From: Sphingomonas panacis
Lineage (GTDB): Bacteria > Pseudomonadota > Alphaproteobacteria > Sphingomonadales > Sphingomonadaceae
NCBI RefSeq assembly: GCF_001717955.1
Contig: NZ_CP014168.1
Span: 1,898,001 to 1,962,000 of the forward strand
Direction: 5' to 3'
DNA length: 64,000 bases
Shown: positions 1 through 64,000 of the stretch, piece by piece
Layout of the letters: every line of letters starts with the position of its first letter
Numbering within the stretch: the first letter of the stretch is position 1
Notes under the pieces: model-generated
What the model was told of the DNA's origin: nothing
What the model saw: only the letters and a program-made list of their open reading frames with translations
Database searches by the model: none
Translations under genes and position numbers: made by a program

Positions 1-1171
1 TCCGCGCCGCCTCGCTCAACTTCTCGATCGCCTCGGCGATATGGCTGTCCTCGATCACCAGCGGCGGCAGCACGCGCACCACGTTCTCGCCCGCCGACAC
101 GGTCAGCAGCCCATGCGCGTCGCGCGCATGCGCGACGAAATCGCGCGCCACCACGGCATCCTTGAGCTTGATGCCGAGCATCAGCCCCTTGCCGCGCACG
201 CTGTCGAACACGTCGTCGTGATTGGGGATCATCTGCTCGAGCGCACCGCGCAGCCGCTCGCCCATCGCGGTGACATTCTCCAGGAAGCCCGGCTCGAGCA
301 TCACATCGAGCACCGCCTCGCCCGCCGCCATCGCCAGCGGGTTGCCGCCATAGGTCGATCCATGCGTGCCGAACACCATGCCCTTCGCCGCTTCCTCGGT
401 GGCGAGGCACGCGCCGAGCGGGAAGCCGCCGCCGATACCCTTGGCGACCGACATGATGTCGGGGGTAATGCCGTAATGCTCATACGCCCACATCTTGCCG
501 GTGCGCCCATAGCCGCACTGAACCTCGTCGAGCACCAGCAGCAGCCCGTGTTCGTCGCACGCCTTGCGCAAGCCCTGGATGAACTCGGGGCTACCGGCAG
601 ACACGCCGCCTTCGCCCTGGATCGTCTCGACCATGAAGCCAGCCGTCGTCTCGTCGATCAGCGCGAGCGCCGCATCGAGATCGTTGAACGGCGCATACGC
701 GAAGCCCGGCAGCAGCGGCTCGAACCCGTCGCGCATCTTCGGCTGGTTGGTCGCGCTGATCGCCCCCATCGTCCGCCCGTGAAAGGCGTTGTTGAAGGTG
801 ATGAGCGTGGTGCGCTCGGGATTGCCATTGACGAAATGGTAGCGCCGCGCGGTCTTGATCGCGCATTCCACCGCCTCGGTGCCCGAATTGGTGAAGAACA
901 CCGTGTCGGCGAAGCTGTTGTCGACGATGCGCTGCGCGAGATGCTCGCCCTGCGGAGACCCGTAGAGGTTCGAGACGTGCATCAGCGTCGCCGCCTGATC
1001 GGCGATCGCCTTCACCAGATGCGGGTGGCCGTGGCCGAGCGCGTTGACCGCGATACCGGCCGCGAAATCGAGATACCGCTCGCCGTTCTCGCCGATCAGA
1101 TAGCAGCCCTCGCCTCGCACCGGGCGCACGCCGCACCGCGGGTACACTGGCATGAGTGGGGTGATCGGCAT
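1..1171 (-). CDS. argD: Acetylornithine aminotransferase, C-terminus cut by window edge
   Basis: PLP-dependent class III aminotransferase converting N-acetylornithine and 2-oxoglutarate to N-acetylglutamate semialdehyde and glutamate, in arginine synthesis; many homologues also act as succinyldiaminopimelate aminotransferase in lysine synthesis. Read leftwards from ATG 1171 (MPITPLMPVY) it stays open for about 390 codons to the window edge, near the usual 395-400, so only a few C-terminal residues are missing. Visible motifs are FTNSGTEAVECA (substrate/PLP region), QGEGG, LVLDEVQCGYGRTG (PLP-binding Asp) and SVAKGIGGGFPLGA (Schiff-base lysine). The next upstream gene is divergent. A terminator-like hairpin lies between the presumed promoter and the start codon (separate entry). 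Confidence 0.93.
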   Translation of the reverse strand, partial: MPITPLMPVYPRCGVRPVRGEGCYLIGENGERYLDFAAGIAVNALGHGHPHLVKAIADQAATLMHVSNLYGSPQGEHLAQRIVDNSFADTVFFTNSGTEAVECAIKTARRYHFVNGNPERTTLITFNNAFHGRTMGAISATNQPKMRDGFEPLLPGFAYAPFNDLDAALALIDETTAGFMVETIQGEGGVSAGSPEFIQGLRKACDEHGLLLVLDEVQCGYGRTGKMWAYEHYGITPDIMSVAKGIGGGFPLGACLATEEAAKGMVFGTHGSTYGGNPLAMAAGEAVLDVMLEPGFLENVTAMGERLRGALEQMIPNHDDVFDSVRGKGLMLGIKLKDAVVARDFVAHARDAHGLLTVSAGENVVRVLPPLVIEDSHIAEAIEKLSEAAR

Positions 1172-1189
1172 GATGACGCGCTCCTCGCA

Positions 1190-1223
1190 GAAACAAAAAC
1201 GGCGGCCCGTGCTGGGGCCGCCG
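1190..1223 (-). promoter_or_regulatory. Attenuator-like hairpin plus U-tract in the argD leader
   Basis: On the minus strand a perfect 9-bp GC stem (1215-1223 with 1200-1208, 6-nt loop) is followed at once by GTTTTTGTTT, the form of an intrinsic terminator. It ends 19 nt before the argD start. No minus-strand gene ends here, because the LysM gene upstream is on the other strand, so it is more likely a transcription attenuator than a terminator of another unit. A further pairing is possible upstream (1271-1277 with 1291-1297 or 1299-1305). No convincing short leader peptide was found. Confidence 0.5.
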
Positions 1224-1388
1224 GAGTGGATATGTACTTGGCGAGATTGGTAAGCGTCAACCTCGTCATAGCAGCGCGGGATGTCACGAAGCGCTGCTGC
1301 GCTGCACAAGTCGATTCCATCCTAGAACATGATGATGTCACTATATATCCTGCCGCTGGAAGGAATGATGGCTACAGGGGTAAGTCTC

Positions 1389-2051
1389 ATGAAGAAGATT
1401 TATACCGTTCGTCCCGGCGATACTCTCGGCAGCATCGCGCGCGGTTTGAACATACGTGTCAACGACTTGCTTGGCTTGAACCCGCAGATCACCAATCCCA
1501 ACCTCATCCGCTCGGGCCAACAGATCGTTCTTCCCGACGGCAGCGACCGGAGCGCGCTGTTGGTCGGCGCCGCGACCGAAACCGCCGGCGAGGGCGATCC
1601 GCTGTGGCTTTCGCTCGCCTTGCGGGAGGAGGATGCCGGCGTCGCCGAGTTCAATCCCGGCAGCAATCCCCGCATCGTCGAATATCTCGCGACCTGCAAA
1701 GGCTTGAGCGCGGCGCAACGCAGCGACGACAACACCGCCTGGTGCTCGGCCTTCGTCAACTGGTGCATGGTCAACGCGGGCAAGAAAGGCACCGATTCGG
1801 CCTGGGCGCTCGACTGGCGGGGCTGGGGCGTCGAAGACTCGTCGCCCGGGCGCGGCAGCGTCGTGGTGTGGGAGCGGATCGTGGGCGGCAAGGTGCTCGG
1901 CCACGTCTCGTACCTGCTCGACGATCAGGGCGCGAAATTGCTCGTGCTGGGCGGCAACCAGTCGAACCGCGTGCATCGCGCGGCTTACCCGAGGAACGGC
2001 AAACTGGGTTCGACGCTCTATCGCAATCCGGTGTTCCGTAAACCGGGCTGA
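1389..2051 (+). CDS. LysM domain protein with CHAP-like (TIGR02594-type) peptidase domain
   Basis: Probable cell-wall endopeptidase of 220 aa. Residues 4-49 form a LysM peptidoglycan-binding motif (YTVRPGDTLGSIA, ending in GQQIVLP). Residues 70-215 look like the NlpC/P60-related TIGR02594 family, with a plausible catalytic triad: Cys119 in WCSAFVNWC, His172 in GHVSYLL and Asn190 in LGGNQSNRV. No obvious signal peptide, so export may be non-classical or the start wrong. I chose ATG 1389 because an AGGGG ribosome-binding site lies 8 nt upstream and LysM begins at once; an in-frame ATG at 1329 would add 20 unremarkable residues. Its stop is 4 bp from the convergent ABC permease gene. Confidence 0.8.
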   Translation: MKKIYTVRPGDTLGSIARGLNIRVNDLLGLNPQITNPNLIRSGQQIVLPDGSDRSALLVGAATETAGEGDPLWLSLALREEDAGVAEFNPGSNPRIVEYLATCKGLSAAQRSDDNTAWCSAFVNWCMVNAGKKGTDSAWALDWRGWGVEDSSPGRGSVVVWERIVGGKVLGHVSYLLDDQGAKLLVLGGNQSNRVHRAAYPRNGKLGSTLYRNPVFRKPG

Positions 2052-2055
2052 CCGG

Positions 2056-2910
2056 TCAGCTCTTCAGGCGCCAGCCGCGCGCGAGCAACTGATAGCACAA
2101 TACGAACAGCACCACATCGACGCCCAGCACCACGAGGCTGCCGACCAGCACCGGCGAGTCGGCGGTGCCGAGGAAGCCGTAGCGGAACCCTGAGATGATG
2201 TAGAAGAACGGGTTGGCGTGGCTGAACGCGCGGAACGCCGGCGCGAGCCGGTCGACCGAATAGAAGGTGCCCGACAGCAGCGAGAGCGGCGCCACCACGA
2301 AATTGGTGACGGCGGCGGCATGGTCGAACTTCTGCGCCCAGATCGAGGTCAGCACGCCGAGCAGCGACAGGAACAGCGCGCCGAGAAAGCCGAACCACAG
2401 CACCGCGAGCGGGTGTGATGGCGTCACATGCACGCCGGGATAGAGCAGCATGGCGACCCAAACCACGAAACCGACGAGGAACGCGCGAGTCATCGCGCCG
2501 CCGAGCAGCGCGGCGAGCACCTCCAGGGTCGAGAGCGGCGGCATCAGATAATCGACGATCGTGCCCTGGATCTTGCCGGCGAGCAGCGAGAAGCTGGCAT
2601 TGGCGAACGCCGGCCCCATCATGCCCTGGCTGATGATGAGTCCGGGGGCGATGAAATCGGCGAAGGGCACGTCGATCCCGCCGACGTGCACCGGCCGTTT
2701 GGCGCCCGTCGCGATCGTGAAGACGATCAGGAACAGGAGTGTCGTGATCGCCGGCGCCCAGATCGTTTGGAGGTGGACCTTGAAGAAACGGCGCACCTCC
2801 TTGATATAGAGCGTTCGCAGGCCGCCCCAGTTCACGTCCTTGATGACGGGAACGCCGGGAGCGTTGCGAACCGCCGACTGGATTTCGCCGGATGGGGGGT
2901 GGCTGCTCAT
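2056..2910 (-). CDS. ABC-2 type transport permease
   Basis: Integral membrane subunit of an ABC exporter, 284 aa, with about six hydrophobic segments (near residues 52-69, 84-104, 131-158, 167-190, 200-218, 252-274). The ABC-2 signature region NPFFYIISGFRYGFLG is at 233-248. The family (PF01061) exports polysaccharides, drugs or other envelope compounds; the substrate cannot be told from sequence. ATG 2910 is used because a longer upstream reading would run into the divergent gcrA gene. No ABC ATPase gene lies beside it: the downstream neighbour is convergent and the upstream one divergent, so it is an orphan here and must pair with an ATPase encoded elsewhere. Confidence 0.85.
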   Translation of the reverse strand: MSSHPPSGEIQSAVRNAPGVPVIKDVNWGGLRTLYIKEVRRFFKVHLQTIWAPAITTLLFLIVFTIATGAKRPVHVGGIDVPFADFIAPGLIISQGMMGPAFANASFSLLAGKIQGTIVDYLMPPLSTLEVLAALLGGAMTRAFLVGFVVWVAMLLYPGVHVTPSHPLAVLWFGFLGALFLSLLGVLTSIWAQKFDHAAAVTNFVVAPLSLLSGTFYSVDRLAPAFRAFSHANPFFYIISGFRYGFLGTADSPVLVGSLVVLGVDVVLFVLCYQLLARGWRLKS

Positions 2911-2973
2911 GGCGCGATCGGTTAGTCGCTGCCGCCACTGCCCGCAACCCGGCACGTAGGGAAGATAGATTTC

Positions 2974-3678
2974 ATGGCCTGGACCGACGAACGGATCGAT
3001 ACGCTCAAGAAGATGTGGGAAGACGGCCAGACCGCCAGCCAGATCGCCGAGGCACTCGGGCAGGTCAGCCGCAACGCGGTGATCGGCAAGGCGCATCGAC
3101 TCGGCCTGCAATCACGCCCGTCGCCGGTAAAGCCCAACGAGGTCACCGCCGAGGTCGTCGCCAAGCCTGTCGTCGAGCCCGCCGCGCCCAAGCCGGTGGT
3201 CGCAGCGGCGCCCGAGGTGTTCAAGCCGGTCGAAGTCGTTGCCGCAGCGCCCGCTGCCCCGGCTTTCGAAGCCGATGAGGACGAGGATGCTGAAATTTCG
3301 GACGCGCCAGCCGCTGCGCCCGCACCGGTAGCGCCGCCACAGCCGATCCTGCGCTCGGTCGGCCCCGGCGGCTTCCTCCGCCAGTCGCCCGGCGAACAGC
3401 AGGCGCCGATCACGCCCGCGCCGCCGCGCCGCCTCGTGCCCGCCAAGCCTTCGGCCGACATGGCCGGCAAGACGACGCTGCTCGATCTCAGCGACCGCAT
3501 CTGCAAATGGCCGCTCGGTCACCCCGGCGAGCCCGATTTCCACTTCTGCGGCGAGAAGGTGAACCCCGGCTTCCCGTATTGCGTCGCACATTGCGGACAC
3601 GCCTATCAGGCGCAGCTCCCGCGCCGCGATCGCCGTCCGCCGCCGCCGCTCCCCTTCGGCGGCCCGCGCGTCCGCTAA
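2974..3678 (+). CDS. gcrA: GcrA cell cycle regulator
   Basis: Alphaproteobacterial transcription regulator that binds sigma-70 RNA polymerase and promoters carrying CcrM-methylated GANTC sites. The N-terminal DNA-binding helix-turn-helix is clear (residues 1-46: MAWTDERIDTLKKMWEDG, then SQIAEALG and SRNAVIGKAHRLGL). The conserved C-terminal sigma-interacting part is at about 170-215 (CKWPLGHPGEPDFHFCG, then YCVAHCGHAYQ). Between them lies an Ala/Pro/Val-rich linker of about 120 residues, making the protein 234 aa against about 173 in Caulobacter. ATG 2974 directly precedes the HTH. It is divergent from the ABC permease with a 63-bp shared promoter gap, in which I found no GANTC site. Confidence 0.95.
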   Translation: MAWTDERIDTLKKMWEDGQTASQIAEALGQVSRNAVIGKAHRLGLQSRPSPVKPNEVTAEVVAKPVVEPAAPKPVVAAAPEVFKPVEVVAAAPAAPAFEADEDEDAEISDAPAAAPAPVAPPQPILRSVGPGGFLRQSPGEQQAPITPAPPRRLVPAKPSADMAGKTTLLDLSDRICKWPLGHPGEPDFHFCGEKVNPGFPYCVAHCGHAYQAQLPRRDRRPPPPLPFGGPRVR

Positions 3679-3703
3679 GGAACGGAACCGACAGTCCGGG
3701 GTT
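3679..3703 (+). promoter_or_regulatory. Candidate EcfG (general stress sigma) promoter
   Basis: GGAAC at 3679-3683 and GTT at 3701-3703 are separated by 17 bp, matching the published alphaproteobacterial EcfG consensus GGAAC-N16/17-GTT. The site is directly after the gcrA stop and 20 bp before the start of the secreted protein at 3724. The motif is short, so chance is possible. Confidence 0.3.
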
Positions 3704-3723
3704 GCGCATGAAAAGGGGACATC

Positions 3724-4509
3724 ATGCGCAACATTCTGCTTCTGGCGGCGCTGCTCGCCGCCACGCCCGCGTTCGCGGAAGAGCGCGAATTTTGTCCCTC
3801 GCGACCTGATCTCGGCCGCCCCGCCTGCACGATCGCGCCCGGCCACGTCTCGGTGGAAACCGCGCTCGCCGACTGGACGCTCGAAAAGGACCGGGACGGC
3901 CGCACGGACACGGTGCTGATCGGCGACACTCTGGTGCGCGTGGGGCTGACCAACACGATCGAGGCCCAGATCGGCTGGACACCCTACGGCCATGTCCGCG
4001 ACACGGCCAGCGGCGCCGTCGAGACCAGAGGCCGCGCCGGCGACGTGACGCTGGGCGCGAAGATCAATCTCCAGAACCCGGACGGCAAGGGCCTGTCCGC
4101 CGCCGTGCGCCCGTTCGTGACTGTGCCGGTCGGCCGCATGCCCGTGGGTTTCGGCGATTGGGGTGCGGGGATGACAGCGCCCGTCTCCTACGAACTGAAC
4201 CAGACGCTCAAGCTGCAGATCACCCCCGAAATCGAGGCTGCTGTCGACAAGGACGGGCATGGCCGCCATTTCGCCACGAGTGGCACGCTCGGCCTCGGTG
4301 TCGAGCTGACCAAGACGCTGACCGCCACCGTCGAAGGGCAAGTGCTGCGCGACGACGATCCCGAGCAAAAGACCACGCAGGCGTTCGGCGCGCTGTCGCT
4401 GGCCTGGATGGTCGGCAAGACGGTGCAGCTCGATATCGGTGGCATCGCCGGGCTCAATCACGATACGCCGGATGCCGAACTCTATCTCGGAATTTCCCGG
4501 CTTTTTTGA
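3724..4509 (+). CDS. Secreted beta-barrel-like protein, MetA-pathway-of-phenol-degradation type
   Basis: 261-aa exported protein with a clear signal peptide (MRNILLLAALLAATPAFA, cleavage about residue 18/19). The rest alternates short amphipathic strands and ends in a C-terminal Phe (YLGISRLF), as outer-membrane beta-barrels do. It resembles the PF13557 group (putative MetA-pathway of phenol degradation), usually annotated as transporter or outer-membrane protein; no substrate can be assigned. Start ATG 3724 has an AAGGGG ribosome-binding site. It follows gcrA by 45 bp, and a possible EcfG promoter in that gap suggests separate, stress-linked expression. Confidence 0.7.
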   Translation: MRNILLLAALLAATPAFAEEREFCPSRPDLGRPACTIAPGHVSVETALADWTLEKDRDGRTDTVLIGDTLVRVGLTNTIEAQIGWTPYGHVRDTASGAVETRGRAGDVTLGAKINLQNPDGKGLSAAVRPFVTVPVGRMPVGFGDWGAGMTAPVSYELNQTLKLQITPEIEAAVDKDGHGRHFATSGTLGLGVELTKTLTATVEGQVLRDDDPEQKTTQAFGALSLAWMVGKTVQLDIGGIAGLNHDTPDAELYLGISRLF

Positions 4510-4619
4510 TCGGGATATTTTGCCAAAGATTGGCCCGTCATACGGTGTGTTGGTTCTGTATGCCGCATGCGGCTAGATGGAATTTTCATAAGACATTGAG
4601 TTAACGAACTAAAGTAAAC

Positions 4620-4635
4620 TGGCACGGCGGATGCA
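4620..4635 (+). promoter_or_regulatory. Candidate sigma-54 (-24/-12) promoter
   Basis: TGGCAC at 4620-4625 then ATGCA at 4631-4635 places GG and GC exactly 10 nt apart, as in the RpoN consensus TGGCAC-N5-TTGCA with one mismatch. It would start transcription around 4647, giving a leader of about 37 nt for the small secreted protein at 4684. No activator gene is nearby. Confidence 0.3.
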
Positions 4636-4683
4636 ATACCCTTGGCGCGGCGCAATGAGCCGCCAGCCATCGGAGATTACGCC

Positions 4684-4938
4684 ATGTTCAAGACCATCCT
4701 GTTCGCCGCCGCCGCTTCGTCCGCGCTCCTCGCCACGCCCTCGATCGCCGCGCCGACCGGCGCGCCCGAAGGCGCGCGCATCGAAGCCAGCACCGCGCCC
4801 ATTGCCTCGACGGCCAAGCGCGAGACCCGCTATTGCGTGATCGACACGATCATCGGCTCGCACATCCCGCGCAAGGAATGCCACACGCGCAAAGACTGGA
4901 TCGAGCTGACCGGAACCGATCCGCTCGCGAAGAACTGA
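4684..4938 (+). CDS. Small secreted sphingomonad protein, function unknown
   Basis: 84-aa protein with a typical signal peptide (MFKTILFAAAASSALLATPSIAA, about 23 residues) and a mature part of about 60 residues. The mature part carries two cysteines in a pattern I associate with many small sphingomonad exported proteins (RYCVIDTIIGSHIPRKECHT, followed by WIELTG). The two Cys probably form one disulfide in the periplasm. ATG 4684 is preceded by GGAG at good spacing. The convergent gene ends 57 bp downstream. A sigma-54-like promoter motif lies upstream. I cannot assign a role. Confidence 0.7.
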   Translation: MFKTILFAAAASSALLATPSIAAPTGAPEGARIEASTAPIASTAKRETRYCVIDTIIGSHIPRKECHTRKDWIELTGTDPLAKN

Positions 4939-4994
4939 ACCCGGTCGGGGTCGCTGCGGCGCGCGGCACTGTCCGCGCGCCGCGTCTGGCCGGC

Positions 4995-6185
4995 TCAAAG
5001 CGCTTTTTCGTAGACCTGATAGACCTTGTTGATCTCGCAGTTGATCGTTGTCGCGATCGACCGCATCCCCTGATTGTCGTCCAGAATCCAGCCGATCTCG
5101 CTCCGCGTCGAGCCGTAATTGGCGACCGAGGTACGACGAATGTATTCGATCATCATAAAGGCCAACTGGCTCGCCATGCGCGAGGCCTGCAACTCCTTGA
5201 CCACGCCCATCAGCGGCACACGCATCGTCGTCACCTTGGGCTTGCGCAGCCACCACAGCAATTTGAAGACGTTGAACGGGAACAGATTGCCCTTGAACGG
5301 CGTGATCGCCTCGTTGAGATCGGGCAAAGTGATCATGAAGGCGACGGGCTTGCCGTCGAGTTCGGCGATGCGGATCAGGTCGTTGAACACGATCGGCTTC
5401 AACTTCACGCCGACATCCTTGATCTCGGGCGGGGTGAGCGGAACGAAGCCCCAATTGTCCGACCATGCATCGTTGAGGATGGCGAGGATGATCGCAGCTT
5501 CCTCGTCGAACTTCTTCTTGTTGACCTCGCGCACGACGATGCGCGGGTTCTTCTCGCCCGATTTGATGATCCGCTGCACGAGCGGCGGGAATTCCTTGCG
5601 GATATCGAGCTCGTAGGTCAGCAATTGCTTGACCGGGTGATAGCCGGCACCTTCGATCCAGCCGCGATATTCGGGCTTGGCATGGCCCATCATGATCGTC
5701 GGCGGATGATCGTAACCCTGGATCAGCAGGCCAGGCTCTTCCCAGACCGACATGCTGATCGGGCCGAGCACGCGGTTCATGCCCTGCTCGCGCAGCCAGT
5801 CCTCGGCTGTTTTGATAAGCGCGGCGGCGACCGCGCCATCCTCGGCTTCGAGCAGGCCGAACTGCCCACAGCCGGGGCCGAAGCCCTGATCGCTCGGCAT
5901 CTCCAGCGCGAGCGTGTCGATATGCGCGGAAACGCGTCCGACGACCGTACCGCGACGCTCGGCAAGAAAGAGCTGCGCCTTGGCGTGGCTGAACCAGCCG
6001 TTCTTCTCGGGGGTGATCAATCCGAGCGCTTCGCCTTTCAGCGGCGGTACCCAGTTCGGATCGTCGGCGTAGAGCCGGAACGGCAGGTCGACGAACTTCT
6101 TGCGGTCCGCCTTGCTCTCGATCGGCCGGATGGTGAAATCTTGGGTCGCCACGGTGGATAAGCCTCTCGCTAGAGCATCGCGCAT
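4995..6185 (-). CDS. GNAT-fold protein, conserved alphaproteobacterial family (often called dATP pyrophosphohydrolase)
   Basis: 396-aa soluble protein of a family widespread in alphaproteobacteria and frequently, without good evidence, labelled dATP pyrophosphohydrolase. It looks like a double GNAT-type fold: an N-terminal part with RLYADDPNWVPPL and FLAERRGTVVGRVSAHID (about 38-90), and a second lobe with the pattern GKPVAFMITLPDLNEAI. No Nudix box is present, so pyrophosphohydrolase activity is doubtful. ATG 6185 is used; an in-frame GTG at 6152, just before the conserved TQDFTIRPIESK, is equally likely. Divergent from the desaturase gene. Confidence 0.7.
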   Translation of the reverse strand: MRDALARGLSTVATQDFTIRPIESKADRKKFVDLPFRLYADDPNWVPPLKGEALGLITPEKNGWFSHAKAQLFLAERRGTVVGRVSAHIDTLALEMPSDQGFGPGCGQFGLLEAEDGAVAAALIKTAEDWLREQGMNRVLGPISMSVWEEPGLLIQGYDHPPTIMMGHAKPEYRGWIEGAGYHPVKQLLTYELDIRKEFPPLVQRIIKSGEKNPRIVVREVNKKKFDEEAAIILAILNDAWSDNWGFVPLTPPEIKDVGVKLKPIVFNDLIRIAELDGKPVAFMITLPDLNEAITPFKGNLFPFNVFKLLWWLRKPKVTTMRVPLMGVVKELQASRMASQLAFMMIEYIRRTSVANYGSTRSEIGWILDDNQGMRSIATTINCEINKVYQVYEKAL

Positions 6186-6341
6186 TCCCGTCGCGCGGAG
6201 CGCACAAGCCGCAGCGCGCGCGGCGCGTCAAGCCGTTACCGTCGGTGTCGTGCTGTCGGAGCGCGAGCGATCGGGATCGCCGGCAGGCTTGGACGATTTG
6301 CCCTCCTGTTCCTGCCACCATGCCGCCACTATATTCGGGCA

Positions 6342-7448
6342 ATGGATAGCCATATGACGAGCATGACCTTTGCCCGGCGCAGCGCAGCCGATCAGACCGA
6401 CGCCGCAGCCCGCGCGCCCATCGACCGGAAGGTCGATGACAAGGCGATGCTGCGCGCCGCCGCCGAGCTGACGCGCGACCTCCACGCGCCGAACCCGGCG
6501 GTCTACTGGGTGGATTTCCTCACGTCGGCTGTGGTCGGCTATGTCGCGCTGGCGGTGGCGACGCTGTGGGTGTCGCCCTGGGCGATCCTCGCCGGTGCCG
6601 TCGCCGCGCTCGCGTTGTACCGCGCGGGCAGCTTCATCCACGAGATCACGCATATGAAGCCGAGCGCGGTGCCCGGCTTCCGCCTGGGCTGGAATCTGCT
6701 GTTCGGCGTGCCGATGATGGTGCCATCGTTCATGTACGAAGGCGTCCACACCATCCACCACACCCGCACCCGTTACGGTACGGTCGAAGACCCCGAATAT
6801 CTGCCGCTCGCGCTGATGAAGCCGTGGACGCTGCCGCTGTTCGTGCTGACGGCGCTGTTGGCGCCGGTCGCTCTTGTGCTGCGCTATGCGGTGGTGGTGC
6901 CACTGTCGCTGGTGATTCCGCGCTTGCGGACCTGGCTGGTCGAGCGGGCCTCGTCGCTGGCGATCAACCCGGCCTTCCGCCGCCGCGCGCCAGAGGGCGA
7001 ATTGCGCACCCGCTGGCTGTGGTTGGAGGCTGCGACCAGTGTCTGGGCGATCGCATTGGTCGCGCTGGTGGCTGGCGGTGTGATCCCGCTACGCGCCTTC
7101 GCGATCTTCCTCGGCATCTACGCCGTCTCGACTCTGCTCAATCAGATCCGCACGCTGGTCGCGCATCTGTGGGAGAATGACGGCGAAGCGATGAGTGTCA
7201 CCGCGCAATATCTTGACAGCGTCAACGTGCCGCCGCCGAGTTACCTGCCGTTCCTGTGGGCGCCCGTGGGCCTGCGCTATCATGCGCTTCACCATCTCGT
7301 GCCGAGCGTGCCGTATCATGCGCTGGGCGAGGCGCATCGCCGGCTCGTCGCCGCGCTGGGCACCGAGTCGCCGTATCACGATGCGAACCATCCCGGCCTC
7401 GCCCCGCTGGTTGCGCGGCTGGTCCGCAGCACGACCGGCGGCCGCTGA
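6342..7448 (+). CDS. Membrane fatty acid desaturase family protein
   Basis: 368-aa diiron membrane desaturase/hydroxylase. The three histidine boxes are visible: HEITH at 100-104, HTIHH at 136-140 and YHALHHLVP near residue 310. Hydrophobic hairpins lie before box 1 (60-95), between boxes (115-130, 160-190) and before box 3 (225-262). The HTIHH/HALHH arrangement fits fatty-acid or lipid desaturases (PF00487). The substrate, possibly acyl chains of membrane lipids or sphingolipids, is inference. ATG 6342 is followed by a second possible start, ATG 6354. Confidence 0.85.
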   Translation: MDSHMTSMTFARRSAADQTDAAARAPIDRKVDDKAMLRAAAELTRDLHAPNPAVYWVDFLTSAVVGYVALAVATLWVSPWAILAGAVAALALYRAGSFIHEITHMKPSAVPGFRLGWNLLFGVPMMVPSFMYEGVHTIHHTRTRYGTVEDPEYLPLALMKPWTLPLFVLTALLAPVALVLRYAVVVPLSLVIPRLRTWLVERASSLAINPAFRRRAPEGELRTRWLWLEAATSVWAIALVALVAGGVIPLRAFAIFLGIYAVSTLLNQIRTLVAHLWENDGEAMSVTAQYLDSVNVPPPSYLPFLWAPVGLRYHALHHLVPSVPYHALGEAHRRLVAALGTESPYHDANHPGLAPLVARLVRSTTGGR

Positions 7449-7456
7449 ACGATCAA

Positions 7457-7480
7457 GCGTTCGCCCGCGTGGCCGAACGC
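7457..7480. terminator. Hairpin between convergent desaturase and monooxygenase genes
   Basis: Inverted repeat GCGTTCG (7457-7463) with CGAACGC (7474-7480), 10-nt loop, between two convergent genes. It lacks a U-tract, so termination is only presumed. Confidence 0.35.
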
Positions 7481-7534
7481 CCGGCCCGCCCGTGCTGCTG
7501 CTGGTGATCTTGGCCTAGGTACGCCCAACAGCGA

Positions 7535-7834
7535 TCAGAGCGTTTCCCCGTCGTCCACCGTATAAAGCATCAGCGCCCGATCGCTGACGCCGAGCGTTGT
7601 TCCGGCGGCGCGCCACGCCGCGATATGCGGTGTCTGGAAATGCGCGTCGAGCGCGGCACGGTCGCGCCAGCGCTCGGTGATGTGGATCAGGCCGGGTTCG
7701 AGCACATCCTCGGCGAAGCGATATTCGAAGCATCCGTCTTCGGCGCGGGTGGCCGTCACCAACGCTTCGATCGCGCCGCGCGCGGCGGCGACGTTTTCGG
7801 CGGGGAAGCGGATCGTGCCGACGATCAGCAACAT
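7535..7834 (-). CDS. Putative quinol monooxygenase / ABM domain protein
   Basis: 99-aa single-domain protein of the antibiotic biosynthesis monooxygenase (ABM, PF03992) ferredoxin-like fold, like YgiN. The typical pattern is present: ARGAIEALVTATRAEDGC, then the strand FEYRFAEDV, and ITERWRDRAALDAHFQTPH. Members are cofactor-independent quinol oxidases or simple dimeric binding proteins. It starts 4 bp after the lptG stop, so it is the last gene of the lptF-lptG transcript. The link to envelope export is unexplained; a redox protection role is conjecture. Confidence 0.8.
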   Translation of the reverse strand: MLLIVGTIRFPAENVAAARGAIEALVTATRAEDGCFEYRFAEDVLEPGLIHITERWRDRAALDAHFQTPHIAAWRAAGTTLGVSDRALMLYTVDDGETL

Positions 7835-7838
7835 GACT

Positions 7839-8921
7839 TTACTCCTCGGTGCGGATCAGCACGGTTTCGCCGATCATCAGAAACAGCAGGAACGCGCCCC
7901 AGGCCGCCAGAAACGGCGGGTAGGCCCCGAGATTGCCCATCGCCAGCGCGAAATTGTCGGCGACGAAGTACAGGAAGCCGAGCCCCATGCCGATCACCGC
8001 GCGCACGAACAGCTTGCCCGATCGGGCGATGCCGAACGCCGCGACCGCGCCGAGCAGCGGCATCAGCATCGCCGACATCGGGCCGGATAGCTTGTGCCAG
8101 AGCGTACCTTCCAGCGATGCGGTCGGTCGTCCGGCGGCGGTAAGGTCGGCGATCGCGGATTGAAGATCGCCGAACGAAAGCCCGTCGGCATCGACGCTCG
8201 ACAGCGAGAACTGGTCGGGCCGTACCCCGTGGCCGATCACGACCGATCCGAGCGGCGTCACCTTGTCGGCGGCGAGATCGAAGCGAGTCGCGGGCCAGAT
8301 CCGCCAGCCGTCGCCCTCGCGCTTGCCGTGCAGCGCCTTGGTGATCGTCGCGAGCGAGCCGCCTTCGCGGTCGAACAAGGTCACGCCGCCGAGGATCGCG
8401 GCGTTGCCGCGCCCCTTGATCTGGTCGACCTGGATGAGATCGTCGCCGTCGCGCACCCACACGTTCGATCGGTCACCCCGGTCGATCGGCAGCGGGCCGT
8501 AATTGACCTTCTGCCACTGGTCCAGCGTCGCCGTGGCGCGCGCGACGATGCGGTCGTTGAAGCTGAACGACAGCAGCGCGACGCCGAAGCTCGCGACGAT
8601 CAGCGGGGCGAGGATCTGGTGCGCCGACAGCCCCGACGCCTTGAGCGCGATGACTTCGCTGTTCTGGTTGAGCGTGGTCAGCGTTATGATCGCGCCGAGC
8701 AGTACCGAATACGGCAGGAAGGTCGAGATGATCTGCGGCACGCGCAGGCCGATGTAATGCCAGATCTGCGTGTCGCCGTTGCCGGCATAGGCGAGGATCT
8801 TGCCCGATTCGGTGAGCAGATCGAGCGATTGCAGCACCAGCACCAGCACGCCGAGAATCGCGAAGGTGCGTACCAGGAACATCTTCGCCATGTAGAGCGC
8901 GACGGTGCGCGACGGGAACAT
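7839..8921 (-). CDS. lptG: LPS/lipid export ABC permease LptG
   Basis: 360-aa YjgP/YjgQ-family permease, one of the two inner-membrane subunits of the LptB2FG extractor that feeds lipid to the LptC-A-D bridge. Order seen: TM segments near residues 14-34, 52-75 and 97-117, a periplasmic beta-jellyroll (about 125-265), then three C-terminal TM segments. Typical features are SLDLLTESGKIL and LNQNSEVIALKASGLS. ATG 8921 is used; GTG 8930, which overlaps the lptF stop as GTGA, is an alternative and implies translational coupling. Many sphingomonads carry glycosphingolipid instead of LPS, so the cargo here may be sphingolipid. Confidence 0.92.
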   Translation of the reverse strand: MFPSRTVALYMAKMFLVRTFAILGVLVLVLQSLDLLTESGKILAYAGNGDTQIWHYIGLRVPQIISTFLPYSVLLGAIITLTTLNQNSEVIALKASGLSAHQILAPLIVASFGVALLSFSFNDRIVARATATLDQWQKVNYGPLPIDRGDRSNVWVRDGDDLIQVDQIKGRGNAAILGGVTLFDREGGSLATITKALHGKREGDGWRIWPATRFDLAADKVTPLGSVVIGHGVRPDQFSLSSVDADGLSFGDLQSAIADLTAAGRPTASLEGTLWHKLSGPMSAMLMPLLGAVAAFGIARSGKLFVRAVIGMGLGFLYFVADNFALAMGNLGAYPPFLAAWGAFLLFLMIGETVLIRTEE

Positions 8922-8926
8922 CGCGG

Positions 8927-10123
8927 TCACGTCCGCACCTCCCGGCCGCGGCGCGGCAGCAGCCGGCCGATCGCCTTGGCCGCCTTGGACGCGCCACGTT
9001 CCAGCGCGCTGATCGGCTGGCCGCCCGGCACGAACGCGATCGTGTAGAACATCCATAGCACGAGGCTGGCGAACACCGCGAACGGCACCCACAAGGCGAT
9101 GATCGGGTCGATCTTGCCCAGTCCGCCGACCGCCATGCCGTATTCGTTCACCTTATGGTACGCCACGATCATGATGATGCCGAGAAACACGCCAATCGCC
9201 GAGGAGGAGCGCTTCGGCGGAACGCCGAGCGCGAGGCCGAGCAGCGGCAGCAGGAACATCGTGCAGACCTCGACGATGCGGAAATGGAACGTCGCGCGGC
9301 TGCCGTTGCGTGTCTCCTGGTCCGCCTTCGCGTCACGCCCGAGCCGCGCGAGCTGCGGCAAAGTGCGTTCGAGGTTGCTGCTGCCCTGATTGCGGAAACT
9401 CTCGTATTTCGGCAGCGCGATCGGCAGATCGTGCGAGGTGAAGGTCAGCACGCGCGGCGTCGCGAAATTGGGCGCCTTGTTGACGAGCGTCCCCTTGGTC
9501 AGCCGGAAGATGATCTCGTCGGGGTTGTCGGTGGCGAGGAACTGGCCGCTTTGCGCGGTCACGGCGTACCAATCGCCCTTCTTGTCGGCATATTGCACGA
9601 AGATGCCCGAGAGCTTGCGGCCGTTGTCACGGCTATGCTCGATCCGCACCGTGCCGCCATTGGGGAAGTGGGTGAACTCGCCGACCTTGATCGACGCGCC
9701 GAGCGCGCCGGTGCGCAGTTCGAAGCGCAACTTCTCGTAGGAATAGCGCGCATCGGGCTGGATGAAGCCCACGATCGCGAAATTCACCGCCGCAAGCGCC
9801 GCCGCATACAGGAACGGCACGTACAGCAGCCGCGGATAGCTCATCCCGACCGCACGCATCACGTCGAGCTCGGACGAGGTGGCGAGCCGTCGGAAAGCGA
9901 GCAGCACGCCGAGCAGCAGCCCGATCGGAATGCCGAGGCCGAGATATTCGGGCAGCAGGTTGGCGAGCATCCGCCACACCACGCTGATCGGCCCGCCCTC
10001 GGTCGCGACGAAATCGAACAGGCGCAGCATCCGGTCGAGCACCAGCAGCATCGCCGAGATGACCAGTGTCGAGAACAGCGGCACCGCGATTAGCCGGGCC
10101 ATGTAACGGTCGATGGACTTCAT
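8927..10123 (-). CDS. lptF: LPS/lipid export ABC permease LptF
   Basis: 398-aa partner of LptG, same family and topology: N-terminal TM (MKSIDRYMARLIAVPLFSTL), TM2-3 around residues 55-120, a large periplasmic jellyroll (about 130-280) and three TM segments at the C-terminus (LLPLLGLALGVPP at about 300). The family signature ATSSELDVMRAVGMS is present. ATG 10123 starts at the conserved MKSIDRY; the longer reading upstream enters unrelated sequence. The stop overlaps the possible GTG start of lptG. Located 95 bp downstream of a hybrid kinase and two genes downstream of serine palmitoyltransferase, on the same strand. Confidence 0.93.
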   Translation of the reverse strand: MKSIDRYMARLIAVPLFSTLVISAMLLVLDRMLRLFDFVATEGGPISVVWRMLANLLPEYLGLGIPIGLLLGVLLAFRRLATSSELDVMRAVGMSYPRLLYVPFLYAAALAAVNFAIVGFIQPDARYSYEKLRFELRTGALGASIKVGEFTHFPNGGTVRIEHSRDNGRKLSGIFVQYADKKGDWYAVTAQSGQFLATDNPDEIIFRLTKGTLVNKAPNFATPRVLTFTSHDLPIALPKYESFRNQGSSNLERTLPQLARLGRDAKADQETRNGSRATFHFRIVEVCTMFLLPLLGLALGVPPKRSSSAIGVFLGIIMIVAYHKVNEYGMAVGGLGKIDPIIALWVPFAVFASLVLWMFYTIAFVPGGQPISALERGASKAAKAIGRLLPRRGREVRT

Positions 10124-10217
10124 GGGCTGGCGTTGGCGGCCTTGTGCTGGGAGTGCGTGGAGGGGAGACCGAAGCGCCGGGCTATATCGGCCTATGCGGC
10201 GCACGTCAGCTACGAAA

Positions 10218-12170
10218 TCACTCGGCGGCGATGTGGCCCTCGGTGACGCCGCGCGTGGCGACCGCTTCGTGGATCGCGGCTTCCAGCCCGGCGATCGTGA
10301 ACGGTTTGCGCAGCACGACATGGCCACCGAATTCGGCCTCGCAGGCCTCCCCCGCAAACCCGGTGACGAACAGCACCGCCACGTCGGGCCGGCGCAGCAG
10401 CAGCCCGGCGACCATCTCCGGCCCGGTCTGGCCCGGCATCAGCACGTCGGAAATCACCAGCGTCGTCGCCTGATTGGCGGCGAGCAGCGCAGGCGCGGCG
10501 AGCGGATCGCCGCACGCGACCGCGCGGTGGCCGAGTTCCTCCAGCGCCCCCATCGTCGCGGCGAGCACGCGCGGATCGTCCTCGACGACGAGGATGTCGA
10601 GCGCGGCTGGCGCCACGTCGGCGGAAAGGGAAAGCGGCGTTGCGACCGGCGCGGTGTCGCCGGTGTGGCGCGGCAAATACAACGTCACGGTGGTGCCTTC
10701 GCCCGGCGCCGAGCGTAGCGCGACCTCGCCCTCGGCCTGCCGCACGAAGCTGAACACCTGGCTCAGCCCGAGTCCGGTGCCCTTGCCGACCGGCTTGGTG
10801 GTGAAGAACGGCTCGAACACGCGCTCCATCACCTCGGGGGTCATACCGCTGCCGGTGTCGGAAACCGCGATGCTGACATATTCGCCCGCCGGGCACGCGC
10901 CGACCGCGCCGTGCGACAAAGCCGTGCCCGCCGTGGTGATGGTGAGCTGGCCGCGCCCGTCCATCGCGTCGCGCGCGTTGACCGCGAGATTGAGGATGAC
11001 GTTTTCGAGCTGGTGCTTGTCGATCCGCGTGTGCCAGCCGCTGCCCGCATCGCGCACCGTTACGGTCACGGCGTCGCCGAGCGTGCGATCGAGCAGGTCG
11101 GACATGCCCGCGACCAGCGCGCCCGGCTCGACCGGTTCGGTATGCAGCGCATCCTCGCGCGAGAAGGCGAGCAGCCGCCTCGTCAGTTCGGCGGCGCGTT
11201 TCGCGCCCTCCGTCGCGCTGTCGATGTGGCGGCTGGCGGCGGCGGGGTCGAGCGCGATCTGCCGCCGCGCCAGTTCGAGTCCGCCGAGCACCACCGCGAG
11301 CATATTGTTGAAATCGTGCGCGATGCCGCCGGTGAGCTGACCGATCGCCTCCATCTTCTGGATTTGGCGGAGCTGCGCCTCCTGCGTGCGCAGCTCGGCG
11401 GTCGCGGCGGCGACGGCGGCTTGGAGGTCTTCGGCGCGCTCGCGTTCGGCGGCGGTTTCCGCCTGCGCGATCGCTTCGAACCCGAGCGCCTGCACCATTA
11501 CCCAGCCGAGCACGATGGAGCCGATCACAATGAACAGCCCGAACACCGTCAGCACCTTGGCGACATCGTTCGAATGCGCCACCGCCGCCATCGCGCTGGT
11601 GGTGCGCTGGTCGAGCAGCACATGCTCGCGGCGCGAAATTTCGTTCAGCAGCGCCGTGATCCGCGCAAGTCTGGGGGAGGTGCCGGCGCGATAGTACAGG
11701 CCGAGCGCCTGGGTGTTTTTCTTGTAGCGCGTGCTCAGCGCGATCAGGTCGAGCTCGGCGCCGCGCGCGTCATACGCATCGGCGAGTTGCGCGATCGGGC
11801 CAGCTTGTTCGGGGTTGTCGGCGGTGTCGCGCCGCAGTTTGGCGATCTGCGCGCCGGCGACCTGCCATCGTTCCGCATATCGCCCGCCAAGTGCCCGGTC
11901 GCCGCTGATGACGTAGCGGCCGAGCGCGGCCTCGGCATCGGCGATCGTGCCCGCAAGCGTGCGCGCGAGGATCATCACCTCGTAGCTGTGCCGCTCGCGC
12001 TGCTGCGCCTCGTCGCGTTGGCGATTGGCGCCGGACAAGGTGAAAATCAGCCCGACGAGCACCGACAGGCCGAGCAGCGCCATCACGACCAGCATGATAG
12101 TGCGCCATGCCGCGCCGTGGGTGTGCTCAGCCCCCGGTTCCGCTATCGCGTCGCCCTCGGTCCCGCTCAT
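10218..12170 (-). CDS. Membrane hybrid sensor histidine kinase / response regulator
   Basis: 650 aa. TM1 (about 24-46) and TM2 (about 206-228) flank a roughly 160-residue periplasmic helical sensor resembling a CHASE3-like four-helix bundle. A coiled coil follows (232-272), then a histidine phosphotransfer site of the HDFNN type (His285 in GGIAHDFNNMLAVV), a HATPase with N-box NLAVNARDAM (394-403) and G-boxes DTGSGM and GKGTGLGLS. A C-terminal receiver domain has acidic pair D531/D532, phosphoacceptor D575 (ISDVLMPGQTGPE) and a switch Lys in VVLRKPF. No DNA-binding output or separate regulator gene is adjacent. It lies 50 bp after spt and 94 bp before lptF, suggesting it senses envelope lipid state (inference). 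Confidence 0.9.
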   Translation of the reverse strand: MSGTEGDAIAEPGAEHTHGAAWRTIMLVVMALLGLSVLVGLIFTLSGANRQRDEAQQRERHSYEVMILARTLAGTIADAEAALGRYVISGDRALGGRYAERWQVAGAQIAKLRRDTADNPEQAGPIAQLADAYDARGAELDLIALSTRYKKNTQALGLYYRAGTSPRLARITALLNEISRREHVLLDQRTTSAMAAVAHSNDVAKVLTVFGLFIVIGSIVLGWVMVQALGFEAIAQAETAAERERAEDLQAAVAAATAELRTQEAQLRQIQKMEAIGQLTGGIAHDFNNMLAVVLGGLELARRQIALDPAAASRHIDSATEGAKRAAELTRRLLAFSREDALHTEPVEPGALVAGMSDLLDRTLGDAVTVTVRDAGSGWHTRIDKHQLENVILNLAVNARDAMDGRGQLTITTAGTALSHGAVGACPAGEYVSIAVSDTGSGMTPEVMERVFEPFFTTKPVGKGTGLGLSQVFSFVRQAEGEVALRSAPGEGTTVTLYLPRHTGDTAPVATPLSLSADVAPAALDILVVEDDPRVLAATMGALEELGHRAVACGDPLAAPALLAANQATTLVISDVLMPGQTGPEMVAGLLLRRPDVAVLFVTGFAGEACEAEFGGHVVLRKPFTIAGLEAAIHEAVATRGVTEGHIAAE

Positions 12171-12220
12171 CGTGTTGACGTTACTATGCTGTGCGACTCG
12201 GGGAAAGCCGGGACTCCCCC

Positions 12221-13483
12221 TTAATCGATCGCGCCTACGGCCTGACCCGACGCCTTGAACATCGCGAGGATCGTCTCGACCTGCTCGGCGCTATGTTCGG
12301 CGCAGAGCGAGCAGCGCAGCAGGTACGTGCCGGCCGGCGTCGCGGGCGGGCGCGCCATGTTGACGTACAGGCCGCCCTCCAGCAGCGACTGCCACAGCGC
12401 CACCGCCTGAGTCTGGTCCTTGAGGATCACCGCGATGATCGCCGATTGCGGCGTGGCGGTGCCGAGCGTGTAGCCCATCTCCTTGAGGCCGCCGTGAAGC
12501 CGTTTCGAATTGGCCCAAAGATGCGCGCGCTTCTCGCCCGCGTGCATCAACTTGCGGATCGAGGTCGCGGCGGTCGCCACCACCGACGGCGGCAGCGAGG
12601 CGGTGAACACATAGGGGCGGCACACCAGCCGCATCACGTCGAACTTGGGATGGTTCGACACGCAGAACCCGCCCACCGTGCCGACCGACTTGGAGAAGGT
12701 GCCGACCACGAAATCGACCTGATCCTCGACGCCCTGTTCCTCGTATACGCCGCGTCCGTTCGGCCCAAAGAAGCCCATGCCATGCGCCTCGTCGACCAGC
12801 ACCATGCAGCCGTGCTTCTTGGCGACCGCGACCATCTCGGGCAGCGGCGCGATATCGCCGAGCATCGAATAGACGCCTTCGAGCACGACGAGCTTGCCCG
12901 GCTCTTTCGGCAACCGGCCAAGCCGCTTGTCGAGATCCTCGACCGAATTGTGGCGGAAGCGCACGATCTCGGCATTGCCGAGCGCGCAGCCGTCGTAGAT
13001 CGAGGCATGGCTGTCGGCGTCGAGGATGATATATTCGCCCTTGCCGGCCAGCGTCGAGATCATCCCGAGATTGGCCTGGTATCCGGTCGAGAACACCATC
13101 GCATGTTCGGTGCCGTAGAACTCCTTCAGCGCGTCTTCGCAGTCCTTGTGCGGCGAGTAGGTGCCGTTGAGCACGCGGCTGCCGGTGGTGCCCGATCCGA
13201 ACCGGTCGAGCGCATCCTTGCCGGCGGCGATCACATCGGCGTCGAACGTCATGCCCATGTAATTGTAGGTGCCGAGCAGGATCGTCTCCTTGCCCTTGAT
13301 GATTGCGAGGGTAGGGGACTTCACCTCGTCCATCACGATCGCGAACGGATCGCGCACGCCCGTCGCCATCAGCGCCTCGCGCTCGGCGATCAGGGCGTCG
13401 AACTTGGAGAACAGATCGCGTTCCGGCGGCACCTCGGCGGGGAAGGCGGGCAGGGCGTCGGCGGTGGCAGCGGCTTCGGTCAT
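12221..13483 (-). CDS. spt: Serine palmitoyltransferase
   Basis: Soluble PLP enzyme of the alpha-oxoamine synthase family condensing L-serine with an acyl thioester to 3-ketosphinganine, the first step of sphingolipid synthesis. At 420 aa it has the same length as the characterised Sphingomonas enzyme, and its residues fall at the same numbers: His159 (DADSHA) stacking on PLP, Asp231/His234 (VDEAHGMG) and Schiff-base Lys265 ([12 protein letters not shown]). These features separate it from KBL/AONS relatives together with context: a dedicated acyl carrier protein and a ceramide-reductase-like gene lie just upstream on the same strand. ATG 13483. Confidence 0.95.
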
Positions 13484-13499
13484 GTCATTCGTTCCTAGA

Positions 13500-13532
13500 C
13501 CGTTCGTGGCGAGCGAAGTCGCGCGCGAACGG
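13500..13532. repeat. Short palindromic remnant between acp and spt
   Basis: CCGTTCG at 13500-13506 pairs with CGAACGG at 13526-13532. The sequence between resembles a decayed copy of the CCGTTCG...CGAACGG repeat family at 41773, 43505 and 63082. It sits inside the presumed acp-spt transcript. Confidence 0.45.
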
Positions 13533-13541
13533 AGGTTGGGA

Positions 13542-13784
13542 TCAGGCCTTGAGGCTCATCACGGCATCGACGAGTTGGCCGATCGTCTCGATCTCGGCCT
13601 GCATGTTCATGGTGATGATGATGTCGAACTCGTCCTCGATCGCAGCGACGAAATCCATCACCGTCAGGCTGTCCCATTCGAGGTCGCCCTGAAAAGTGGT
13701 CGCCTCGGTCAGTGCGACGCCCTTCTTGTTGAAGGGTTCGATCTGGCGGGTAACGGTTTCGAAGACGGTGGCGCGGTCGCTCAT
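13542..13784 (-). CDS. Acyl carrier protein dedicated to sphingolipid synthesis
   Basis: 80-aa type II acyl carrier protein. The phosphopantetheine serine is in LEWDSLTVMDFVAAIEDEF (DSL motif, Ser near residue 38). It is shorter and less acidic than fatty-acid-synthase ACP. Its position directly between a CerR-like gene and spt matches the Caulobacter/sphingomonad arrangement in which this ACP supplies the acyl thioester to serine palmitoyltransferase (established for the family; inferred here). ATG 13784 gives a normal ACP N-terminus; the reading frame is open further upstream without ACP-like sequence. Confidence 0.9.
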   Translation of the reverse strand: MSDRATVFETVTRQIEPFNKKGVALTEATTFQGDLEWDSLTVMDFVAAIEDEFDIIITMNMQAEIETIGQLVDAVMSLKA

Positions 13785-13849
13785 GGATATCCTTCGGGAG
13801 TGGGGCCGCACGAACGTTGCCAAGCAAATGCGGCGGCATTCGGACGATT

Positions 13850-14758
13850 CTATAGCAGGCTGTGTTCGCGATACCATGCCGCCGTCGCGGCAAGTCCGTC
13901 TGGTGTTGGAATCCGCGCGTGCCACAAAGCCGGATCGGGCGCGCGCGCCGGGTCGATCGTCCAGTCGGGATGGCAGAAATAGCCGACTCGGTCGGCCGTC
14001 AGCTTGGCGCCCGCGCCGCGCAGCAGCCGGTCGATCCGCGCCGCCGCCAGCATCACCGGACGTGGCAGATCGAGCGCCAGCACGCGCCGGCCGACCGCCG
14101 TGCCGATCGCACGCGCGAAAGCGCGATGCGTCCAGCCGCCGGGTGTGCCGTCATCGGCTTCGAGGATGACGCGGCCGGGATTGCTCGCCACCAGCGCGAG
14201 CAGCAGCGCCGCGAGATCATCGACGTGGATCACCGCGAGCTTGCCCGGCGGCGGCAGCAACGCGAGGCCGAACTTCGCCACGCGGAACATGTCGAGCAAG
14301 TCCGTATCGCCGGGGCCGAACACGGCGGTCGGGCGCACCATCGTCCAGTCTAGCCCCGACGCTGCGACCACCGCTTCGGCACCGTGCTTGGACCAGCCGT
14401 AGTTGGAAAGCTGCGGCTCGCGCGCCGCAAGCGACGAGACGTGGATGAAGCGGCGCACCCCGGCGGCGCGGGCGGCATCGACCATCGCCTGCGTGCCCGC
14501 GATGTTGCCGGCGGCAAAAGCCGCGCGGTCGGGCGCGTTGACGACGCCGGCGACGTGGATGACGACGTCCGCGCCCGCCACGAGATCGGCGAGCGCGCGC
14601 CTATCGTCGAGCGCCCCCGCCACCCACGTAAGCCCCTCGCGTGGGGCTTGCGTCCGCCGGGTGAGCGCGCGCACGCGATAGCCCGCGCCGAGCGCCTGCT
14701 CGATCAACCGCTTGCCGACGAAGCCGGTGCCGCCGGTGATGGCGAGCGTGCTGCTCAC
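13850..14758 (-). CDS. cerR: NAD(P)-dependent epimerase/dehydratase, CerR-like ceramide reductase
   Basis: 302-aa extended SDR. The Rossmann motif TGGTGFVGKRL is at residues 8-18, HVAGVVN follows strand 4, and the catalytic Ser-Tyr-Lys is in VSSLAAREP and NYGWSKHGAE. In Caulobacter the gene beside spt and its ACP encodes the reductase that removes the 3-keto group in bacterial ceramide synthesis (CerR). The same three-gene order is seen here, which is the main basis for the name; symbol by analogy. Its start overlaps the proB stop by ATGA, implying coupled translation with a proline gene. Confidence 0.78.
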   Translation of the reverse strand: MSSTLAITGGTGFVGKRLIEQALGAGYRVRALTRRTQAPREGLTWVAGALDDRRALADLVAGADVVIHVAGVVNAPDRAAFAAGNIAGTQAMVDAARAAGVRRFIHVSSLAAREPQLSNYGWSKHGAEAVVAASGLDWTMVRPTAVFGPGDTDLLDMFRVAKFGLALLPPPGKLAVIHVDDLAALLLALVASNPGRVILEADDGTPGGWTHRAFARAIGTAVGRRVLALDLPRPVMLAAARIDRLLRGAGAKLTADRVGYFCHPDWTIDPARAPDPALWHARIPTPDGLAATAAWYREHSLL

Positions 14759-15861
14759 AACAATGCCATATGGTTGCGATGCACCAGCGCGGCGCGCGGC
14801 GCATAGCCGAGAATACCGGCGAGATCGCCGCTGCGCCGTCCTGTAATCAGGCCTGCTTCCGTCACGTCATATTCCGCCAGCCCGCGTGCGAGCGTGCGGC
14901 CGTCGTCGGCGCAGATCGCGACAAGATCGCCACGCCGGAAATCGCCCTCGACCCGAGTCGCGCCGGCCGCCAGCAGGCTCGCGCCGCCGCGCAGCGCCTT
15001 GGCCGCGCCGGCGTCGACATGGATGGTGCCGCGCGTGGTCAGCCCGCCCGCCAGCCACGCCTTGCGCGCGGGCGCGGATTTCTCCGCGACGAACACGGTA
15101 TGCCGCGCGGCCGTCGACAGCGGCCGCTCGATCCGCCCGCTCGCGATGGCGAGGTTGGCGCCCGCCGCGTTGGCGATGCGCGCGGCGGCGATTTTCGAGA
15201 CCATTCCGCCCGATCCCATGCCCGATGCCGAACCGCGATCCGCCATCGCCTCGATCGTACCATCGATCCGTTCGACACGGCCGATATGCACCGCGCCCGG
15301 CAGCGCCGGATTGCGATCGTACAGCCCATCGATATCCGAGAGCAGCACCACGCCCTGCGCGCCCGCCGCCTGCGCCACCCGCGCCGCCAGCCGGTCGTTG
15401 TCGCCAAAGCGGATTTCCGCGGTCGCGACGCTGTCATTCTCGTTGAGCACCGGCACGACGCCCAGTCCCAGCAGCCGGTCGAGCGTTGCGGCGGCGTTGA
15501 GATAGCGGCGCCGATCCTCGAGATCGTCGAGCGTGACGAGGATTTGCGCGGCGGTCAGCCCCTCTGCGCCGAGCGTCTCCGCCCAGACCTGGCTAAGCGC
15601 AATCTGTCCGGTCGCGGCGGCGGCCTGCGCATCCTCGAGGCTCGCACGGCCGCCCTTGGGCAACCCGAGCCGCCGCGCGCCAAGCGCGATCGCGCCGGAA
15701 GACACCACCGCAACCTGCTGGCCCGCCCGCGCGCGCTCGGCGATATCGGCGGCGATCCCCGCCAGCCACGCGCGCCGCACGCCGCCGTCGGGATCGACGA
15801 GCAGCGCCGAGCCGATCTTGACGATCAGGCGCGGGCAGGTGGCAGGCGGAAACAAAACCAT
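14755..15861 (-). CDS. proB: Glutamate 5-kinase
   Basis: Phosphorylates L-glutamate to gamma-glutamyl phosphate, the first and feedback-controlled step of proline synthesis. 368 aa with an amino-acid-kinase domain (residues 8-255: VKIGSALLV, VSSGAIALGARRLG, VLNENDSVAT, FGDNDRLAARVA, SGMGSGGMVSKIAAA) and a C-terminal PUA domain (about 275-350, TRGTIHVDAGAAKAL). The length fits the family. The 3' end overlaps the cerR-like start by 4 bp. In related genomes proB usually follows obgE; here two unrelated genes lie between them. Confidence 0.95.
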   Translation of the reverse strand: MVLFPPATCPRLIVKIGSALLVDPDGGVRRAWLAGIAADIAERARAGQQVAVVSSGAIALGARRLGLPKGGRASLEDAQAAAATGQIALSQVWAETLGAEGLTAAQILVTLDDLEDRRRYLNAAATLDRLLGLGVVPVLNENDSVATAEIRFGDNDRLAARVAQAAGAQGVVLLSDIDGLYDRNPALPGAVHIGRVERIDGTIEAMADRGSASGMGSGGMVSKIAAARIANAAGANLAIASGRIERPLSTAARHTVFVAEKSAPARKAWLAGGLTTRGTIHVDAGAAKALRGGASLLAAGATRVEGDFRRGDLVAICADDGRTLARGLAEYDVTEAGLITGRRSGDLAGILGYAPRAALVHRNHMALL

Positions 15862-15903
15862 CGCGGCGGCGCTTAGCGCGGGGCGGGCGATCCGCCAATC
15901 GAA

Positions 15904-16461
15904 TCAGGCGTCTTCAAAAATTTCGACGTGCGTCAGTTCGGCGCCGACCGCCGGAAGGACCAGGTCGGTCGGCTCCCGATAGGCGATATCCGTCCAGCCG
16001 CTGGGGCCAGTGCGCTGAATGACGCGGAGTCGTTCGCTGGCGATATCGACAAAGACGATGGTGTCGACGCTCTGCACCGCTTTATACTCTTCGAGTTTGA
16101 CCGTGAGATCGGTGCGTGCGGTGCCGGCCGACAGAACTTCGAAAATGATGCAGGGATCGTCGAATGCCTTTTTATCGGCGTTCGCTTCGCCGCCGCGCCC
16201 GCAATACACCGTAACATCCGGATACCGGACCGAGTAATCGCGGGTCTTGGCGGCCATGTCGGAATTGTATGGCGTGCATCCCGAGCCGCGCAGCCGTGAT
16301 CTCAAAGCTGCATAGATATTGCCTTGCACATGAGCATGCCGGGCCGTTCCCCCGGCCATCATCCGTATCACGCCATTGTCGAGCTCGGCCTTGCGCTCGC
16401 CAAAGTCGATGTCGAGGAACTCCTCAGCGGTCAGCAGCGGGTATTCGATCTGCGTTGCCAT
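15904..16461 (-). CDS. Uma2 family (DUF820) restriction-endonuclease-fold protein
   Basis: 185-aa protein of the Uma2/DUF820 family, which has the PD-(D/E)XK nuclease fold but no established function. Core elements visible: AEEFLDIDF, AELDNGVIRMM near the N-terminus, the acidic residue in SVRYPDVTVYC, and the second acidic strand IIFEVLSAGT followed by KLEEYK. It lies between proB and the DUF6311 gene; the ATG at 16461 and the divergent start at 16620 leave a 158-bp promoter gap. Family members are commonly single, mobile genes, so lateral acquisition is possible. Confidence 0.85.
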   Translation of the reverse strand: MATQIEYPLLTAEEFLDIDFGERKAELDNGVIRMMAGGTARHAHVQGNIYAALRSRLRGSGCTPYNSDMAAKTRDYSVRYPDVTVYCGRGGEANADKKAFDDPCIIFEVLSAGTARTDLTVKLEEYKAVQSVDTIVFVDIASERLRVIQRTGPSGWTDIAYREPTDLVLPAVGAELTHVEIFEDA

Positions 16462-16619
16462 GAGGGGCTTATACCAGAACCATGCGGTCGCTCAAACCGG
16501 CGACTCGGGGCGACGACCTGGTATCGTCAAGTCTCGTGTCCACCGCAGGCGCGCGCGAATCGCGTCATGCACAATGTCGCGTTAACCACATCTTTGGCCG
16601 CCTGCCGCATAGCGGCTCG

Positions 16620-18221
16620 ATGCCTCCACTCCACCGCTCTCCATTCGATCTGTTGCTGGTCGCCTTGATCGCCGGAGCGCTCTTTTTGTGCTTCTACAAC
16701 GTCGCGATGCTCGATCCGGGCAATGTCGGATGGTTGCTGCGCGGCACCGACAATGGCGAGAACGCACTCGGCCTTCACGCCTGGCTCAACGATCCGGTCG
16801 CGCGTGGCTTTCGGACATATCTGCTCAACGCGCCCGACGGCGTGACGCTGCTGTTCACGGACAGCAACCCGCTGCTCGCATTGCTCGTCCGGCCGTTCGC
16901 GCCGCGTGGAGACTTTCAGATGGTGGGGCCGTGGTTGCTGTCCTGTCTGGTTCTGCATGTGGTGTTTGCGCGCGCGCTGCTCGCACCGTTTGCGCGCACA
17001 CACCTGGCGCTATGGTGCGGCGTGTTGCTGCTGACGCTGCTACCGACGCTCTATGTCCGACAGGTCCATGCCAACCTCTCCGCGCACTGGCTGATCCTGT
17101 GGGCGCTTTGGGTGTTCGCCGATCCCAGGCGCGCTGGTGACTGGCGCTGGTGGCTCGCGGTGCTCGGCGTGGCTGCGACGATCCACAGCTATCTGCTGGT
17201 GATGGTCGCCGCAATCTGGGGATCGGCGTTGATCGAGCGGCTGGCGCGTGCCGACATGCGCGCCCGGATCGGGGTAATGCTGGGCGCGGCGGCGACGATG
17301 TGCGTGGTGATCGGCATAGTATCATTGCTCGTCGATCGTGGCGGGCTGGTGTCGTCAGGGACGTTCGGGCGCTTCGGGATGCCGCTCGACGCGCCGTGGA
17401 ATCCGGCGCTGCCGGGTTTGTCGCCGTTCCTTCCCGCGCACGCACAGGCGGCAGACCGGCAGATGGAGGCGTTTCAATATCTCGGTGCCGGTCTGTTGTT
17501 GCTGATCGTCGCCGCACCGCTGCTCGCGTTGCGTACCGCAGCGGCGCCGGCGATCACCGCGCTGCACCGGCGGTTGCTATGGCTGATGCCGGCTTTCGTC
17601 GTGCTGACGCTGCTGGCGATCTCCCGCAGGGTGGATTTCGCCGGGCAGACATTGCTGACCATACCTATGTCCGCACAGGCGATGGCGCTGGTCGATCCGG
17701 TTCGCGCATCGTCCCGGTTGTTCTGGCCAATCGCTTACGGGCTGACATTTTGGGCCGTCACGGGGGTCTATCGATTGCCACCGGAACGCGCCCAGGTGCT
17801 GCTCGCTGCGGCCTTGGCGCTACAAATGCTCGATCTGGTGCCGCTCTCGGCGCTGATGCGGCACGACGCTGCGATTGCGGCGGACCATGCCAAATGGCGC
17901 CGCACGCGCGACTCGCGCTGGACGGCGGTTATCGCCCGCGCGCGCGATGTTACCTTCATGCCACCCGATCCGACCGCACGGCTCGATCTGTTCCAGGAGG
18001 TCGCATGGCGCGCAATCGATGCGCGGCGGCCGGTCCGGCTGGTCTATGCTGCACGAACCAGTGCGGAGACCGCGGCGAGGCTCGCCCGCGAAACCCGCGA
18101 TTTCGCGGACGGCCGCCTCACGCCCGGACGTCTCTACGTGCTGCTACCGGGAACACCTGTGCCGGCAGCAGCACGAGCGCGGACTGTGGTGCTAGACGGT
18201 GTGCGACTCGTGCTGCCCTGA
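16620..18221 (+). CDS. DUF6311-like multi-pass membrane protein
   Basis: 533-aa integral membrane protein with about ten hydrophobic segments over residues 8-440, then a soluble C-terminal part of about 90 residues. The pattern is that of DUF6311, a GT-C-like membrane family: a first luminal loop with GTDNGENALGLHAWL and the loop TDSNPLLALLVRPFAPRG. This suggests a polyprenyl-sugar-dependent glycosyltransferase, but no substrate can be named. I use ATG 16620, where the hydrophobic region begins; an upstream in-frame ATG at 16482 overlaps the divergent promoter. It ends 11 bp from the convergent obgE stop. Confidence 0.7.
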   Translation: MPPLHRSPFDLLLVALIAGALFLCFYNVAMLDPGNVGWLLRGTDNGENALGLHAWLNDPVARGFRTYLLNAPDGVTLLFTDSNPLLALLVRPFAPRGDFQMVGPWLLSCLVLHVVFARALLAPFARTHLALWCGVLLLTLLPTLYVRQVHANLSAHWLILWALWVFADPRRAGDWRWWLAVLGVAATIHSYLLVMVAAIWGSALIERLARADMRARIGVMLGAAATMCVVIGIVSLLVDRGGLVSSGTFGRFGMPLDAPWNPALPGLSPFLPAHAQAADRQMEAFQYLGAGLLLLIVAAPLLALRTAAAPAITALHRRLLWLMPAFVVLTLLAISRRVDFAGQTLLTIPMSAQAMALVDPVRASSRLFWPIAYGLTFWAVTGVYRLPPERAQVLLAAALALQMLDLVPLSALMRHDAAIAADHAKWRRTRDSRWTAVIARARDVTFMPPDPTARLDLFQEVAWRAIDARRPVRLVYAARTSAETAARLARETRDFADGRLTPGRLYVLLPGTPVPAAARARTVVLDGVRLVLP

Positions 18222-18232
18222 AGCTCCCGGCT

Positions 18233-19279
18233 CTATACCGGCGACCACTCGATCGAATCTTCGCCCTCATCATCCGCCGCAACCGTCGCCGCGTCCGGCC
18301 CGATCGCCTCCAGCAGCCGGTCGAGCGCCCAGTCGGTGCCGGTGCCGGCCGCGCCCGAGATCGCGATCACCTCTTCGCCGCTCGCTTCCTCAAGCTCGGC
18401 GAGCAACGCCGCGATCAGTTCGTCGTCGAGCGTGTCGATCTTGTTCAGTGCGACCACGACCGGCTTGTCGGTCAGCCCGCCGCCGTAATTCTCCAGTTCG
18501 TCGCGCACGATGCGGTAGCTTTCGCCGACATCCTCGTCATTGGCATCGACGAGGTGGAGCAGCACCTTGCAGCGCTCGATATGGCCCAGAAAGCGGTCGC
18601 CGATACCCGCGCCCTCGGCCGCGCCTTCGATCAGCCCCGGAATGTCGGCGACGACGAACTCGCGCTGGTGATGGCGCACCACGCCGAGCTGGGGGCGGGT
18701 GGTGGTGAAGGCATAGGCGCCGACCTTGGCCTGCGCGTTGGTGACGGCGTTGATGAAGGTCGATTTGCCGGCATTGGGCAGCCCGACCAGCCCGGCATCA
18801 GCGAGCAGCTTGAGCCGCAGCCACAGCCACGCTTCCTGATAGGGCCAGCCGGTGCCGTGCTGGCGCGGTGCGCGGTTGGTCGAGGTCTTGTACGTTGCGT
18901 TGCCGCGCCCGCCGTCGCCCCCGCGCAGGAACACCTCGCGCTGGCCGGCATGGGTGAAGTCGAGCAGCACTTCCTCGCGCGCCTCGTCCATGATCTGCGT
19001 GCCGACCGGCACCTTGATGACGAGATCGTCGCCGCCGGCGCCGGTGCGGTTGCTGCCCGATCCGCCGTGGCCACGCGGCGCGCGGAAATGCTGGGTGTAG
19101 CGGAAGTCGATCAGCGTGTTGAGGCCCGCGACCGCCTCGAAGATGATGTCGCCGCCCTTGCCGCCGTTGCCGCCGTCCGGGCCGCCATATTCGATGAACT
19201 TCTCACGCCGGAAGCTGACGGCGCCAGGGCCGCCCGCGCCCGAGCGGACGAAGATTTTTGCTTGATCGAGAAAATGCAT
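18233..19279 (-). CDS. obgE: GTPase ObgE/CgtA
   Basis: Essential ribosome-associated GTPase involved in 50S maturation and (p)ppGpp response. 348 aa: N-terminal glycine-rich Obg fold (residues 1-158, FVRSGAGGPGAVSFRREK, then GGPDGGNGGKGGDI) and a G domain with P-loop GLPNAGKST (166-174), switch II DIPGLIEGA (212-220), NKID and the G5 SGAAGTG. A short acidic C-terminal tail (DDEGEDSIEW) follows. It is the usual neighbour of rplU-rpmA in bacteria; here a TetR/hydrolase pair and a GNAT gene lie between them. Confidence 0.96.
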   Translation of the reverse strand: MHFLDQAKIFVRSGAGGPGAVSFRREKFIEYGGPDGGNGGKGGDIIFEAVAGLNTLIDFRYTQHFRAPRGHGGSGSNRTGAGGDDLVIKVPVGTQIMDEAREEVLLDFTHAGQREVFLRGGDGGRGNATYKTSTNRAPRQHGTGWPYQEAWLWLRLKLLADAGLVGLPNAGKSTFINAVTNAQAKVGAYAFTTTRPQLGVVRHHQREFVVADIPGLIEGAAEGAGIGDRFLGHIERCKVLLHLVDANDEDVGESYRIVRDELENYGGGLTDKPVVVALNKIDTLDDELIAALLAELEEASGEEVIAISGAAGTGTDWALDRLLEAIGPDAATVAADDEGEDSIEWSPV

Positions 19280-19380
19280 GGCGCGCTGCCTAACGCTTTA
19301 GCGCAGCTAAAGCGAGGCCCAAGCGCGCCCGGCCGGCCTCGCTGTCAGGCGAGGACCGACGGCGCGCCAGCAGCACGCGG

Positions 19381-19974
19381 TCACCCCACGCCCTTCAATG
19401 CCGCCGCCCGCGCCGCGACCAGCGCGTCGGCCGCAAGCCCGCGCGCGGTCTCGCGTGGCAGCCCAAGCGCCTTCGCCATCGCCGGCCCGAGCAGCGCATC
19501 CCCCATCGCGACCAGCACGAGCCGAAGCGTCTCCTCACGGATGTGAGTCGCCTGATCGGCCTCATCCTCGGCGAGATCGTCGACCAGCCGGTGGATCGCG
19601 CTCAACACCGGATCGAGCGCGTCGTGATTGCCCGACAGGATCATCCAGCTCGCCATCGCCCCGCCGCCCTGTGCGAAGGCGTCGAAGGTGAGATCGACCA
19701 CATCGCGCGGATCGGCCTCACCCGCGCGCGCCTGTTTGGCCACATCGCCGATCCGCGCCGTGATCGAGTCCGCGAGGTGGGCGATCAATGCGCTCTGCAG
19801 GCCCGCCGCGCTGCCGAAATGGTGCAGCAGATTCGCGTGGGTGCGCCCGATCCGCGCCGCTACCGCCTTGAGCGTCACCGCCTGCGGGCCGTCCTGGATG
19901 AGAATATCGCGCGCGGCCTCGATCGCCGCGATTCGCGACCGTTCCGGGCTGAGTCGTTTCGGCACTATTGACAC
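19381..19974 (-). CDS. TetR/AcrR family transcriptional regulator
   Basis: About 197 aa. Residues 12-60 form a TetR helix-turn-helix (IEAARDILIQDGPQAVTLKA, then IGRTHANLLHHFGS), in the usual position near the N-terminus. The C-terminal ligand/dimer domain is all-helical and unassigned. It starts at GTG 19974 (or GTG 19965); the in-frame ATG at 20046 would lie inside the divergent gene and is unlikely. It is divergent from the PF10118 hydrolase gene, which it probably controls. A near-palindrome ACACGAGTGT overlaps its start and is a candidate operator. Confidence 0.82.
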   Translation of the reverse strand: MSIVPKRLSPERSRIAAIEAARDILIQDGPQAVTLKAVAARIGRTHANLLHHFGSAAGLQSALIAHLADSITARIGDVAKQARAGEADPRDVVDLTFDAFAQGGGAMASWMILSGNHDALDPVLSAIHRLVDDLAEDEADQATHIREETLRLVLVAMGDALLGPAMAKALGLPRETARGLAADALVAARAAALKGVG

Positions 19975-19983
19975 GAGTGTAAG
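19968..19983. promoter_or_regulatory. Candidate TetR operator
   Basis: ACAC-GA-GTGT (19971-19980), extended imperfectly to TTGACAC/GTGTAAG, lies in the gap between the divergent TetR and hydrolase genes and overlaps the GTG start of the regulator. Shorter than most TetR operators, so tentative. Confidence 0.3.
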
Positions 19984-20027
19984 TAATACCCAGTTGATGG
20001 TCTGACTGAAGCTGTCTGGAGGTTTCC

Positions 20028-20876
20028 ATGGCGAAAGCAACCACACCCGCCGATCTGACGATCACCCCGCGCGACCTGCGCTTCGGGCGGGGCACGCGCC
20101 GGGCGCGCTGGTGGATGAACGACGATCCCGTCGCGACCGCCTTTTACAATGCGCTGTCGATCACCTTCCCCAAGGGCGAGGGCTTTTTCATCGACAGCGT
20201 GCGCGCGTTCCGCGAAGGCACGCCGCCGCGCCTGGCCGCCGAGATCAACGCCTTCATCAAGCAGGAGGTGATGCACACGCGCGAGCATGTCGCGTTCAAC
20301 CGCCACGTTACCGATCAGGGCTATGACGTGTCGCTGCTCGACCGGCATGTCGATGAGGCGCTCGCGATGACCGAGGGCAAGCCGGCGATCGCCAAACTCG
20401 CTGCGACGATGGCGCTCGAACATTTCACCGCGATCCTCGCGCATCAATTGCTCGCCGAACCCCGCCATCTCGCCGGCGCGGAGCCGCAGGCGGCGGCGAT
20501 GTGGCGCTGGCACGCCGCCGAGGAGATCGAGCACAAGGGCGTCGCGTATGACACGTGGCTGCATGCGACGCGCGACTGGCCGCGCCTGCGCCGCTGGGCG
20601 GTCAAGGCGCTGGTCATGCTCACCACCACGCGCAAGTTCTTCGCCGGGCGCTATCTCGGCATCATCGAACTGCTCCGGCAGGACGGCATCGCCGGTCCGC
20701 GCGCGCATCTGGGGGTGCTGCATTATGCGTTCGTGCGACCGGGCATGGTGCGCAAGATCCTCGGCGCGTGGTTCCGCTATTTCCTGCCAGGCTTCCACCC
20801 GTGGAACGAGGACGACCGCACGCTGATCGCCCGCGCCGAAAGCGACTATGCGGCGGCGATGCTGCCGGCGACGTAA
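20028..20876 (+). CDS. Predicted metal-dependent hydrolase, PF10118 family
   Basis: 282-aa protein of the PF10118 family, a helical ferritin-like diiron fold annotated as predicted metal-dependent hydrolase. Putative metal ligands are in repeated acidic/His motifs: IKQEVMHTREHVAFN, ALEHFTAILAHQL and WHAAEEIEHKGVAYD. No signal peptide. Its natural substrate is unknown; in several genomes the family sits beside TetR regulators and lipid or hydrocarbon enzymes. ATG 20028 follows an AGG-containing leader. The divergent TetR gene is probably its repressor. Confidence 0.85.
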   Translation: MAKATTPADLTITPRDLRFGRGTRRARWWMNDDPVATAFYNALSITFPKGEGFFIDSVRAFREGTPPRLAAEINAFIKQEVMHTREHVAFNRHVTDQGYDVSLLDRHVDEALAMTEGKPAIAKLAATMALEHFTAILAHQLLAEPRHLAGAEPQAAAMWRWHAAEEIEHKGVAYDTWLHATRDWPRLRRWAVKALVMLTTTRKFFAGRYLGIIELLRQDGIAGPRAHLGVLHYAFVRPGMVRKILGAWFRYFLPGFHPWNEDDRTLIARAESDYAAAMLPAT

Positions 20877-20877
20877 T

Positions 20878-20930
20878 CGTCGCCCCGGCGGGGGTCCGGC
20901 CGCCGCGTATGTTACGCAACAGCGGCGACG
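20878..20930. repeat. Decayed CGTCGCC palindrome between convergent genes
   Basis: CGTCGCC at 20878-20884 pairs with GGCGACG at 20924-20930. The left arm matches the start of the CGTCGCCCCGGCG family at 26542, 38418, 39021 and 54747; the right half is eroded. It may act as a two-way terminator for the hydrolase and GNAT genes. Confidence 0.4.
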
Positions 20931-20933
20931 CGA

Positions 20934-21485
20934 TCAGGCGGCAAGGCTAAGCGCTTGATCCCCGAGTCGCCCATCCTCCAGATCGCACGCCAGCATCACG
21001 CTCGCCACCTCGCGCCCGCGTGCCCGCGAGAAGGTCGCGCCGCGCCCGGTCTCGTGAAAGCCCAGCTTGCCGAGCACGCGGCCCGAGGCGGGGTTGTCGA
21101 CGAAATGCCGCGAGCGCAGCCGCTTCAGCCCGAGCGCGTGGCGCGCCATGTGAAGCACGGCACGCCCGGCTTCGGTCGCATAGCCGCGCCCCCAGGCGTC
21201 CGGCGTCAGCCAATAGCCGAGTTCCGGCGCGTCACCGCTTTCACGATCGAGCGCGATCGTACCGATCAGGCGCGGGGCAGGAGTGTCATGTGTGAGGATC
21301 AGCAGCGTTACGTCGGTCGGGCCACGCGGCATCGCCAGCCACTCGGCGGCATCTGTGTCCGCATAAGGCCAGGGCAGGCGCGACAGGTTCATGGCGACGC
21401 TCTCGTGCGCGACCGCCTGCGTCAGCGCGGGCGCGTCCTCCGGCCAGCCGGGGCGCAGCGTCAATCTGGGAGTCCGGGCGAACAT
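20934..21485 (-). CDS. GNAT family N-acetyltransferase (RimJ/RimL type)
   Basis: 183-aa acetyl-CoA-dependent acetyltransferase. N-terminal RLTLRPGWPEDA, then strand LGYWLTPDAWGRGYATEAG with the acetyl-CoA pyrophosphate loop (motif A, WGRGYATEA), and the C-terminal RHFVDNPASGRVLGKLGFHETG (motif B region), as in the RimJ/RimL subgroup (Acetyltransf_3). The acceptor is unknown. ATG 21485 has a GGAG site 11 nt upstream; an ATG at 21524 would add 13 non-family residues. It follows the rpmA terminator, so it probably has its own promoter. Confidence 0.85.
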   Translation of the reverse strand: MFARTPRLTLRPGWPEDAPALTQAVAHESVAMNLSRLPWPYADTDAAEWLAMPRGPTDVTLLILTHDTPAPRLIGTIALDRESGDAPELGYWLTPDAWGRGYATEAGRAVLHMARHALGLKRLRSRHFVDNPASGRVLGKLGFHETGRGATFSRARGREVASVMLACDLEDGRLGDQALSLAA

Positions 21486-21567
21486 TTCGAAAACTCTCCT
21501 CGTCGTTGCGCGGGCACCTGCCATGTCGGGATGACATGGGGGCGACAGCGCCGTGGAGGGAGCATGA

Positions 21568-21601
21568 AAAAAGGGAGCCGGGGCGACCCGTCTCCCTTTT
21601 T
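21568..21601 (-). terminator. Intrinsic terminator downstream of rplU-rpmA
   Basis: Perfect 10-bp inverted repeat AAAAAGGGAG (21568-21577) with CTCCCTTTTT (21592-21601), flanked by A and T runs on both sides, so it can terminate in both directions. It lies about 55 bp after the rpmA stop. A second GC hairpin (21635-21641 with 21649-21655) lies closer to the stop. Confidence 0.75.
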
Positions 21602-21656
21602 CGGTATCCTGACGGACACCCGGATCGCCCTGGTGGGCAACCCGGCCGGTTGCCCG

Positions 21657-21926
21657 TTATTCGGCGGCTTGCGCCACCAGTTCTACCGAACAGAATTTGC
21701 GGCCGAGCTTGCCTTCCTTGAAGGTCACGCGGCCATCCGTAAGCGCGAACAGGGTATGATCCTTGCCCATGCCGACGTTGGTGCCCGGGTAGAACTTGGT
21801 CCCGCGCTGGCGCACGATAATGTTGCCCGGCACGACGATCTCGCCACCGAACTTCTTCACGCCAAGGCGACGACCGGCCGAATCACGACCGTTGCGCGAC
21901 GAACCGCCTGCTTTCTTATGTGCCAT
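21657..21926 (-). CDS. rpmA: 50S ribosomal protein L27
   Basis: 89-aa ribosomal protein near the peptidyl-transferase centre. The N-terminus [20 protein letters not shown] is the conserved L27 tail in its uncleaved proteobacterial form; GVKKFGGE and [12 protein letters not shown] follow. It lies 13 bp after rplU on the same strand, the universal rplU-rpmA arrangement, with a terminator downstream. Confidence 0.98.
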
Positions 21927-21939
21927 CTCGTGAGACTCC

Positions 21940-22254
21940 TTACGCCTGCGCCGACTCGCCGCCGATGGCGGTGATCTTCAGGATCGTGTGCTGCTGGCGG
22001 TGGCCGTTTTTACGACGATAGTTGTGACGACGACGCTTCTTGAAGACGATGACCTTCTCGGCCTTCGCCTGCGCGATGATCTCGGCGGAGACGGTGAGCC
22101 CCTCGACCGACTTCAGCTCCGAGCCTTCGCCCGCAAGCAGGATGTCGCCGAGCGTAATCGACGAACCGGCTTCGCCGTCGAGCTTCTCGACGACGATCTT
22201 GTCTCCAGCGGCAACGCGATATTGCTTGCCGCCCGTGCGCACGATTGCGAACAT
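21940..22254 (-). CDS. rplU: 50S ribosomal protein L21
   Basis: 104-aa 23S rRNA-binding ribosomal protein. The conserved start [18 protein letters not shown] fixes ATG 22254, although the frame is open six codons further. The C-terminal basic signature [16 protein letters not shown] is typical. First gene of the rplU-rpmA operon; a TTGACA promoter lies about 60 bp upstream. Confidence 0.98.
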
Positions 22255-22320
22255 GGCCCTCATCACTTTCAAAACATCGATACCCCGCGCTCGGGCAGGC
22301 CCGGCACGGGAAAGAAGCGC

Positions 22321-22349
22321 CAGCTATGCGAAGGTGGCTCCGCTGTCAA
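22321..22349 (-). promoter_or_regulatory. Likely sigma-70 promoter of rplU-rpmA
   Basis: On the minus strand a perfect -35 TTGACA (22344-22349) is followed after 17 bp by a weak -10 TAGCTG (22321-22326). Transcription would begin near 22314, leaving about a 60-nt leader before rplU. Confidence 0.45.
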
Positions 22350-22454
22350 CCGCTGAAGCGTGGCGCGGAGGCGCGATCGCCCCGCAGTCGTAAAAGCGTT
22401 GCATCGATGCACCACATCGGCACGAAAACGATTTTCCTGACGATAGGTGGCCCG

Positions 22455-22591
22455 CGACATGAAGTTTATGTTGCAATGCGGGAAAGGTTATGGCGTCTTC
22501 ATGTCGTCGGAAGGGTTCGCATACTGCCGGGGCAAGTCTCCGGTCCGGGGCGGTAAGTCCGGCAGGCGAGTCGGCATGTCGTCAGGCCGAC
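22455..22591 (+). promoter_or_regulatory. Structured leader or small RNA upstream of a TonB receptor
   Basis: Three successive inverted repeats lie here: a perfect 10-bp pair (22455-22464 with 22497-22506, 32-nt loop), a 6-bp pair (22525-22530 with 22559-22564) enclosing a G-rich segment, and a 6-bp pair (22570-22575 with 22586-22591). No start-to-stop reading frame here looks coding. It fits none of the riboswitches I can recognise by eye (no cobalamin, TPP or FMN conserved boxes). The rest of the gap, 22592-22772, shows nothing beyond a G-rich stretch before the receptor start; 22350-22454 shows nothing recognisable. Confidence 0.35.
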
Positions 22592-22772
22592 GCGTCGTAG
22601 GGGTGTAAGTTCAAGCGTCGTGCGTCTTCAGATGCTGCTTTGCGGCAGGGAGACATGCGTGCGTCCGGTCAGAGCCGATACGGTGAAGAAAGCCGGCGGT
22701 GGTGGGCAGGCATGAGGAAATACTTGGAGCGGATACCTGACAGTTACGGATTCACCTGGGGGACTGAGATCA

Positions 22773-25448
22773 ATGGTAAGGAACTCGATTTCGTTGTTCG
22801 CACTGGCCGTCGCCAGCGCCTGGAGCGTACCTGCACTCGCCGCGCCAGAACCGGCACCGGCTGCCGATCCCGCGCCGCAGGCGGAGGAGGGTGGCACCGA
22901 CATCATCGTCACCGGCACGCGCACCACGGGCATGCGTGCGGCGGACAGCCCCGCGCCGATCCAGATTCTGGGTGCCGACGCGCTGCAACGCACCGGCTCG
23001 CCCGATCTGCTGCAAAGCCTCGCCCAACAATTGCCCTCGATTCAGGCGCAGTCGTTCGGTGGCGATCTTCAGGCGCACACGCTGCAAATGAAACTGCGCG
23101 GCCTCAGCCCGAATCACACGCTGATCCTCGTCAACGGCAAGCGTCGCCACGGCACCGCCAACGTGTCGGTCGCCGGCGGTCCCTTCGGCGGCAGCGCCGC
23201 GCCCGATATCAGCTTCATCGTTCCCGAATCGATTGAACACGTCGAAGTGCTGCAGGACGGTGCCGCCGCGCAATACGGCACCGATGCGATCGCCGGCGTC
23301 ATCAACTTCATCCAGAAAAAGGCCGATCACGGTGGTTCGTTCGACGCGACCGGCGGCAAATATTATGACGAGGGCGGCCAGACCTATGCGGTCGGTGGCA
23401 ACATCGGCATCGCGCCGTTCGACGGCGCCTATCTGAACGTAGCGGCGCAGAAGAAGTACAAGAATTACAGCTTCCGCGGCGATATCAACCCGCAGGCAAC
23501 CAGCCTGTCGACCAAATATCCGGCGATCAAGGATCTGCCGGGCTATCCCTATACCAACCGTATCATCGGCGATCCCCAGATCGACCAGACCGTGGTCAGC
23601 TACAATGCCGGTTATGAATTCGGCGACTTCAAACTCTACAGCTTCGGCAGCTACGGTCATAAGAAGGCCAAAGCCTATGAGAACACCCGTCCGCCGACGA
23701 CCGTTGTGAGCGGCGCGGGCACCAAAGCTGCGGGCGGCGTGGCGGGCGTGCCCTTCTATCCGGGTGGTTTCCAGCCGCAGGAGACGATCGACGAGACCGA
23801 TTATTCGTTCACCGGCGGTTTCAGCGGCAGCGTCGGCGAAACGACCTTCGATCTCGCCAGCACCTACGGCAATGATGATATCAGCGTCGACATCATCAAT
23901 ACCGCCAACGCCCAGCTTTATCGCGACACCGGCTACACGCCGACCAACATCCACGACGGTTCGTTCTTCAACACGCAATGGACCAACACGCTCGACCTGA
24001 CGCATCCGTTCGACATTGGTCTGGCCGGGCCGGTCAACGTCGCGGGCGGTCTGGAATTCCGGCACGAGGAATATGGCATCCGTGCCGGTGATCCGGCGTC
24101 TTACTACGGCGGCGGCACGCAATCCTTCTTCGGCTACAGCCCCAAGGATGCCGGCAAGTACAAGCGCGACAACTTCTCGCAATATCTCGATGTCAGCGTG
24201 AAGCCGATCGACGCCTGGCTTATCGACGGCGCGGTCCGCCATGAACACTATAGCGACTTCGGCGACACGACCGTGTTCAAACTGACGACCCGCTACGACT
24301 TCTCCGATGCGTTCGCGCTGCGCGGCACGGTCAGCACGGGCTTCCGCGCGCCGACGCTGGCGGAAGGCGGCTATTCGGGCCTCAACGTCGGCCCGAGCTC
24401 GATCAGCGGCGTGCTGCCGCCAGCGTCAGCCGGTGCCGCGGCACTCGGCTTCGGCGGGCTGAAGCCGGAGAAATCGACCAACTTCAGTGCGGGCTTCGTC
24501 TTCCACCCGACCCCCAAGCTGAGCATGACCGTCGATGCTTATCAGATCACTATCCGCGACCGAATCATGATCTCGTCCGGCTTCAACGGCTTCACCGGCA
24601 ACCGGTGTCCGCAGGGCTATAACGGCTCGAACGCAAAGGCGTGCTTGCCGTTCGATCAAGACCGGTACAACATCAACAACCAACTCGCGGTGCTGTCAGC
24701 CGTCAACACGGCGCTCGGCGGGAGCGGCAATCTGACCTCGCTGGCGCAGGCGACGGCGATCCCCGTCTATGTGCTCTACGCGCCGAACGGCGTAGACCGC
24801 GCGACGGATGGCAGCGTTGCGGTGCAGAGCTTCGTCAACGGGGTGAAGATGCGCACGCGCGGCGTCGACGTGGTGGTCAACTATCCGTTCGATCTCGGCG
24901 ATTTCGGCAACCTCGATCTGACGTTCACGGGCAATTACAACGAAAACAAGGTGCTCAAGATCAACCCACTGCCTTCGGCACTCTATTCAAGCACGCAGAA
25001 TCCCGGCCTGACCCAGCTCATCGCCACCAGCGACGTGACTCAGCTCGAAAACAGCACGCCGAAATTCCGTGGCACGCTCAACGGCTATTGGCAGCTCGGC
25101 GGCTTCAGCGTGAACCTGCGCGAGAGTTTCTATTCCGAAGTCTATGCGCTTGAGACCGCGCGCAGCACGGTCGGCAACGTCACCGCCGGTTCGCTGTTCA
25201 AGGTGCCGGTGAAGGACTCGTTCCTCACCGATCTGGAAGTCGGCTATCAAATCGCCAAGCCGATCAAGATTTCTTTCGGCGCCAACAACCTGTTCAACAA
25301 ATACCCGACCGAGCGGAGCAAGGCGCTGATTCGGCAGGCCGAGCTCGACAACAACGAACGCGGCTATTCGAGCGACAAATACCCGACCTTTTCGCCCTTC
25401 GGCATCAACGGCGGCTATTATTACGCACGGTTGAACCTGACCTGGTAA
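22773..25448 (+). CDS. TonB-dependent outer-membrane receptor
   Basis: 891-aa TonB-ExbB-ExbD-energised importer. Signal peptide about 1-23 (ending VPALAA), a TonB-box-like segment GTDIIVTGTR at 41-50, a plug domain to about 175 (QTLP-type motifs, VEVLQDGAAAQYGTDAIAGV) and a 22-strand barrel ending in the typical aromatic C-terminus (YYARLNLTW). The ligand is not evident; plug sequence SPNHTLILVNGKRRH is of the general TonB type, not the siderophore or B12 class. Long GC-rich leader with possible RNA structure upstream; followed by a convergent hairpin and hspQ. Confidence 0.93.
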   Translation: MVRNSISLFALAVASAWSVPALAAPEPAPAADPAPQAEEGGTDIIVTGTRTTGMRAADSPAPIQILGADALQRTGSPDLLQSLAQQLPSIQAQSFGGDLQAHTLQMKLRGLSPNHTLILVNGKRRHGTANVSVAGGPFGGSAAPDISFIVPESIEHVEVLQDGAAAQYGTDAIAGVINFIQKKADHGGSFDATGGKYYDEGGQTYAVGGNIGIAPFDGAYLNVAAQKKYKNYSFRGDINPQATSLSTKYPAIKDLPGYPYTNRIIGDPQIDQTVVSYNAGYEFGDFKLYSFGSYGHKKAKAYENTRPPTTVVSGAGTKAAGGVAGVPFYPGGFQPQETIDETDYSFTGGFSGSVGETTFDLASTYGNDDISVDIINTANAQLYRDTGYTPTNIHDGSFFNTQWTNTLDLTHPFDIGLAGPVNVAGGLEFRHEEYGIRAGDPASYYGGGTQSFFGYSPKDAGKYKRDNFSQYLDVSVKPIDAWLIDGAVRHEHYSDFGDTTVFKLTTRYDFSDAFALRGTVSTGFRAPTLAEGGYSGLNVGPSSISGVLPPASAGAAALGFGGLKPEKSTNFSAGFVFHPTPKLSMTVDAYQITIRDRIMISSGFNGFTGNRCPQGYNGSNAKACLPFDQDRYNINNQLAVLSAVNTALGGSGNLTSLAQATAIPVYVLYAPNGVDRATDGSVAVQSFVNGVKMRTRGVDVVVNYPFDLGDFGNLDLTFTGNYNENKVLKINPLPSALYSSTQNPGLTQLIATSDVTQLENSTPKFRGTLNGYWQLGGFSVNLRESFYSEVYALETARSTVGNVTAGSLFKVPVKDSFLTDLEVGYQIAKPIKISFGANNLFNKYPTERSKALIRQAELDNNERGYSSDKYPTFSPFGINGGYYYARLNLTW

Positions 25449-25496
25449 CGAAACGGGCGGCCGCCGCGACAAGCGGCGGCCCGCTTGACCGGGTCT

Positions 25497-25540
25497 GCGA
25501 AGGGGCGATGCGGGCCTTTTGGCAAGCACCGCCCCTTCGC
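25497..25540. terminator. Convergent hairpin after the TonB receptor
   Basis: Perfect 11-bp inverted repeat GCGAAGGGGCG (25497-25507) with CGCCCCTTCGC (25530-25540), enclosing CCTTTT. A second GC-rich hairpin (around 25455-25484) precedes it. Both sit between convergent receptor and hspQ genes and probably end both transcripts. Confidence 0.5.
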
Positions 25541-25553
25541 GCAGATCAGGCGA

Positions 25554-25934
25554 TCAATGCCGGTGCTCGCGCCGCAACGTATAGCGCCCGTCGGCGAAGT
25601 CGGTGAACAGCCCGGCAATCGCAGGATGATCGACCGGCTCGTCGGTGTCGTCCGCAACCAAATTCTGCTGGCTCACATAGGCGACATAGGTCGATTCCAT
25701 GTTCTCGGCGAGCAGATGGTAGAACGGCTGGTCCTTGCGCGGGCGGGCGCTCTCGGGGATCGATTCGTACCATTCGTCACTGTTGGCGAAGATCGGATCG
25801 ACATCGAAGATCACGCCGCGAAAATCGAAGCTGCGATGGCGCACGACATCGCCGATGGCGAAGCGCGCATGCGCGATCGCGGGCAGGGGAGTCGCCGAAT
25901 CGAACGGCGGAACCGAAAGGGTGGTGCGATGCAT
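25554..25934 (-). CDS. hspQ: Heat shock protein HspQ (YccV-like, hemimethylated-DNA-binding domain)
   Basis: 126-aa YccV-like protein. Core ARFAIGDVVRHRSFDFRGVI, then FDVDPIFANSDEWYESIP, DQPFYHLLAE and TYVAYVSQQNLV match HspQ of enterics, a small stress protein that acts as a specificity-enhancing factor of Lon and was first noted for binding hemimethylated DNA. About 20 extra N-terminal residues compared with E. coli HspQ. Stand-alone gene on the minus strand between a TonB receptor and tRNA-Ser. Confidence 0.9.
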   Translation of the reverse strand: MHRTTLSVPPFDSATPLPAIAHARFAIGDVVRHRSFDFRGVIFDVDPIFANSDEWYESIPESARPRKDQPFYHLLAENMESTYVAYVSQQNLVADDTDEPVDHPAIAGLFTDFADGRYTLRREHRH

Positions 25935-26080
25935 GCCCTCAATCTAGGGTGTGTTCGCGGGCGCACAAGAAGATAGCGACGATCGGTCTTGTGTCCTGAT
26001 CGGTGTTGCGTTAGAGGCGCCCGCTCACCGACCGGTGCGGGTTCGCGGTACTCCTGCGGGCAAGCATCATAAGACCTCGC

Positions 26081-26170
<90 letters not shown>

Positions 26171-26205
26171 TTTCCTTTCGTTATACAGGATCGTAAGACC
26201 GCCGC

Positions 26206-26538
26206 ATGGCCTATAAGGAACCGACCTTCCGCGATCGCGCGACGCTGTCCGCAGACGCGAAGCAGCGCGCGCTCGAAAAACTGAAAGCCAAGCCGGCGCT
26301 CGACCCGGTTGTCGTCGCAGAGCGAATCGCCGCGCGCGAGGCGAAGGAAGCCGCCGAAGCGCAGAAGCGCGCCGACAAGAAGGCGGCGATGGAGCAGGCC
26401 AAGCTCGACAAGATCGCCAAGGCCGAAGAGGCCAAGCGCGCGATCGAGGAAGCGGCGCAGAAGGCCGAAATGACCGACGCCGAGAAAAAGGCCGCGCGCG
26501 ACGCGAAGTACGCTGCGCGGAAAGCCCGCAAGAAATAA
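26206..26538 (+). CDS. DUF6481 family protein, Lys/Ala/Glu-rich
   Basis: 110-aa highly charged protein, almost entirely predicted helix or coiled coil, rich in Ala, Lys and Glu, starting MAYKEPTFRDRATLSADAKQ. The N-terminus and overall composition match DUF6481, a small alphaproteobacterial family of unknown function. No signal peptide or TM segment; the very basic C-terminus (KYAARKARKK) could bind nucleic acid, which is speculation. It begins 35 bp after tRNA-Ser and may share its transcript. Confidence 0.8.
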   Translation: MAYKEPTFRDRATLSADAKQRALEKLKAKPALDPVVVAERIAAREAKEAAEAQKRADKKAAMEQAKLDKIAKAEEAKRAIEEAAQKAEMTDAEKKAARDAKYAARKARKK

Positions 26539-26541
26539 ACC

Positions 26542-26629
26542 CGTCGCCCCGGCGTAGGCCGGGGCCGCTGCGTAATCTGGCGATCGAGGCGCCCAACACG
26601 GGCCGGCCCCGGCCTGCGCCGGGGCGACG
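26542..26629. repeat. CGTCGCCCCGGCG palindromic repeat, copy 1
   Basis: 25-bp arms (26542-26566 and 26605-26629) match in 24 of 25 positions as inverted repeats around a 38-nt centre. Located between the convergent DUF6481 and NAD synthase genes; same family as copies at 38418, 39021 and 54747. Confidence 0.85.
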
Positions 26630-26658
26630 ATTCTGGCACGTGCCCGAACCCCGCGCCG

Positions 26659-28710
26659 CTAGGGCAGATTGTCCCCCAGCTCCTTGAGCCATACCGCCGC
26701 CGTCCCATCCGAAGGCGCGCGCCAGTCACCGCGCGGCGACAGCGCACCACCCGCCGAGACTTTCGGCCCGTTCGGGATCGCCGAGCGCTTGAACTGGCTC
26801 GTCGCGAAGAAGCGCGCCAGGAACTTCTCCAGCCAGTCGCGAATCACCGGCAGGTCATAGGCGACTCGCGCCGCCTCGGGCAGGTCACGCGGCCAGCGCC
26901 CGGCGGCGGCATCACGCCACGCGTGCAGCGCGAGGAAGGCGATCTTCGAAGGCGCCATCCCATGCCGGACGACATAATGGACGAAAAAGTCGTTGAGCGC
27001 ATACGGGCCGATCTTCGATTCGGTGCTCTGGATCGCACCGTCCGCACCTGCCGGCACCAGTTCGGGCGAAATCTCGGTATCGAGGATCGCCGCCAGCACA
27101 TCGTCGGTCGTCGCATCGAACTGGCCGCTGGCGATGCACCAGCGGATCAGGAACTGGATCAGCGTCTTGGGCACGCCGGCGTTGACGGCATAATGGCTCA
27201 TCTGGTCGCCGACGCCATAAGTACACCAGCCGAGTGCCAGCTCCGACAAATCGCCGGTGCCGACCACCAGCCCATTGTTGTGGTTCGCGAGCCGGAACAG
27301 ATAATCGGTGCGCAGGCCCGCCTGCACATTCTCGAAGGTGATGTCATACTGCGGCTGCCCGTCCGCGAAGGGATGGCCGAGATCGCCAAGCATCTGCCGC
27401 GCGGCGGGGCGGATGTCGATCTCGTGCGCGGTGATGCCCAGCGCCCGCATCAGCGCCCAGGCGTTGCTCTTGGTGCCCTCGCTGGTCGCGAAGCCGGGCA
27501 TCGTATAGCCGAGGATGTCGCTGCGCGGCCGCCCCAGCCGGTCGAGCGCCTTGGCGGCGACGATCAGCGCGTGCGTCGAATCGAGCCCGCCCGAAATGCC
27601 GATCACCAGCCGCTGCGCCCTGGCCGCCTCGAAGCGCTTGGCGATGCCCTGTACCTGGATGTTGAACGCTTCGTAGCAATCCTCGTCGAGCCGCTCGGGC
27701 GTGTTGGGCACGAACGGGAAGCGCCGGATCTCACGCTTCAGCCCGACATCGGCGAAATCGGGCCGATGGTCGAAAGCGATTCGCCGGAACCGCGCCTCGG
27801 GCCGGCCGGCGAGTACGTCCGAATCGTTGAAAGTCGGCGCGCGCATCCGCTCCTGGATCAGCCGCCCGCAATCCACATCGGCATAGACCGCCGCATCCGC
27901 CGTCGCGAACCGCGCCGATTCGGCCAGCAATTCGCCGAGTTCGTGGATCATGCCCTGGCCGTCCCACGCCAGATCCGTGGTGCTCTCGCCCGGCCCGGCG
28001 GCGGAATAGACATAGCCGCACACCGCGCGCGCACTCTGGGAGGCGCACAGCAACGCCCGCTCGCGCGCCTTGCCGATCACGATGTTCGAGGCGGAGAGGT
28101 TGCAGCAGATCAGCGCACCCGCCAGCGCGCCGGCGGTCGAGGGTGGGGTCGGCGCCCAATAATCCTCGCAGATCTCGGCATGAAAGATGAAGTGGGGGAG
28201 GTCGCTTGCAGCGAAGATCAGGTCGGTGCCGAACGGCGCGACCTGCCCCGCGACCGTAATCTCCAGCCCGGCCAGCCCGGCCCCGCTCGCGAACCAGCGC
28301 TTCTCGTAATATTCGCGGTAATTGGGCAGGAACGTCTTGGGCACCACACCGAGCACGCGCCCGCGCGCGATCACCACCGCGCAATTGTACAGCCGCGCCT
28401 CCCGCACCAGCGCCGCACCCACCACCAGCACCGGCCGCAACTCGGCGCTCGCCGCGACGATCGCCGCCAGCGCCGCGTCGGTCGCGCGCTGGAGCGCGTC
28501 CTGCAGATGCAGATCGTCGATCGCATAGGAGGTGACGTTCAGTTCGGGGAATACGAGCAAATCCGCCCCCTCGGCGTCCCCGGCCTGGGCGAGCGTGATC
28601 GCCGCCTCGGCATTGGCGGCGGGATCGCCGACGCTGGCGCGCGGCGTGCAGGCGCCCGCGCGGATCATCTGGTGGCGGTGGATGGAGAGAAACGGATGTG
28701 TGTTCGCCAT
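26659..28710 (-). CDS. nadE: Glutamine-dependent NAD(+) synthase
   Basis: Two-domain enzyme making NAD from nicotinate adenine dinucleotide, ATP and glutamine. The N-terminal nitrilase-like glutaminase (residues 15-290) carries the Glu-Lys-Cys triad: E56 (FPELN), K124 (VPKTFLPNY), C180 (AEICEDYW). The C-terminal synthetase (about 340-683) has the ATP pyrophosphatase loop SGGLDST at 372-378 and GTGDLSELALGW. 683 aa is normal for this long type. A single gene, convergent with the DUF6481 gene and divergent from the M20 peptidase. Confidence 0.95.
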   Translation of the reverse strand: MANTHPFLSIHRHQMIRAGACTPRASVGDPAANAEAAITLAQAGDAEGADLLVFPELNVTSYAIDDLHLQDALQRATDAALAAIVAASAELRPVLVVGAALVREARLYNCAVVIARGRVLGVVPKTFLPNYREYYEKRWFASGAGLAGLEITVAGQVAPFGTDLIFAASDLPHFIFHAEICEDYWAPTPPSTAGALAGALICCNLSASNIVIGKARERALLCASQSARAVCGYVYSAAGPGESTTDLAWDGQGMIHELGELLAESARFATADAAVYADVDCGRLIQERMRAPTFNDSDVLAGRPEARFRRIAFDHRPDFADVGLKREIRRFPFVPNTPERLDEDCYEAFNIQVQGIAKRFEAARAQRLVIGISGGLDSTHALIVAAKALDRLGRPRSDILGYTMPGFATSEGTKSNAWALMRALGITAHEIDIRPAARQMLGDLGHPFADGQPQYDITFENVQAGLRTDYLFRLANHNNGLVVGTGDLSELALGWCTYGVGDQMSHYAVNAGVPKTLIQFLIRWCIASGQFDATTDDVLAAILDTEISPELVPAGADGAIQSTESKIGPYALNDFFVHYVVRHGMAPSKIAFLALHAWRDAAAGRWPRDLPEAARVAYDLPVIRDWLEKFLARFFATSQFKRSAIPNGPKVSAGGALSPRGDWRAPSDGTAAVWLKELGDNLP

Positions 28711-28886
28711 GACTCGGTCCTAAACGCGTTCCCGCATGATTGCCACGCGTGCTAACGTCGCGGTGGGCGGAATGGAGCCACATATGCGGATCTTCGTGGC
28801 GCTGCTCCGCGCCGAACCGCCCGCGCTTTCCGATTGACGCACCGCAGCAACCGCATAGCTTGTACGCTTCGGTAAGGAGAATGCGG

Positions 28887-30287
28887 GTGGCGGTGTTTCG
28901 GGGCGTAGCAATGGTTTCGGTACTGGCGGCGACGGCGCTCGCACCTGCGCAGGCGAAGGTCGCAGTGCATCCGATCGCGGAGGCGCAGGCGCTCGACATG
29001 GCAAAGAAGGCGATCGCCTTCCGCTCGGTGCGCGGCCCCGGCAACCAGACCCCGCAGGTGCTCGCCTATCTCAAGGCGCAGCTCGTCGCTGGCGGTTTCA
29101 AGTCCGACGATATCGAGATCACGCCCGTGGATGACACCGCCTATATGATCGCGCGCTGGCCGGGCAGCGACCCCAAGGCCAAGCCGCTCGTCATCTCAGG
29201 GCATATGGACGTGGTCGAAGCCAAGCCCGCCGACTGGCAGCGCGATCCGTTCACGCCCGTGGTCGAGAACGGTTATCTGTTCGGGCGCGGCGCCACCGAC
29301 ATGAAGCTGGACGGCACGATCGCGATCGCATCGCTGCTCGAACTCAAGCGTGAGGGCTACAAGCCGCGCCGCGACATCATCATCGAATTCTCCGGCGACG
29401 AGGAAACGGTGATGAAGACCAGCGAGATCATCGCCGGCAAGCTCAGCAATGCCGATATCGTGCTCAACATCGACGGCGGCGGCGGCGCGCTCGACGAGAA
29501 GACCGGCAAGCCGCTCTATTTCACCTGGCAGGGCGCTGAGAAGAGCTATTCGGATTTCCAGCTCACCGTCACCAACCCCGGCGGCCATTCCTCAGCGCCG
29601 CGCAAGGACAATGCGATCAACCAGCTCGCCGCCGCTCTGGTGCGGATCGGCAAATACCAGTTCAAGCCCGAAGTCAGCGACCTGACCCGCGCCTATTTCA
29701 TCCAGGCGGCGAAATACGAAAGCCCCGAGACCGCCGCAGCCATGCGCGCCTTCGCCGCCGATCCGACCGACAAGGTTGCGATCGCGACGCTCACCGCCAA
29801 CCCGGCGACGATCGGCAAGATCGGCACGACCTGCGTGACGACCTTGGTGAGCGGTGGCCATGCCGAGAACGCTCTGCCGCAGCGTGCGACCGCCAACATC
29901 AACTGCCGCATCTTCCCCGGCCACAAGCCCGCCGACATCATGGCCGAGCTGGCGCGCGTCGCCGACGATCCGGCGGTGACGTTCAAGGATGTCACGGAAG
30001 GCTCGGTCGCCACCCCCGCCTCGCCGATGCGCGCCGATTTCGTGAATGCGGTGACCAAGGCTATGGGGCAGGTCTATCCCGGCGTGCCGGTGTTCCCGAG
30101 CCAGTCGTCGGGCGCGAGCGACAGCATGTGGTTCCGCGCCAAGGGGGTCGACAGCTACGGTGCCAGCCCGGTGTTCATCAAGGCGTCGGACGAATTCAGC
30201 CACGGCCTGAACGAGCGCACCCCGGTCGCCACCATCGCGCCGTCGATCGATTATTATCTGTCGCTGTTCACCGATCTGTCCAAATAG
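28887..30287 (+). CDS. Exported M20 family metallopeptidase
   Basis: 466-aa di-zinc peptidase (M20/M28-like dipeptidase or carboxypeptidase) with a signal peptide ending in ALAPAQA. Zinc and catalytic motifs: SGHMDVVEAK (His ligand and Asp), GRGATDMKLD, EFSGDEET (catalytic Glu), and the dimerisation-domain turn NPGGHSSAPRKDNA, with DEFSHGLNER at the C-terminus for the last ligand. I choose GTG 28887, 6 nt after TAAGGAGA; ATG 28881 lies directly against that site and other ATGs are at 28740 and 28911. Probably periplasmic peptide turnover. It is followed by a hairpin at 30297. Confidence 0.88.
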   Translation: MAVFRGVAMVSVLAATALAPAQAKVAVHPIAEAQALDMAKKAIAFRSVRGPGNQTPQVLAYLKAQLVAGGFKSDDIEITPVDDTAYMIARWPGSDPKAKPLVISGHMDVVEAKPADWQRDPFTPVVENGYLFGRGATDMKLDGTIAIASLLELKREGYKPRRDIIIEFSGDEETVMKTSEIIAGKLSNADIVLNIDGGGGALDEKTGKPLYFTWQGAEKSYSDFQLTVTNPGGHSSAPRKDNAINQLAAALVRIGKYQFKPEVSDLTRAYFIQAAKYESPETAAAMRAFAADPTDKVAIATLTANPATIGKIGTTCVTTLVSGGHAENALPQRATANINCRIFPGHKPADIMAELARVADDPAVTFKDVTEGSVATPASPMRADFVNAVTKAMGQVYPGVPVFPSQSSGASDSMWFRAKGVDSYGASPVFIKASDEFSHGLNERTPVATIAPSIDYYLSLFTDLSK

Positions 30288-30296
30288 GAAGGGGAC

Positions 30297-30321
30297 GGTC
30301 GCACGGTGTTCCGTTGCGACC
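30297..30321 (+). terminator. Hairpin after the M20 peptidase gene
   Basis: GGTCGCACGG (30297-30306) pairs with CCGTTGCGACC (30311-30321) with one bulge and a 4-nt loop, 10 bp after the stop. No U-tract follows, so termination efficiency is uncertain. Confidence 0.4.
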
Positions 30322-30332
30322 CGCGCCCACTC

Positions 30333-30413
30333 CTAGAAAGAATAGGCGACGACCCAGATCAGCGGCGCCCACAGCACCAGCGAGAGCGGCACCGCGAGCG
30401 AGAGCGCACGCAT
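30333..30413 (-). CDS. Possible 26-aa single-pass membrane peptide
   Basis: A very short minus-strand frame beginning at ATG 30413 (alternative GTG 30416, GAGG just upstream) encodes 26 residues, nearly all hydrophobic: MRALSLAVPLSLVLWAPLIW then VVAYSF. This is one transmembrane helix with a basic N-terminal residue. The frame stays open upstream to ATG 30557 (74 aa), but that extension has no recognisable feature. Tiny membrane peptides of similar composition are known to me in sphingomonads, but homology is unproven and it could be fortuitous. Confidence 0.35.
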   Translation of the reverse strand: MRALSLAVPLSLVLWAPLIWVVAYSF

Positions 30414-30966
30414 CACCTCGGTCTCATGGCCGAGGTCACTCGTCTCGCTGGACTTGGCGACGGGCGCCGAGGTCCAGACCGAACGCTGCGTGCGGCGCGT
30501 GATCCGTGCCGGGAGGGAGGAATATTCAGCCGAATTGGACCTGTTGGCAAATATCATCGGAGCGACCCTGATGTGGAAATCATTACGGCTCGATGTCTGT
30601 ACTGGCCAAAATCACGCGTCAATCGGTGAAGAAGGTGCTGCTTTTGCTAAGTTTTATTGCAGTGCGGTGTAAATGCCCCGGCGAACCATTCGCATGTGGG
30701 TTTCCGCGTATCGAAACAGCCCATTACCGCCACTTCGAAGCAACCCCGTGCGCGCCAACCCGTTTTGCGTTGCCACACCGGAATGCCAAATTTATTTTTC
30801 GCTTCGTCTCGTCGAAGCCTCGTTTCACCGCTCTTGTCAGAAGCGGAACGAGTCGTGGGCTTTGTCGAGGCACGGCCGCTTCCGCTTACGGCGCGAATCG
30901 CCACCCGATTCGCGCTCACGAGACGAAGGCTGGCCGACCTCCGCGGTTCGCGGCTAGGATCGCGGC
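30414..30966. other. Intergenic stretch without a convincing gene; two hairpins
   Basis: This stretch contains an AT-richer segment (about 30530-30830) unlike the flanking coding DNA. Open frames here have no family features and poor codon character. Two strong inverted repeats are present: one near 30818-30852, and a perfect 9-bp pair at 30890-30898 with 30906-30914, 53 bp before the TPR-sulfotransferase start. Probably promoter/leader of the downstream pair, possibly with an eroded gene. Confidence 0.4.
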
Positions 30967-32568
30967 ATGACGCCACAACCCGCCCCCGCCGAGCAGACCA
31001 CCTCACGCTGGCCGCAGCGTCTGATCGAGGCGGCGCTCGCTTTGCATGACAACCGACTGGGCGATGCCGAGCCCCGGCTGCGCGCGCATCTCAAGGAAGA
31101 TCCGTTCGATGTCGCCGCGATCCGCATGATGGCGGAACTCGCCGGTCGGATCGGGCGCTACCGCGATGCCGAGGCGCTGTTGCGCCGTGCGTTGGAACTC
31201 TCGCCGGCCTTTACCGCCGCGCGCGCCAATCTCGCGATCGTGCTTCACCGGCTCAATCGTCCGGTCGAGGCGATCGAGCAGCTCGACATCGTCACCGAGG
31301 ACGAACCCGACCATCTTGGCCACGCCAACCTCAAGGCGGCCGCGCTCGGGCGGATCGGCGGGTTCGACGAGGCGATCACGCTTTACGAACAGGTTCTCGC
31401 CAAGGCGCCCGGCCAGCCGCGCGTGTGGATGAGCTACGGGCACATGCTCAAGACCGTCGGGCGGCAGGCGGACGGCATCGCCGCCTATCGCCGCGCGCTC
31501 GATCTCGCGCCGGCGCTGGGCGAAGTGTGGTGGAGCCTCGCCAACCTCAAGACGATCCGCTTCGACGATGCCGATATCGTCGCGATGGAGGCGGCGCTGG
31601 CATTGCCCGACATCTCGGACGAAGACCGCTTCCACCTCGATTTTGCGCTGGGCAAGGCCTATGAGGACCGGCGGCAGGCGGACCGCGCGTTCGCGCATTA
31701 TGCCGCGGGCAACACGCTTCGCCGACGGTCGGTGGTGTACGAACCCGATGAAACCCGGCGCTTCGTCGATCAGAGCATCGCTCTGTTCACGCCCGATTTC
31801 TTTGCGGCGCATGCGGAGCAGGGGCATAATGCGCCGGACGCGATCTTCGTCCTCGGCATGCCGCGCGCCGGATCGACGCTCGTCGAGCAGATCCTGTCGA
31901 GCCACAGCCTTGTCGAGGGCACCTCCGAACTGCCCGACATCCCGATGCTCGCGCGCCGGATCAAAGGCTATCCCGGCGCGGTCGCCGATCTCGCGCCTGA
32001 AGATTTCGCCGCGATGGGCGCCGAATATCTCAAGCGCGCCGCGATCCAGCGCCGCACCGACGCGCCGTTCTTCATCGACAAACTGCCGAACAACTGGGCG
32101 CATGCCGCCCTGATCCGGCTGATCCTGCCCAATGCCACGATCATCGACGCGCGCCGCCATCCGCTCGGCTGCTGCTTCTCCAACTTCAAGCAGCATTTCG
32201 CGCGCGGTCAGGCGTTCAGTTACGATCTCGCCGAAATGGGCCGCTATTATCGCGATTACGTGCGGCTGATGACGCATCTCGACACTGCGATGCCGCGCCC
32301 GCCGCACCGCGTGTTCTACGAAGCGATGGTGGATGATACCGAGGCGCAGGTCCGCGCGCTGCTGGCAGCCTGCGGGCTGGACTTCGAACCCGCCTGCCTC
32401 GCCTTCCACCAGACCGAGCGCGCGGTCCGCACCGCCAGCTCCGAACAGGTCCGCCGTCCGATCTTCAGTGAGGGCAAGGCGGCATGGCTGCCGTTCGAAC
32501 CGTGGCTCGATCCGCTCAAGGACGCGCTCGGAGACGTGCTGGCGGCCTATCCCGCGGTGCCTGCGTAA
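30967..32568 (+). CDS. Tetratricopeptide-repeat sulfotransferase
   Basis: 533 aa. Residues 15-255 hold about six TPR units (AEALLRRALELSPAFTAARA, YEQVLAKAPGQPRVWMSYG, YRRALDLAPALGEVW). Residues 292-525 form a PAPS-dependent sulfotransferase domain (Sulfotransfer_3 type) with the 5'-phosphosulfate loop GMPRAGSTLVEQIL at 297-310 and a 3'-phosphate loop in DARRHPLGCCFSNF. No signal peptide. Sulfate acceptor unknown. The downstream gene on the same strand is a TonB receptor, a pairing I recall as frequent in sphingomonads and Caulobacterales, which suggests a shared pathway (inference). Confidence 0.88.
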   Translation: MTPQPAPAEQTTSRWPQRLIEAALALHDNRLGDAEPRLRAHLKEDPFDVAAIRMMAELAGRIGRYRDAEALLRRALELSPAFTAARANLAIVLHRLNRPVEAIEQLDIVTEDEPDHLGHANLKAAALGRIGGFDEAITLYEQVLAKAPGQPRVWMSYGHMLKTVGRQADGIAAYRRALDLAPALGEVWWSLANLKTIRFDDADIVAMEAALALPDISDEDRFHLDFALGKAYEDRRQADRAFAHYAAGNTLRRRSVVYEPDETRRFVDQSIALFTPDFFAAHAEQGHNAPDAIFVLGMPRAGSTLVEQILSSHSLVEGTSELPDIPMLARRIKGYPGAVADLAPEDFAAMGAEYLKRAAIQRRTDAPFFIDKLPNNWAHAALIRLILPNATIIDARRHPLGCCFSNFKQHFARGQAFSYDLAEMGRYYRDYVRLMTHLDTAMPRPPHRVFYEAMVDDTEAQVRALLAACGLDFEPACLAFHQTERAVRTASSEQVRRPIFSEGKAAWLPFEPWLDPLKDALGDVLAAYPAVPA

Positions 32569-32728
32569 CATCTCCGCCAAGACGACGCCCGTTCGCCGCC
32601 AGACACATAACGTTGCAAATCTGCCACGCGCCGTTAGCGAAATGACGCTCCCGTAACGGACCCGATTGACGGTTGCTGCAACGCGGCACACCCTGTCGGG
32701 AACGGTTGCTTCCTAGGGGGAATGGGGA

Positions 32729-35296
32729 ATGAAGTTCGGGGCTGGCGCGGTTGCGTCGTTGTTGCTCGCGTCGGCGGCTTTCCTTCCTGCGCTCGCAGAG
32801 GCGCAGAGCGCGCCCGCGTCGGAGCCGGCGCCCGCCACGGACCAGCAGCCCGAGACCAGCGATATCATCGTCACCGCGCAGAAGCGTGAGGAGAGCCTGT
32901 CGAGCGTGCCGATCAGCATTCAGGCGATCGGCACCAAGCGGCTCGATCAGCTCAACATCAGCAATTTCAACCAATATACCCAGTTGCTGCCCTCGGTCTC
33001 GTTCCAGACCACCCAGCCCGGCTCGACCACCGTCTACATGCGCGGCGTCGCCTCGGGCGGCGACGGCAACCATTCCGGTTCGCTGCCGTCGGTGGGTTTC
33101 TACCTCGACGAACAGCCGATCACGACGATCGGCGGCACGCTCGATGTCCACATCTACGACATCGCCCGGATCGAGAGCCTCGCCGGTCCGCAGGGCACGC
33201 TGTACGGCGCCTCGTCGGAAGCGGGCACCGTCCGCATCATCACCAACAAGCCTGACCTCAGCCACTTCTACGGTCGCGTCGATGGAGAGGTGAACACCGT
33301 CGCGCACGGCGGCGTCGGCGGCAAGGTCGAGGGGATGATCAACGCGCCGCTCAACGCGATCATGGCGCTGCGCGTGTCGGGTTTCTACGAACGCGACGCG
33401 GGCTATATCGACAATGTCGCGGGGTGCCGCAGCTATCTGCCCGAACCGACCACCAACGCCTGCACCCCGACCAACGGCGGCATCGTCGTCAACAACAAGG
33501 CCTTCGTGAAGAAGGACTATAACGAGTCCGATCTGTGGGGTGGCCGCGCCGCGCTGAAGATCGATCTCGACGACAGTTGGACCGTGACGCCCACGGTTCT
33601 CTATCAGGAAGCGAAATACCACGGCGCTTATGCGATGGATGCCTCGGTGGGCGACCTCAAGGTCCAGCATTTCTTCCCGGAATATCGTCATGACCGCTTC
33701 ATTCAGGCCGCGCTGACGATCCAGGGCAAGGTCGGCAATTGGGATCTGACCTATGCCGGCGCCTATCTCGACCGGCAGGATCAGCAGTCGAGCGATTATA
33801 CCGATTATGCCGAAGCCTATGACCGCCTCTATTCCTCGGTCGGTGGCAATGCCGGCTATTTCTATTTCCACGACAAGAGCGGCAACACCATCGATCCGCG
33901 CCAGAACATCCTCGGCAGCGATCATTTCAAGAAGATGAGCCAGGAACTGCGCGTCGCCTCGCCGCAGGACGAGCGTTTTCGTGTCGTCTCAGGCCTGTTC
34001 TACCAGCGCCAAAGCAACCTTATCCATCAGGATTACCGGGTCGACGGCCTTGCCCCCGAACTTTCGGTCAACGGCCATCCAGGCACCTTGTGGCTCACCC
34101 AGCAGCACCGCGTCGACAAGGATTATGCGATCTTCGGCGAAGCGGCGTTTGATATCCTGCCGACGCTGACCCTCACCGCCGGCGGGCGCGGCTTCATCTA
34201 CGACAATTCGCTGATCGGTTTCTACGGCTTCGGCCGCAACCCCGGCGACGGCTATACCGAGACGCCGTATAACGCTTCAGGCAGTTCGAAGACCGGCGTC
34301 GCGGCGTGCTTCACATCGAGCGGGCAGCGGCTGCGCGATGCTTTGAACGCGGGCGTCACCAATCCCACGCTCGCGCCGGCCGCGGTCGCGGGCGGCCCCT
34401 GCACCAATCTCGGCAACTATGTCATCGGCGAGGGCATCACCCCGGTGAAGGCGTCGGGGCAGGGCTTCACCCACAAGCTCAACCTCACCTGGAAGCCGAG
34501 CAAGGACTTCCTGCTCTACGGCACCTGGTCACGCGGCTTCCGCCCGGGCGGCATCAACCGCCGTGCCGATCAGGCGCCCTATGAACCCGATTTCCTGACC
34601 AATTACGAAATCGGCGCGAAGACGACGCTGCTCGGCGGCAAGCTTCATATCAACGCCGCGATCTATCAGCAGGATTGGAAGAAATTCCAGTTCTCGTTCC
34701 TTGGCCAGAACAGCTTCACGATCATCAACAACGGCCCGAACGCCCGTATTCGGGGCATCGAGGCGGACGCCAATCTGACGGTCGGCGGCCTCACGCTGAC
34801 TGCGGCGGGTGCCTATACCGATGCCAAGATCCGGCAGAATCTGTGCGGCGCCGACGATCCGAATCCCAAGTGTGACGGCGTAGAAGGCGACTATGTGGCC
34901 GCTCCGGCGGGCACGCGCATGCCGATCACGCCCCGCTTCAAGATCAACGGAACCGCGCGCTACACGGTGCCGGTCGGCGTCGCCAAGGTTTATGGTCAGG
35001 TGCTTGTCGCGCACCAGAGTTCGGCCTCGTCGGATATCCGTCTCGTCGCGTTCGGCCCGACGGGCGAGGAATACAACCCGGCGCAGTCGCTCGGGCGTCT
35101 CAAGCAATATACGACGGGCGATCTCGCACTGGGCGCGGAGTGGCCGGCCTTTTCGCTGGAAGTCTTCGCGCAGAACGTCTGGGACGAACGCGCGCAGCTT
35201 TCACGCTTCGCGGAGTGCGGCACGTGTTCGCAGCGCCCGTATGTCGTCACCAGCACGCCGCGCACGATTGGCATTCGCGGCGGCATGAAGTTCTGA
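32729..35296 (+). CDS. TonB-dependent outer-membrane receptor
   Basis: 855-aa importer with signal peptide (about 1-25, LPALAEAQS), TonB-box-like SDIIVTAQKREE at 44-55, plug (VPISIQAIG, YMRGVASGG, RIESLAGPQGTLYGASSEAGT) and a barrel ending GIRGGMKF. The VTAQKREESL start is typical of the sphingomonad TonB group whose members take up plant aromatic, terpenoid or glycan compounds; the ligand cannot be named. It has a good start context (ATGGGG leader, ATG 32729) and follows the TPR-sulfotransferase by 160 bp. Confidence 0.92.
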   Translation: MKFGAGAVASLLLASAAFLPALAEAQSAPASEPAPATDQQPETSDIIVTAQKREESLSSVPISIQAIGTKRLDQLNISNFNQYTQLLPSVSFQTTQPGSTTVYMRGVASGGDGNHSGSLPSVGFYLDEQPITTIGGTLDVHIYDIARIESLAGPQGTLYGASSEAGTVRIITNKPDLSHFYGRVDGEVNTVAHGGVGGKVEGMINAPLNAIMALRVSGFYERDAGYIDNVAGCRSYLPEPTTNACTPTNGGIVVNNKAFVKKDYNESDLWGGRAALKIDLDDSWTVTPTVLYQEAKYHGAYAMDASVGDLKVQHFFPEYRHDRFIQAALTIQGKVGNWDLTYAGAYLDRQDQQSSDYTDYAEAYDRLYSSVGGNAGYFYFHDKSGNTIDPRQNILGSDHFKKMSQELRVASPQDERFRVVSGLFYQRQSNLIHQDYRVDGLAPELSVNGHPGTLWLTQQHRVDKDYAIFGEAAFDILPTLTLTAGGRGFIYDNSLIGFYGFGRNPGDGYTETPYNASGSSKTGVAACFTSSGQRLRDALNAGVTNPTLAPAAVAGGPCTNLGNYVIGEGITPVKASGQGFTHKLNLTWKPSKDFLLYGTWSRGFRPGGINRRADQAPYEPDFLTNYEIGAKTTLLGGKLHINAAIYQQDWKKFQFSFLGQNSFTIINNGPNARIRGIEADANLTVGGLTLTAAGAYTDAKIRQNLCGADDPNPKCDGVEGDYVAAPAGTRMPITPRFKINGTARYTVPVGVAKVYGQVLVAHQSSASSDIRLVAFGPTGEEYNPAQSLGRLKQYTTGDLALGAEWPAFSLEVFAQNVWDERAQLSRFAECGTCSQRPYVVTSTPRTIGIRGGMKF

Positions 35297-35423
35297 GGCT
35301 CCTAAGGGGGGGAGCGGACGCGTCGGTGCTTTGGGGAAGGCTCCGGCGCGTGATCGCCTGATCGGGTTCCCATCATGCTGGTCAGGGGGTAAACGCGCCT
35401 GATCTCATGATGAGGGTTCATCA

Positions 35424-36323
35424 ATGCGCCGCGACGATCTCGTTGATCTGAACGCTTTCCTCGCCGTCGCGCAGGAGCGCAGCTTCACCCGCGCCGCCGC
35501 CCGGCTCGGCGTGTCGCAATCGGCGCTCAGCCACACCGTCCGGCGGCTCGAGACGCGGCTCGGCGTGCGGCTGCTGTCGCGCACCACGCGCAGCGTTGCC
35601 CCCACCGAGGCGGGCGAGCGGCTGGTCGCCAAGCTCGGCCCGGCGTTCGACGAGATCGAGGGGCAACTTTCCGCCCTCGGCGAGCTTCGCGAGCGTCCGG
35701 CGGGCACCATCCGCATCACCGCCACCCAGCAATCCGCCGAGGCGTTGTTGTGGCCCGCCGTCCGCCGGCTGATGGCCGATTATCCCGAGGTGAAGGTCGA
35801 GATCAGCGTCGACGCTGGCTTTCGCGATATCGTCGCCGAACGGTTCGACGCGGGCGTGCGGCTGAGCGAGCGCGTCGCGGCGGATATGATCGCGGTACGG
35901 ATCGGCCCCGATCTGCGCATGGCGGCAGTCGCTTCGCCTGACTATTTCGCGCGCCACCCCGCGCCGGTGACGCCGCAGGATCTCGCCGCGCACGTGTGCA
36001 TCAACCTGCGCCTGTCCACGCTCGGCGATCTCTATGCGTGGGAGCTCGACCGTGAAGATCAGCATCTGCGGTTGCGCGTCGATGGGCAATTCACCTCGAA
36101 CCATGTGCCGATGATCCTGCGTGCCGCCCGGGCCGGCTTCGGCATCGCCTTCCTGCCCGATCACCATGTCGAGGACGATATTGCGAGCGGCAGGCTGGTG
36201 CGCGTGCTGGAGGACTGGTGCCCACCCTTCGCCGGCTATCACCTCTATTACCCGAGCCGCCGCCAGCCCACCCCGGCGTTCGCGCTGCTGCTGGATCTCC
36301 TGCGCGAGGGCGCCCGCGAATAG
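35424..36323 (+). CDS. LysR family transcriptional regulator
   Basis: 299 aa. Winged helix-turn-helix at residues 5-64 (LNAFLAVAQERSFTRAAARL, then GVSQSALSHTVRRLE), followed by a LysR substrate-binding domain (about 90-292) with the DAGVRLSERV-type pattern of the CrgA/AaeR-like group. It lies 127 bp downstream of the TonB receptor on the same strand, so its targets may be elsewhere or the receptor. ATG 35424 is the only good start. Confidence 0.9.
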   Translation: MRRDDLVDLNAFLAVAQERSFTRAAARLGVSQSALSHTVRRLETRLGVRLLSRTTRSVAPTEAGERLVAKLGPAFDEIEGQLSALGELRERPAGTIRITATQQSAEALLWPAVRRLMADYPEVKVEISVDAGFRDIVAERFDAGVRLSERVAADMIAVRIGPDLRMAAVASPDYFARHPAPVTPQDLAAHVCINLRLSTLGDLYAWELDREDQHLRLRVDGQFTSNHVPMILRAARAGFGIAFLPDHHVEDDIASGRLVRVLEDWCPPFAGYHLYYPSRRQPTPAFALLLDLLREGARE

Positions 36324-36412
36324 CCATACCCCGTTTGCGGATTCGGTCTGGAAATCCGCGCCCGGCTTGCATATAGCGCATGCCTTCGCTGACCGGCTCC
36401 GCCGGCCGCCGT

Positions 36413-36497
36413 GCGGGCGTGGTGAAATTGGTAGACGCGCGGGACTCAAAATCCCGTTCCGCAAGGAGTGTCGGTTCGACCCCGACCGCCCGCACCA
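36413..36497 (+). tRNA. tRNA-Leu (anticodon CAA)
   Basis: 85-nt class II tRNA with encoded CCA: acceptor GCGGGCG (36413-36419) pairs with CGCCCGC (36487-36493), discriminator A. Anticodon stem-loop CGGGA-CTCAAAA-TCCCG reads CAA (leucine, UUG codons). D-loop, long variable arm and T-arm (CGGTTCGACCCCG) are all present. No adjacent integration signs. Confidence 0.97.
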
Positions 36498-36536
36498 TTT
36501 ACGAGACATCGGGTGCTGTCCGCGGCGCCGCCCGGC

Positions 36537-37562
36537 CTACGGCAGCAGCAGCGATGCATCCCCGTACGAGTAGAAGCGGTAGCCGTTCGCGATGGCATGG
36601 GCGTATGCAGCCTGCATCCTATCCAGCCCCATCAGCGCCGAGACCAGCATGAACAGTGTCGAGCGCGGCAGATGGAAGTTGGTCATCAGCCCGTCCACGC
36701 CCTTGAAGCGATAGCCGGGGGTGATGAAGATCGCGGTATCGCCCTCGAACGGCCGGATGATGCCGTCGCGATCGGCCGCGCTTTCGATCAGGCGCAGGCT
36801 GGTGGTGCCGACCGCGATAACGCGGCCGCCGGCGGCGCGCACGGCGTTGAGCCGCGCGGCGGTGGCGGGGTCGATCCGGCCCCATTCGGTGTGCATGCGG
36901 TGCGCGGCGGTGTCCTCGGCCTTGACCGGCAGGAACGTACCCGCGCCGACGTGCAGCGTCAGCGTCGCATGGCCGATCCCGGCGGCATCCAGCGCCGCCA
37001 TCAGCTCGGGCGTGAAGTGCAACGCTGCGGTTGGGGCGGCGACCGCGCCTTTCTCGGCCGCGAACATCGTCTGGTAATCGTCGAGATCGCGCGCGTCGGC
37101 GGCGCGTTTCGAGGCGATATAAGGCGGCAGCGGCATCCGCCCGGCGCGTTCGAGCAATAGCTCGACCGGCTCGTCGCCGGCGAAGGTCAGCGCGAAACTG
37201 CCATCCTCCTGCCGCTCGCTCGCAACAGCGGACACGCCGCCGCCGAAGTCGATCGCCTCACCATCGCGGATGCGTCGGGCGTTGCGGATGAACGCGCGCC
37301 AGCGGTGCGGCCCTTCGCGCTTGTGGAGCGTCGCGCCGATCTTCGCGTCTCCCCGAATGCCCTCCAACTGCGCGGGGATGACGCGCGTGTCGTTGAACAC
37401 CAGCATGTCGCCCGCGCGAAGCTGGCCGGGCAGGTCGGTCACGGCGAGGTCGCGCGTCGCATCGCGCTCGAGCACCAGCAGCCGCGCCGAATCGCGCGGG
37501 CTCGCCGGGCGCAGCGCGATTCGCTCGGGTGGCAGTTCGAAATCGAACAGATCGACCTTCAT
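36537..37562 (-). CDS. queA: S-adenosylmethionine:tRNA ribosyltransferase-isomerase
   Basis: Transfers and isomerises the ribosyl part of SAM onto 7-aminomethyl-7-deazaguanine tRNA to form epoxyqueuosine, the penultimate step of queuosine synthesis. 341 aa with the conserved [13 protein letters not shown] start, [32 protein letters not shown] and [20 protein letters not shown]. No tgt gene is adjacent in the window (it may lie elsewhere). First ATG 37562; the downstream gene on the opposite strand is tRNA-Leu. Confidence 0.96.
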
Positions 37563-37581
37563 GTCAGCGCTTCGGGCAGCG

Positions 37582-38334
37582 TTACTGCGCTTTGGCCTTG
37601 GGCTTGACCACCGCCGGCGCGCGCAGAGTCTTGGCGTTCGGCGTTTTCGGCGCGGCAGGCTTGCCCGCCGGGGTGCTGGGCGTCAGGAACGCGCCGCCAA
37701 GGCTGCTCGGCGACAATGTCGCGGCGGGGGCGGGGGGCGGCGCGGGCACGTAGGCAGGCGGATGGTCCGCCGCGATATAGGCATGGACGATCCGCGACGG
37801 GTTCGCGGGCGGCTCGCCACGCGTGATCGCGTCGACATATTGCATGCCGTCGATCACCCTGCCGAACACGGTGTATTTCTTGTCGAGCGACAGCTTGGGG
37901 TCGAACACGATGAAGAACTGGCTGTTGGCGCTGTCCTCCTTCTCGGCGCGGGCGGCCGATACGGCGCCGCGCACATGCGGCAGCCAATTGAACTCCGCCT
38001 TGAGATCGGGGAGCGTCGAGCCGCCGGTGCCGTCGCCCTTGGGGTCGCCACCCTGCGCCATGAAGCCCTCGATCACGCGGTGGAAGGGCAGGCCGTCATA
38101 GAAATGCTGGCGGGTGAGGATCTTGATTCGCTCGACCGTCTTCGGCGCGGCGTCGGGGCGCAGCCAGATGATGACTCGGCCGCCGGTCGACAGATCGAGA
38201 TACCACAGGTTTTCGGGGTCGGTGATGGACGGGATCGGCGGGCGGCCGGCGATGGGGGTATCGATGACCTGCGCGAATGCCGGGGCAGCGAGGATGGCGA
38301 GGAGGAACACGACGAACCGAACAAGAAAACGCAT
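37582..38334 (-). CDS. Periplasmic cyclophilin-type peptidylprolyl isomerase
   Basis: 250 aa with a signal peptide ([21 protein letters not shown]) and a cyclophilin domain (about 45-190): [41 protein letters not shown]. Catalyses cis-trans isomerisation of Xaa-Pro bonds, probably for periplasmic or outer-membrane protein folding. The C-terminal 55 residues are Pro/Ala/Lys-rich and low complexity. It lies 19 bp upstream of queA on the same strand, the common ppi-queA neighbourhood in sphingomonads. Confidence 0.92.
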
Positions 38335-38417
38335 TATGTCCCCGCGATAGGCAGATGGTGGCGCCAGCGCTTAAAGCAAATCCCCGCTTGCGCCAATCTG
38401 AACCTACGCGAGGAAAA

Positions 38418-38504
38418 CGTCGCCCCGGCGGAGGCCGGGGCCGTCGCGTAATTTGGCGATGTGAGTGCCACAAACCCAGCGGCCCCGTCCTGCGCCGGCG
38501 CGAC
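38418..38504. repeat. CGTCGCCCCGGCG palindromic repeat, copy 2
   Basis: Left arm 38418-38442 is near identical to copy 1; right arm 38481-38504 has several mismatches. Lies between coaD and the cyclophilin gene, both on the minus strand. Confidence 0.8.
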
Positions 38505-38506
38505 AG

Positions 38507-39010
38507 TTACGAACCCTTGCGCCCCAGCGTCTCCACACGCGCCGCGACTTCCTCCGCCACCATCGGCGTCACGAAGCGCCCGATCGGCCCGCCATACAGC
38601 GCGATTTCCTTGACGAGCCGGCTGGCGATCGGTTGCAACGACACGTCGGCCATCAGGAACACCGTTTCGATGCGCGGGTTGATCTGCTGGTTCATGCCGG
38701 CCATCTGATATTCATATTCGAAATCGGCGACTGCGCGCAGACCGCGCACGATCACGCGCGCGCCCTCGCGCTCGGCGAAATCCATCAGCAGCGAATCGAA
38801 GCTGACGACCTGAACGTCACCTTCGATCTGCGCCACCTCGCGTTGCACCATCGCGAGCCGCTCGGGCAGGCTGAACATCGGCGATTTGGACGCGTTGGTG
38901 GTGACGCCGATGACGAGCCGATCGACCAGCTTCGCGCCGCGCCGGATGATATCCATATGGCCGAGCGTGATCGGGTCGAAGGTGCCGGGATAGACGCCGG
39001 TTCGCACCAT
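38507..39010 (-). CDS. coaD: Pantetheine-phosphate adenylyltransferase
   Basis: Fourth step of coenzyme A synthesis: adenylates 4'-phosphopantetheine to dephospho-CoA. 167 aa with the nucleotidyltransferase motif TFDPITLGHMDIIRRG (T/HxGH type) at residues 10-25, then VRGLRAVADFEYEYQMAGMN and the ISSR/TxxK counterpart SRLVKEIALYGG. Length typical. Flanked by two palindromic repeats on each side. Confidence 0.96.
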   Translation of the reverse strand: MVRTGVYPGTFDPITLGHMDIIRRGAKLVDRLVIGVTTNASKSPMFSLPERLAMVQREVAQIEGDVQVVSFDSLLMDFAEREGARVIVRGLRAVADFEYEYQMAGMNQQINPRIETVFLMADVSLQPIASRLVKEIALYGGPIGRFVTPMVAEEVAARVETLGRKGS

Positions 39011-39020
39011 GATGGTTCTC

Positions 39021-39108
39021 CGTCGCTCCGGCGGAGGCCGGGGCCGCTGGAAGGGGTACGAACCGGCTGCCTCACATTGCAGCGGCCCCGGCCTCCGCCG
39101 GGGCGACG
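39021..39108. repeat. CGTCGCCCCGGCG palindromic repeat, copy 3
   Basis: The best-preserved copy: 29-bp arms (39021-39049 and 39080-39108) match in 28 of 29 positions. It lies between ispA and coaD on the same strand, so transcription through both genes would pass through a large RNA hairpin. Confidence 0.88.
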
Positions 39109-39109
39109 A

Positions 39110-40012
39110 TTATCTGTCGCGCTCCAGAATGAAGCGGGCGATGTCGCGCAGCAGATCGGCCTCGGCGCCGTAGCTGCCGAGATGCGCGATCGCCTGATCG
39201 ACCAGCATGCGCGCCTGTTCGCGCGCGCGCGGCAGGCCGAGCAGCGACAGGAAGGTCTCCTTGCCGGCGTCGCCATCCTTGCCAAGCTTCTTGCCGACTG
39301 CCGCCTCGTCGCCCTCGACGTCGAGGATATCGTCGGCGATCTGGAAGGCGAGGCCGATGTCGCGCGCATAGCCGCGCAGGTGCGCACGGCCCTCAGCGGG
39401 GAGCCGCCCGAGGATCGCGCCGGCCTCGACCGAACAGGCGATCAGCGCGCCGGTCTTCATCGCCTGAAGCCGCGTGATCGTCGGCAGGTCGAAGCTCGAT
39501 TTCTCCGCCTCGATGTCCATCATCTGTCCGCCCGCCATACCGGCGGGGCCGGCGGCGCGGGCGAGATCGAGCACCAGTTCGCTTCGCACGAACGGATCGG
39601 TATGAGTCTCGGGATCGGCCAGCACCTCGAAAGCGAGCGCGTGGAGCGAATCGCCGGCGAGGATCGCGGTCGCCTCGTCGTAGAGCTTGTGGACGGTCGG
39701 CTTGCCCCGGCGCATGTCGTCGTCGTCCATCGCCGGCAGATCGTCGTGGATCAACGAATAGACATGGATACACTCGATCGCGAGACCGGCACGGCCCGCG
39801 CAGTCGCGATCGACGCCGAACAGCCGTGACGTGGCGTAGGTCAGCAGCGGGCGAAGCCGCTTGCCGCCGCCGATCGCGGCATGGCGCATCGCCGCGTACA
39901 GGTCGCGGCGCGGATCGTCGGGTAGCGCGAGCAATGTATCGAATCGCGCATCGATATCGGCACCGACTTCGGCAAGGGCATCACCGAGCGAAAGGGGGGC
40001 AAGCGGGATCAT
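39110..40012 (-). CDS. ispA: Polyprenyl (farnesyl) diphosphate synthase
   Basis: 300-aa trans-prenyltransferase condensing IPP with DMAPP/GPP to farnesyl diphosphate. First Asp-rich motif DDLPAMDDDDMRRGKPT (about 89-105), second Asp-rich motif QIADDILDVEGD, and GGKRLRPLL near the N-terminus. The xseB-ispA pair is a standard bacterial arrangement. Its ATG overlaps the xseB stop as TGATG, so translation is coupled. Confidence 0.93.
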   Translation of the reverse strand: MIPLAPLSLGDALAEVGADIDARFDTLLALPDDPRRDLYAAMRHAAIGGGKRLRPLLTYATSRLFGVDRDCAGRAGLAIECIHVYSLIHDDLPAMDDDDMRRGKPTVHKLYDEATAILAGDSLHALAFEVLADPETHTDPFVRSELVLDLARAAGPAGMAGGQMMDIEAEKSSFDLPTITRLQAMKTGALIACSVEAGAILGRLPAEGRAHLRGYARDIGLAFQIADDILDVEGDEAAVGKKLGKDGDAGKETFLSLLGLPRAREQARMLVDQAIAHLGSYGAEADLLRDIARFILERDR

Positions 40013-40254
40013 CAGGAACTCGCAGCGAAGGGTTGCACGGCGGCGGGGCGTCCTTCCGCGTCGAGCCGGATCGCCTCGATCCGCGCCTGCGCGGCGTCGA
40101 GCCGCTCGGCACAGCGGCGGCGTAGCCGGTCGCCACGCTCGTAGAGGCGGATGGCCTCGTCGAGCGGCGCGGTGCCGGTCTCGAGCTGCGAAACGATGGT
40201 TTCGAGCTCGCGTAGCGCATCCTCGAACGTCAAATCTTCAATCGGTCGATCCAT
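40012..40254 (-). CDS. xseB: Exodeoxyribonuclease VII small subunit
   Basis: 80-aa subunit of exonuclease VII. The conserved helix LTFEDALRELETIVSQLETG then APLDEAIRLYERGDRLRRRC is diagnostic. ATG 40254 gives the usual N-terminus (MDRPIEDLTFE); the frame is open 12 codons further upstream without similarity. Overlaps ispA by one base. Sits downstream of the ScfR-type regulator, on the same strand with an 93-bp gap. Confidence 0.95.
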   Translation of the reverse strand: MDRPIEDLTFEDALRELETIVSQLETGTAPLDEAIRLYERGDRLRRRCAERLDAAQARIEAIRLDAEGRPAAVQPFAASS

Positions 40255-40347
40255 CGCGCCGCTATGCGCGAGGCGCATGACGAGGGTCAAGGAGTGCTGC
40301 GCACGCGCCGAGCCGTTCGCCCGAGAAAGCCGAAGGAACCACGCAGT

Positions 40348-41748
40348 TTATTCCAGTTCATACGACACCGCGCCGCGCCGGTCCTGATCGACCACGATCC
40401 GCCCGGCGGCGGGCGGGAAGGCGCGTTGATCGCAGTCGCGGCGCGTGCAGATCCGGCAGGAGGTGCCGATCGGCGTCGCCGCGCCGTCGATGCGCAGGCC
40501 GTCGGCATACACGAAATCCGCCGCGAACGACGCCTCGCAGCCAAGCGCGAGCGCGTACCGGCGCGGCACTTGACCATAATCCTCGGTTGGCTTCACCAGC
40601 CCGCGCGCGATCGAGATATAGCGCACCCCGTCGGGCGTCTCGGCGAGTTGGACGAGGATTCGGTCGGGAATCGCCACGGCTTCGTGGACGATCCACAACG
40701 GGCACGCGCCGCCGAACCGCGCGAACTTGAGCCGCGTCGCAGAATGACGCTTGGTGATGTTGCCCGCCATGTCGACGCGGCAGAAGAAGAACGGAATGCC
40801 GAGCGCACCGGGGCGTTGCAGCGTCGAGAGGCGGTGGCAGGTCTGTTCGAAGCTGGTGCCGAACCGGCGCCGGAGCCGGTCGATATCGTGGCGCATCGCG
40901 CGCGCGGCGGTACGGAACACCTCATACGGCATCAGCAGCGCGCCCGCCGCATAGTTGAACAGGCCCGCCGTCAGCAATTGCCGCCCCGAATCGGAACCGA
41001 TGTCGGACGTATCGACGATCTCGGCGACCAGATCGGTCGCCGCGAGCCGCATATAGCGGTCCGCCAGCGCGAAGCGGATCGTTTCGGGCGGCTGGCCGCC
41101 GTCGATCCGCAGCACGCGCGCCTCGGCATCGAACGCGCGTACCAGATCGGGCGCATCGACATATTCGGTGGCGATTCCGTAGTCCGTGTGTAGCCGCGCG
41201 GCGATCGCCGCCGCCGGGTCGCGATCGTCGATCCGTGCGGCGAGCGCCTCGGCGCGGCGGTCGATCGCGTCGACATAGTTGCTGGCGTCGTTGAACCAGT
41301 CGCGCACCGCGTTCCACGGCAGATGGTCGGTCGCGCTCGCGCTCGAATCGAGCTGATCGTCGAGGATACGTAACTGCTCCTGCGCGCGCAGGAGCGCCTG
41401 GTGCGTGGCGACCAGCCGGCGGGCGAGGCGTGGCTGCTGCTGCGTCGCCCGGCGCAAGGTCGCCTCGTCGATCGGTTCGGCGGGCACGCTCGGATCGGCG
41501 GCGGCGTCGAGCGCTTCGGCGAACAGCCGACGATCGTCGTTGGGGTCGAGCGGCGCCCAATGCGCCGGCGCCTCGCTCGACAACGCCGCCAGCACGCGCG
41601 GGGTGAGCGGGCGGTGGCCGCTCTCGATCTGCGACAGGTAGCTCACCGACAGCCCGATCCGCGCCGCCATCGCCGCCTGGCTGATGCCGAGCCGGTCGCG
41701 CAAGGCGCGCAGTTCGTGGCCGGCATAGATTCGTCTGGTCGCCATCAA
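40348..41748 (-). CDS. Short-chain fatty acyl-CoA regulator (ScfR/PrpR/RamB family)
   Basis: 466 aa. N-terminal Xre-type helix-turn-helix (residues 9-64: LRALRDRLGISQAAMAARIG, then LSVSYLSQIESGHR), a central IrrE-like/HEXXH-derived region (about 170-300) and a C-terminal domain with a Cys cluster (TSCRICTRRDC near 435). This is the ScfR family, whose members sense acyl-CoA or related metabolites and control propionyl-CoA, acetate or glyoxylate genes. It is divergent from the propionyl-CoA carboxylase operon, with a palindrome in the 212-bp gap, so it is most likely its regulator. Repressor or activator cannot be told. Confidence 0.9.
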   Translation of the reverse strand: MMATRRIYAGHELRALRDRLGISQAAMAARIGLSVSYLSQIESGHRPLTPRVLAALSSEAPAHWAPLDPNDDRRLFAEALDAAADPSVPAEPIDEATLRRATQQQPRLARRLVATHQALLRAQEQLRILDDQLDSSASATDHLPWNAVRDWFNDASNYVDAIDRRAEALAARIDDRDPAAAIAARLHTDYGIATEYVDAPDLVRAFDAEARVLRIDGGQPPETIRFALADRYMRLAATDLVAEIVDTSDIGSDSGRQLLTAGLFNYAAGALLMPYEVFRTAARAMRHDIDRLRRRFGTSFEQTCHRLSTLQRPGALGIPFFFCRVDMAGNITKRHSATRLKFARFGGACPLWIVHEAVAIPDRILVQLAETPDGVRYISIARGLVKPTEDYGQVPRRYALALGCEASFAADFVYADGLRIDGAATPIGTSCRICTRRDCDQRAFPPAAGRIVVDQDRRGAVSYELE

Positions 41749-41772
41749 TTCCGTCCGGCTGCAATTCCCCTG

Positions 41773-41854
41773 CCGTTCGTGCTGAGTTTATCGAAGCACG
41801 TGCCCCAGGCGGTACCGCTTGGAACACGCCCTTCGACGGGCTCAGGGCGAACGG
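41773..41854. repeat. CCGTTCG...CGAACGG palindromic repeat in the divergent promoter gap
   Basis: Inverted arms of about 29 bp (41773-41801 and 41825-41854), with the core CTTCGA...CTCAGG. Same family as copies at 43505 and 63082. It lies between the regulator and pccB, so it either separates two promoters or has been recruited into them. Confidence 0.75.
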
Positions 41855-41960
41855 GCTGGGTATCGCATAGTTTGCAAACGGGTCTCGCACAACTTTGCAA
41901 GATCACAGTTGCGCGCACGCCGCCGAGCGCGAAGAGAGGGCATGCCTACAGGAGACCCTG

Positions 41961-43487
<1,527 letters not shown>

Positions 43488-43504
43488 TCTGGTGCCTCGC
43501 TCAA

Positions 43505-43588
43505 CCGTTCGTGCCGAGCGAAGTCGAGGCATGGGCAACGAACGACAGCGCTCGGGGCCTGTCCCTCGACTTCGCTCGGGGCGAACGG
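43505..43588. repeat. CCGTTCG...CGAACGG palindromic repeat between pccB and mcm
   Basis: Arms about 43505-43531 and 43561-43588 form a long imperfect inverted repeat related to copies at 41773 and 63082. Located between two genes on the same strand, it may attenuate read-through or stabilise pccB mRNA. Confidence 0.75.
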
Positions 43589-43622
43589 GTCCGGATGCGC
43601 GGGAAAGAACGGAGTATTAGCG

Positions 43623-45761
43623 GTGACCGATAAACCCACGCTCGACCAATGGTCCGCCGCCGCCGCGAAAGAGGTGAAGGGCAAGGATCTCACCTGGCAA
43701 ACGCCCGAGGGGATCGACGTCAAGCCGCTCTACACCGCCGAGGACGTCGCCGATCTCGACCCCGGCCTGCCCGGTTTCGCGCCGTTCACGCGCGGCGTGC
43801 GCGCCTCGATGTACGCGGGCCGGCCGTGGACGATCCGCCAATATGCCGGCTTCTCGACCGCCGAGGCATCGAATGCTTTCTACCACCGCAACCTCAAGGC
43901 CGGGCAGAAGGGCCTGTCGGTCGCGTTCGATCTCGCCACGCACCGCGGCTATGACTCGGACCATCCGCGCGTCACCGGCGATGTCGGCAAGGCCGGCGTG
44001 GCGATCGACACGATCGACGACATGAAGATCCTGTTCGACGGCATCCCGCTCGATCAGATGTCGGTCTCGATGACGATGAACGGCGCGGTGATCCCGATCC
44101 TCGCCTTCTTCATCGTCGCGGGCGAGGAGCAGGGCGTGCCGCGCGCGCAGCTCGACGGGACCATCCAGAACGACATCCTCAAGGAGTTCATGGTCCGCAA
44201 CACCTACATCTACCCGCCCGAACCCTCGATGCGGATCATCTCGGACATTTTCGGCTACACCAGCCGCGAGATGCCCAAGTTCAACAGCATCTCGATCAGC
44301 GGCTATCACATGCAGGAAGCCGGCGCGACGCAGGTGCAGGAGCTTGCCTTTACCATCGCCGACGGCATGGAATATGTGAAATACGGCGTCGCCTCGGGCC
44401 TCGATATCGACAAGTTCGCCGGACGGCTCAGCTTCTTCTTCGCGATCGGCATGAACTTCTTCATGGAGATCGCCAAGCTGCGCGCCGCGCGCGTGCTGTG
44501 GCACCGCGTGATGACGCAATTGGGCGCGCAGGACGAGCGCTCGAAAATGCTGCGCACCCACTGCCAGACCAGCGGCGTCAGCCTCACCGAGCAAGACCCC
44601 TACAACAACGTCATGCGCACCACGATCGAGGCGATGGCGGCGATGCTCGGTGGGACGCAGAGCCTTCACACCAACGCGCTCGACGAGGCGATCGCGCTGC
44701 CGACCGATTTCTCGGCCCGCATCGCGCGCAACACGCAGATCGTGATTCAGGAAGAGACGGGGATGACCAAGGTCGTCGATCCGCTCGGCGGCAGCTATTA
44801 TATCGAGAGCCTGACTCAGCAGCTCGTCGACAAGGCGTGGGAAATCATCGAGCGCGTCGAGGCCGAGGGCGGCATGGCCAAGGCGGTCGCGGCGGGATGG
44901 CCCAAGGCGATGATCGAGGAAGCGAGCGCCGGCCGCGCCGCCCGCGTCGATCGCGGCGAGGACGTGATCGTCGGCGTCAACAAGTACAAGCTGGCGCAGG
45001 AAGATCCGATCGATTTCCTCGATGTCGACAACCATGCCGTGCGCGAGGCACAGATCGCGCGCATCAAGACCTCCAAGGCGGGTCGCGACGAGGCGAAATG
45101 CCAGGCCGCGCTCGATGCGCTGCGCGAGGGCGCGCGCGGCACCGCCAACCTGCTCGAACTGGCGGTCGAATGCGCCCGCCAGCGCGCCACGCTCGGCGAG
45201 ATCAGCCAGGCGATGGAGGATGTGTTCGGTCGCTACGGCACCAAGCCGACCCCGGTCTCGGGCATCTATGGCGGCGCATATGGCGACGACGCCAAGTGGC
45301 AGGGGCTGATCGACGGCGTCGGCTCGGTCACGCGCGCCAAGGGCCGCCGTCCGCGCCTGCTCGTCGCCAAGATGGGGCAGGACGGGCATGATCGCGGCGC
45401 CAACCTCGTCTCCTCGGCGTTCGGCGATCTCGGTTTCGAGGTGGTGCCGGGGCCCTTGTTCCAGACGCCCAAGGAAGCCGCCGATCTCGCCATCGCGAGC
45501 GATGTCGACGTGGTCGGCGCATCCAGCCTCGCCGCCGGCCACAAGACGCTGATTCCCGAACTGATCGGCCATCTGCGCGAGGCCGGGCGCAGCGATATCA
45601 AGGTGATCGCGGGCGGCGTGATCCCGGCGCAGGATTATCAGGGCCTGCGCGATGCGGGCGTGCAGGGGATTTTCGGCCCCGGCACGAATCTGGTGGACGC
45701 CGCGGGCGAGGTGTTGAAGTTGCTCGGGCACAATATGCCACCAGTCGAGGAAGTTGCGTAA
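43623..45761 (+). CDS. scpA: Methylmalonyl-CoA mutase
   Basis: 712-aa adenosylcobalamin enzyme converting (R)-methylmalonyl-CoA to succinyl-CoA. Substrate barrel to about residue 560 ([54 protein letters not shown]) and a C-terminal B12-binding domain with [20 protein letters not shown] (His ligand to cobalt, near residue 590) and [17 protein letters not shown] start 43623 with ACGGAG upstream. The stop is TAATG-overlapped by bioB. A methylmalonyl-CoA epimerase gene is not in view. Confidence 0.96.
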
Positions 45762-46897
45762 TGCGTGATGTCATTGATCTCCCCTCCCTGGAAGGGAGGG
45801 GCCGGGGGTGGATCGGCTCGTTGGAGAACGAGTCCGTACCCCCCACACCGACCCACCCCCAGCCCCTCCCTTCCAGGGAGGGGAGCGTAAGGACGGATTG
45901 GACCCGCGCCGAAATCGCCGACCTGTTCGCGCTCCCGTTCGACGAACTGATGTTCCGCGCGCAGACCGTCCACCGCGCGCACCACACCCCCTCGCAGGTG
46001 CAGCTTTGCACGCTCTTGTCGATCAAGACCGGCGGCTGCCCCGAGGATTGCGGCTATTGCAACCAGTCCGCCTCGGCCGAAACCGAGCTCAAGGCGTCGA
46101 AGCTGATGGACGTCCGCGCGGTGCTGCAATCGGCGGCGCAGGCGCGGGACGCCGGCTCGCAGCGCTTCTGCATGGGTGCGGCGTGGCGCAACCCGAAGGA
46201 CAAGGACATGCCCGCCATCGTCGAGATGGTGAAGGGCGTGCGCCAGATGGGGATGGAAACCTGCATGACGCTCGGCATGCTGACGCCGGGCCAAGCCGCG
46301 CAGCTCGCCGACGCCGGGCTCGATTACTACAACCACAATATCGATACCTCGCCCGAGAAGTACGGCGAGGTCATCACCACGCGCACCTTCCAGGACCGGC
46401 TCGATACGCTGGAGAACGTGCGCGAGGCGGGCATCAACGTGTGCTGCGGCGGTATCGTCGGCATGGGCGAGACCCGCGGGGATCGCGTCGGCTTCGTCCA
46501 CGCGCTCGCCACCTTGCCGCGCCACCCCGAGAGCGTCCCGGTCAATGCGCTCGTGCCGGTCAAGGGCACCGTGCTCGGCGACATGCTCGCCGACACCCCG
46601 CTCGCGCAGATCGACGACATCGAATTCGTCCGCACGGTCGCGGTCGCGCGCATCACCATGCCGCTATCGATGGTGCGCTTGTCGGCGGGCCGCGAGAGCA
46701 TGAGCGAGGCCACGCAGGCGTTGTGCTTCATGGCGGGCGCCAACTCGATCTTCACCGGCGATCGGCTGCTCACCACCGGCAATCGCGGCGACAGCGCCGA
46801 CGCCGCGCTGTTCGCCAAGCTCGGCGTCGTCGCGATGCAGGGCGAGGAGCCGGCGCGCGCCGCGAAGGCGTCGGCGGGGGGCTGCACCGCGTGCTGA
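45761..46897 (+). CDS. bioB: Biotin synthase with a repeat-encoded N-terminal extension
   Basis: Radical-SAM enzyme inserting sulfur into dethiobiotin. Fe-S ligands are C93, C97 and C100 in [13 protein letters not shown]; other motifs are [33 protein letters not shown] and GANSIFTG. In E. coli the three Cys are 53, 57 and 60; the shift of 40 is caused by residues 7-42, which are encoded entirely by a palindromic repeat (45779-45885). No in-frame ATG, GTG or well-placed start exists after the repeat, so ribosomes must start at ATG 45761 (overlapping the mutase stop) or within it. Position next to pccA fits supply of biotin to the carboxylase. Confidence 0.93.
45779..45885. repeat. 107-bp palindromic element inside the bioB reading frame
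   Basis: A perfect 24-bp inverted repeat (45779-45802 with 45862-45885) extended by an 8-of-9 match inward (45803-45811 with 45853-45861). Each arm is itself a small palindrome, and a CTCGTT/AACGAG hairpin sits in the centre. The RNA would fold into a long stem in the first 125 nt of bioB. The translated form, residues 7-42 of BioB, is rich in Pro, Gly, Glu and Arg and has no biotin synthase counterpart. Confidence 0.9.
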
Positions 46898-47262
46898 TGT
46901 TCGCGCTCGCCGCCGCGACGGCGCCTCCGACACCCAAACCGACCGCCACGCCCGGCCCGCAGACCCAGCGCGCGCTCGCCGACTACAAAGCGGCCGATAG
47001 CGCGATGGCGAACCAGTGGCGCATCACCAACGCCTTCATGAAGGGCAAGGACGCGCAGGACCACCGCCGCAGCCACTTCGCTTATGCCGACGCGCTGCTC
47101 ACCAGCCAGCGCGCGTGGATCAGCTATCGCGATGCCGCCTGCCGGGTCGAAGGCGGCGTCCACGCCGGTGACGTGCGGCAGGCGCTGATCGTCGCACAGT
47201 GCAAGACCGCGCTCACCAATGCGCGGCGGCTCCAGCTCAAGGGGCTGATGGCTAACGAATGA
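46897..47262 (+). CDS. LprI-like (DUF1311) small protein
   Basis: 121-aa protein whose ATG overlaps the bioB stop (TGATG). N-terminal 25 residues are Ala/Pro/Thr-rich and could be a weak signal peptide. The C-terminal 80 residues show the DUF1311/LprI pattern: DSAMANQWRITNAFM, SQRAWISYRDAACRVEG and VAQCKTALTNARRLQLKGL with two Cys. LprI proteins are lysozyme inhibitors in mycobacteria, but most family members are uncharacterised. Its place inside the bioB-pccA transcript is unexplained. Confidence 0.8.
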   Translation: MFALAAATAPPTPKPTATPGPQTQRALADYKAADSAMANQWRITNAFMKGKDAQDHRRSHFAYADALLTSQRAWISYRDAACRVEGGVHAGDVRQALIVAQCKTALTNARRLQLKGLMANE

Positions 47263-47498
47263 TACGAGTTCGCCGTCTTTCAATTCTGTTCGCAGTAGCA
47301 TCTGCGATTTACTGGGAGGGCATTGCCTGGTTCTGGTCGATCATCAATCCGATAGCCGGCATCGACGCTGCGCCATATTGGATGGTGATGCTCGCCAATT
47401 CGGTTCCGGCCTCGCTCTACGCCGTCTTTACGTTGGTTTTCTGTCATTGGCTCGCACGACGGGCCGTCAAGCAGGTACTTGAGAGGTCCGGGCAATAA
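47259..47498 (+). CDS. Small two-pass membrane protein of unknown function
   Basis: 79 aa with two hydrophobic segments (about 7-28 and 42-66) and basic ends (MIRVRRLSILFAVASAIYWE at the start, RRAVKQVLERSGQ at the end). It overlaps the previous gene by 4 bp (ATGA) and the pccA start by one base (TAATG), so it is co-translated with both. I do not recognise a family. The AT content is higher than in its neighbours, suggesting later arrival. Confidence 0.7.
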   Translation: MIRVRRLSILFAVASAIYWEGIAWFWSIINPIAGIDAAPYWMVMLANSVPASLYAVFTLVFCHWLARRAVKQVLERSGQ

Positions 47499-49513
47499 TG
47501 TTCAAGAAAATCCTGGTCGCCAACCGTGGCGAAATCGCATGCCGCGTGATGCGCACCGCCAAGGCGATGGGCATCGCCACCGTCGCGGTCTATTCGGACG
47601 CCGACGCCCGCGCCCCGCACGTGCTGATGGCGGACGAGGCGGTTCGGCTCGGGCCGGCACCAGCGGCGGAGAGCTATCTCAAGGCCGAACTGATCCTGCT
47701 CGCCGCCCAGGAAACCGGCGCCGACTGTATCCACCCCGGCTACGGCTTCCTCTCCGAACGCGAGAGCTTCGCGCGTGCCTGCGCCGAGGCCGGCATCGCC
47801 TTCGTCGGACCTCCCCCGAAAGCGATCGCGGCGATGGGCGACAAGATCGAATCGAAGAAGCTGGCCAAGGCGGCGGGCGTCAACGTCGTCCCCGGTTTCC
47901 TCGGCGAGATCGCCGATACCGAGGAGGCGGTGAAGATCGCCACCGACATCGGCTATCCGGTGATGATGAAGGCCTCGGCCGGCGGCGGCGGCAAGGGTAT
48001 GCGGCTCGCCTGGAGCGAGAAGGACGTTCGCGAAGGCTTCGAGGCGACCAAACGCGAAGGCCTCGCCAGCTTCGGCGATGACCGCGTCTTCATCGAGAAG
48101 TTCATCGAAAGCCCGCGCCACATCGAAATTCAGGTGATGGGCGATCAGCACGGCAACATCGTCTATCTCGGCGAGCGCGAATGTTCGATCCAGCGCCGTC
48201 ACCAGAAGGTCGTCGAGGAAGCGCCCTCGCCGTTCGTCACGCCCGCGATGCGTAAAAGCATGGGCGAGCAGGCGGTCGCGCTCGCCCGCGCGGTCGGTTA
48301 CTACAGCGCCGGCACGGTCGAGCTGATCGTGTCGGGCGCGGACAAGACGGGGAAGGGCTTTTACTTCCTCGAAATGAACACCCGGCTTCAGGTCGAGCAT
48401 CCCGTTACCGAGGCGATCACCGGGCTCGACCTGGTCGAGCTGATGATCCGCGTCGCCGCCGGGGAGAAGCTGCCCTTCCAGCAGAAGGACGTGACGCTGA
48501 CCGGCTGGGCGATCGAGAACCGCGTGTATGCCGAAGACCCGTATCGCGGCTTCCTTCCCTCGATCGGCCGGCTCGTCCATTACGATCCGCCCGCCGACGA
48601 CCGCCCGGCCTACGGCCCGGTGCAGAAGGGCGCCGAATACGTCCGCGTCGATGACGGCGTGACGGAAGGCGGCGAGGTCAGCATGTTCTACGATCCGATG
48701 ATCGCCAAGCTCATCACTCATGCCGACACCCGCGAGGGCGCGATCGACCTCCAGATCGCCGCACTCGACCGGTTCGAGATCGACGGGCCGGGCAACAATC
48801 TGGATTTCCTGTCGGCGCTGATGCAGCACGATCGCTTCCGCTCAGGCAACATCACCACCGGCTTCATCGCCGAGGAATATCCCGACGGCTTCACCGGCGC
48901 GCCGGCCGCGCCCGCTCTGCTCGCCGACCTGGCGGCGGTGGCGGCATTCGCGGCGACGGCCGAGGCCGATCGCGCCCGCCGCACCGACGGCCAGCTCGGC
49001 CAGCGGCTCGATCCGCCGGCCGACTGGGTGGTGCGGATCGCGGGCAAGGACCACACGGTCGCGGTGTCGGAGGATGCGATCACCGTCGACGGCACCGAGA
49101 TCGACATCGCGATGGAATATACGCCGGGCGACCGCGTGATCGAGGCGGAGGTTGATGGCACGCCGCTGTTCGTCAAGATCGCGAAGACCCGCACCGGCTT
49201 CCGGCTCAACGCGCGCGGCGCGATCCACATCGCCCGCGTCCTGCCCGCGCATGTCGCGCCCTATGCCAGGCACCTGCTCGTCAAGGTGCCGCCCGATCTG
49301 TCGAAGTTCCTGCTCTGCCCGATGCCGGGGCTGCTCCAGAAGCTCTACGTGGCCGAAGGCGATTCTGTCGAAGCCGGCCAGCCGCTCGCGGTCGTCGAGG
49401 CGATGAAGATGGAGAACATCCTGCGCGCTGAAAAGGCCGGTGTGGTAAAGGCGGTGAATGCAGCGCCGGGCGAAAGCCTCGCGGTGGACGCGGTGATCCT
49501 CGAAATGGCGTGA
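47498..49513 (+). CDS. pccA: Propionyl/acetyl-CoA carboxylase alpha subunit (biotin carboxylase + BCCP)
   Basis: 671 aa. Biotin carboxylase domain (1-450) with ATP-grasp loop ASAGGGGKGMRLAW, ERECSIQRRHQK and the MNTRLQVEHPVTE catalytic strand; a middle BT-like domain; and a C-terminal biotinyl carrier domain with the biotin lysine in EAMKMEN (about residue 636). It carboxylates its own biotin for transfer by PccB. Found in the same cluster as pccB and methylmalonyl-CoA mutase, which supports propionyl-CoA as substrate rather than methylcrotonyl-CoA. Confidence 0.95.
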   Translation: MFKKILVANRGEIACRVMRTAKAMGIATVAVYSDADARAPHVLMADEAVRLGPAPAAESYLKAELILLAAQETGADCIHPGYGFLSERESFARACAEAGIAFVGPPPKAIAAMGDKIESKKLAKAAGVNVVPGFLGEIADTEEAVKIATDIGYPVMMKASAGGGGKGMRLAWSEKDVREGFEATKREGLASFGDDRVFIEKFIESPRHIEIQVMGDQHGNIVYLGERECSIQRRHQKVVEEAPSPFVTPAMRKSMGEQAVALARAVGYYSAGTVELIVSGADKTGKGFYFLEMNTRLQVEHPVTEAITGLDLVELMIRVAAGEKLPFQQKDVTLTGWAIENRVYAEDPYRGFLPSIGRLVHYDPPADDRPAYGPVQKGAEYVRVDDGVTEGGEVSMFYDPMIAKLITHADTREGAIDLQIAALDRFEIDGPGNNLDFLSALMQHDRFRSGNITTGFIAEEYPDGFTGAPAAPALLADLAAVAAFAATAEADRARRTDGQLGQRLDPPADWVVRIAGKDHTVAVSEDAITVDGTEIDIAMEYTPGDRVIEAEVDGTPLFVKIAKTRTGFRLNARGAIHIARVLPAHVAPYARHLLVKVPPDLSKFLLCPMPGLLQKLYVAEGDSVEAGQPLAVVEAMKMENILRAEKAGVVKAVNAAPGESLAVDAVILEMA

Positions 49514-49525
49514 CGCCTCCCGCGT

Positions 49526-49608
49526 CGTCACCCCAGCGCAAGCTGGGGTCTCTCTGGGGCGGGCGCTGCGACAGCCAGGGGGAGATGCCAGCTTGCGCTG
49601 GCATGACG
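49526..49608. repeat. Palindromic repeat (GCGCAAGCTGG type) between convergent genes
   Basis: Inverted arms 49526-49552 and 49582-49608, sharing CAGCGCAAGCTGG and its complement with a few mismatches. Unrelated to the CGTCGCCCC and CCGTTCG families. Lies between pccA and the convergent 85-aa gene. Confidence 0.75.
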
Positions 49609-49626
49609 TTTTGAGAGCAGGGAGAG

Positions 49627-49884
49627 CTATTCCTCCGCCCGCTCCGACAGCTCCATCAGCGTCCGCGCCGCATCGCGGTCAGCCGCATCCTTGAACGCCA
49701 CGTCGAGATCGGGTGCCACCCCCAGCATCTGCATCAGCGCCCACATGCCGAAGCGCCGCCCGCGATCGGTCTCCAGCCCGAACTCGACGCGCAACCGTTC
49801 CGCGCCAGCCTGCAACGCATCCGGCGAGACCGAGTCGAGATCATCGCTGCCGAAATAGCGCACGAACAGATCGTCGAGCCTCAT
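49627..49884 (-). CDS. Conserved small protein of unknown function
   Basis: 85-aa acidic protein, MRLDDLFVRYFGSDDLDSVS then LQAGAERLRVEFGLETDRGR and FGMWALMQMLGVAPDLDVAF. No TM segment or known motif; I recall similar proteins in other sphingomonads but cannot name a domain. ATG 49884 overlaps the stop of the DUF4169 gene (ATGA), so the two are co-translated. The frame is open upstream through the DUF4169 gene but in the wrong frame for that protein. Confidence 0.7.
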   Translation of the reverse strand: MRLDDLFVRYFGSDDLDSVSPDALQAGAERLRVEFGLETDRGRRFGMWALMQMLGVAPDLDVAFKDAADRDAARTLMELSERAEE

Positions 49885-50057
49885 TCCGCGATTTTCGCGC
49901 CGTCGAGCGTGCGCTCGCGATGCTCCGCTTCGGTCTCCTCGGCCCGCTTCTGCGCCAGCGTGCGCCCGTGCAGCGTGCGGTTCTGCGCGGCGGTGGCGGC
50001 GGCTTGCGTGCGCGCTTTCGCCTTGCGGGCGGTCCTCAGGTTGATGATCTCGGCCAT
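49881..50057 (-). CDS. DUF4169 family protein
   Basis: 58-aa basic protein too short to stand out on length alone: MAEIINLRTARKAKARTQAA, then RTLHGRTLAQKRAEETEAEH and RERTLDG. The MAEIINL(R/N) start and the Lys/Arg/Ala-rich helix followed by H-G-R-T-K-A-Q are diagnostic of DUF4169, a small alphaproteobacterial family of unknown role. It overlaps the next gene by 4 bp. Divergent from the Hsp70 gene with an 80-bp gap. Confidence 0.85.
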   Translation of the reverse strand: MAEIINLRTARKAKARTQAAATAAQNRTLHGRTLAQKRAEETEAEHRERTLDGAKIAE

Positions 50058-50137
50058 GCGCTGACGTGTAGCACACTTGCGTTTCGCGGCCAGATCGGCA
50101 TTAGCCGCCGGCCCGGCCAGCCGATGAGGACAGCACA

Positions 50138-51412
50138 GTGCAAGACGCGATCGGCCTCGATTTCGGAACGACCAACAGCGTCGTCGCGCGCGTGCGTGCC
50201 GACGGGCAGCCGCATCTGGTCGACTTCGCCGCGCCCGAGGAAACCAGCGCGGTGTTCCGCTCGGCGCTGTGCTTCTGGGAGGAGGACGGCCTCGCCTATG
50301 AGGCCGGGCCGTGGGCGATCGCCGACTATCTCGAATACCCGCAGGGCAGCCGCTTCCTGCAATCGTTCAAGTCGGTCGCCGCCAGCGCGACCTTCGAACA
50401 CGCCTCGGTGTTCGACAAACGCTTCCGCTTCGAGGAACTCGGCAAGCTGTTCCTCGCCAAGCTGTCGGCCCACGCCGGCGGCGCGCTCGCCACACCGCCG
50501 AGCCGCGTCGTCGTCGGGCGTCCGGTCCATTATGCCGGCGCGCGCCCCGACGAGGCGCTCGCGCGGCAGCGCTACGACGCGATGTTCGCCGGCTTCGGCG
50601 CCGAGATCCATTACGTCTACGAACCGCTCGGCGCCGCATTCAGCTACGCCGCCCGGCTTGAGGACAGCGCGACCATCCTCGTCGCGGATTTCGGCGGCGG
50701 CACCAGCGATTTCTCGGTGGTGCGAGTCGCGCCGCCGGGTTCGCCCAAGCGCTGCACCCCGCTGGGCCACGCCGGCATCGGCATCGCCGGGGACCAGTTC
50801 GATTCGCGAATCGTCGACAAGCTCGTACTGCCGATCCTCGGCTTCGGCGGCCTCTATCGCTCGTTCGACAAGCAGCTCGAAATCCCGCGCGGCTATTTCG
50901 CCGATTTCAGTGATTGGTCGCGGCTCGCGTTGATGCGCAACCGCCGCACGCTGGAGGAACTGCGCAAGCTGCAACGCTCCGCGCTCGATCCCGAGGCGAT
51001 CGGGCGGATGATCGCGATCATCGAGCAGGAACAGGGTTACCGGCTCTACGATTCGGTCGGCCAGCTCAAGCGCGCGCTGTCACGCGACGACGCCGCCGAT
51101 TTCCACTTCGACGGCGAGGACGTGCGGATCGACGCGACCGTCACCCGCGCCGAGTTCGAAGGCTGGATCGCCGCCGATCTCGCCCGGATGAAGGCGACGG
51201 TGGACCGCGCGCTCGCCCAGGCCGGCGTGGACGAAAGCGGCATCGACCGAGTCTTCCTGACCGGCGGGACCTCGCTGATCCCGAGCGTGCGTGCGCTGTT
51301 CACCCAGCGCTTCGGCGAAGACCGGATCGCAAGCGGCGGCGAACTCACCTCGATCGCCAACGGCCTCGCGCTGATCGGACAGGAAGAGGACGTCGCCGCC
51401 TGGGCGGTGTGA
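50138..51412 (+). CDS. Stand-alone Hsp70 family protein (YegD-like)
   Basis: 424-aa actin-like ATPase of the Hsp70 family. Phosphate-1 loop IGLDFGTTNSVVARV (residues 4-18), phosphate-2 loop VADFGGGTSDFSVV (about 185), connect-2/adenosine motif VFLTGGTSLIPSVRALF (about 370). It lacks the roughly 200-residue C-terminal substrate-binding domain of DnaK (about 640 aa), like E. coli YegD. No DnaJ or GrpE gene nearby. Client and role unknown. GTG 50138 with GAGGA upstream. Convergent with the HerA-like ATPase. Confidence 0.9.
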   Translation: MQDAIGLDFGTTNSVVARVRADGQPHLVDFAAPEETSAVFRSALCFWEEDGLAYEAGPWAIADYLEYPQGSRFLQSFKSVAASATFEHASVFDKRFRFEELGKLFLAKLSAHAGGALATPPSRVVVGRPVHYAGARPDEALARQRYDAMFAGFGAEIHYVYEPLGAAFSYAARLEDSATILVADFGGGTSDFSVVRVAPPGSPKRCTPLGHAGIGIAGDQFDSRIVDKLVLPILGFGGLYRSFDKQLEIPRGYFADFSDWSRLALMRNRRTLEELRKLQRSALDPEAIGRMIAIIEQEQGYRLYDSVGQLKRALSRDDAADFHFDGEDVRIDATVTRAEFEGWIAADLARMKATVDRALAQAGVDESGIDRVFLTGGTSLIPSVRALFTQRFGEDRIASGGELTSIANGLALIGQEEDVAAWAV

Positions 51413-51444
51413 GTTTCCGTCGCACCTGGCCTAAAGAAGTCTGG

Positions 51445-51589
51445 TTCGCGCAGAGGCGCAGAGGACGCAGAGGCGGTAACGCGATCCGCGACGGCGCGCG
51501 CCGGTCGTCCGGTTCATGCTCCTGCGGCCTTCGGCCGCTACATCTCTTCTCTATCTCTTCTTTCTGCGTCCTCTGCGCCTCTGCGCGAA
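51445..51589. repeat. 27-bp perfect inverted repeat with tandem GCAGAGG units
   Basis: Arms 51445-51471 and 51563-51589 are perfect complements, each built of three near-identical CGCAGAGG units. A GGCCTTCGGCC hairpin lies in the 91-nt centre. Located between the convergent Hsp70 and ATPase genes; probably a two-way terminator and a dispersed element. Confidence 0.88.
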
Positions 51590-51600
51590 TTCTTATTTCT

Positions 51601-53070
51601 TCAAGCCTCGGTCGACTCGGTCGTCCAGCCCAGCCCGGGAATCGTGATCGATCGTCGCCCCGACAGGTCCACCCGAGTCACGAAGATGTCGCGCCCCTCG
51701 ATATAGCTCATCACCCGCCGCGCCCGGCCCAGCGAACTCGTGCCGTAGATTCGCGCGATCTGCTCGTCGGTCGGGCAGGGCGTGCCCTCGCGCGCCGCGC
51801 GCGCCACCAGCAGGAACGCGCCGAGCATGTCGTCGGGCAAGGTCGCCGCGACGGCGAGCGCCTGCGCCCATTCGCCGTCGAGCCCCTCGAAAATCCCCGC
51901 CCGCGCCGCTGCCAGCCGGCGTGCGAACGCCGATGGATCGAGCGGTGCGCGCCGCACCCCGACCATCCGGCAGCGCACCTGGAAATCCTGATACAGCACC
52001 GCCGCCGCGCGCCCGCCCGATTCGGGGTCTTCCGCGATCGCGCGCAGCACATCGACGATGATCTGCTCGCGCTCCTCGGGCGTGATCTCCGGCTCCGGCT
52101 CGGCGCGAACCGGCTCGGGGCGCGCGATCACGCTGTCCATCAGGTCGGCCGATGCGGCCGGGCGCGGCGGCGGCGGGTTGGCGGCGGCGTGCATGAACAA
52201 GGTCGGCTCGTCGACCTCGACCTCGGTCATCAGCAGGTCGCGCATGTCGGTGCCCTGCGCTTGCGGAAGCGGCGTCAGCACCGGGCTGCTGCTGCGCGCC
52301 GAGGTGAGTACCTGCCCGATCCTGACCATGATCGGCCGTCGCGCGATCGCCGGCCCCAGCCCCAGAAAGGTGCCGCGCGTCAGGTCGCGGATCTGTTCCG
52401 CCTGCCGCCGCTCCATGCCGAGCAGATCGGCCGCGCGCGCCATGTCGATGTCGAGGAAGGTCCGTCCCATCAGGAAGTTCGACGCTTCCGCCGCGACGTT
52501 CTTCGACAATTTGGCAAGTCGCTGAGTCGCGATGATGCCGGCGAGGCCACGCTTGCGCCCGCGCGACATCAAATTCGCCATCGCCGACAGCGAGGCGCGG
52601 CGCACCTCCTCGGTCACTTCAGCACCGGCGGCGGGCGCGAAGATCTGCGCCTCGTCGATCACCACCAACGCAGGATACCAATGTTCGCGCGGCGCATCGA
52701 ACAATCCCATCAGGAAGGCGGCGGCGCAGCGCATCTGTCCCTCCATCTCGAGACCCTCGAGACTCAACACCACCGATGAGCGATGCTCGCGCGCGCGCGC
52801 GGCGAAGCGCGTGATCTCGGCGATCGAATAGTCGACCGCCTCGATCACGACATGGCCATACGGCCCCGAAAGCGTGACGAAATCACCCTCGGGATCGATG
52901 ATGATCTGCTGAACCTCGCGCCCGCTGCCTTCCAGCAGACGGCGCAGCAGATAGGATTTGCCCGAACCCGAATTGCCTTGCACCAGCAGCCGCGTCGCGA
53001 GCAGTTCCTCAAGGTCAATCGTCACCGCGCCGCCGTTCGCGTCGGTGCCCATGTCCACACGGAATGTCAT
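51601..53070 (-). CDS. HerA/VirB4-like DUF87 ATPase
   Basis: 489-aa FtsK-HerA superfamily ATPase. Walker A LVQGNSGSGKSYLLRRLLEG (about 28-47), Walker B YPALVVIDEAQIFAP (about 130), and a glutamine sensor segment LAGIIATQRLAKLSK. The N-terminal strand region (MTFRVDMGT) resembles a HAS barrel remnant. The C-terminal 170 residues (from about 310) carry no clear domain. No NurA nuclease gene is adjacent, so the classical HerA-NurA pair is not seen. ATG 53070 chosen; ATG 53106 would add 12 residues. Confidence 0.8.
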   Translation of the reverse strand: MTFRVDMGTDANGGAVTIDLEELLATRLLVQGNSGSGKSYLLRRLLEGSGREVQQIIIDPEGDFVTLSGPYGHVVIEAVDYSIAEITRFAARAREHRSSVVLSLEGLEMEGQMRCAAAFLMGLFDAPREHWYPALVVIDEAQIFAPAAGAEVTEEVRRASLSAMANLMSRGRKRGLAGIIATQRLAKLSKNVAAEASNFLMGRTFLDIDMARAADLLGMERRQAEQIRDLTRGTFLGLGPAIARRPIMVRIGQVLTSARSSSPVLTPLPQAQGTDMRDLLMTEVEVDEPTLFMHAAANPPPPRPAASADLMDSVIARPEPVRAEPEPEITPEEREQIIVDVLRAIAEDPESGGRAAAVLYQDFQVRCRMVGVRRAPLDPSAFARRLAAARAGIFEGLDGEWAQALAVAATLPDDMLGAFLLVARAAREGTPCPTDEQIARIYGTSSLGRARRVMSYIEGRDIFVTRVDLSGRRSITIPGLGWTTESTEA

Positions 53071-53109
53071 GGGCGCCGAATGGCGGAAAGCGGGCAGGGG
53101 GAGCAAGCG

Positions 53110-54600
53110 TTAATGCGGCACCACGCCCATCTCGACGCCGGTCTTGTCGTGGAGCGCGAAACGATCGACCAGATCGGCGCTCGCCTGATTATAGCCGATC
53201 ACCGCGACCTGCGCGCCGCCCTGCCGCAGCCGCGCCACCGCCTTGTCGAGCGCGCCCACGCCCGAAATGTCCCAGAAATGCGCCGCCGACACGTCGATCG
53301 TCACGCGCGGCGCCGGCTCATCCCCGGCGAACGCGCGCGTGAAGCGATCGACCGAGGCGAAGAAGATCTGACCCGTCACGCGGTAGGTCGCGGCGTCGCC
53401 GTCGGCGATCCGCTCGACCGCGAACATCCGCCGCACCTTGCCGGCGAAGAAGATGCCCGACAGCAGCACGCCCACCAGCACGCCGCGCGCGAGATCGTGA
53501 GTCGCCACGACAACCGCGACCGTCGCCAGCATCACCACCGAAGATGTCGGCGGGTGGCGGCGCAAATTGGGAATCGAATTCCAACTGAACGTGCCGATCG
53601 ACACCATCACCATCACGGCGACCAACGCGGGCATCGGGATTCGCCCCACCCACGGCCCCAGCACCGCGAGCAGGAACAGCAGGAACGCGCCGGCGGTGAA
53701 GGTCGACAGCCGCTTGCGCCCGCCCGAGGTGACGTTGATCACCGACTGGCCAATCATCGCGCAGCCGCCCATCCCGCCGACCAATGCGGCGGCGATGTTG
53801 GCGCTGCCCTGGCCGAAACATTCGCGGCGCTTGTCGCTGCCGGTGCCGGTCATGTCGTCGACGATCTGCGCGGTCATCATCGATTCGAGCAGCCCGACCG
53901 CCGCCATCGTCAGCGCATAGGGCAGGATGATTCGCAGCGTCTCCAGCGTCAGCGGCACCTGCGGCCACGTCAGGCTCGGCAGACCCTCCGGCAAGCGGCC
54001 CATGTCGGAGACGGTCCGCACCGGCAGCCCCAAAGCGATGCCGATCGCCGCCAGCACGAGGATCGCGACCAGCGGGGAGGGCACCGCTTTGGTGATGCGC
54101 GGCAGCAGGTAGATGATCGCGAGCCCGCCCGCGACCATCGCATAGGTGTGCCACGTCACGCCCACGAACTGCGGAAGCTGCGCCATGAAGATCAGGATCG
54201 CGAGCGCGTTGACGAAGCCGGTGATGACCGAGCGCGACACGAACTGCATCAGCAGGTCGAGCCGCAATGCGCCCGCGATCATCTGGAACACGCCCATCAG
54301 GATCGTCGCCGCGAACAGATATTGCAGGCCGTGATCGCGCACCAGCGGCGTCACCAGCACCGCGACCGCAGCGGTCGCGGCCGAGATCATCGCCGGCCGC
54401 CCGCCGATGAAGGCGGACACGATCGCGATCGCGACCGAGGCATACAGGCCGACGCGCGGATCGACACCCGAGATGACGGAAAAGCCGATCGCTTCCGGGA
54501 TCAGCGCAAGCGCGACGACGATGCCGGCGAGCATCTCGCGCCGGGCTTCGGTGGCGTCGGCGAACCATTCGCCGCGCCAGCGGGACAAAATGTGAGTCAT
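53110..54600 (-). CDS. SulP family anion transporter
   Basis: 496-aa SLC26/SulP transporter. N-terminal membrane domain (about 20-390; LAGIVVALALIPEAIGFSVI, GGRPAMISAATAAVAVLV, GMGGCAMIGQSVINVTSGGR) and a C-terminal STAS domain (about 410-490; VTIDVSAAHFWDISGVGALD). The family carries sulfate, bicarbonate or other anions by H+ symport or exchange. ATG 54600 has the family start (MTHILSRWRGEWF). No carbonic anhydrase is adjacent, unlike bicarbonate-type SulP operons. Upstream leader is structured (separate entry), hinting at riboswitch control. Confidence 0.93.
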   Translation of the reverse strand: MTHILSRWRGEWFADATEARREMLAGIVVALALIPEAIGFSVISGVDPRVGLYASVAIAIVSAFIGGRPAMISAATAAVAVLVTPLVRDHGLQYLFAATILMGVFQMIAGALRLDLLMQFVSRSVITGFVNALAILIFMAQLPQFVGVTWHTYAMVAGGLAIIYLLPRITKAVPSPLVAILVLAAIGIALGLPVRTVSDMGRLPEGLPSLTWPQVPLTLETLRIILPYALTMAAVGLLESMMTAQIVDDMTGTGSDKRRECFGQGSANIAAALVGGMGGCAMIGQSVINVTSGGRKRLSTFTAGAFLLFLLAVLGPWVGRIPMPALVAVMVMVSIGTFSWNSIPNLRRHPPTSSVVMLATVAVVVATHDLARGVLVGVLLSGIFFAGKVRRMFAVERIADGDAATYRVTGQIFFASVDRFTRAFAGDEPAPRVTIDVSAAHFWDISGVGALDKAVARLRQGGAQVAVIGYNQASADLVDRFALHDKTGVEMGVVPH

Positions 54601-54616
54601 TGGAAATACCATGAGG

Positions 54617-54692
54617 CAGGCGTCGCGAGGCGGACGCCTGTCATTGTCCGGCGGATCGGCGGCCGGAATAGCCACCCGGAATCGCACCGGGT
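54617..54692 (-). promoter_or_regulatory. Structured leader of the SulP gene, possible sul1-type RNA
   Basis: On the minus strand two stems precede the SulP start: ACCCGG/CCGGGT (54687-54692 with 54674-54679, 7-nt loop) and a perfect 8-bp stem CAGGCGTC/GACGCCTG (54633-54640 with 54617-54624, 8-nt loop). The second ends 17 nt before the ATG at 54600. There is no good ribosome-binding site in between. The sul1 RNA motif, known from comparative work in alphaproteobacteria, occupies this position before sulfate-transporter-like genes; I cannot confirm membership by eye. Confidence 0.35.
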
Positions 54693-54746
54693 CCATGTGA
54701 GTACCGCCTTCATACCGGCGCGCGGCGTCGGCGCAAGGTATTGCAT

Positions 54747-54871
54747 CGTCGCCCCGGCGAAGCCTGTCCTGAGCAGCTGGCTTGCCAGCCAGTCGAAGGG
54801 GCCGAGGCCGCTGCATGTAGGCCACCCGCCCGCCAAATTTCAGAACGGCCCTGGCCTCCGCCGGGGCGACG
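54747..54871. repeat. Mosaic CGTCGCCCCGGCG palindrome with a second repeat nested inside
   Basis: Outer arms match the copies at 26542 and 39021 (54747-54760 and 54858-54871). The centre carries a stretch related to the other family (CCTGTCCTGAGC...GTCGAAGG) holding its own hairpin CTGGC-TT-GCCAG. It lies upstream of the SulP leader and directly after the LysR stop. Confidence 0.65.
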
Positions 54872-54872
54872 C

Positions 54873-55769
54873 TCATTCCGCCAGGCGCAACTCCGCATCG
54901 AGAAAGTCGAGAAACGCCCGCACCCGCAGCGCCAGCCGGTCATGCCCGCTGTAGAGCGCATGGATATCCTCGCCGTCGCCCGGATTGGATTCCGCCAGAA
55001 CCTCGACCAGCCGCCCGGCGGCAAGATCCCCCGCGACATGGAAGCGGCCCAATCGCGCGATGCCGCCGTCGGCCATCGCCATCAGCCGCACGACTTCACC
55101 CGAATTGCCGAGGAACGGCCCATCGACCGGCCGCTGCACGACTCGCCCGCCGCTCAGGAACGGCCACGAATCGACGCTGCGGCGGAAGCTGAACTTGAGG
55201 CAGATGTGCTGCGATAGCGCGCCGGGGTCGCGCGGCATGCCGCGCCGCGCGAGGTAACCGGGGCTGGCCACCAGCACCATCGTGCTATGGCCGAGCTTCT
55301 TCGCGCGCAGCCGCGTGTCGCGCAACGGGCCGATTCGGATCGCGATGTCGGCACGCTCCTCGATCAGATCGACCAGCGTGTCGGAGAGGGCAAGATCGAC
55401 CGTCACCTCGGGATTGGCGTCGAGGAAACGCGGCAGCATCGGCAGCAGGCAATGCACGCCGAATGGCACGGCGGCGTTGACGCGCAGCAAGCCGCGCGGC
55501 CGGTCCTGCTCGCGCCCGAGGCTTTGTTCAACGGCATCGACCTCGGCGAGCAGCGCCGAGATGCGGCTGCGGTACGATTCCCCCTCCGGCGTCAGCGAAA
55601 GCGAGCGCGTGGTGCGCTGGACCAGCAGGACGCCGAGTCGCGCTTCGAGCCGCGCGATGCTGCGGCTCACCGCCGATGGCGTGAGGCGCAGTGCCTTGGC
55701 GGCGGCGGCGAAGCTGCCGCCCTCGGTGACAGCGAGGAAGGTCTGCATGTCGCCGATGCGGTTGTCCAT
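54873..55769 (-). CDS. LysR family transcriptional regulator
   Basis: 298 aa. Winged HTH at residues 5-63 (TFLAVTEGGSFAAAAKALRL, TPSAVSRSIARLEAR) and the substrate-binding domain (about 90-290; RGLLRVNAAVPFGVHCLLPM, DIAIRIGPLRDTRLRAKKLG), of the CrgA subgroup. Divergent from the SDR gene, with an approximately 110-bp gap, so the SDR is its likely target, as is common for such pairs. Confidence 0.92.
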   Translation of the reverse strand: MDNRIGDMQTFLAVTEGGSFAAAAKALRLTPSAVSRSIARLEARLGVLLVQRTTRSLSLTPEGESYRSRISALLAEVDAVEQSLGREQDRPRGLLRVNAAVPFGVHCLLPMLPRFLDANPEVTVDLALSDTLVDLIEERADIAIRIGPLRDTRLRAKKLGHSTMVLVASPGYLARRGMPRDPGALSQHICLKFSFRRSVDSWPFLSGGRVVQRPVDGPFLGNSGEVVRLMAMADGGIARLGRFHVAGDLAAGRLVEVLAESNPGDGEDIHALYSGHDRLALRVRAFLDFLDAELRLAE

Positions 55770-55879
55770 GTCGCGCCCTCATGATCGCAGATCACTTCTA
55801 TTGTGCGCTGCTGCCGGCTAATCATCAATGCCGCGCCGGCATATCTCCTCCTTCGTCATTCCAACGGAGGTTTTGGACA

Positions 55880-56656
55880 ATGGACCTGCAACTCAAGGGC
55901 AAGACGGCACTCGTCACCGGCTCGACCGCCGGTATCGGCCTCGCCATCGCCGAGCGGCTCGCCGCCGAGGGTGCCGAGGTGATCGTCACCGGCCGCGCCC
56001 AGGACAAGCTCGATGCCGCCGCCGCGAAGGTCGGCGCCACCCGCGCGGTGCTCGCCGATGCGGGCACGGCGGAGGGCTGCGAGGCGCTGATCGCGGCGGT
56101 GCCCGCCGTCGACATTCTCGTCAACAATCTCGGCATCTACGAGGCCAAGCCCTTCGTCGACATCACCGACGCCGACTGGTTCCGGTTCTTCGAGATCAAC
56201 GTGATGAGCGGCATCCGTCTGTCGCGCCATTATTTCCCGAAGATGCTGGAGGCCAATTGGGGCCGCGTGATCTTCATCGCCAGCGAGAGCGCGCAGCTCA
56301 TCCCGGCGGAGATGGTCCATTACGGCATGACCAAGACCGCCCAGCTCGCGATCTCGCGCGGGCTTGCCGAGCAGACGCGCGGCACCGGCGTTACGGTCAA
56401 CACCGTGCAGCCCGGGCCGACTCGCTCGGAAGGGATCGTCGAGTTCATCCGCTCGACCGTCTCCAACAAGGACGCGTCGGAAGCCGAGCGCGAGGCCGAG
56501 TTCTTCGAAAAGCTGCGTCCCCTGTCGCTGATCCGCCGCCTGATCGAAGCTGAGGAAGTCGCCGCGATGACCGCGTTCCTCGCCAGTCCGCTCGCGGCGG
56601 TCACCAACGGCGCGGCGATCCGCGTCGAGGGCGGCATGGTGCCGACGATCGCCTGA
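55880..56656 (+). CDS. Short-chain dehydrogenase/reductase
   Basis: 258-aa classical SDR. Cofactor motif TGSTAGIG (13-20), NNLGIYE (the NNAG-type motif), catalytic Ser in FIASESAQ, Tyr-x-x-x-Lys in VHYGMTKTAQ, and the P-G loop QPGPTRSEG. Lack of a strong Asp/Arg selector leaves NAD versus NADP open. Substrate unknown. ATG 55880 with ACGGAGG 9 nt upstream. Divergent LysR partner; ends in a strong terminator. Confidence 0.9.
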   Translation: MDLQLKGKTALVTGSTAGIGLAIAERLAAEGAEVIVTGRAQDKLDAAAAKVGATRAVLADAGTAEGCEALIAAVPAVDILVNNLGIYEAKPFVDITDADWFRFFEINVMSGIRLSRHYFPKMLEANWGRVIFIASESAQLIPAEMVHYGMTKTAQLAISRGLAEQTRGTGVTVNTVQPGPTRSEGIVEFIRSTVSNKDASEAEREAEFFEKLRPLSLIRRLIEAEEVAAMTAFLASPLAAVTNGAAIRVEGGMVPTIA

Positions 56657-56674
56657 TTGCGTCCAGACGTGAAA

Positions 56675-56705
56675 AACCCCGGCGATACCGTGTATCGCCG
56701 GGGTT
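56675..56705. terminator. Strong two-way terminator after the SDR gene
   Basis: Perfect 14-bp stem AACCCCGGCGATAC (56675-56688) with its complement (56692-56705) and a 3-nt loop CGT, between the convergent SDR and small secreted protein genes. A run of A precedes it, giving a U-tract for the minus strand. Confidence 0.8.
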
Positions 56706-56734
56706 CAATCCGCTGCCGCTAAAACGCGGAAAAA

Positions 56735-57022
56735 TCAGGAGCTGGCGGGGTGGTCGCTGTAGCAACCGCCGGCGGCGGCGCAAGTCCCGGTCGAGATCGC
56801 GAACAGCGCGCCGATTCCGACCAGAATCGTGCCGACCTCGAGGAATTTCTTGGACTTCTTGCGCGGGGTATACGCCGCGCGCTCGACCAGCTTGGCGCGA
56901 ACGCCGGTCGTCGGCGCATCCTGCATAGCGACGGCGGGCTGCGCCACCGGCGCGGCCATCACGGGCGCGGAGGTAGCCATGAGCATGCAACTGGCGGTTG
57001 CGATCGCAACGAACGTCTTCAT
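56735..57022 (-). CDS. Small exported protein with one transmembrane segment
   Basis: 95 aa with a signal peptide (MKTFVAIATASCMLMATSAP, then VMAAP), a basic middle segment YTPRKKSKKFLEV and a hydrophobic segment VGTILVGIGALFAISTGTCA near 67-86, ending GGCYSDHPASS. Two Cys in the tail. This signal-plus-late-TM layout is seen in several small sphingomonad proteins of unknown function. It is the first gene left of the polysaccharide cluster, on the same strand as the GT4 gene. Confidence 0.7.
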   Translation of the reverse strand: MKTFVAIATASCMLMATSAPVMAAPVAQPAVAMQDAPTTGVRAKLVERAAYTPRKKSKKFLEVGTILVGIGALFAISTGTCAAAGGCYSDHPASS

Positions 57023-57055
57023 GATCTGCCTCCCTGAATATCTGAAACCTACGTA

Positions 57056-58180
57056 TTACTTAGTCAAATCCAACAAAGAGTCAACTTTCTTTGCCGGTTG
57101 GGTGGCCGCGATGCCGCGGTAGAGATGCGCAACCTTCGCGATCATACGTTCTTCAGTAAACTCCGCCAGGAACAGATCGCGCCCGCTCCGCCCGAGCGCG
57201 CGCAATTCAGCGCGATCAAGCCCCGCCAGAACGTCCGCCAACGCTGCTACGTTCCCACGCGGATACAAATAGCCCGAAATGCCGGGGCGCACGATCTCCG
57301 GCAGCGCATCCGCGTCGCTCGCCACCACCGGCCGCGCCTGCCGCATCGCCTCGATCGCGGCGAGTCCGAAGCCCTCCCAACGCGACGGCATCACGATCGC
57401 ATCGGCCGCGGCGATATAGCCCGGCAGCAGTTCGCGTGGTTTCCAGCCGTGCTCGGTGATATTGGACCGGGCGGACCGCGTTTCGTCCATCCTGTCGCCG
57501 ACGGTGTGCAAATGGATCGCCCGGTCGCCAAGCAATGCCATCGCCGCGAACAGGTCCGGCAAGCCCTTTTGCGGCGTGGTCCGCCCGATGAACAACAGGT
57601 TGAGCGTGGTGGACTCGAACCCCGCCGCCGGCGCCACATCGCCATCGAGCGGCGGCAGGCCGTTGTATACCATCGCCAGCTTCGCCGCCGGCAGTCCGAC
57701 CGCGATGGCACTGTCCTGCTCGAAGCGTGAGATGCACAGGATGCGATCGGTAACCCGCGCGAGCAGCCGCTCGATGGCGACGTAAATCCGCTTCTGCCAC
57801 GCGGGGATCTGCATGTTGAACGCCCAGCCGTGCGCGCAATAGACGATCGCCGGCCGCCGCTCGGCGCGCATGAACAGGTAGCGCGCACGGATCAGCACGC
57901 CGGCGAAGGTGCTGTGGATGTGGAGGATATCGGGCCGCTCCGCCGCGATGACGCGGTGCGCGAACCGCGCCATGCCCGCGAACGCGCCCGGCCGACGCGC
58001 GGAACTGCGGAACAGGCGCAAGGTCGATTGCGGGATCGCTTCGAAAAAGTGCCTCTCGTCCTCGCCGACGACGATCACGACGTTGCCGACGCCGTGCTCA
58101 GCCGCCTGCGCCACGACGAGTTGCGCCATATGCGTCGCGACGCCGCCCTTCGTCTTCTGCGCGACATGCAGGATCTTCAC
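57056..58180 (-). CDS. GT4 family glycosyltransferase
   Basis: 374-aa GT-B fold glycosyltransferase. N-terminal part VKILHVAQKTKGGVATHMAQ with the first Rossmann loop, DILHIHSTFAGVL; C-terminal nucleotide-sugar part LLFIGRTTPQKGLPDLFAAM and the E-x7-E motif EGFGLAAIEAMRQARPVVAS. Retaining transferase, probably using an NDP-sugar to extend a surface polysaccharide; donor and acceptor unknown. GTG 58180 lies 17 nt after the upstream stop and begins the conserved fold. The frame is open another 68 codons without homology. Confidence 0.9.
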   Translation of the reverse strand: MKILHVAQKTKGGVATHMAQLVVAQAAEHGVGNVVIVVGEDERHFFEAIPQSTLRLFRSSARRPGAFAGMARFAHRVIAAERPDILHIHSTFAGVLIRARYLFMRAERRPAIVYCAHGWAFNMQIPAWQKRIYVAIERLLARVTDRILCISRFEQDSAIAVGLPAAKLAMVYNGLPPLDGDVAPAAGFESTTLNLLFIGRTTPQKGLPDLFAAMALLGDRAIHLHTVGDRMDETRSARSNITEHGWKPRELLPGYIAAADAIVMPSRWEGFGLAAIEAMRQARPVVASDADALPEIVRPGISGYLYPRGNVAALADVLAGLDRAELRALGRSGRDLFLAEFTEERMIAKVAHLYRGIAATQPAKKVDSLLDLTK

Positions 58181-58196
58181 GCAGGCGCTCGGGGCA

Positions 58197-59999
58197 TCAC
58201 GGCGTATCGTCAGTCGGCGCCCGCTCCGGCAGAGGCTCGGGTTCAGTCGCCGTAGGCACGAATGCCGGCGGCAGCCCCGCCACCGCTGCCGCCGCCCCGC
58301 CGCGCGTGCGGTTGCCCGAAACAACACCCAGCGCTTTGGCTTCCACATAAACTGCGCTGACCGTGTTGCCGGTGACGGTGGCATGCCCCGCCGTCCCGAA
58401 CAGCACGATCGGCAACGCGGTGTCCTTGCCCGTGTCGATCACACTGTTGCGCGAAATCTCGGCGCGGTGCTCGCCGGCGGCCGGTGCGGTATCGGCGATC
58501 GCGATCGTGCCGGGGGTTTGGGCCGCGGTCACGCGTATCTCATTGTCGGTAAAGGTCGCCTGCACCGCACTGTCGCCGAGCACACGGTAGGGCGCCACGA
58601 TCGCCCGATCGAAGCTGAGCTTGTTGCGCGTCACCACGAGCGTACCGGTGGAACCGCAGGTGAGGTCGCACGCGACGTTCTCGAATGTGTTCCCGTCGAG
58701 CACCAGCCGCGAGAAATAGCTGGGCAGGCACACGCCGCTCCCGGTCTTGCCGGCAAAGACGAAACGGTTGCCGATGAACGACACGTCGATCGCGCCCGGC
58801 GAGCGCCCGAAGCCGGCGCTGCGCAGCGCGAACAGCGCGCGCCCGCCGCTCTTGCCATAGCGCTTGCCATAGCGGGCGGGTAGCTGCGCGGCGCTGCCGT
58901 CCTGATAGACCTGGTTGTTGCGAAACACGATGTTCTTGGCGGCGTAGAAGGTCGCCAGACCGTAATTGGAGGCATTGCGCACGATATTGTCGTGCGCCAG
59001 CGCGTTGAAGCAGCCCTCGAAGTCGATGCCGACGTCGAGCATCTCGCTGACCTCGTTGTGGGCGACGAGGATGCCGTCGCCATTGTTCCCATAAATGCCG
59101 CCGTTGGCGCCGTGCACTTTGTTGTGCGTCACGTAGATATCGCGCGCGCGGCGCAGATATTGCGGCGCTCCGCCCATGGTGATCTTGGCCGATCCGCCGA
59201 ACCAGCTGATGTTGGCGAAGCGCCCGGTGTTGCCCACCGCGATGATCCGCCGGCCATAATTCACCCGCAGGATCTGGCTCATGTAGGCGCCGCCATCGAC
59301 CCTGTTGTCGTAAGCGAGGATATCCTCATTGAGATCGTCGCCGCGCGGCGAAAAGCCGGCGTCGAGCGCGAGGTCGTGGATGTCCTTGCGATCGTCGCGC
59401 GTCAACTTGCGCAGGTGCCCGACAAACAACGCCCCGAACCGGTCGGTCGAACAGCGTGTGACCGACACCTTGCGCACGTTGAGGCCGCGCAGAATCGTGC
59501 CGTTCGACGGCAGTGGCGCTGGCCGCACCAGCCGTAGCGAATCGATGTGAACGCCGGTAAGGAAGCTTGCCGGGTTCTTGTCCGCCGGCATCGCGATGAA
59601 GGGATCACGCTGCCGCCCCTCCCAACGTAGCACCGTGGCATCGCCTGCGCCGAGGATCGCGATCGGCGCGGTCAGTGCGATCGGCCGGGTCAGCCGCAAC
59701 GTGCCGGCCGGGATCAACAGCACCGCCACCCCCGATGCGATGGCTTGCTGAAGCGCGAGCGTATCGTCGGCCTGCCCGTCGAGCTTCGCGCCGAACTGGC
59801 GGATATCCTTCCCCTTGGCCCGCCACTGCGCGATCTCGGCATAGAAAGCGGTGCGCGTCGGCGCCCATTTCGGCCAGCTGGCGTCTTCGGTGGTGCCATG
59901 CTGGGCAAGCGTCGCGCGCACGCACAATGCGCCCCCGGCGACGCCGAGCAGCGGCAACACGGCGCGGCGACTGAGCTTCGGAAGGTCGAGGTCACGCAT
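58197..59999 (-). CDS. Tat-exported right-handed parallel beta-helix protein
   Basis: 600 aa. Signal peptide with twin arginine (KLSRRAVLPLLGVAGGALC, RR at 11-12), so probably folded before export. Central beta-helix region (about 90-560) of short repeating strands with PbH1-type turns: NEVSEMLDVGIDFEGC, NALAHDNIVRNASNYGLATF, NKVHGANGGIYGNNGDGIL. Such proteins include polysaccharide lyases, epimerases and tailspike-like hydrolases; I see no unambiguous catalytic set. The C-terminus is Pro/Glu-rich. Beside a GT4 gene and across from a priming transferase, a polysaccharide-processing role is likely. Confidence 0.85.
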   Translation of the reverse strand: MRDLDLPKLSRRAVLPLLGVAGGALCVRATLAQHGTTEDASWPKWAPTRTAFYAEIAQWRAKGKDIRQFGAKLDGQADDTLALQQAIASGVAVLLIPAGTLRLTRPIALTAPIAILGAGDATVLRWEGRQRDPFIAMPADKNPASFLTGVHIDSLRLVRPAPLPSNGTILRGLNVRKVSVTRCSTDRFGALFVGHLRKLTRDDRKDIHDLALDAGFSPRGDDLNEDILAYDNRVDGGAYMSQILRVNYGRRIIAVGNTGRFANISWFGGSAKITMGGAPQYLRRARDIYVTHNKVHGANGGIYGNNGDGILVAHNEVSEMLDVGIDFEGCFNALAHDNIVRNASNYGLATFYAAKNIVFRNNQVYQDGSAAQLPARYGKRYGKSGGRALFALRSAGFGRSPGAIDVSFIGNRFVFAGKTGSGVCLPSYFSRLVLDGNTFENVACDLTCGSTGTLVVTRNKLSFDRAIVAPYRVLGDSAVQATFTDNEIRVTAAQTPGTIAIADTAPAAGEHRAEISRNSVIDTGKDTALPIVLFGTAGHATVTGNTVSAVYVEAKALGVVSGNRTRGGAAAAVAGLPPAFVPTATEPEPLPERAPTDDTP

Positions 60000-60046
60000 C
60001 GAAGAGACTCCTGCATTTGCCCGTTGGCATATCCGCGCCGACGCGC

Positions 60047-60379
60047 CTAGCCGCGCCGCCTGCGCGCATCCCACAACGCCAGTCCGCACAGCAGGCACGG
60101 CCAAAGCATCGTGTTGAACACATCCTGCTGCGTATCGCGAATCTGCCAGTTTTGCAGAACCGGCCATGTCGCGGCGAGATCCATTGCCTCGTTGAGCGCT
60201 TCGAGCAGCGCAACGCCCGCCAAGGCCCATAGCGGCCCAAGGCGCCGCCGCGTCGCCAGCCGCAAAACGATATAGATGGCGATGCCAAGATGGATGTGGA
60301 GGATCGATCGGCCCAATTCGCCTCGGGGTGCGACGAGATTTTTCAGCGCTTCGAAGTCTGCGATACCGCTCATCTTCAC
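60047..60379 (-). CDS. Small polytopic membrane protein
   Basis: 110 aa with about three hydrophobic segments (residues 24-42, 48-66, 88-104) and Arg-rich cytoplasmic ends. The sequence ALLEALNEAMDLAAT between helices 2 and 3, with TQQDVFNTMLWP, recalls VanZ-like small proteins, but similarity is weak. ATG 60379 or 60373. It starts the minus-strand cluster, divergent from the priming transferase. Confidence 0.6.
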   Translation of the reverse strand: MKMSGIADFEALKNLVAPRGELGRSILHIHLGIAIYIVLRLATRRRLGPLWALAGVALLEALNEAMDLAATWPVLQNWQIRDTQQDVFNTMLWPCLLCGLALWDARRRRG

Positions 60380-60535
60380 CGTCTACCCAGTGGGCGCCCC
60401 GCAGCGGAAGCATAGCGGCGTTCGATAGGAGAACAACCGCCATATTGGAACGAGTTGATGCATTGCACCATTTATGGCATCGTCCCACAGCAATCCTGTC
60501 GCCCCATCGACATCGAGAGAAGGGGATCGATTCGC

Positions 60536-61942
60536 GTGGCCACGTTCGAGAGCAAGCAGGGGGAGAGCGAACGCGTGTCGTTTGATCCGGTCCCGCTCGC
60601 ACCGCGCGGCATATCCAAGCAAATGATTCGCGGTCGGCTGGTGCTCTCGGTGCTGGCGGTCGATCTGGTCGCGATCGTCGCGCCGATCGTGCTCGCCGCA
60701 TGGGTGCATCTCGGCTATTTCTTCGGCGTGCGCGTGGTCAGCCTGCTCATTCTGGTGCTGCCGCTCTATTATCTCATCGCCTTGCAGATAAAGGCGTTTT
60801 CGCTCCGCAACATCATCAAGCCGCCGCGTAGCATGCGCAAGGCGTTCTCCGCATTGCTCGGAGCCTATGCGATCGGCCTGGCGATCACCTTCGCCACGCG
60901 CTCGAACGAGGAATTGTCGCGTGTGCTGGTGGCGACCGGCTGTCTGCTGAGCTGCTTTTCCCTGATCCTCGCGCGCGGGATCTTCGCCGATCTGGCGGCG
61001 CGCGCGCTCGGTGGAACCCCGGCGACCGAGATCGTCATCGTCGATGGCGTCGAGCCTCCCCCGCAATGCACCGCGACCCGTGTCGACGTGCAGGGGGCTG
61101 GCATCATTCCCAATCTCAGCGATCCGATGATGCTGCATCGCATCGGCGAATGTGTGTTTCAGGCCGATCGCGTCATCATTTCCTGTCCGCCCGAGCGACG
61201 GGGCAAATGGGCGTTGGCGCTCAAGGGCGCGGGCGTTCAGGTCGAGGTACTCGCGCCTGAGCTCGACGCATTGGGCGCGATCGGCACCAGCCAGTATCAT
61301 GGCTTTGCTACCGCGGTGGTCGCGGTCGGCCCCCTCAGCGGTATCGATCGGGTTACCAAGCGGATATTCGATCTCGTCGTGGCAGGCGGCATGCTGATCG
61401 GGCTGCTGCCGCTGCTGCTGATCGTCGCGATCGCGATCAAATGCGATTCGCGCGGACCGGTTCTGTTCGCTCAACAGCGTGTCGGGCAGGGCAACCGGCT
61501 GTTCAGGATGCTCAAGTTCCGCAGCATGCACGTCGCGCAGGCGGACGCGAGCGCCAGCCGCCTCGTCACGCGTGGCGATCCGCGTGTGACGCGGGTCGGC
61601 TGGTTCATTCGCCAGACCAGCATCGATGAATTGCCACAGCTTCTAAACGTTCTGCGCGGCGAGATGAGTATCGTCGGCCCGCGCCCGCACGCGACCGGCG
61701 CGCTGGCGGGCAGGGCGCTCTACTGGGAGGTGTCGGCGCATTACTGGAACCGTCACGCCGTCAAGCCGGGGCTGACCGGGCTGGCACAGGTACGCGGGTT
61801 TCGCGGCAATACCGAGACAGGTGCCGATCTGCTCAACCGGCTTCAGGCTGATCTCGCCTATCTCGAATCCTGGACGGTGTGGCGCGACGTGATTCTGGTT
61901 TTGCAGACGTTCAAGGTGCTGATGCACCGCAACGCTTTTTAA
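60536..61942 (+). CDS. Polyprenyl-phosphate sugar-1-phosphate transferase (priming, SpsB-like)
   Basis: 468 aa. Four N-terminal TM segments (about 35-115), a cytoplasmic region, a fifth TM (about 285-310; FDLVVAGGMLIGLLPLLLI), then the conserved bacterial sugar transferase domain: KCDSRGPVLFAQQRVG, RMLKFRSMH, IRQTSIDELPQLLNVLRGEMSIVGPRP and HAVKPGLTGLAQVRG. It attaches the first sugar-1-phosphate to undecaprenyl phosphate in exopolysaccharide synthesis, like SpsB/GelB of sphingan producers. GTG 60536 has GAGAAGGGG upstream; TTG 60455 or ATG 60458 would add a non-conserved leader. Confidence 0.9.
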   Translation: MATFESKQGESERVSFDPVPLAPRGISKQMIRGRLVLSVLAVDLVAIVAPIVLAAWVHLGYFFGVRVVSLLILVLPLYYLIALQIKAFSLRNIIKPPRSMRKAFSALLGAYAIGLAITFATRSNEELSRVLVATGCLLSCFSLILARGIFADLAARALGGTPATEIVIVDGVEPPPQCTATRVDVQGAGIIPNLSDPMMLHRIGECVFQADRVIISCPPERRGKWALALKGAGVQVEVLAPELDALGAIGTSQYHGFATAVVAVGPLSGIDRVTKRIFDLVVAGGMLIGLLPLLLIVAIAIKCDSRGPVLFAQQRVGQGNRLFRMLKFRSMHVAQADASASRLVTRGDPRVTRVGWFIRQTSIDELPQLLNVLRGEMSIVGPRPHATGALAGRALYWEVSAHYWNRHAVKPGLTGLAQVRGFRGNTETGADLLNRLQADLAYLESWTVWRDVILVLQTFKVLMHRNAF

Positions 61943-62142
61943 GTAGGTCGCCCGCTTTCTGGCAGCATATTTGCGTCGATGACCATTTTCGCATCGCAGC
62001 GAAATCGCGGCATTTGGTGCCGGATCGGCGTTGTATGCCAATCGACAAGGCGACACGCGCCCCGGTATAGGCATGGCGGCAGCGGCCCTGTTTCCGGCGG
62101 CGCATTTCATGGATTCCATCGCAATTTCGGAGTTAAACAGGC

Positions 62143-63015
62143 ATGACGATCAAGCCGGTGCGCAAGGCGGTTTTCCCGGTGGCGGGTCTGGGTACGCGGT
62201 TTCTACCAGCGACCAAGGCGATGCCGAAGGAAATGCTCACGGTTCTTGACAAGCCTTTGATCCAATATGCGGTCGAGGAAGCGCTCGAAGCGGGGATCGA
62301 GCAGATCATCTTCGTCACCGGCCGCAACAAATCGGCGTTGGAAGACCATTTCGATATTTCCTACGAGCTTGAGGACACGATGCGCCGTCGCGGCAAATCG
62401 CTCGCCGTGGTCGAGAGCATTCGTATGAAGCCGGGTTCGCCCGTCTATGTCCGCCAGCAGGAGCCGCTGGGCCTGGGCCATGCGGTGTGGTGCGCGCGCG
62501 AGATCGTCGGCGACGAACCGTTCGCGGTGCTGCTGCCGGACGAGTTGATGGCCGGCACGCCCGGCTTCATGAAGCAGATGGTCGAGGCGTATCAGACGGT
62601 CGGCGGCAATGTGGTGGGCGCGCTCGAAGTGGCGCCGTCGGAAACGCACAAATATGGCATCATCTCGCCGGGCAAGGTCGATGGCCGGCTGACCGAGGTC
62701 AAGGCGTTGGTCGAGAAGCCAGCGCAGGGCAGTGCGCCCTCGAACCTGATGATTCCGGGCCGCTACATCCTCCAGCCCGAAGTGATGCGGATTTTGGAGA
62801 AGCAGGAAACCGGTGCCGGTGGCGAGATCCAGTTGACCGATGCGATGCTGCAACTGATCGGCAAGCAGCCGTTCCACGGCTTCACCTTCTCGGGCGAACG
62901 TTACGATTGTGGCGACAAGGCCGGCTTCATTCAGGCCAACCTCGCGATCGCGCTGGCGCATGCCGACATCGGCCCGAGCGTTCGCGCGTTCGCTACGGAA
63001 TTGCTGGCAAAGTAA
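62143..63015 (+). CDS. galU: UTP-glucose-1-phosphate uridylyltransferase
   Basis: 290 aa. Nucleotidyltransferase start VAGLGTRFLPATKAMPKEML, metal/UTP loop region FVTGRNKSALEDHFD, PDELMAG and IQLTDAMLQLI. Makes UDP-glucose for exopolysaccharide and glycolipid synthesis. It follows the priming transferase on the same strand after a 200-bp gap that contains a small hairpin (TTTCGC/GCGAAA near 61993-62010). ATG 62143 with GGAG upstream. A long palindrome follows the stop. Confidence 0.95.
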   Translation: MTIKPVRKAVFPVAGLGTRFLPATKAMPKEMLTVLDKPLIQYAVEEALEAGIEQIIFVTGRNKSALEDHFDISYELEDTMRRRGKSLAVVESIRMKPGSPVYVRQQEPLGLGHAVWCAREIVGDEPFAVLLPDELMAGTPGFMKQMVEAYQTVGGNVVGALEVAPSETHKYGIISPGKVDGRLTEVKALVEKPAQGSAPSNLMIPGRYILQPEVMRILEKQETGAGGEIQLTDAMLQLIGKQPFHGFTFSGERYDCGDKAGFIQANLAIALAHADIGPSVRAFATELLAK

Positions 63016-63081
63016 GCACCGGATACGGGGGTGAGATCGCAGTCCACCGATTAGTTCGAGGAACTGCGACTATACCCCCAA

Positions 63082-63162
63082 CCGTTCGCACTGAGCTTGT
63101 CGAAGGGCGTGCCTAGAGCGCTACGCTTATCGCACGTCCTTCGACAAGGTCAGGACGAACGG
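63082..63162. repeat. CCGTTCG...CGAACGG palindromic repeat between convergent genes
   Basis: Arms of 31 bp (63082-63112 and 63132-63162) pair with few mismatches (core CTTCGAC/GTCGAAG). Same family as 41773 and 43505. It lies between galU and the convergent metallophosphatase gene. Confidence 0.82.
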
Positions 63163-63168
63163 AGTGGA

Positions 63169-63975
63169 TCAGGCCGCGCTGCGGCGCGCGGTTTCGGCTG
63201 CCGGTTTCGCGGCCGATTCGAACAGCCACCGGCGCGTGCCGTCGATGCCGAGCACGGTGAGCCGCCCGCTATACACCGCTCCGGTATCGATACCGATACG
63301 GTTGGTGCGCAATTCCGCTTCTTCGGTTACGGTATGGCCGTGGACGATGATCCGGCCATGATCGGCATTGCTTTCGAGGAACGGGTTGCGAATCCAGCGC
63401 AAATCGTTCTCGGATTGCTCGGCGAGCGGTATGCCGGGCCTGATCCCGGCATGGACGAAGACATAGTCGCCGCGAAACACCATTTCGTCGCAGTCGTTCA
63501 GCAAAGCGAGATGTGTGGGCGGTACCAGCTCCCGGATCCGTTCGGCGAGCGCCTCGTTCGAAAGCGTGTCGTATTCGTGGCGCGTGATGCCGTAGCTGAA
63601 CAGCGTCTCGCGGCCGCCGATCTTGATGAACATCGGCAGGAGGTTGGCCTCGCCCTGCAGGATGCGCAGGAACACTTCCTCATGGTTGCCCAGCAGGACG
63701 CTGATGCTGCGCCCGCTCGCGCGCAGCGCGACGACGCGCTCGACCACCTCGGCCGATTCGGGGCCGCGGTCGATCAGGTCGCCTAGAAAGATGATCTCGG
63801 ATGGATTGCCGGCGTTCTTCGCGTCCTGTGCGGCAATCTGCTGCAACACGTCGTCGAGCAGATCGCATCGGCCGTGGATGTCACCGATCGCGTACAAACG
63901 TGCGCCATAAGAGGCAGCCACCGTTCGCCGCTCGGGCTGTCGCTCGCGGCGACGGTTGAGAAAGCGGGCTAACAT
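63169..63975 (-). CDS. PPP-type metallophosphoesterase (serine/threonine protein phosphatase-like)
   Basis: 268 aa with the full calcineurin-like metal set: GDIHGRCDLLDDVL (GDxHG), FLGDLIDRGPES (GDxxDRG), LLGNHEEVFL (GNHE), HAGIRPG and VHGHT. Related to bacterial PrpE/PphA and Ap4A-hydrolase-like phosphatases. Substrate, protein or nucleotide, is open. N-terminus is basic (MLARFLNRRRERQPERR). It starts 25 bp from the right window edge, so the promoter is not visible. Confidence 0.92.
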   Translation of the reverse strand: MLARFLNRRRERQPERRTVAASYGARLYAIGDIHGRCDLLDDVLQQIAAQDAKNAGNPSEIIFLGDLIDRGPESAEVVERVVALRASGRSISVLLGNHEEVFLRILQGEANLLPMFIKIGGRETLFSYGITRHEYDTLSNEALAERIRELVPPTHLALLNDCDEMVFRGDYVFVHAGIRPGIPLAEQSENDLRWIRNPFLESNADHGRIIVHGHTVTEEAELRTNRIGIDTGAVYSGRLTVLGIDGTRRWLFESAAKPAAETARRSAA

Positions 63976-64000
63976 CTAGGTCGAACACTTGCCTCGTCAA

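Follow-up and report, generated by a model that had tools for sequence, protein, structure and literature searches.

A palindromic element inside the biotin synthase gene of Sphingomonas panacis shares its arms with DUF559-bearing elements

The biotin synthase gene bioB of Sphingomonas panacis contains, close to its start, a short palindromic element whose inverted arms also enclose DUF559 (PF04480) genes elsewhere in the same genome. The bioB element is probably a gene-less form of these DUF559-bearing copies. Our data further support repeated invasion of the junction between an upstream mutase gene and bioB, with palindromes that differ among members of the genus. In-frame palindromes within genes are already known; the recurrent bioB insertion site and the DUF559-bearing copies appear to be new, and neither was visible to an earlier note on this DNA. 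In the literature searched, including the accessible parts of PMC1189080 and PMC12306157, DUF559 genes flanked by palindromic arms were not described, and searches that did not name bioB met no report of a recurrent bioB site.

Results

The window, by which we mean the whole 64,000-nt stretch of DNA that was analysed, holds bioB on the forward strand at 45761..46897. Its product of 378 amino acids was identified as biotin synthase by a match to 1r30 (2.9e-123) and to TIGR00433, above the cut-off. The preceding gene (43623..45761, forward strand) encodes a mutase, which we take to be of the methylmalonyl-CoA type, with its C-terminus directly upstream of the element. The mutase stop codon TAA (45759-45761) and the bioB ATG at 45761 share one base, in line with the start/stop overlap described in the earlier note.

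The element itself is 107 bp long (45779..45885, with no strand assigned) and consists of two inverted, hairpin-forming arms around a 59-base centre. Its left perfect arm of 24 bp (45779..45802) contains the hairpin CCCCTCCC-TGGAA-GGGAGGGG at 45781-45801, and the right perfect arm, also 24 bp (45862..45885), is the reverse complement of the left. The arm reads CTCCCCTCCCTGGAAGGGAGGGG, and each of the two forms a hairpin by itself. If mismatches are allowed, the arms reach 45770-45816 and 45848-45894 (87%). These coordinates bear out the earlier description of a 107-bp element with perfect 24-bp arms that lies wholly inside the bioB frame. The strong RNA hairpin claimed for the bioB initiation region was likewise recovered, the fold of 45720-45930 having a z-score of -7.35 with none of 200 shuffles equally stable. 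Within the window, the arm motif matched four times, always inside the two arms of this element, against an expectation of 0.04.

Read from ATG 45761, the element makes up codons 7-42 of bioB (36 residues), which is the extent first proposed for it. Codons R44-W47 (45890..45901, forward strand) open the conserved BioB core, which reads R[TN]DW in most relatives, and the TIGR00433 match begins at residue 46. In the alignment with 1r30, the BioB of E. coli, W47 pairs with chain position 30. If this chain carries a 23-residue tag, position 30 would correspond to W7 of E. coli BioB, and the N-terminus is shifted by the 40 residues that had been claimed. The supposed lack of a good start codon after the element also held, as the first in-frame ATG, GTG or TTG 3′ of it is ATG at codon 64, within the conserved core. 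Two other codons, TTG21 in the centre of the element and ACG45 just after it, could in principle serve for initiation. We strongly infer that BioB is translated through the element from ATG 45761.

By eye, a gene similar to that found 3′ of bioB (about 46897-47262 of the window) seems to precede bioB in several relatives, L066 and L074 among them, and gene order around bioB thus appears rearranged among them.

The S. panacis genome (5.32 Mb in two contigs) contains 40 matches to the arm motif with up to two mismatches, 20 on each strand, and none to the reversed pattern. At least 17 full-length copies were found (40 of 54 candidates scored), in addition to single arms and wider pairs. Matches to the element DNA occur in 47 of 100 genomes searched, S. 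panacis included, and all of these except G062 belong to the same genus. As judged from Pfam and NCBIfam identifications, five of the 17 full copies lie in frame in identified genes: besides bioB these are the E2 acyltransferase gene (residues 119-154, between the lipoyl and E3-binding domains) and the genes for HpnB (residues 39-73), HrpB (an 86-bp copy, residues 501-529) and GlyS (residues 501-536), the last two numbered within the available stretch. On the basis of ORF and GC-position maps, we assigned the other 12 to intergenic DNA or to sites 5′ of genes, with closer inspection limited to the LysR, UbiB, LigD and AccA cases. Among the copies classed as intergenic, 51 of 72 frames are open, and lengths vary modulo 3.

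The E2 insert is common to S. panacis and the genomes of L195 and L196. Judged from the peptides, the E2 linker between the lipoyl and E3-binding domains (L355-L370) seemingly holds different palindrome-derived segments across relatives, and it seems to be a second repeatedly invaded coding site. The underlying alignment comprises 15 of 16 genomes; G237 dropped out as the motif was not found, G053, G185 and G186 are partial, and G122 contains masked letters.

Several individual copies have features of their own. In GlyS (L005:1230-3107, reverse strand), the peptide suggests a second palindrome of another type. In the ubiB copy (L004), the right arm ends as a purine run a few bases ahead of the ubiB GTG start, and the element may supply the ribosome-binding site for this gene. 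At three copies on contig C1 of the S. panacis genome (G000), s8 (L010:1688-2791), s13 (L020:1610-2713) and h3 (L155:400-1503), an ISAs1-family transposase gene lies beside the palindrome. The three products are identical over 367 of 367 amino acids and the end sequence adjoining the arm, ATCGCATTTGGCG, is common to all, as if this IS targeted the palindrome hairpin. Among the 15 of 17 full copies tested, no target-site duplications were seen: the summed best direct repeat was 18 against a null mean of 25.7, and 988 of 1000 shuffles scored as high or higher.

A search for bioB across the genus matched 266 of 267 genomes, and the match in G105, at least, is too weak to be bioB. We examined 142 loci (62 and a further 80 best-scoring matches, a sample that leans to close relatives), of which 141 are distinct, L064 and L150 being an identical locus. 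A palindrome near the N-terminus of bioB was called at an inverted-repeat score of at least 13, a value reached by none of 994 shuffles. By this measure, 34 of the 142 loci carry a palindrome, and 108 score 12 or less. The threshold does not fall in a clean gap, as scores of 10-12 occur at eight of the 141 distinct loci; five of these eight have partial or decayed palindromes by eye and stand outside all counts. Of these five, L227, L256 and L264 have an in-frame palindrome that can be read through from upstream, L205 is open and truncated by the contig end, and in L242 the palindrome is not open from upstream. L227 and L256 each have one hairpin, a single half-element, in frame near the bioB N-terminus.

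In 33 of the 34 loci, an open frame runs through the palindrome from a start upstream of it, the sole exception being L075. Between palindrome and core, 20 of the 34 have no ATG, GTG or TTG, and every one of these 20 is open from upstream; the other 14 have a candidate start 3′ of the palindrome. Raising the threshold from 13 to 16 leaves 31 loci, 30 of them open from upstream and 18 without a later start. Together with the four further S. panacis genes with in-frame copies, these counts uphold the claim of a translated in-frame insertion resembling the Rickettsia elements. If starts lay 3′ of the palindromes, about 0.24 in-frame cases per locus would be expected, a figure obtained by dividing by three the proportion of open frames in the 12 S. 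panacis copies classed as intergenic. The 34 loci are non-independent and comprise about eight arm types, three of which are related CCCCTCCC types. For eight independent in-frame arm types the chance would be about 1e-5, and fewer types would make this weaker. L072, L211 and L237 were assigned by eye as CGTC-1-like after automatic sorting, and L248 fits its own type poorly.

Of 67 distinct bioB loci directly behind the mutase gene, 30 carry a palindrome, versus 4 of 74 in other contexts (p = 2.7e-8); 37 of the 67 fall under the threshold, a few with partial or decayed palindromes. In all 30 mutase-linked cases the arm starts at least 11 nt past the mutase stop, and in 21 it starts 11-24 nt past it. 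The nearest relatives by BioB have a different arm type at the same site, CCCCTCCCGC in L195 and L196 as opposed to TGGAA in S. panacis. In L195, the bioB locus of G173, a second palindrome is nested in the first and the frame is open through both. A tree from about 240 nt of bioB required 30 multi-state changes (shuffled minimum 32, mean 33.7), and the mutase label required 31 changes on the same tree. This tree is too weak to count insertions, and we therefore argue recurrence from the arm types.

Two further observations concern these loci. A nested palindrome of the form GTTTC[A/G]GGT...ACC[T/C]GAAAC with inner hairpins was seen inserted in element copies (L029:1501-1672 and L195). Genome G257 has two mutase-linked bioB copies (L197 and L199), both without a palindrome at the threshold and with longer N-terminal leaders.

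In S. panacis, two arm pairs about 450 bp apart (L162 and L163), with the same arms as the bioB element, enclose DUF559 genes. In a second S. panacis arm type, the arms are spaced 74-82 bp in ten gene-less pairs and 396 bp in one pair that encloses a DUF559 gene, and three arms stand alone. We scored DUF559 loci for arms at the score threshold within 130 nt on both sides, with random segments as control. Inverted arms bracket 29 of 34 loci from S. panacis and relatives of its order (36 loci, two of them too short), compared with 1 of 366 controls. Across all bacteria, they bracket 51 of 76 testable loci among the best 80 of 557 relatives (four lie at a contig edge), compared with 0 of 380 controls; arms at the threshold are absent from the other 25. 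The two sets overlap slightly, L275 being a record of L167. Among the 51 loci are some from Alpha-, Beta- and Gammaproteobacteria and some from one or a few bins each of Gastranaerophilales, Dehalococcoidia, Omnitrophota, Marinimicrobia and Rokuibacteriota; several of the non-proteobacterial loci derive from metagenome bins, which can be misassigned.

DUF559 frames extend into the arms in many of the listed cases from S. panacis and its order, and among arm-bearing loci, protein similarity correlates with arm similarity (r = 0.49 for 28 loci and r = 0.21 for 72 loci; 0 of 2000 permutations in each). The predicted model of the DUF559 protein (pLDDT 89.8) matches 3hrl, an endonuclease-like structure, and the homing endonuclease I-Bth0305I, with a weak match to Vsr (E 0.04). 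I-Bth0305I (3r3p) is matched by the DUF559 profile as well. A comparison of the flanks of the two DUF559-bearing S. panacis copies yielded no clean empty site. A control pairing the flanks of different DUF559 loci proved unsuitable, arms being common between loci (top ten of 60 pairs, 16-93). The CGTC, CGTTCG, CTCCTGCG and CGTACCC arms of other bioB loci are absent among the DUF559 arms listed, and DUF559 may therefore not explain all bioB insertions.

Discussion

We propose that the bioB insert is probably a gene-less DUF559-type mobile element, inserted just past the mutase stop and retained for being in frame. In the gene-bearing form, the same arms would surround a DUF559 gene for a nuclease like Vsr and homing endonucleases. 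A homing-type nuclease of this kind would insert or copy the DNA bounded by the arms, and gene-less copies would use it in trans. Insertion would have taken place 17 nt past the mutase stop. As this stop shares a base with the bioB ATG, the new DNA would have come to lie inside bioB after six codons. A habit of settling close behind upstream genes, as the available text of PMC3733652 describes for REPs of S. wittichii, combined with overlapping start and stop codons, would lead to just such a placement. The insert would have been kept because the frame was preserved and no stop was added. Insertion near gene ends would in this way put some copies into coding sequence, frame-breaking inserts would be lost, and BioB would carry a tolerated N-terminal insertion. 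The anatomy of the loci points to DUF559 as the mobilising enzyme; a preference of the element for gene 3′ ends and a tolerance of BioB for the insertion are likewise suggested.

Beyond its mobility, the palindrome could have been co-opted, its RNA hairpin tuning mutase-bioB coupling or mRNA stability. This idea is compatible with a gene-less DUF559-type element, and we regard it as unlikely. The enrichment at the mutase-bioB junction speaks for it, as does the presence of different palindromes, not simple absence, in close relatives; with the arm never starting nearer than 11 nt to the mutase stop, the initiation site would also stay free. However, a regulatory role fits poorly with the many mutase-linked loci below the threshold and with the E2 linker, which has in-frame palindromes without such a junction.

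An ordinary REP dimer or IS-derived MITE, moved by a RAYT or DDE transposase and with the DUF559 genes as passengers between palindromes, is a similarly doubtful reading. The element does resemble an inverted REP dimer, and the genome has one PF01797 (RAYT-type) gene; an 8-base GGGAGGGG stands by itself about 23 nt from its domain. Yet this gene has no arms around it (flank score 10) and no full copy within 1.5 kb, and we rejected it as the mobiliser. The element also lacks a GTAG or CGTC tag, and the absence of target-site duplications from the copies tested speaks against ordinary DDE transposition. Passenger genes would moreover sit uneasily with the inverted arms found on both sides of DUF559 genes in many groups, with the many frames that enter the arms and with the correlation between protein and arm similarity.

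Finally, it is very unlikely that the palindrome is an untranslated leader, with BioB starting after it or at TTG21 and the frame from ATG 45761 open by accident: a strong hairpin does lie close to the bioB start, translation at L075 and L242 would have to begin 3′ of the palindrome or within its right half, a GTG follows the right arm in the ubiB copy, and the accessible part of PMC3733652 warns that N-terminal REPs may come from wrong start calls, but S. panacis and 19 other loci have no ATG, GTG or TTG from the end of the palindrome to the core and are all open from upstream, and copies classed as intergenic are open in 51 of 72 frames and vary in length modulo 3.

If DUF559-type mobility is indeed the origin of the bioB insert, a large group of bacterial palindromic repeats would gain a testable enzyme, and the PLPSREG-like protein segments of element-bearing and DUF559 loci would be explained. 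The bioB loci also constitute a natural series of replicates, in that many species of the genus hold a palindrome, of one type or another, at the N-terminus of one biotin-pathway enzyme, and this makes tolerance, frame selection and effects on expression measurable. On a wider scale, we give roughly even chances to the idea that DUF559 with inverted palindromic arms forms a widespread, unnamed class of minimal mobile element with a homing-endonuclease-like gene of about 110 codons. The C-rich palindromes of many genomes would then be its gene-less derivatives, the often-open arms would become lasting protein insertions, and the mutase-bioB junction and the E2 linker would be repeated landing sites.

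The closest parallel is with the Rickettsia palindromic elements (RPE), which Ogata et al., cited by PMC3733652 and PMC5896051, reportedly found in frame within protein genes. Sphingomonas is not known as an intracellular genus. The S. panacis element resembles RPE in forming a palindromic family with in-frame copies in genes of an alphaproteobacterial host, adding tens of residues to conserved proteins; in-frame insertion into such genes was found in bioB, E2, HpnB, HrpB and GlyS and at 33 of 34 bioB loci. In contrast to RPE, it has a recurrent site with several arm types as well as DUF559-bearing copies, and its arm does not fit the description of RPE-4 and RPE-6 as CGTC types, a comparison made with that description and not with RPE sequences. 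The in-frame element that the earlier note placed in a free-living alphaproteobacterium was confirmed in bioB. The setting, however, is not new, since the available text of PMC3733652 reports in-frame GTAG/CGTC REPs from free-living bacteria, S. alaskensis and E. litoralis among them.

These REPs, as far as the accessible portion of PMC3733652 describes them, are similarly hairpin units arranged as inverted dimers, often near the 3′ ends of upstream genes and sometimes intragenic. The same portion places REPs at about the same recB site in two Xanthomonas and states that CGTC REPs have no apparent dedicated transposase. CGTC-like dimers occupy the bioB site in some relatives (L072 and L237). 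The S. panacis bioB element differs, by eye, from the CGTC REP as described in that portion (CGTC tag, 8-9 bp stem with an A-T start, CCA-like tail) in lacking both the tag and the A-T pairs at the stem base. Unlike GTAG REPs with their RAYT, it has no GTAG tag, and the PF01797 gene is not flanked by the repeat.

Short gene-less copies, some of them in-frame fusions, also characterise the QMITEs of Coxiella, according to the part of PMC5896051 available to us. In contrast to MITEs, the putative autonomous gene here encodes a DUF559 nuclease and not a transposase, and no target-site duplication was seen in the copies tested. A DUF559 domain is present in VsrA of Caulobacter, as stated in the accessible section of PMC12907096. 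The likeness to Vsr and homing endonucleases rests on the profile and model matches to 3r3p and, weakly, on the model match to Vsr. Unlike in those systems, the nuclease gene lies here between inverted palindromic arms, and the same arms recur in many gene-less copies.
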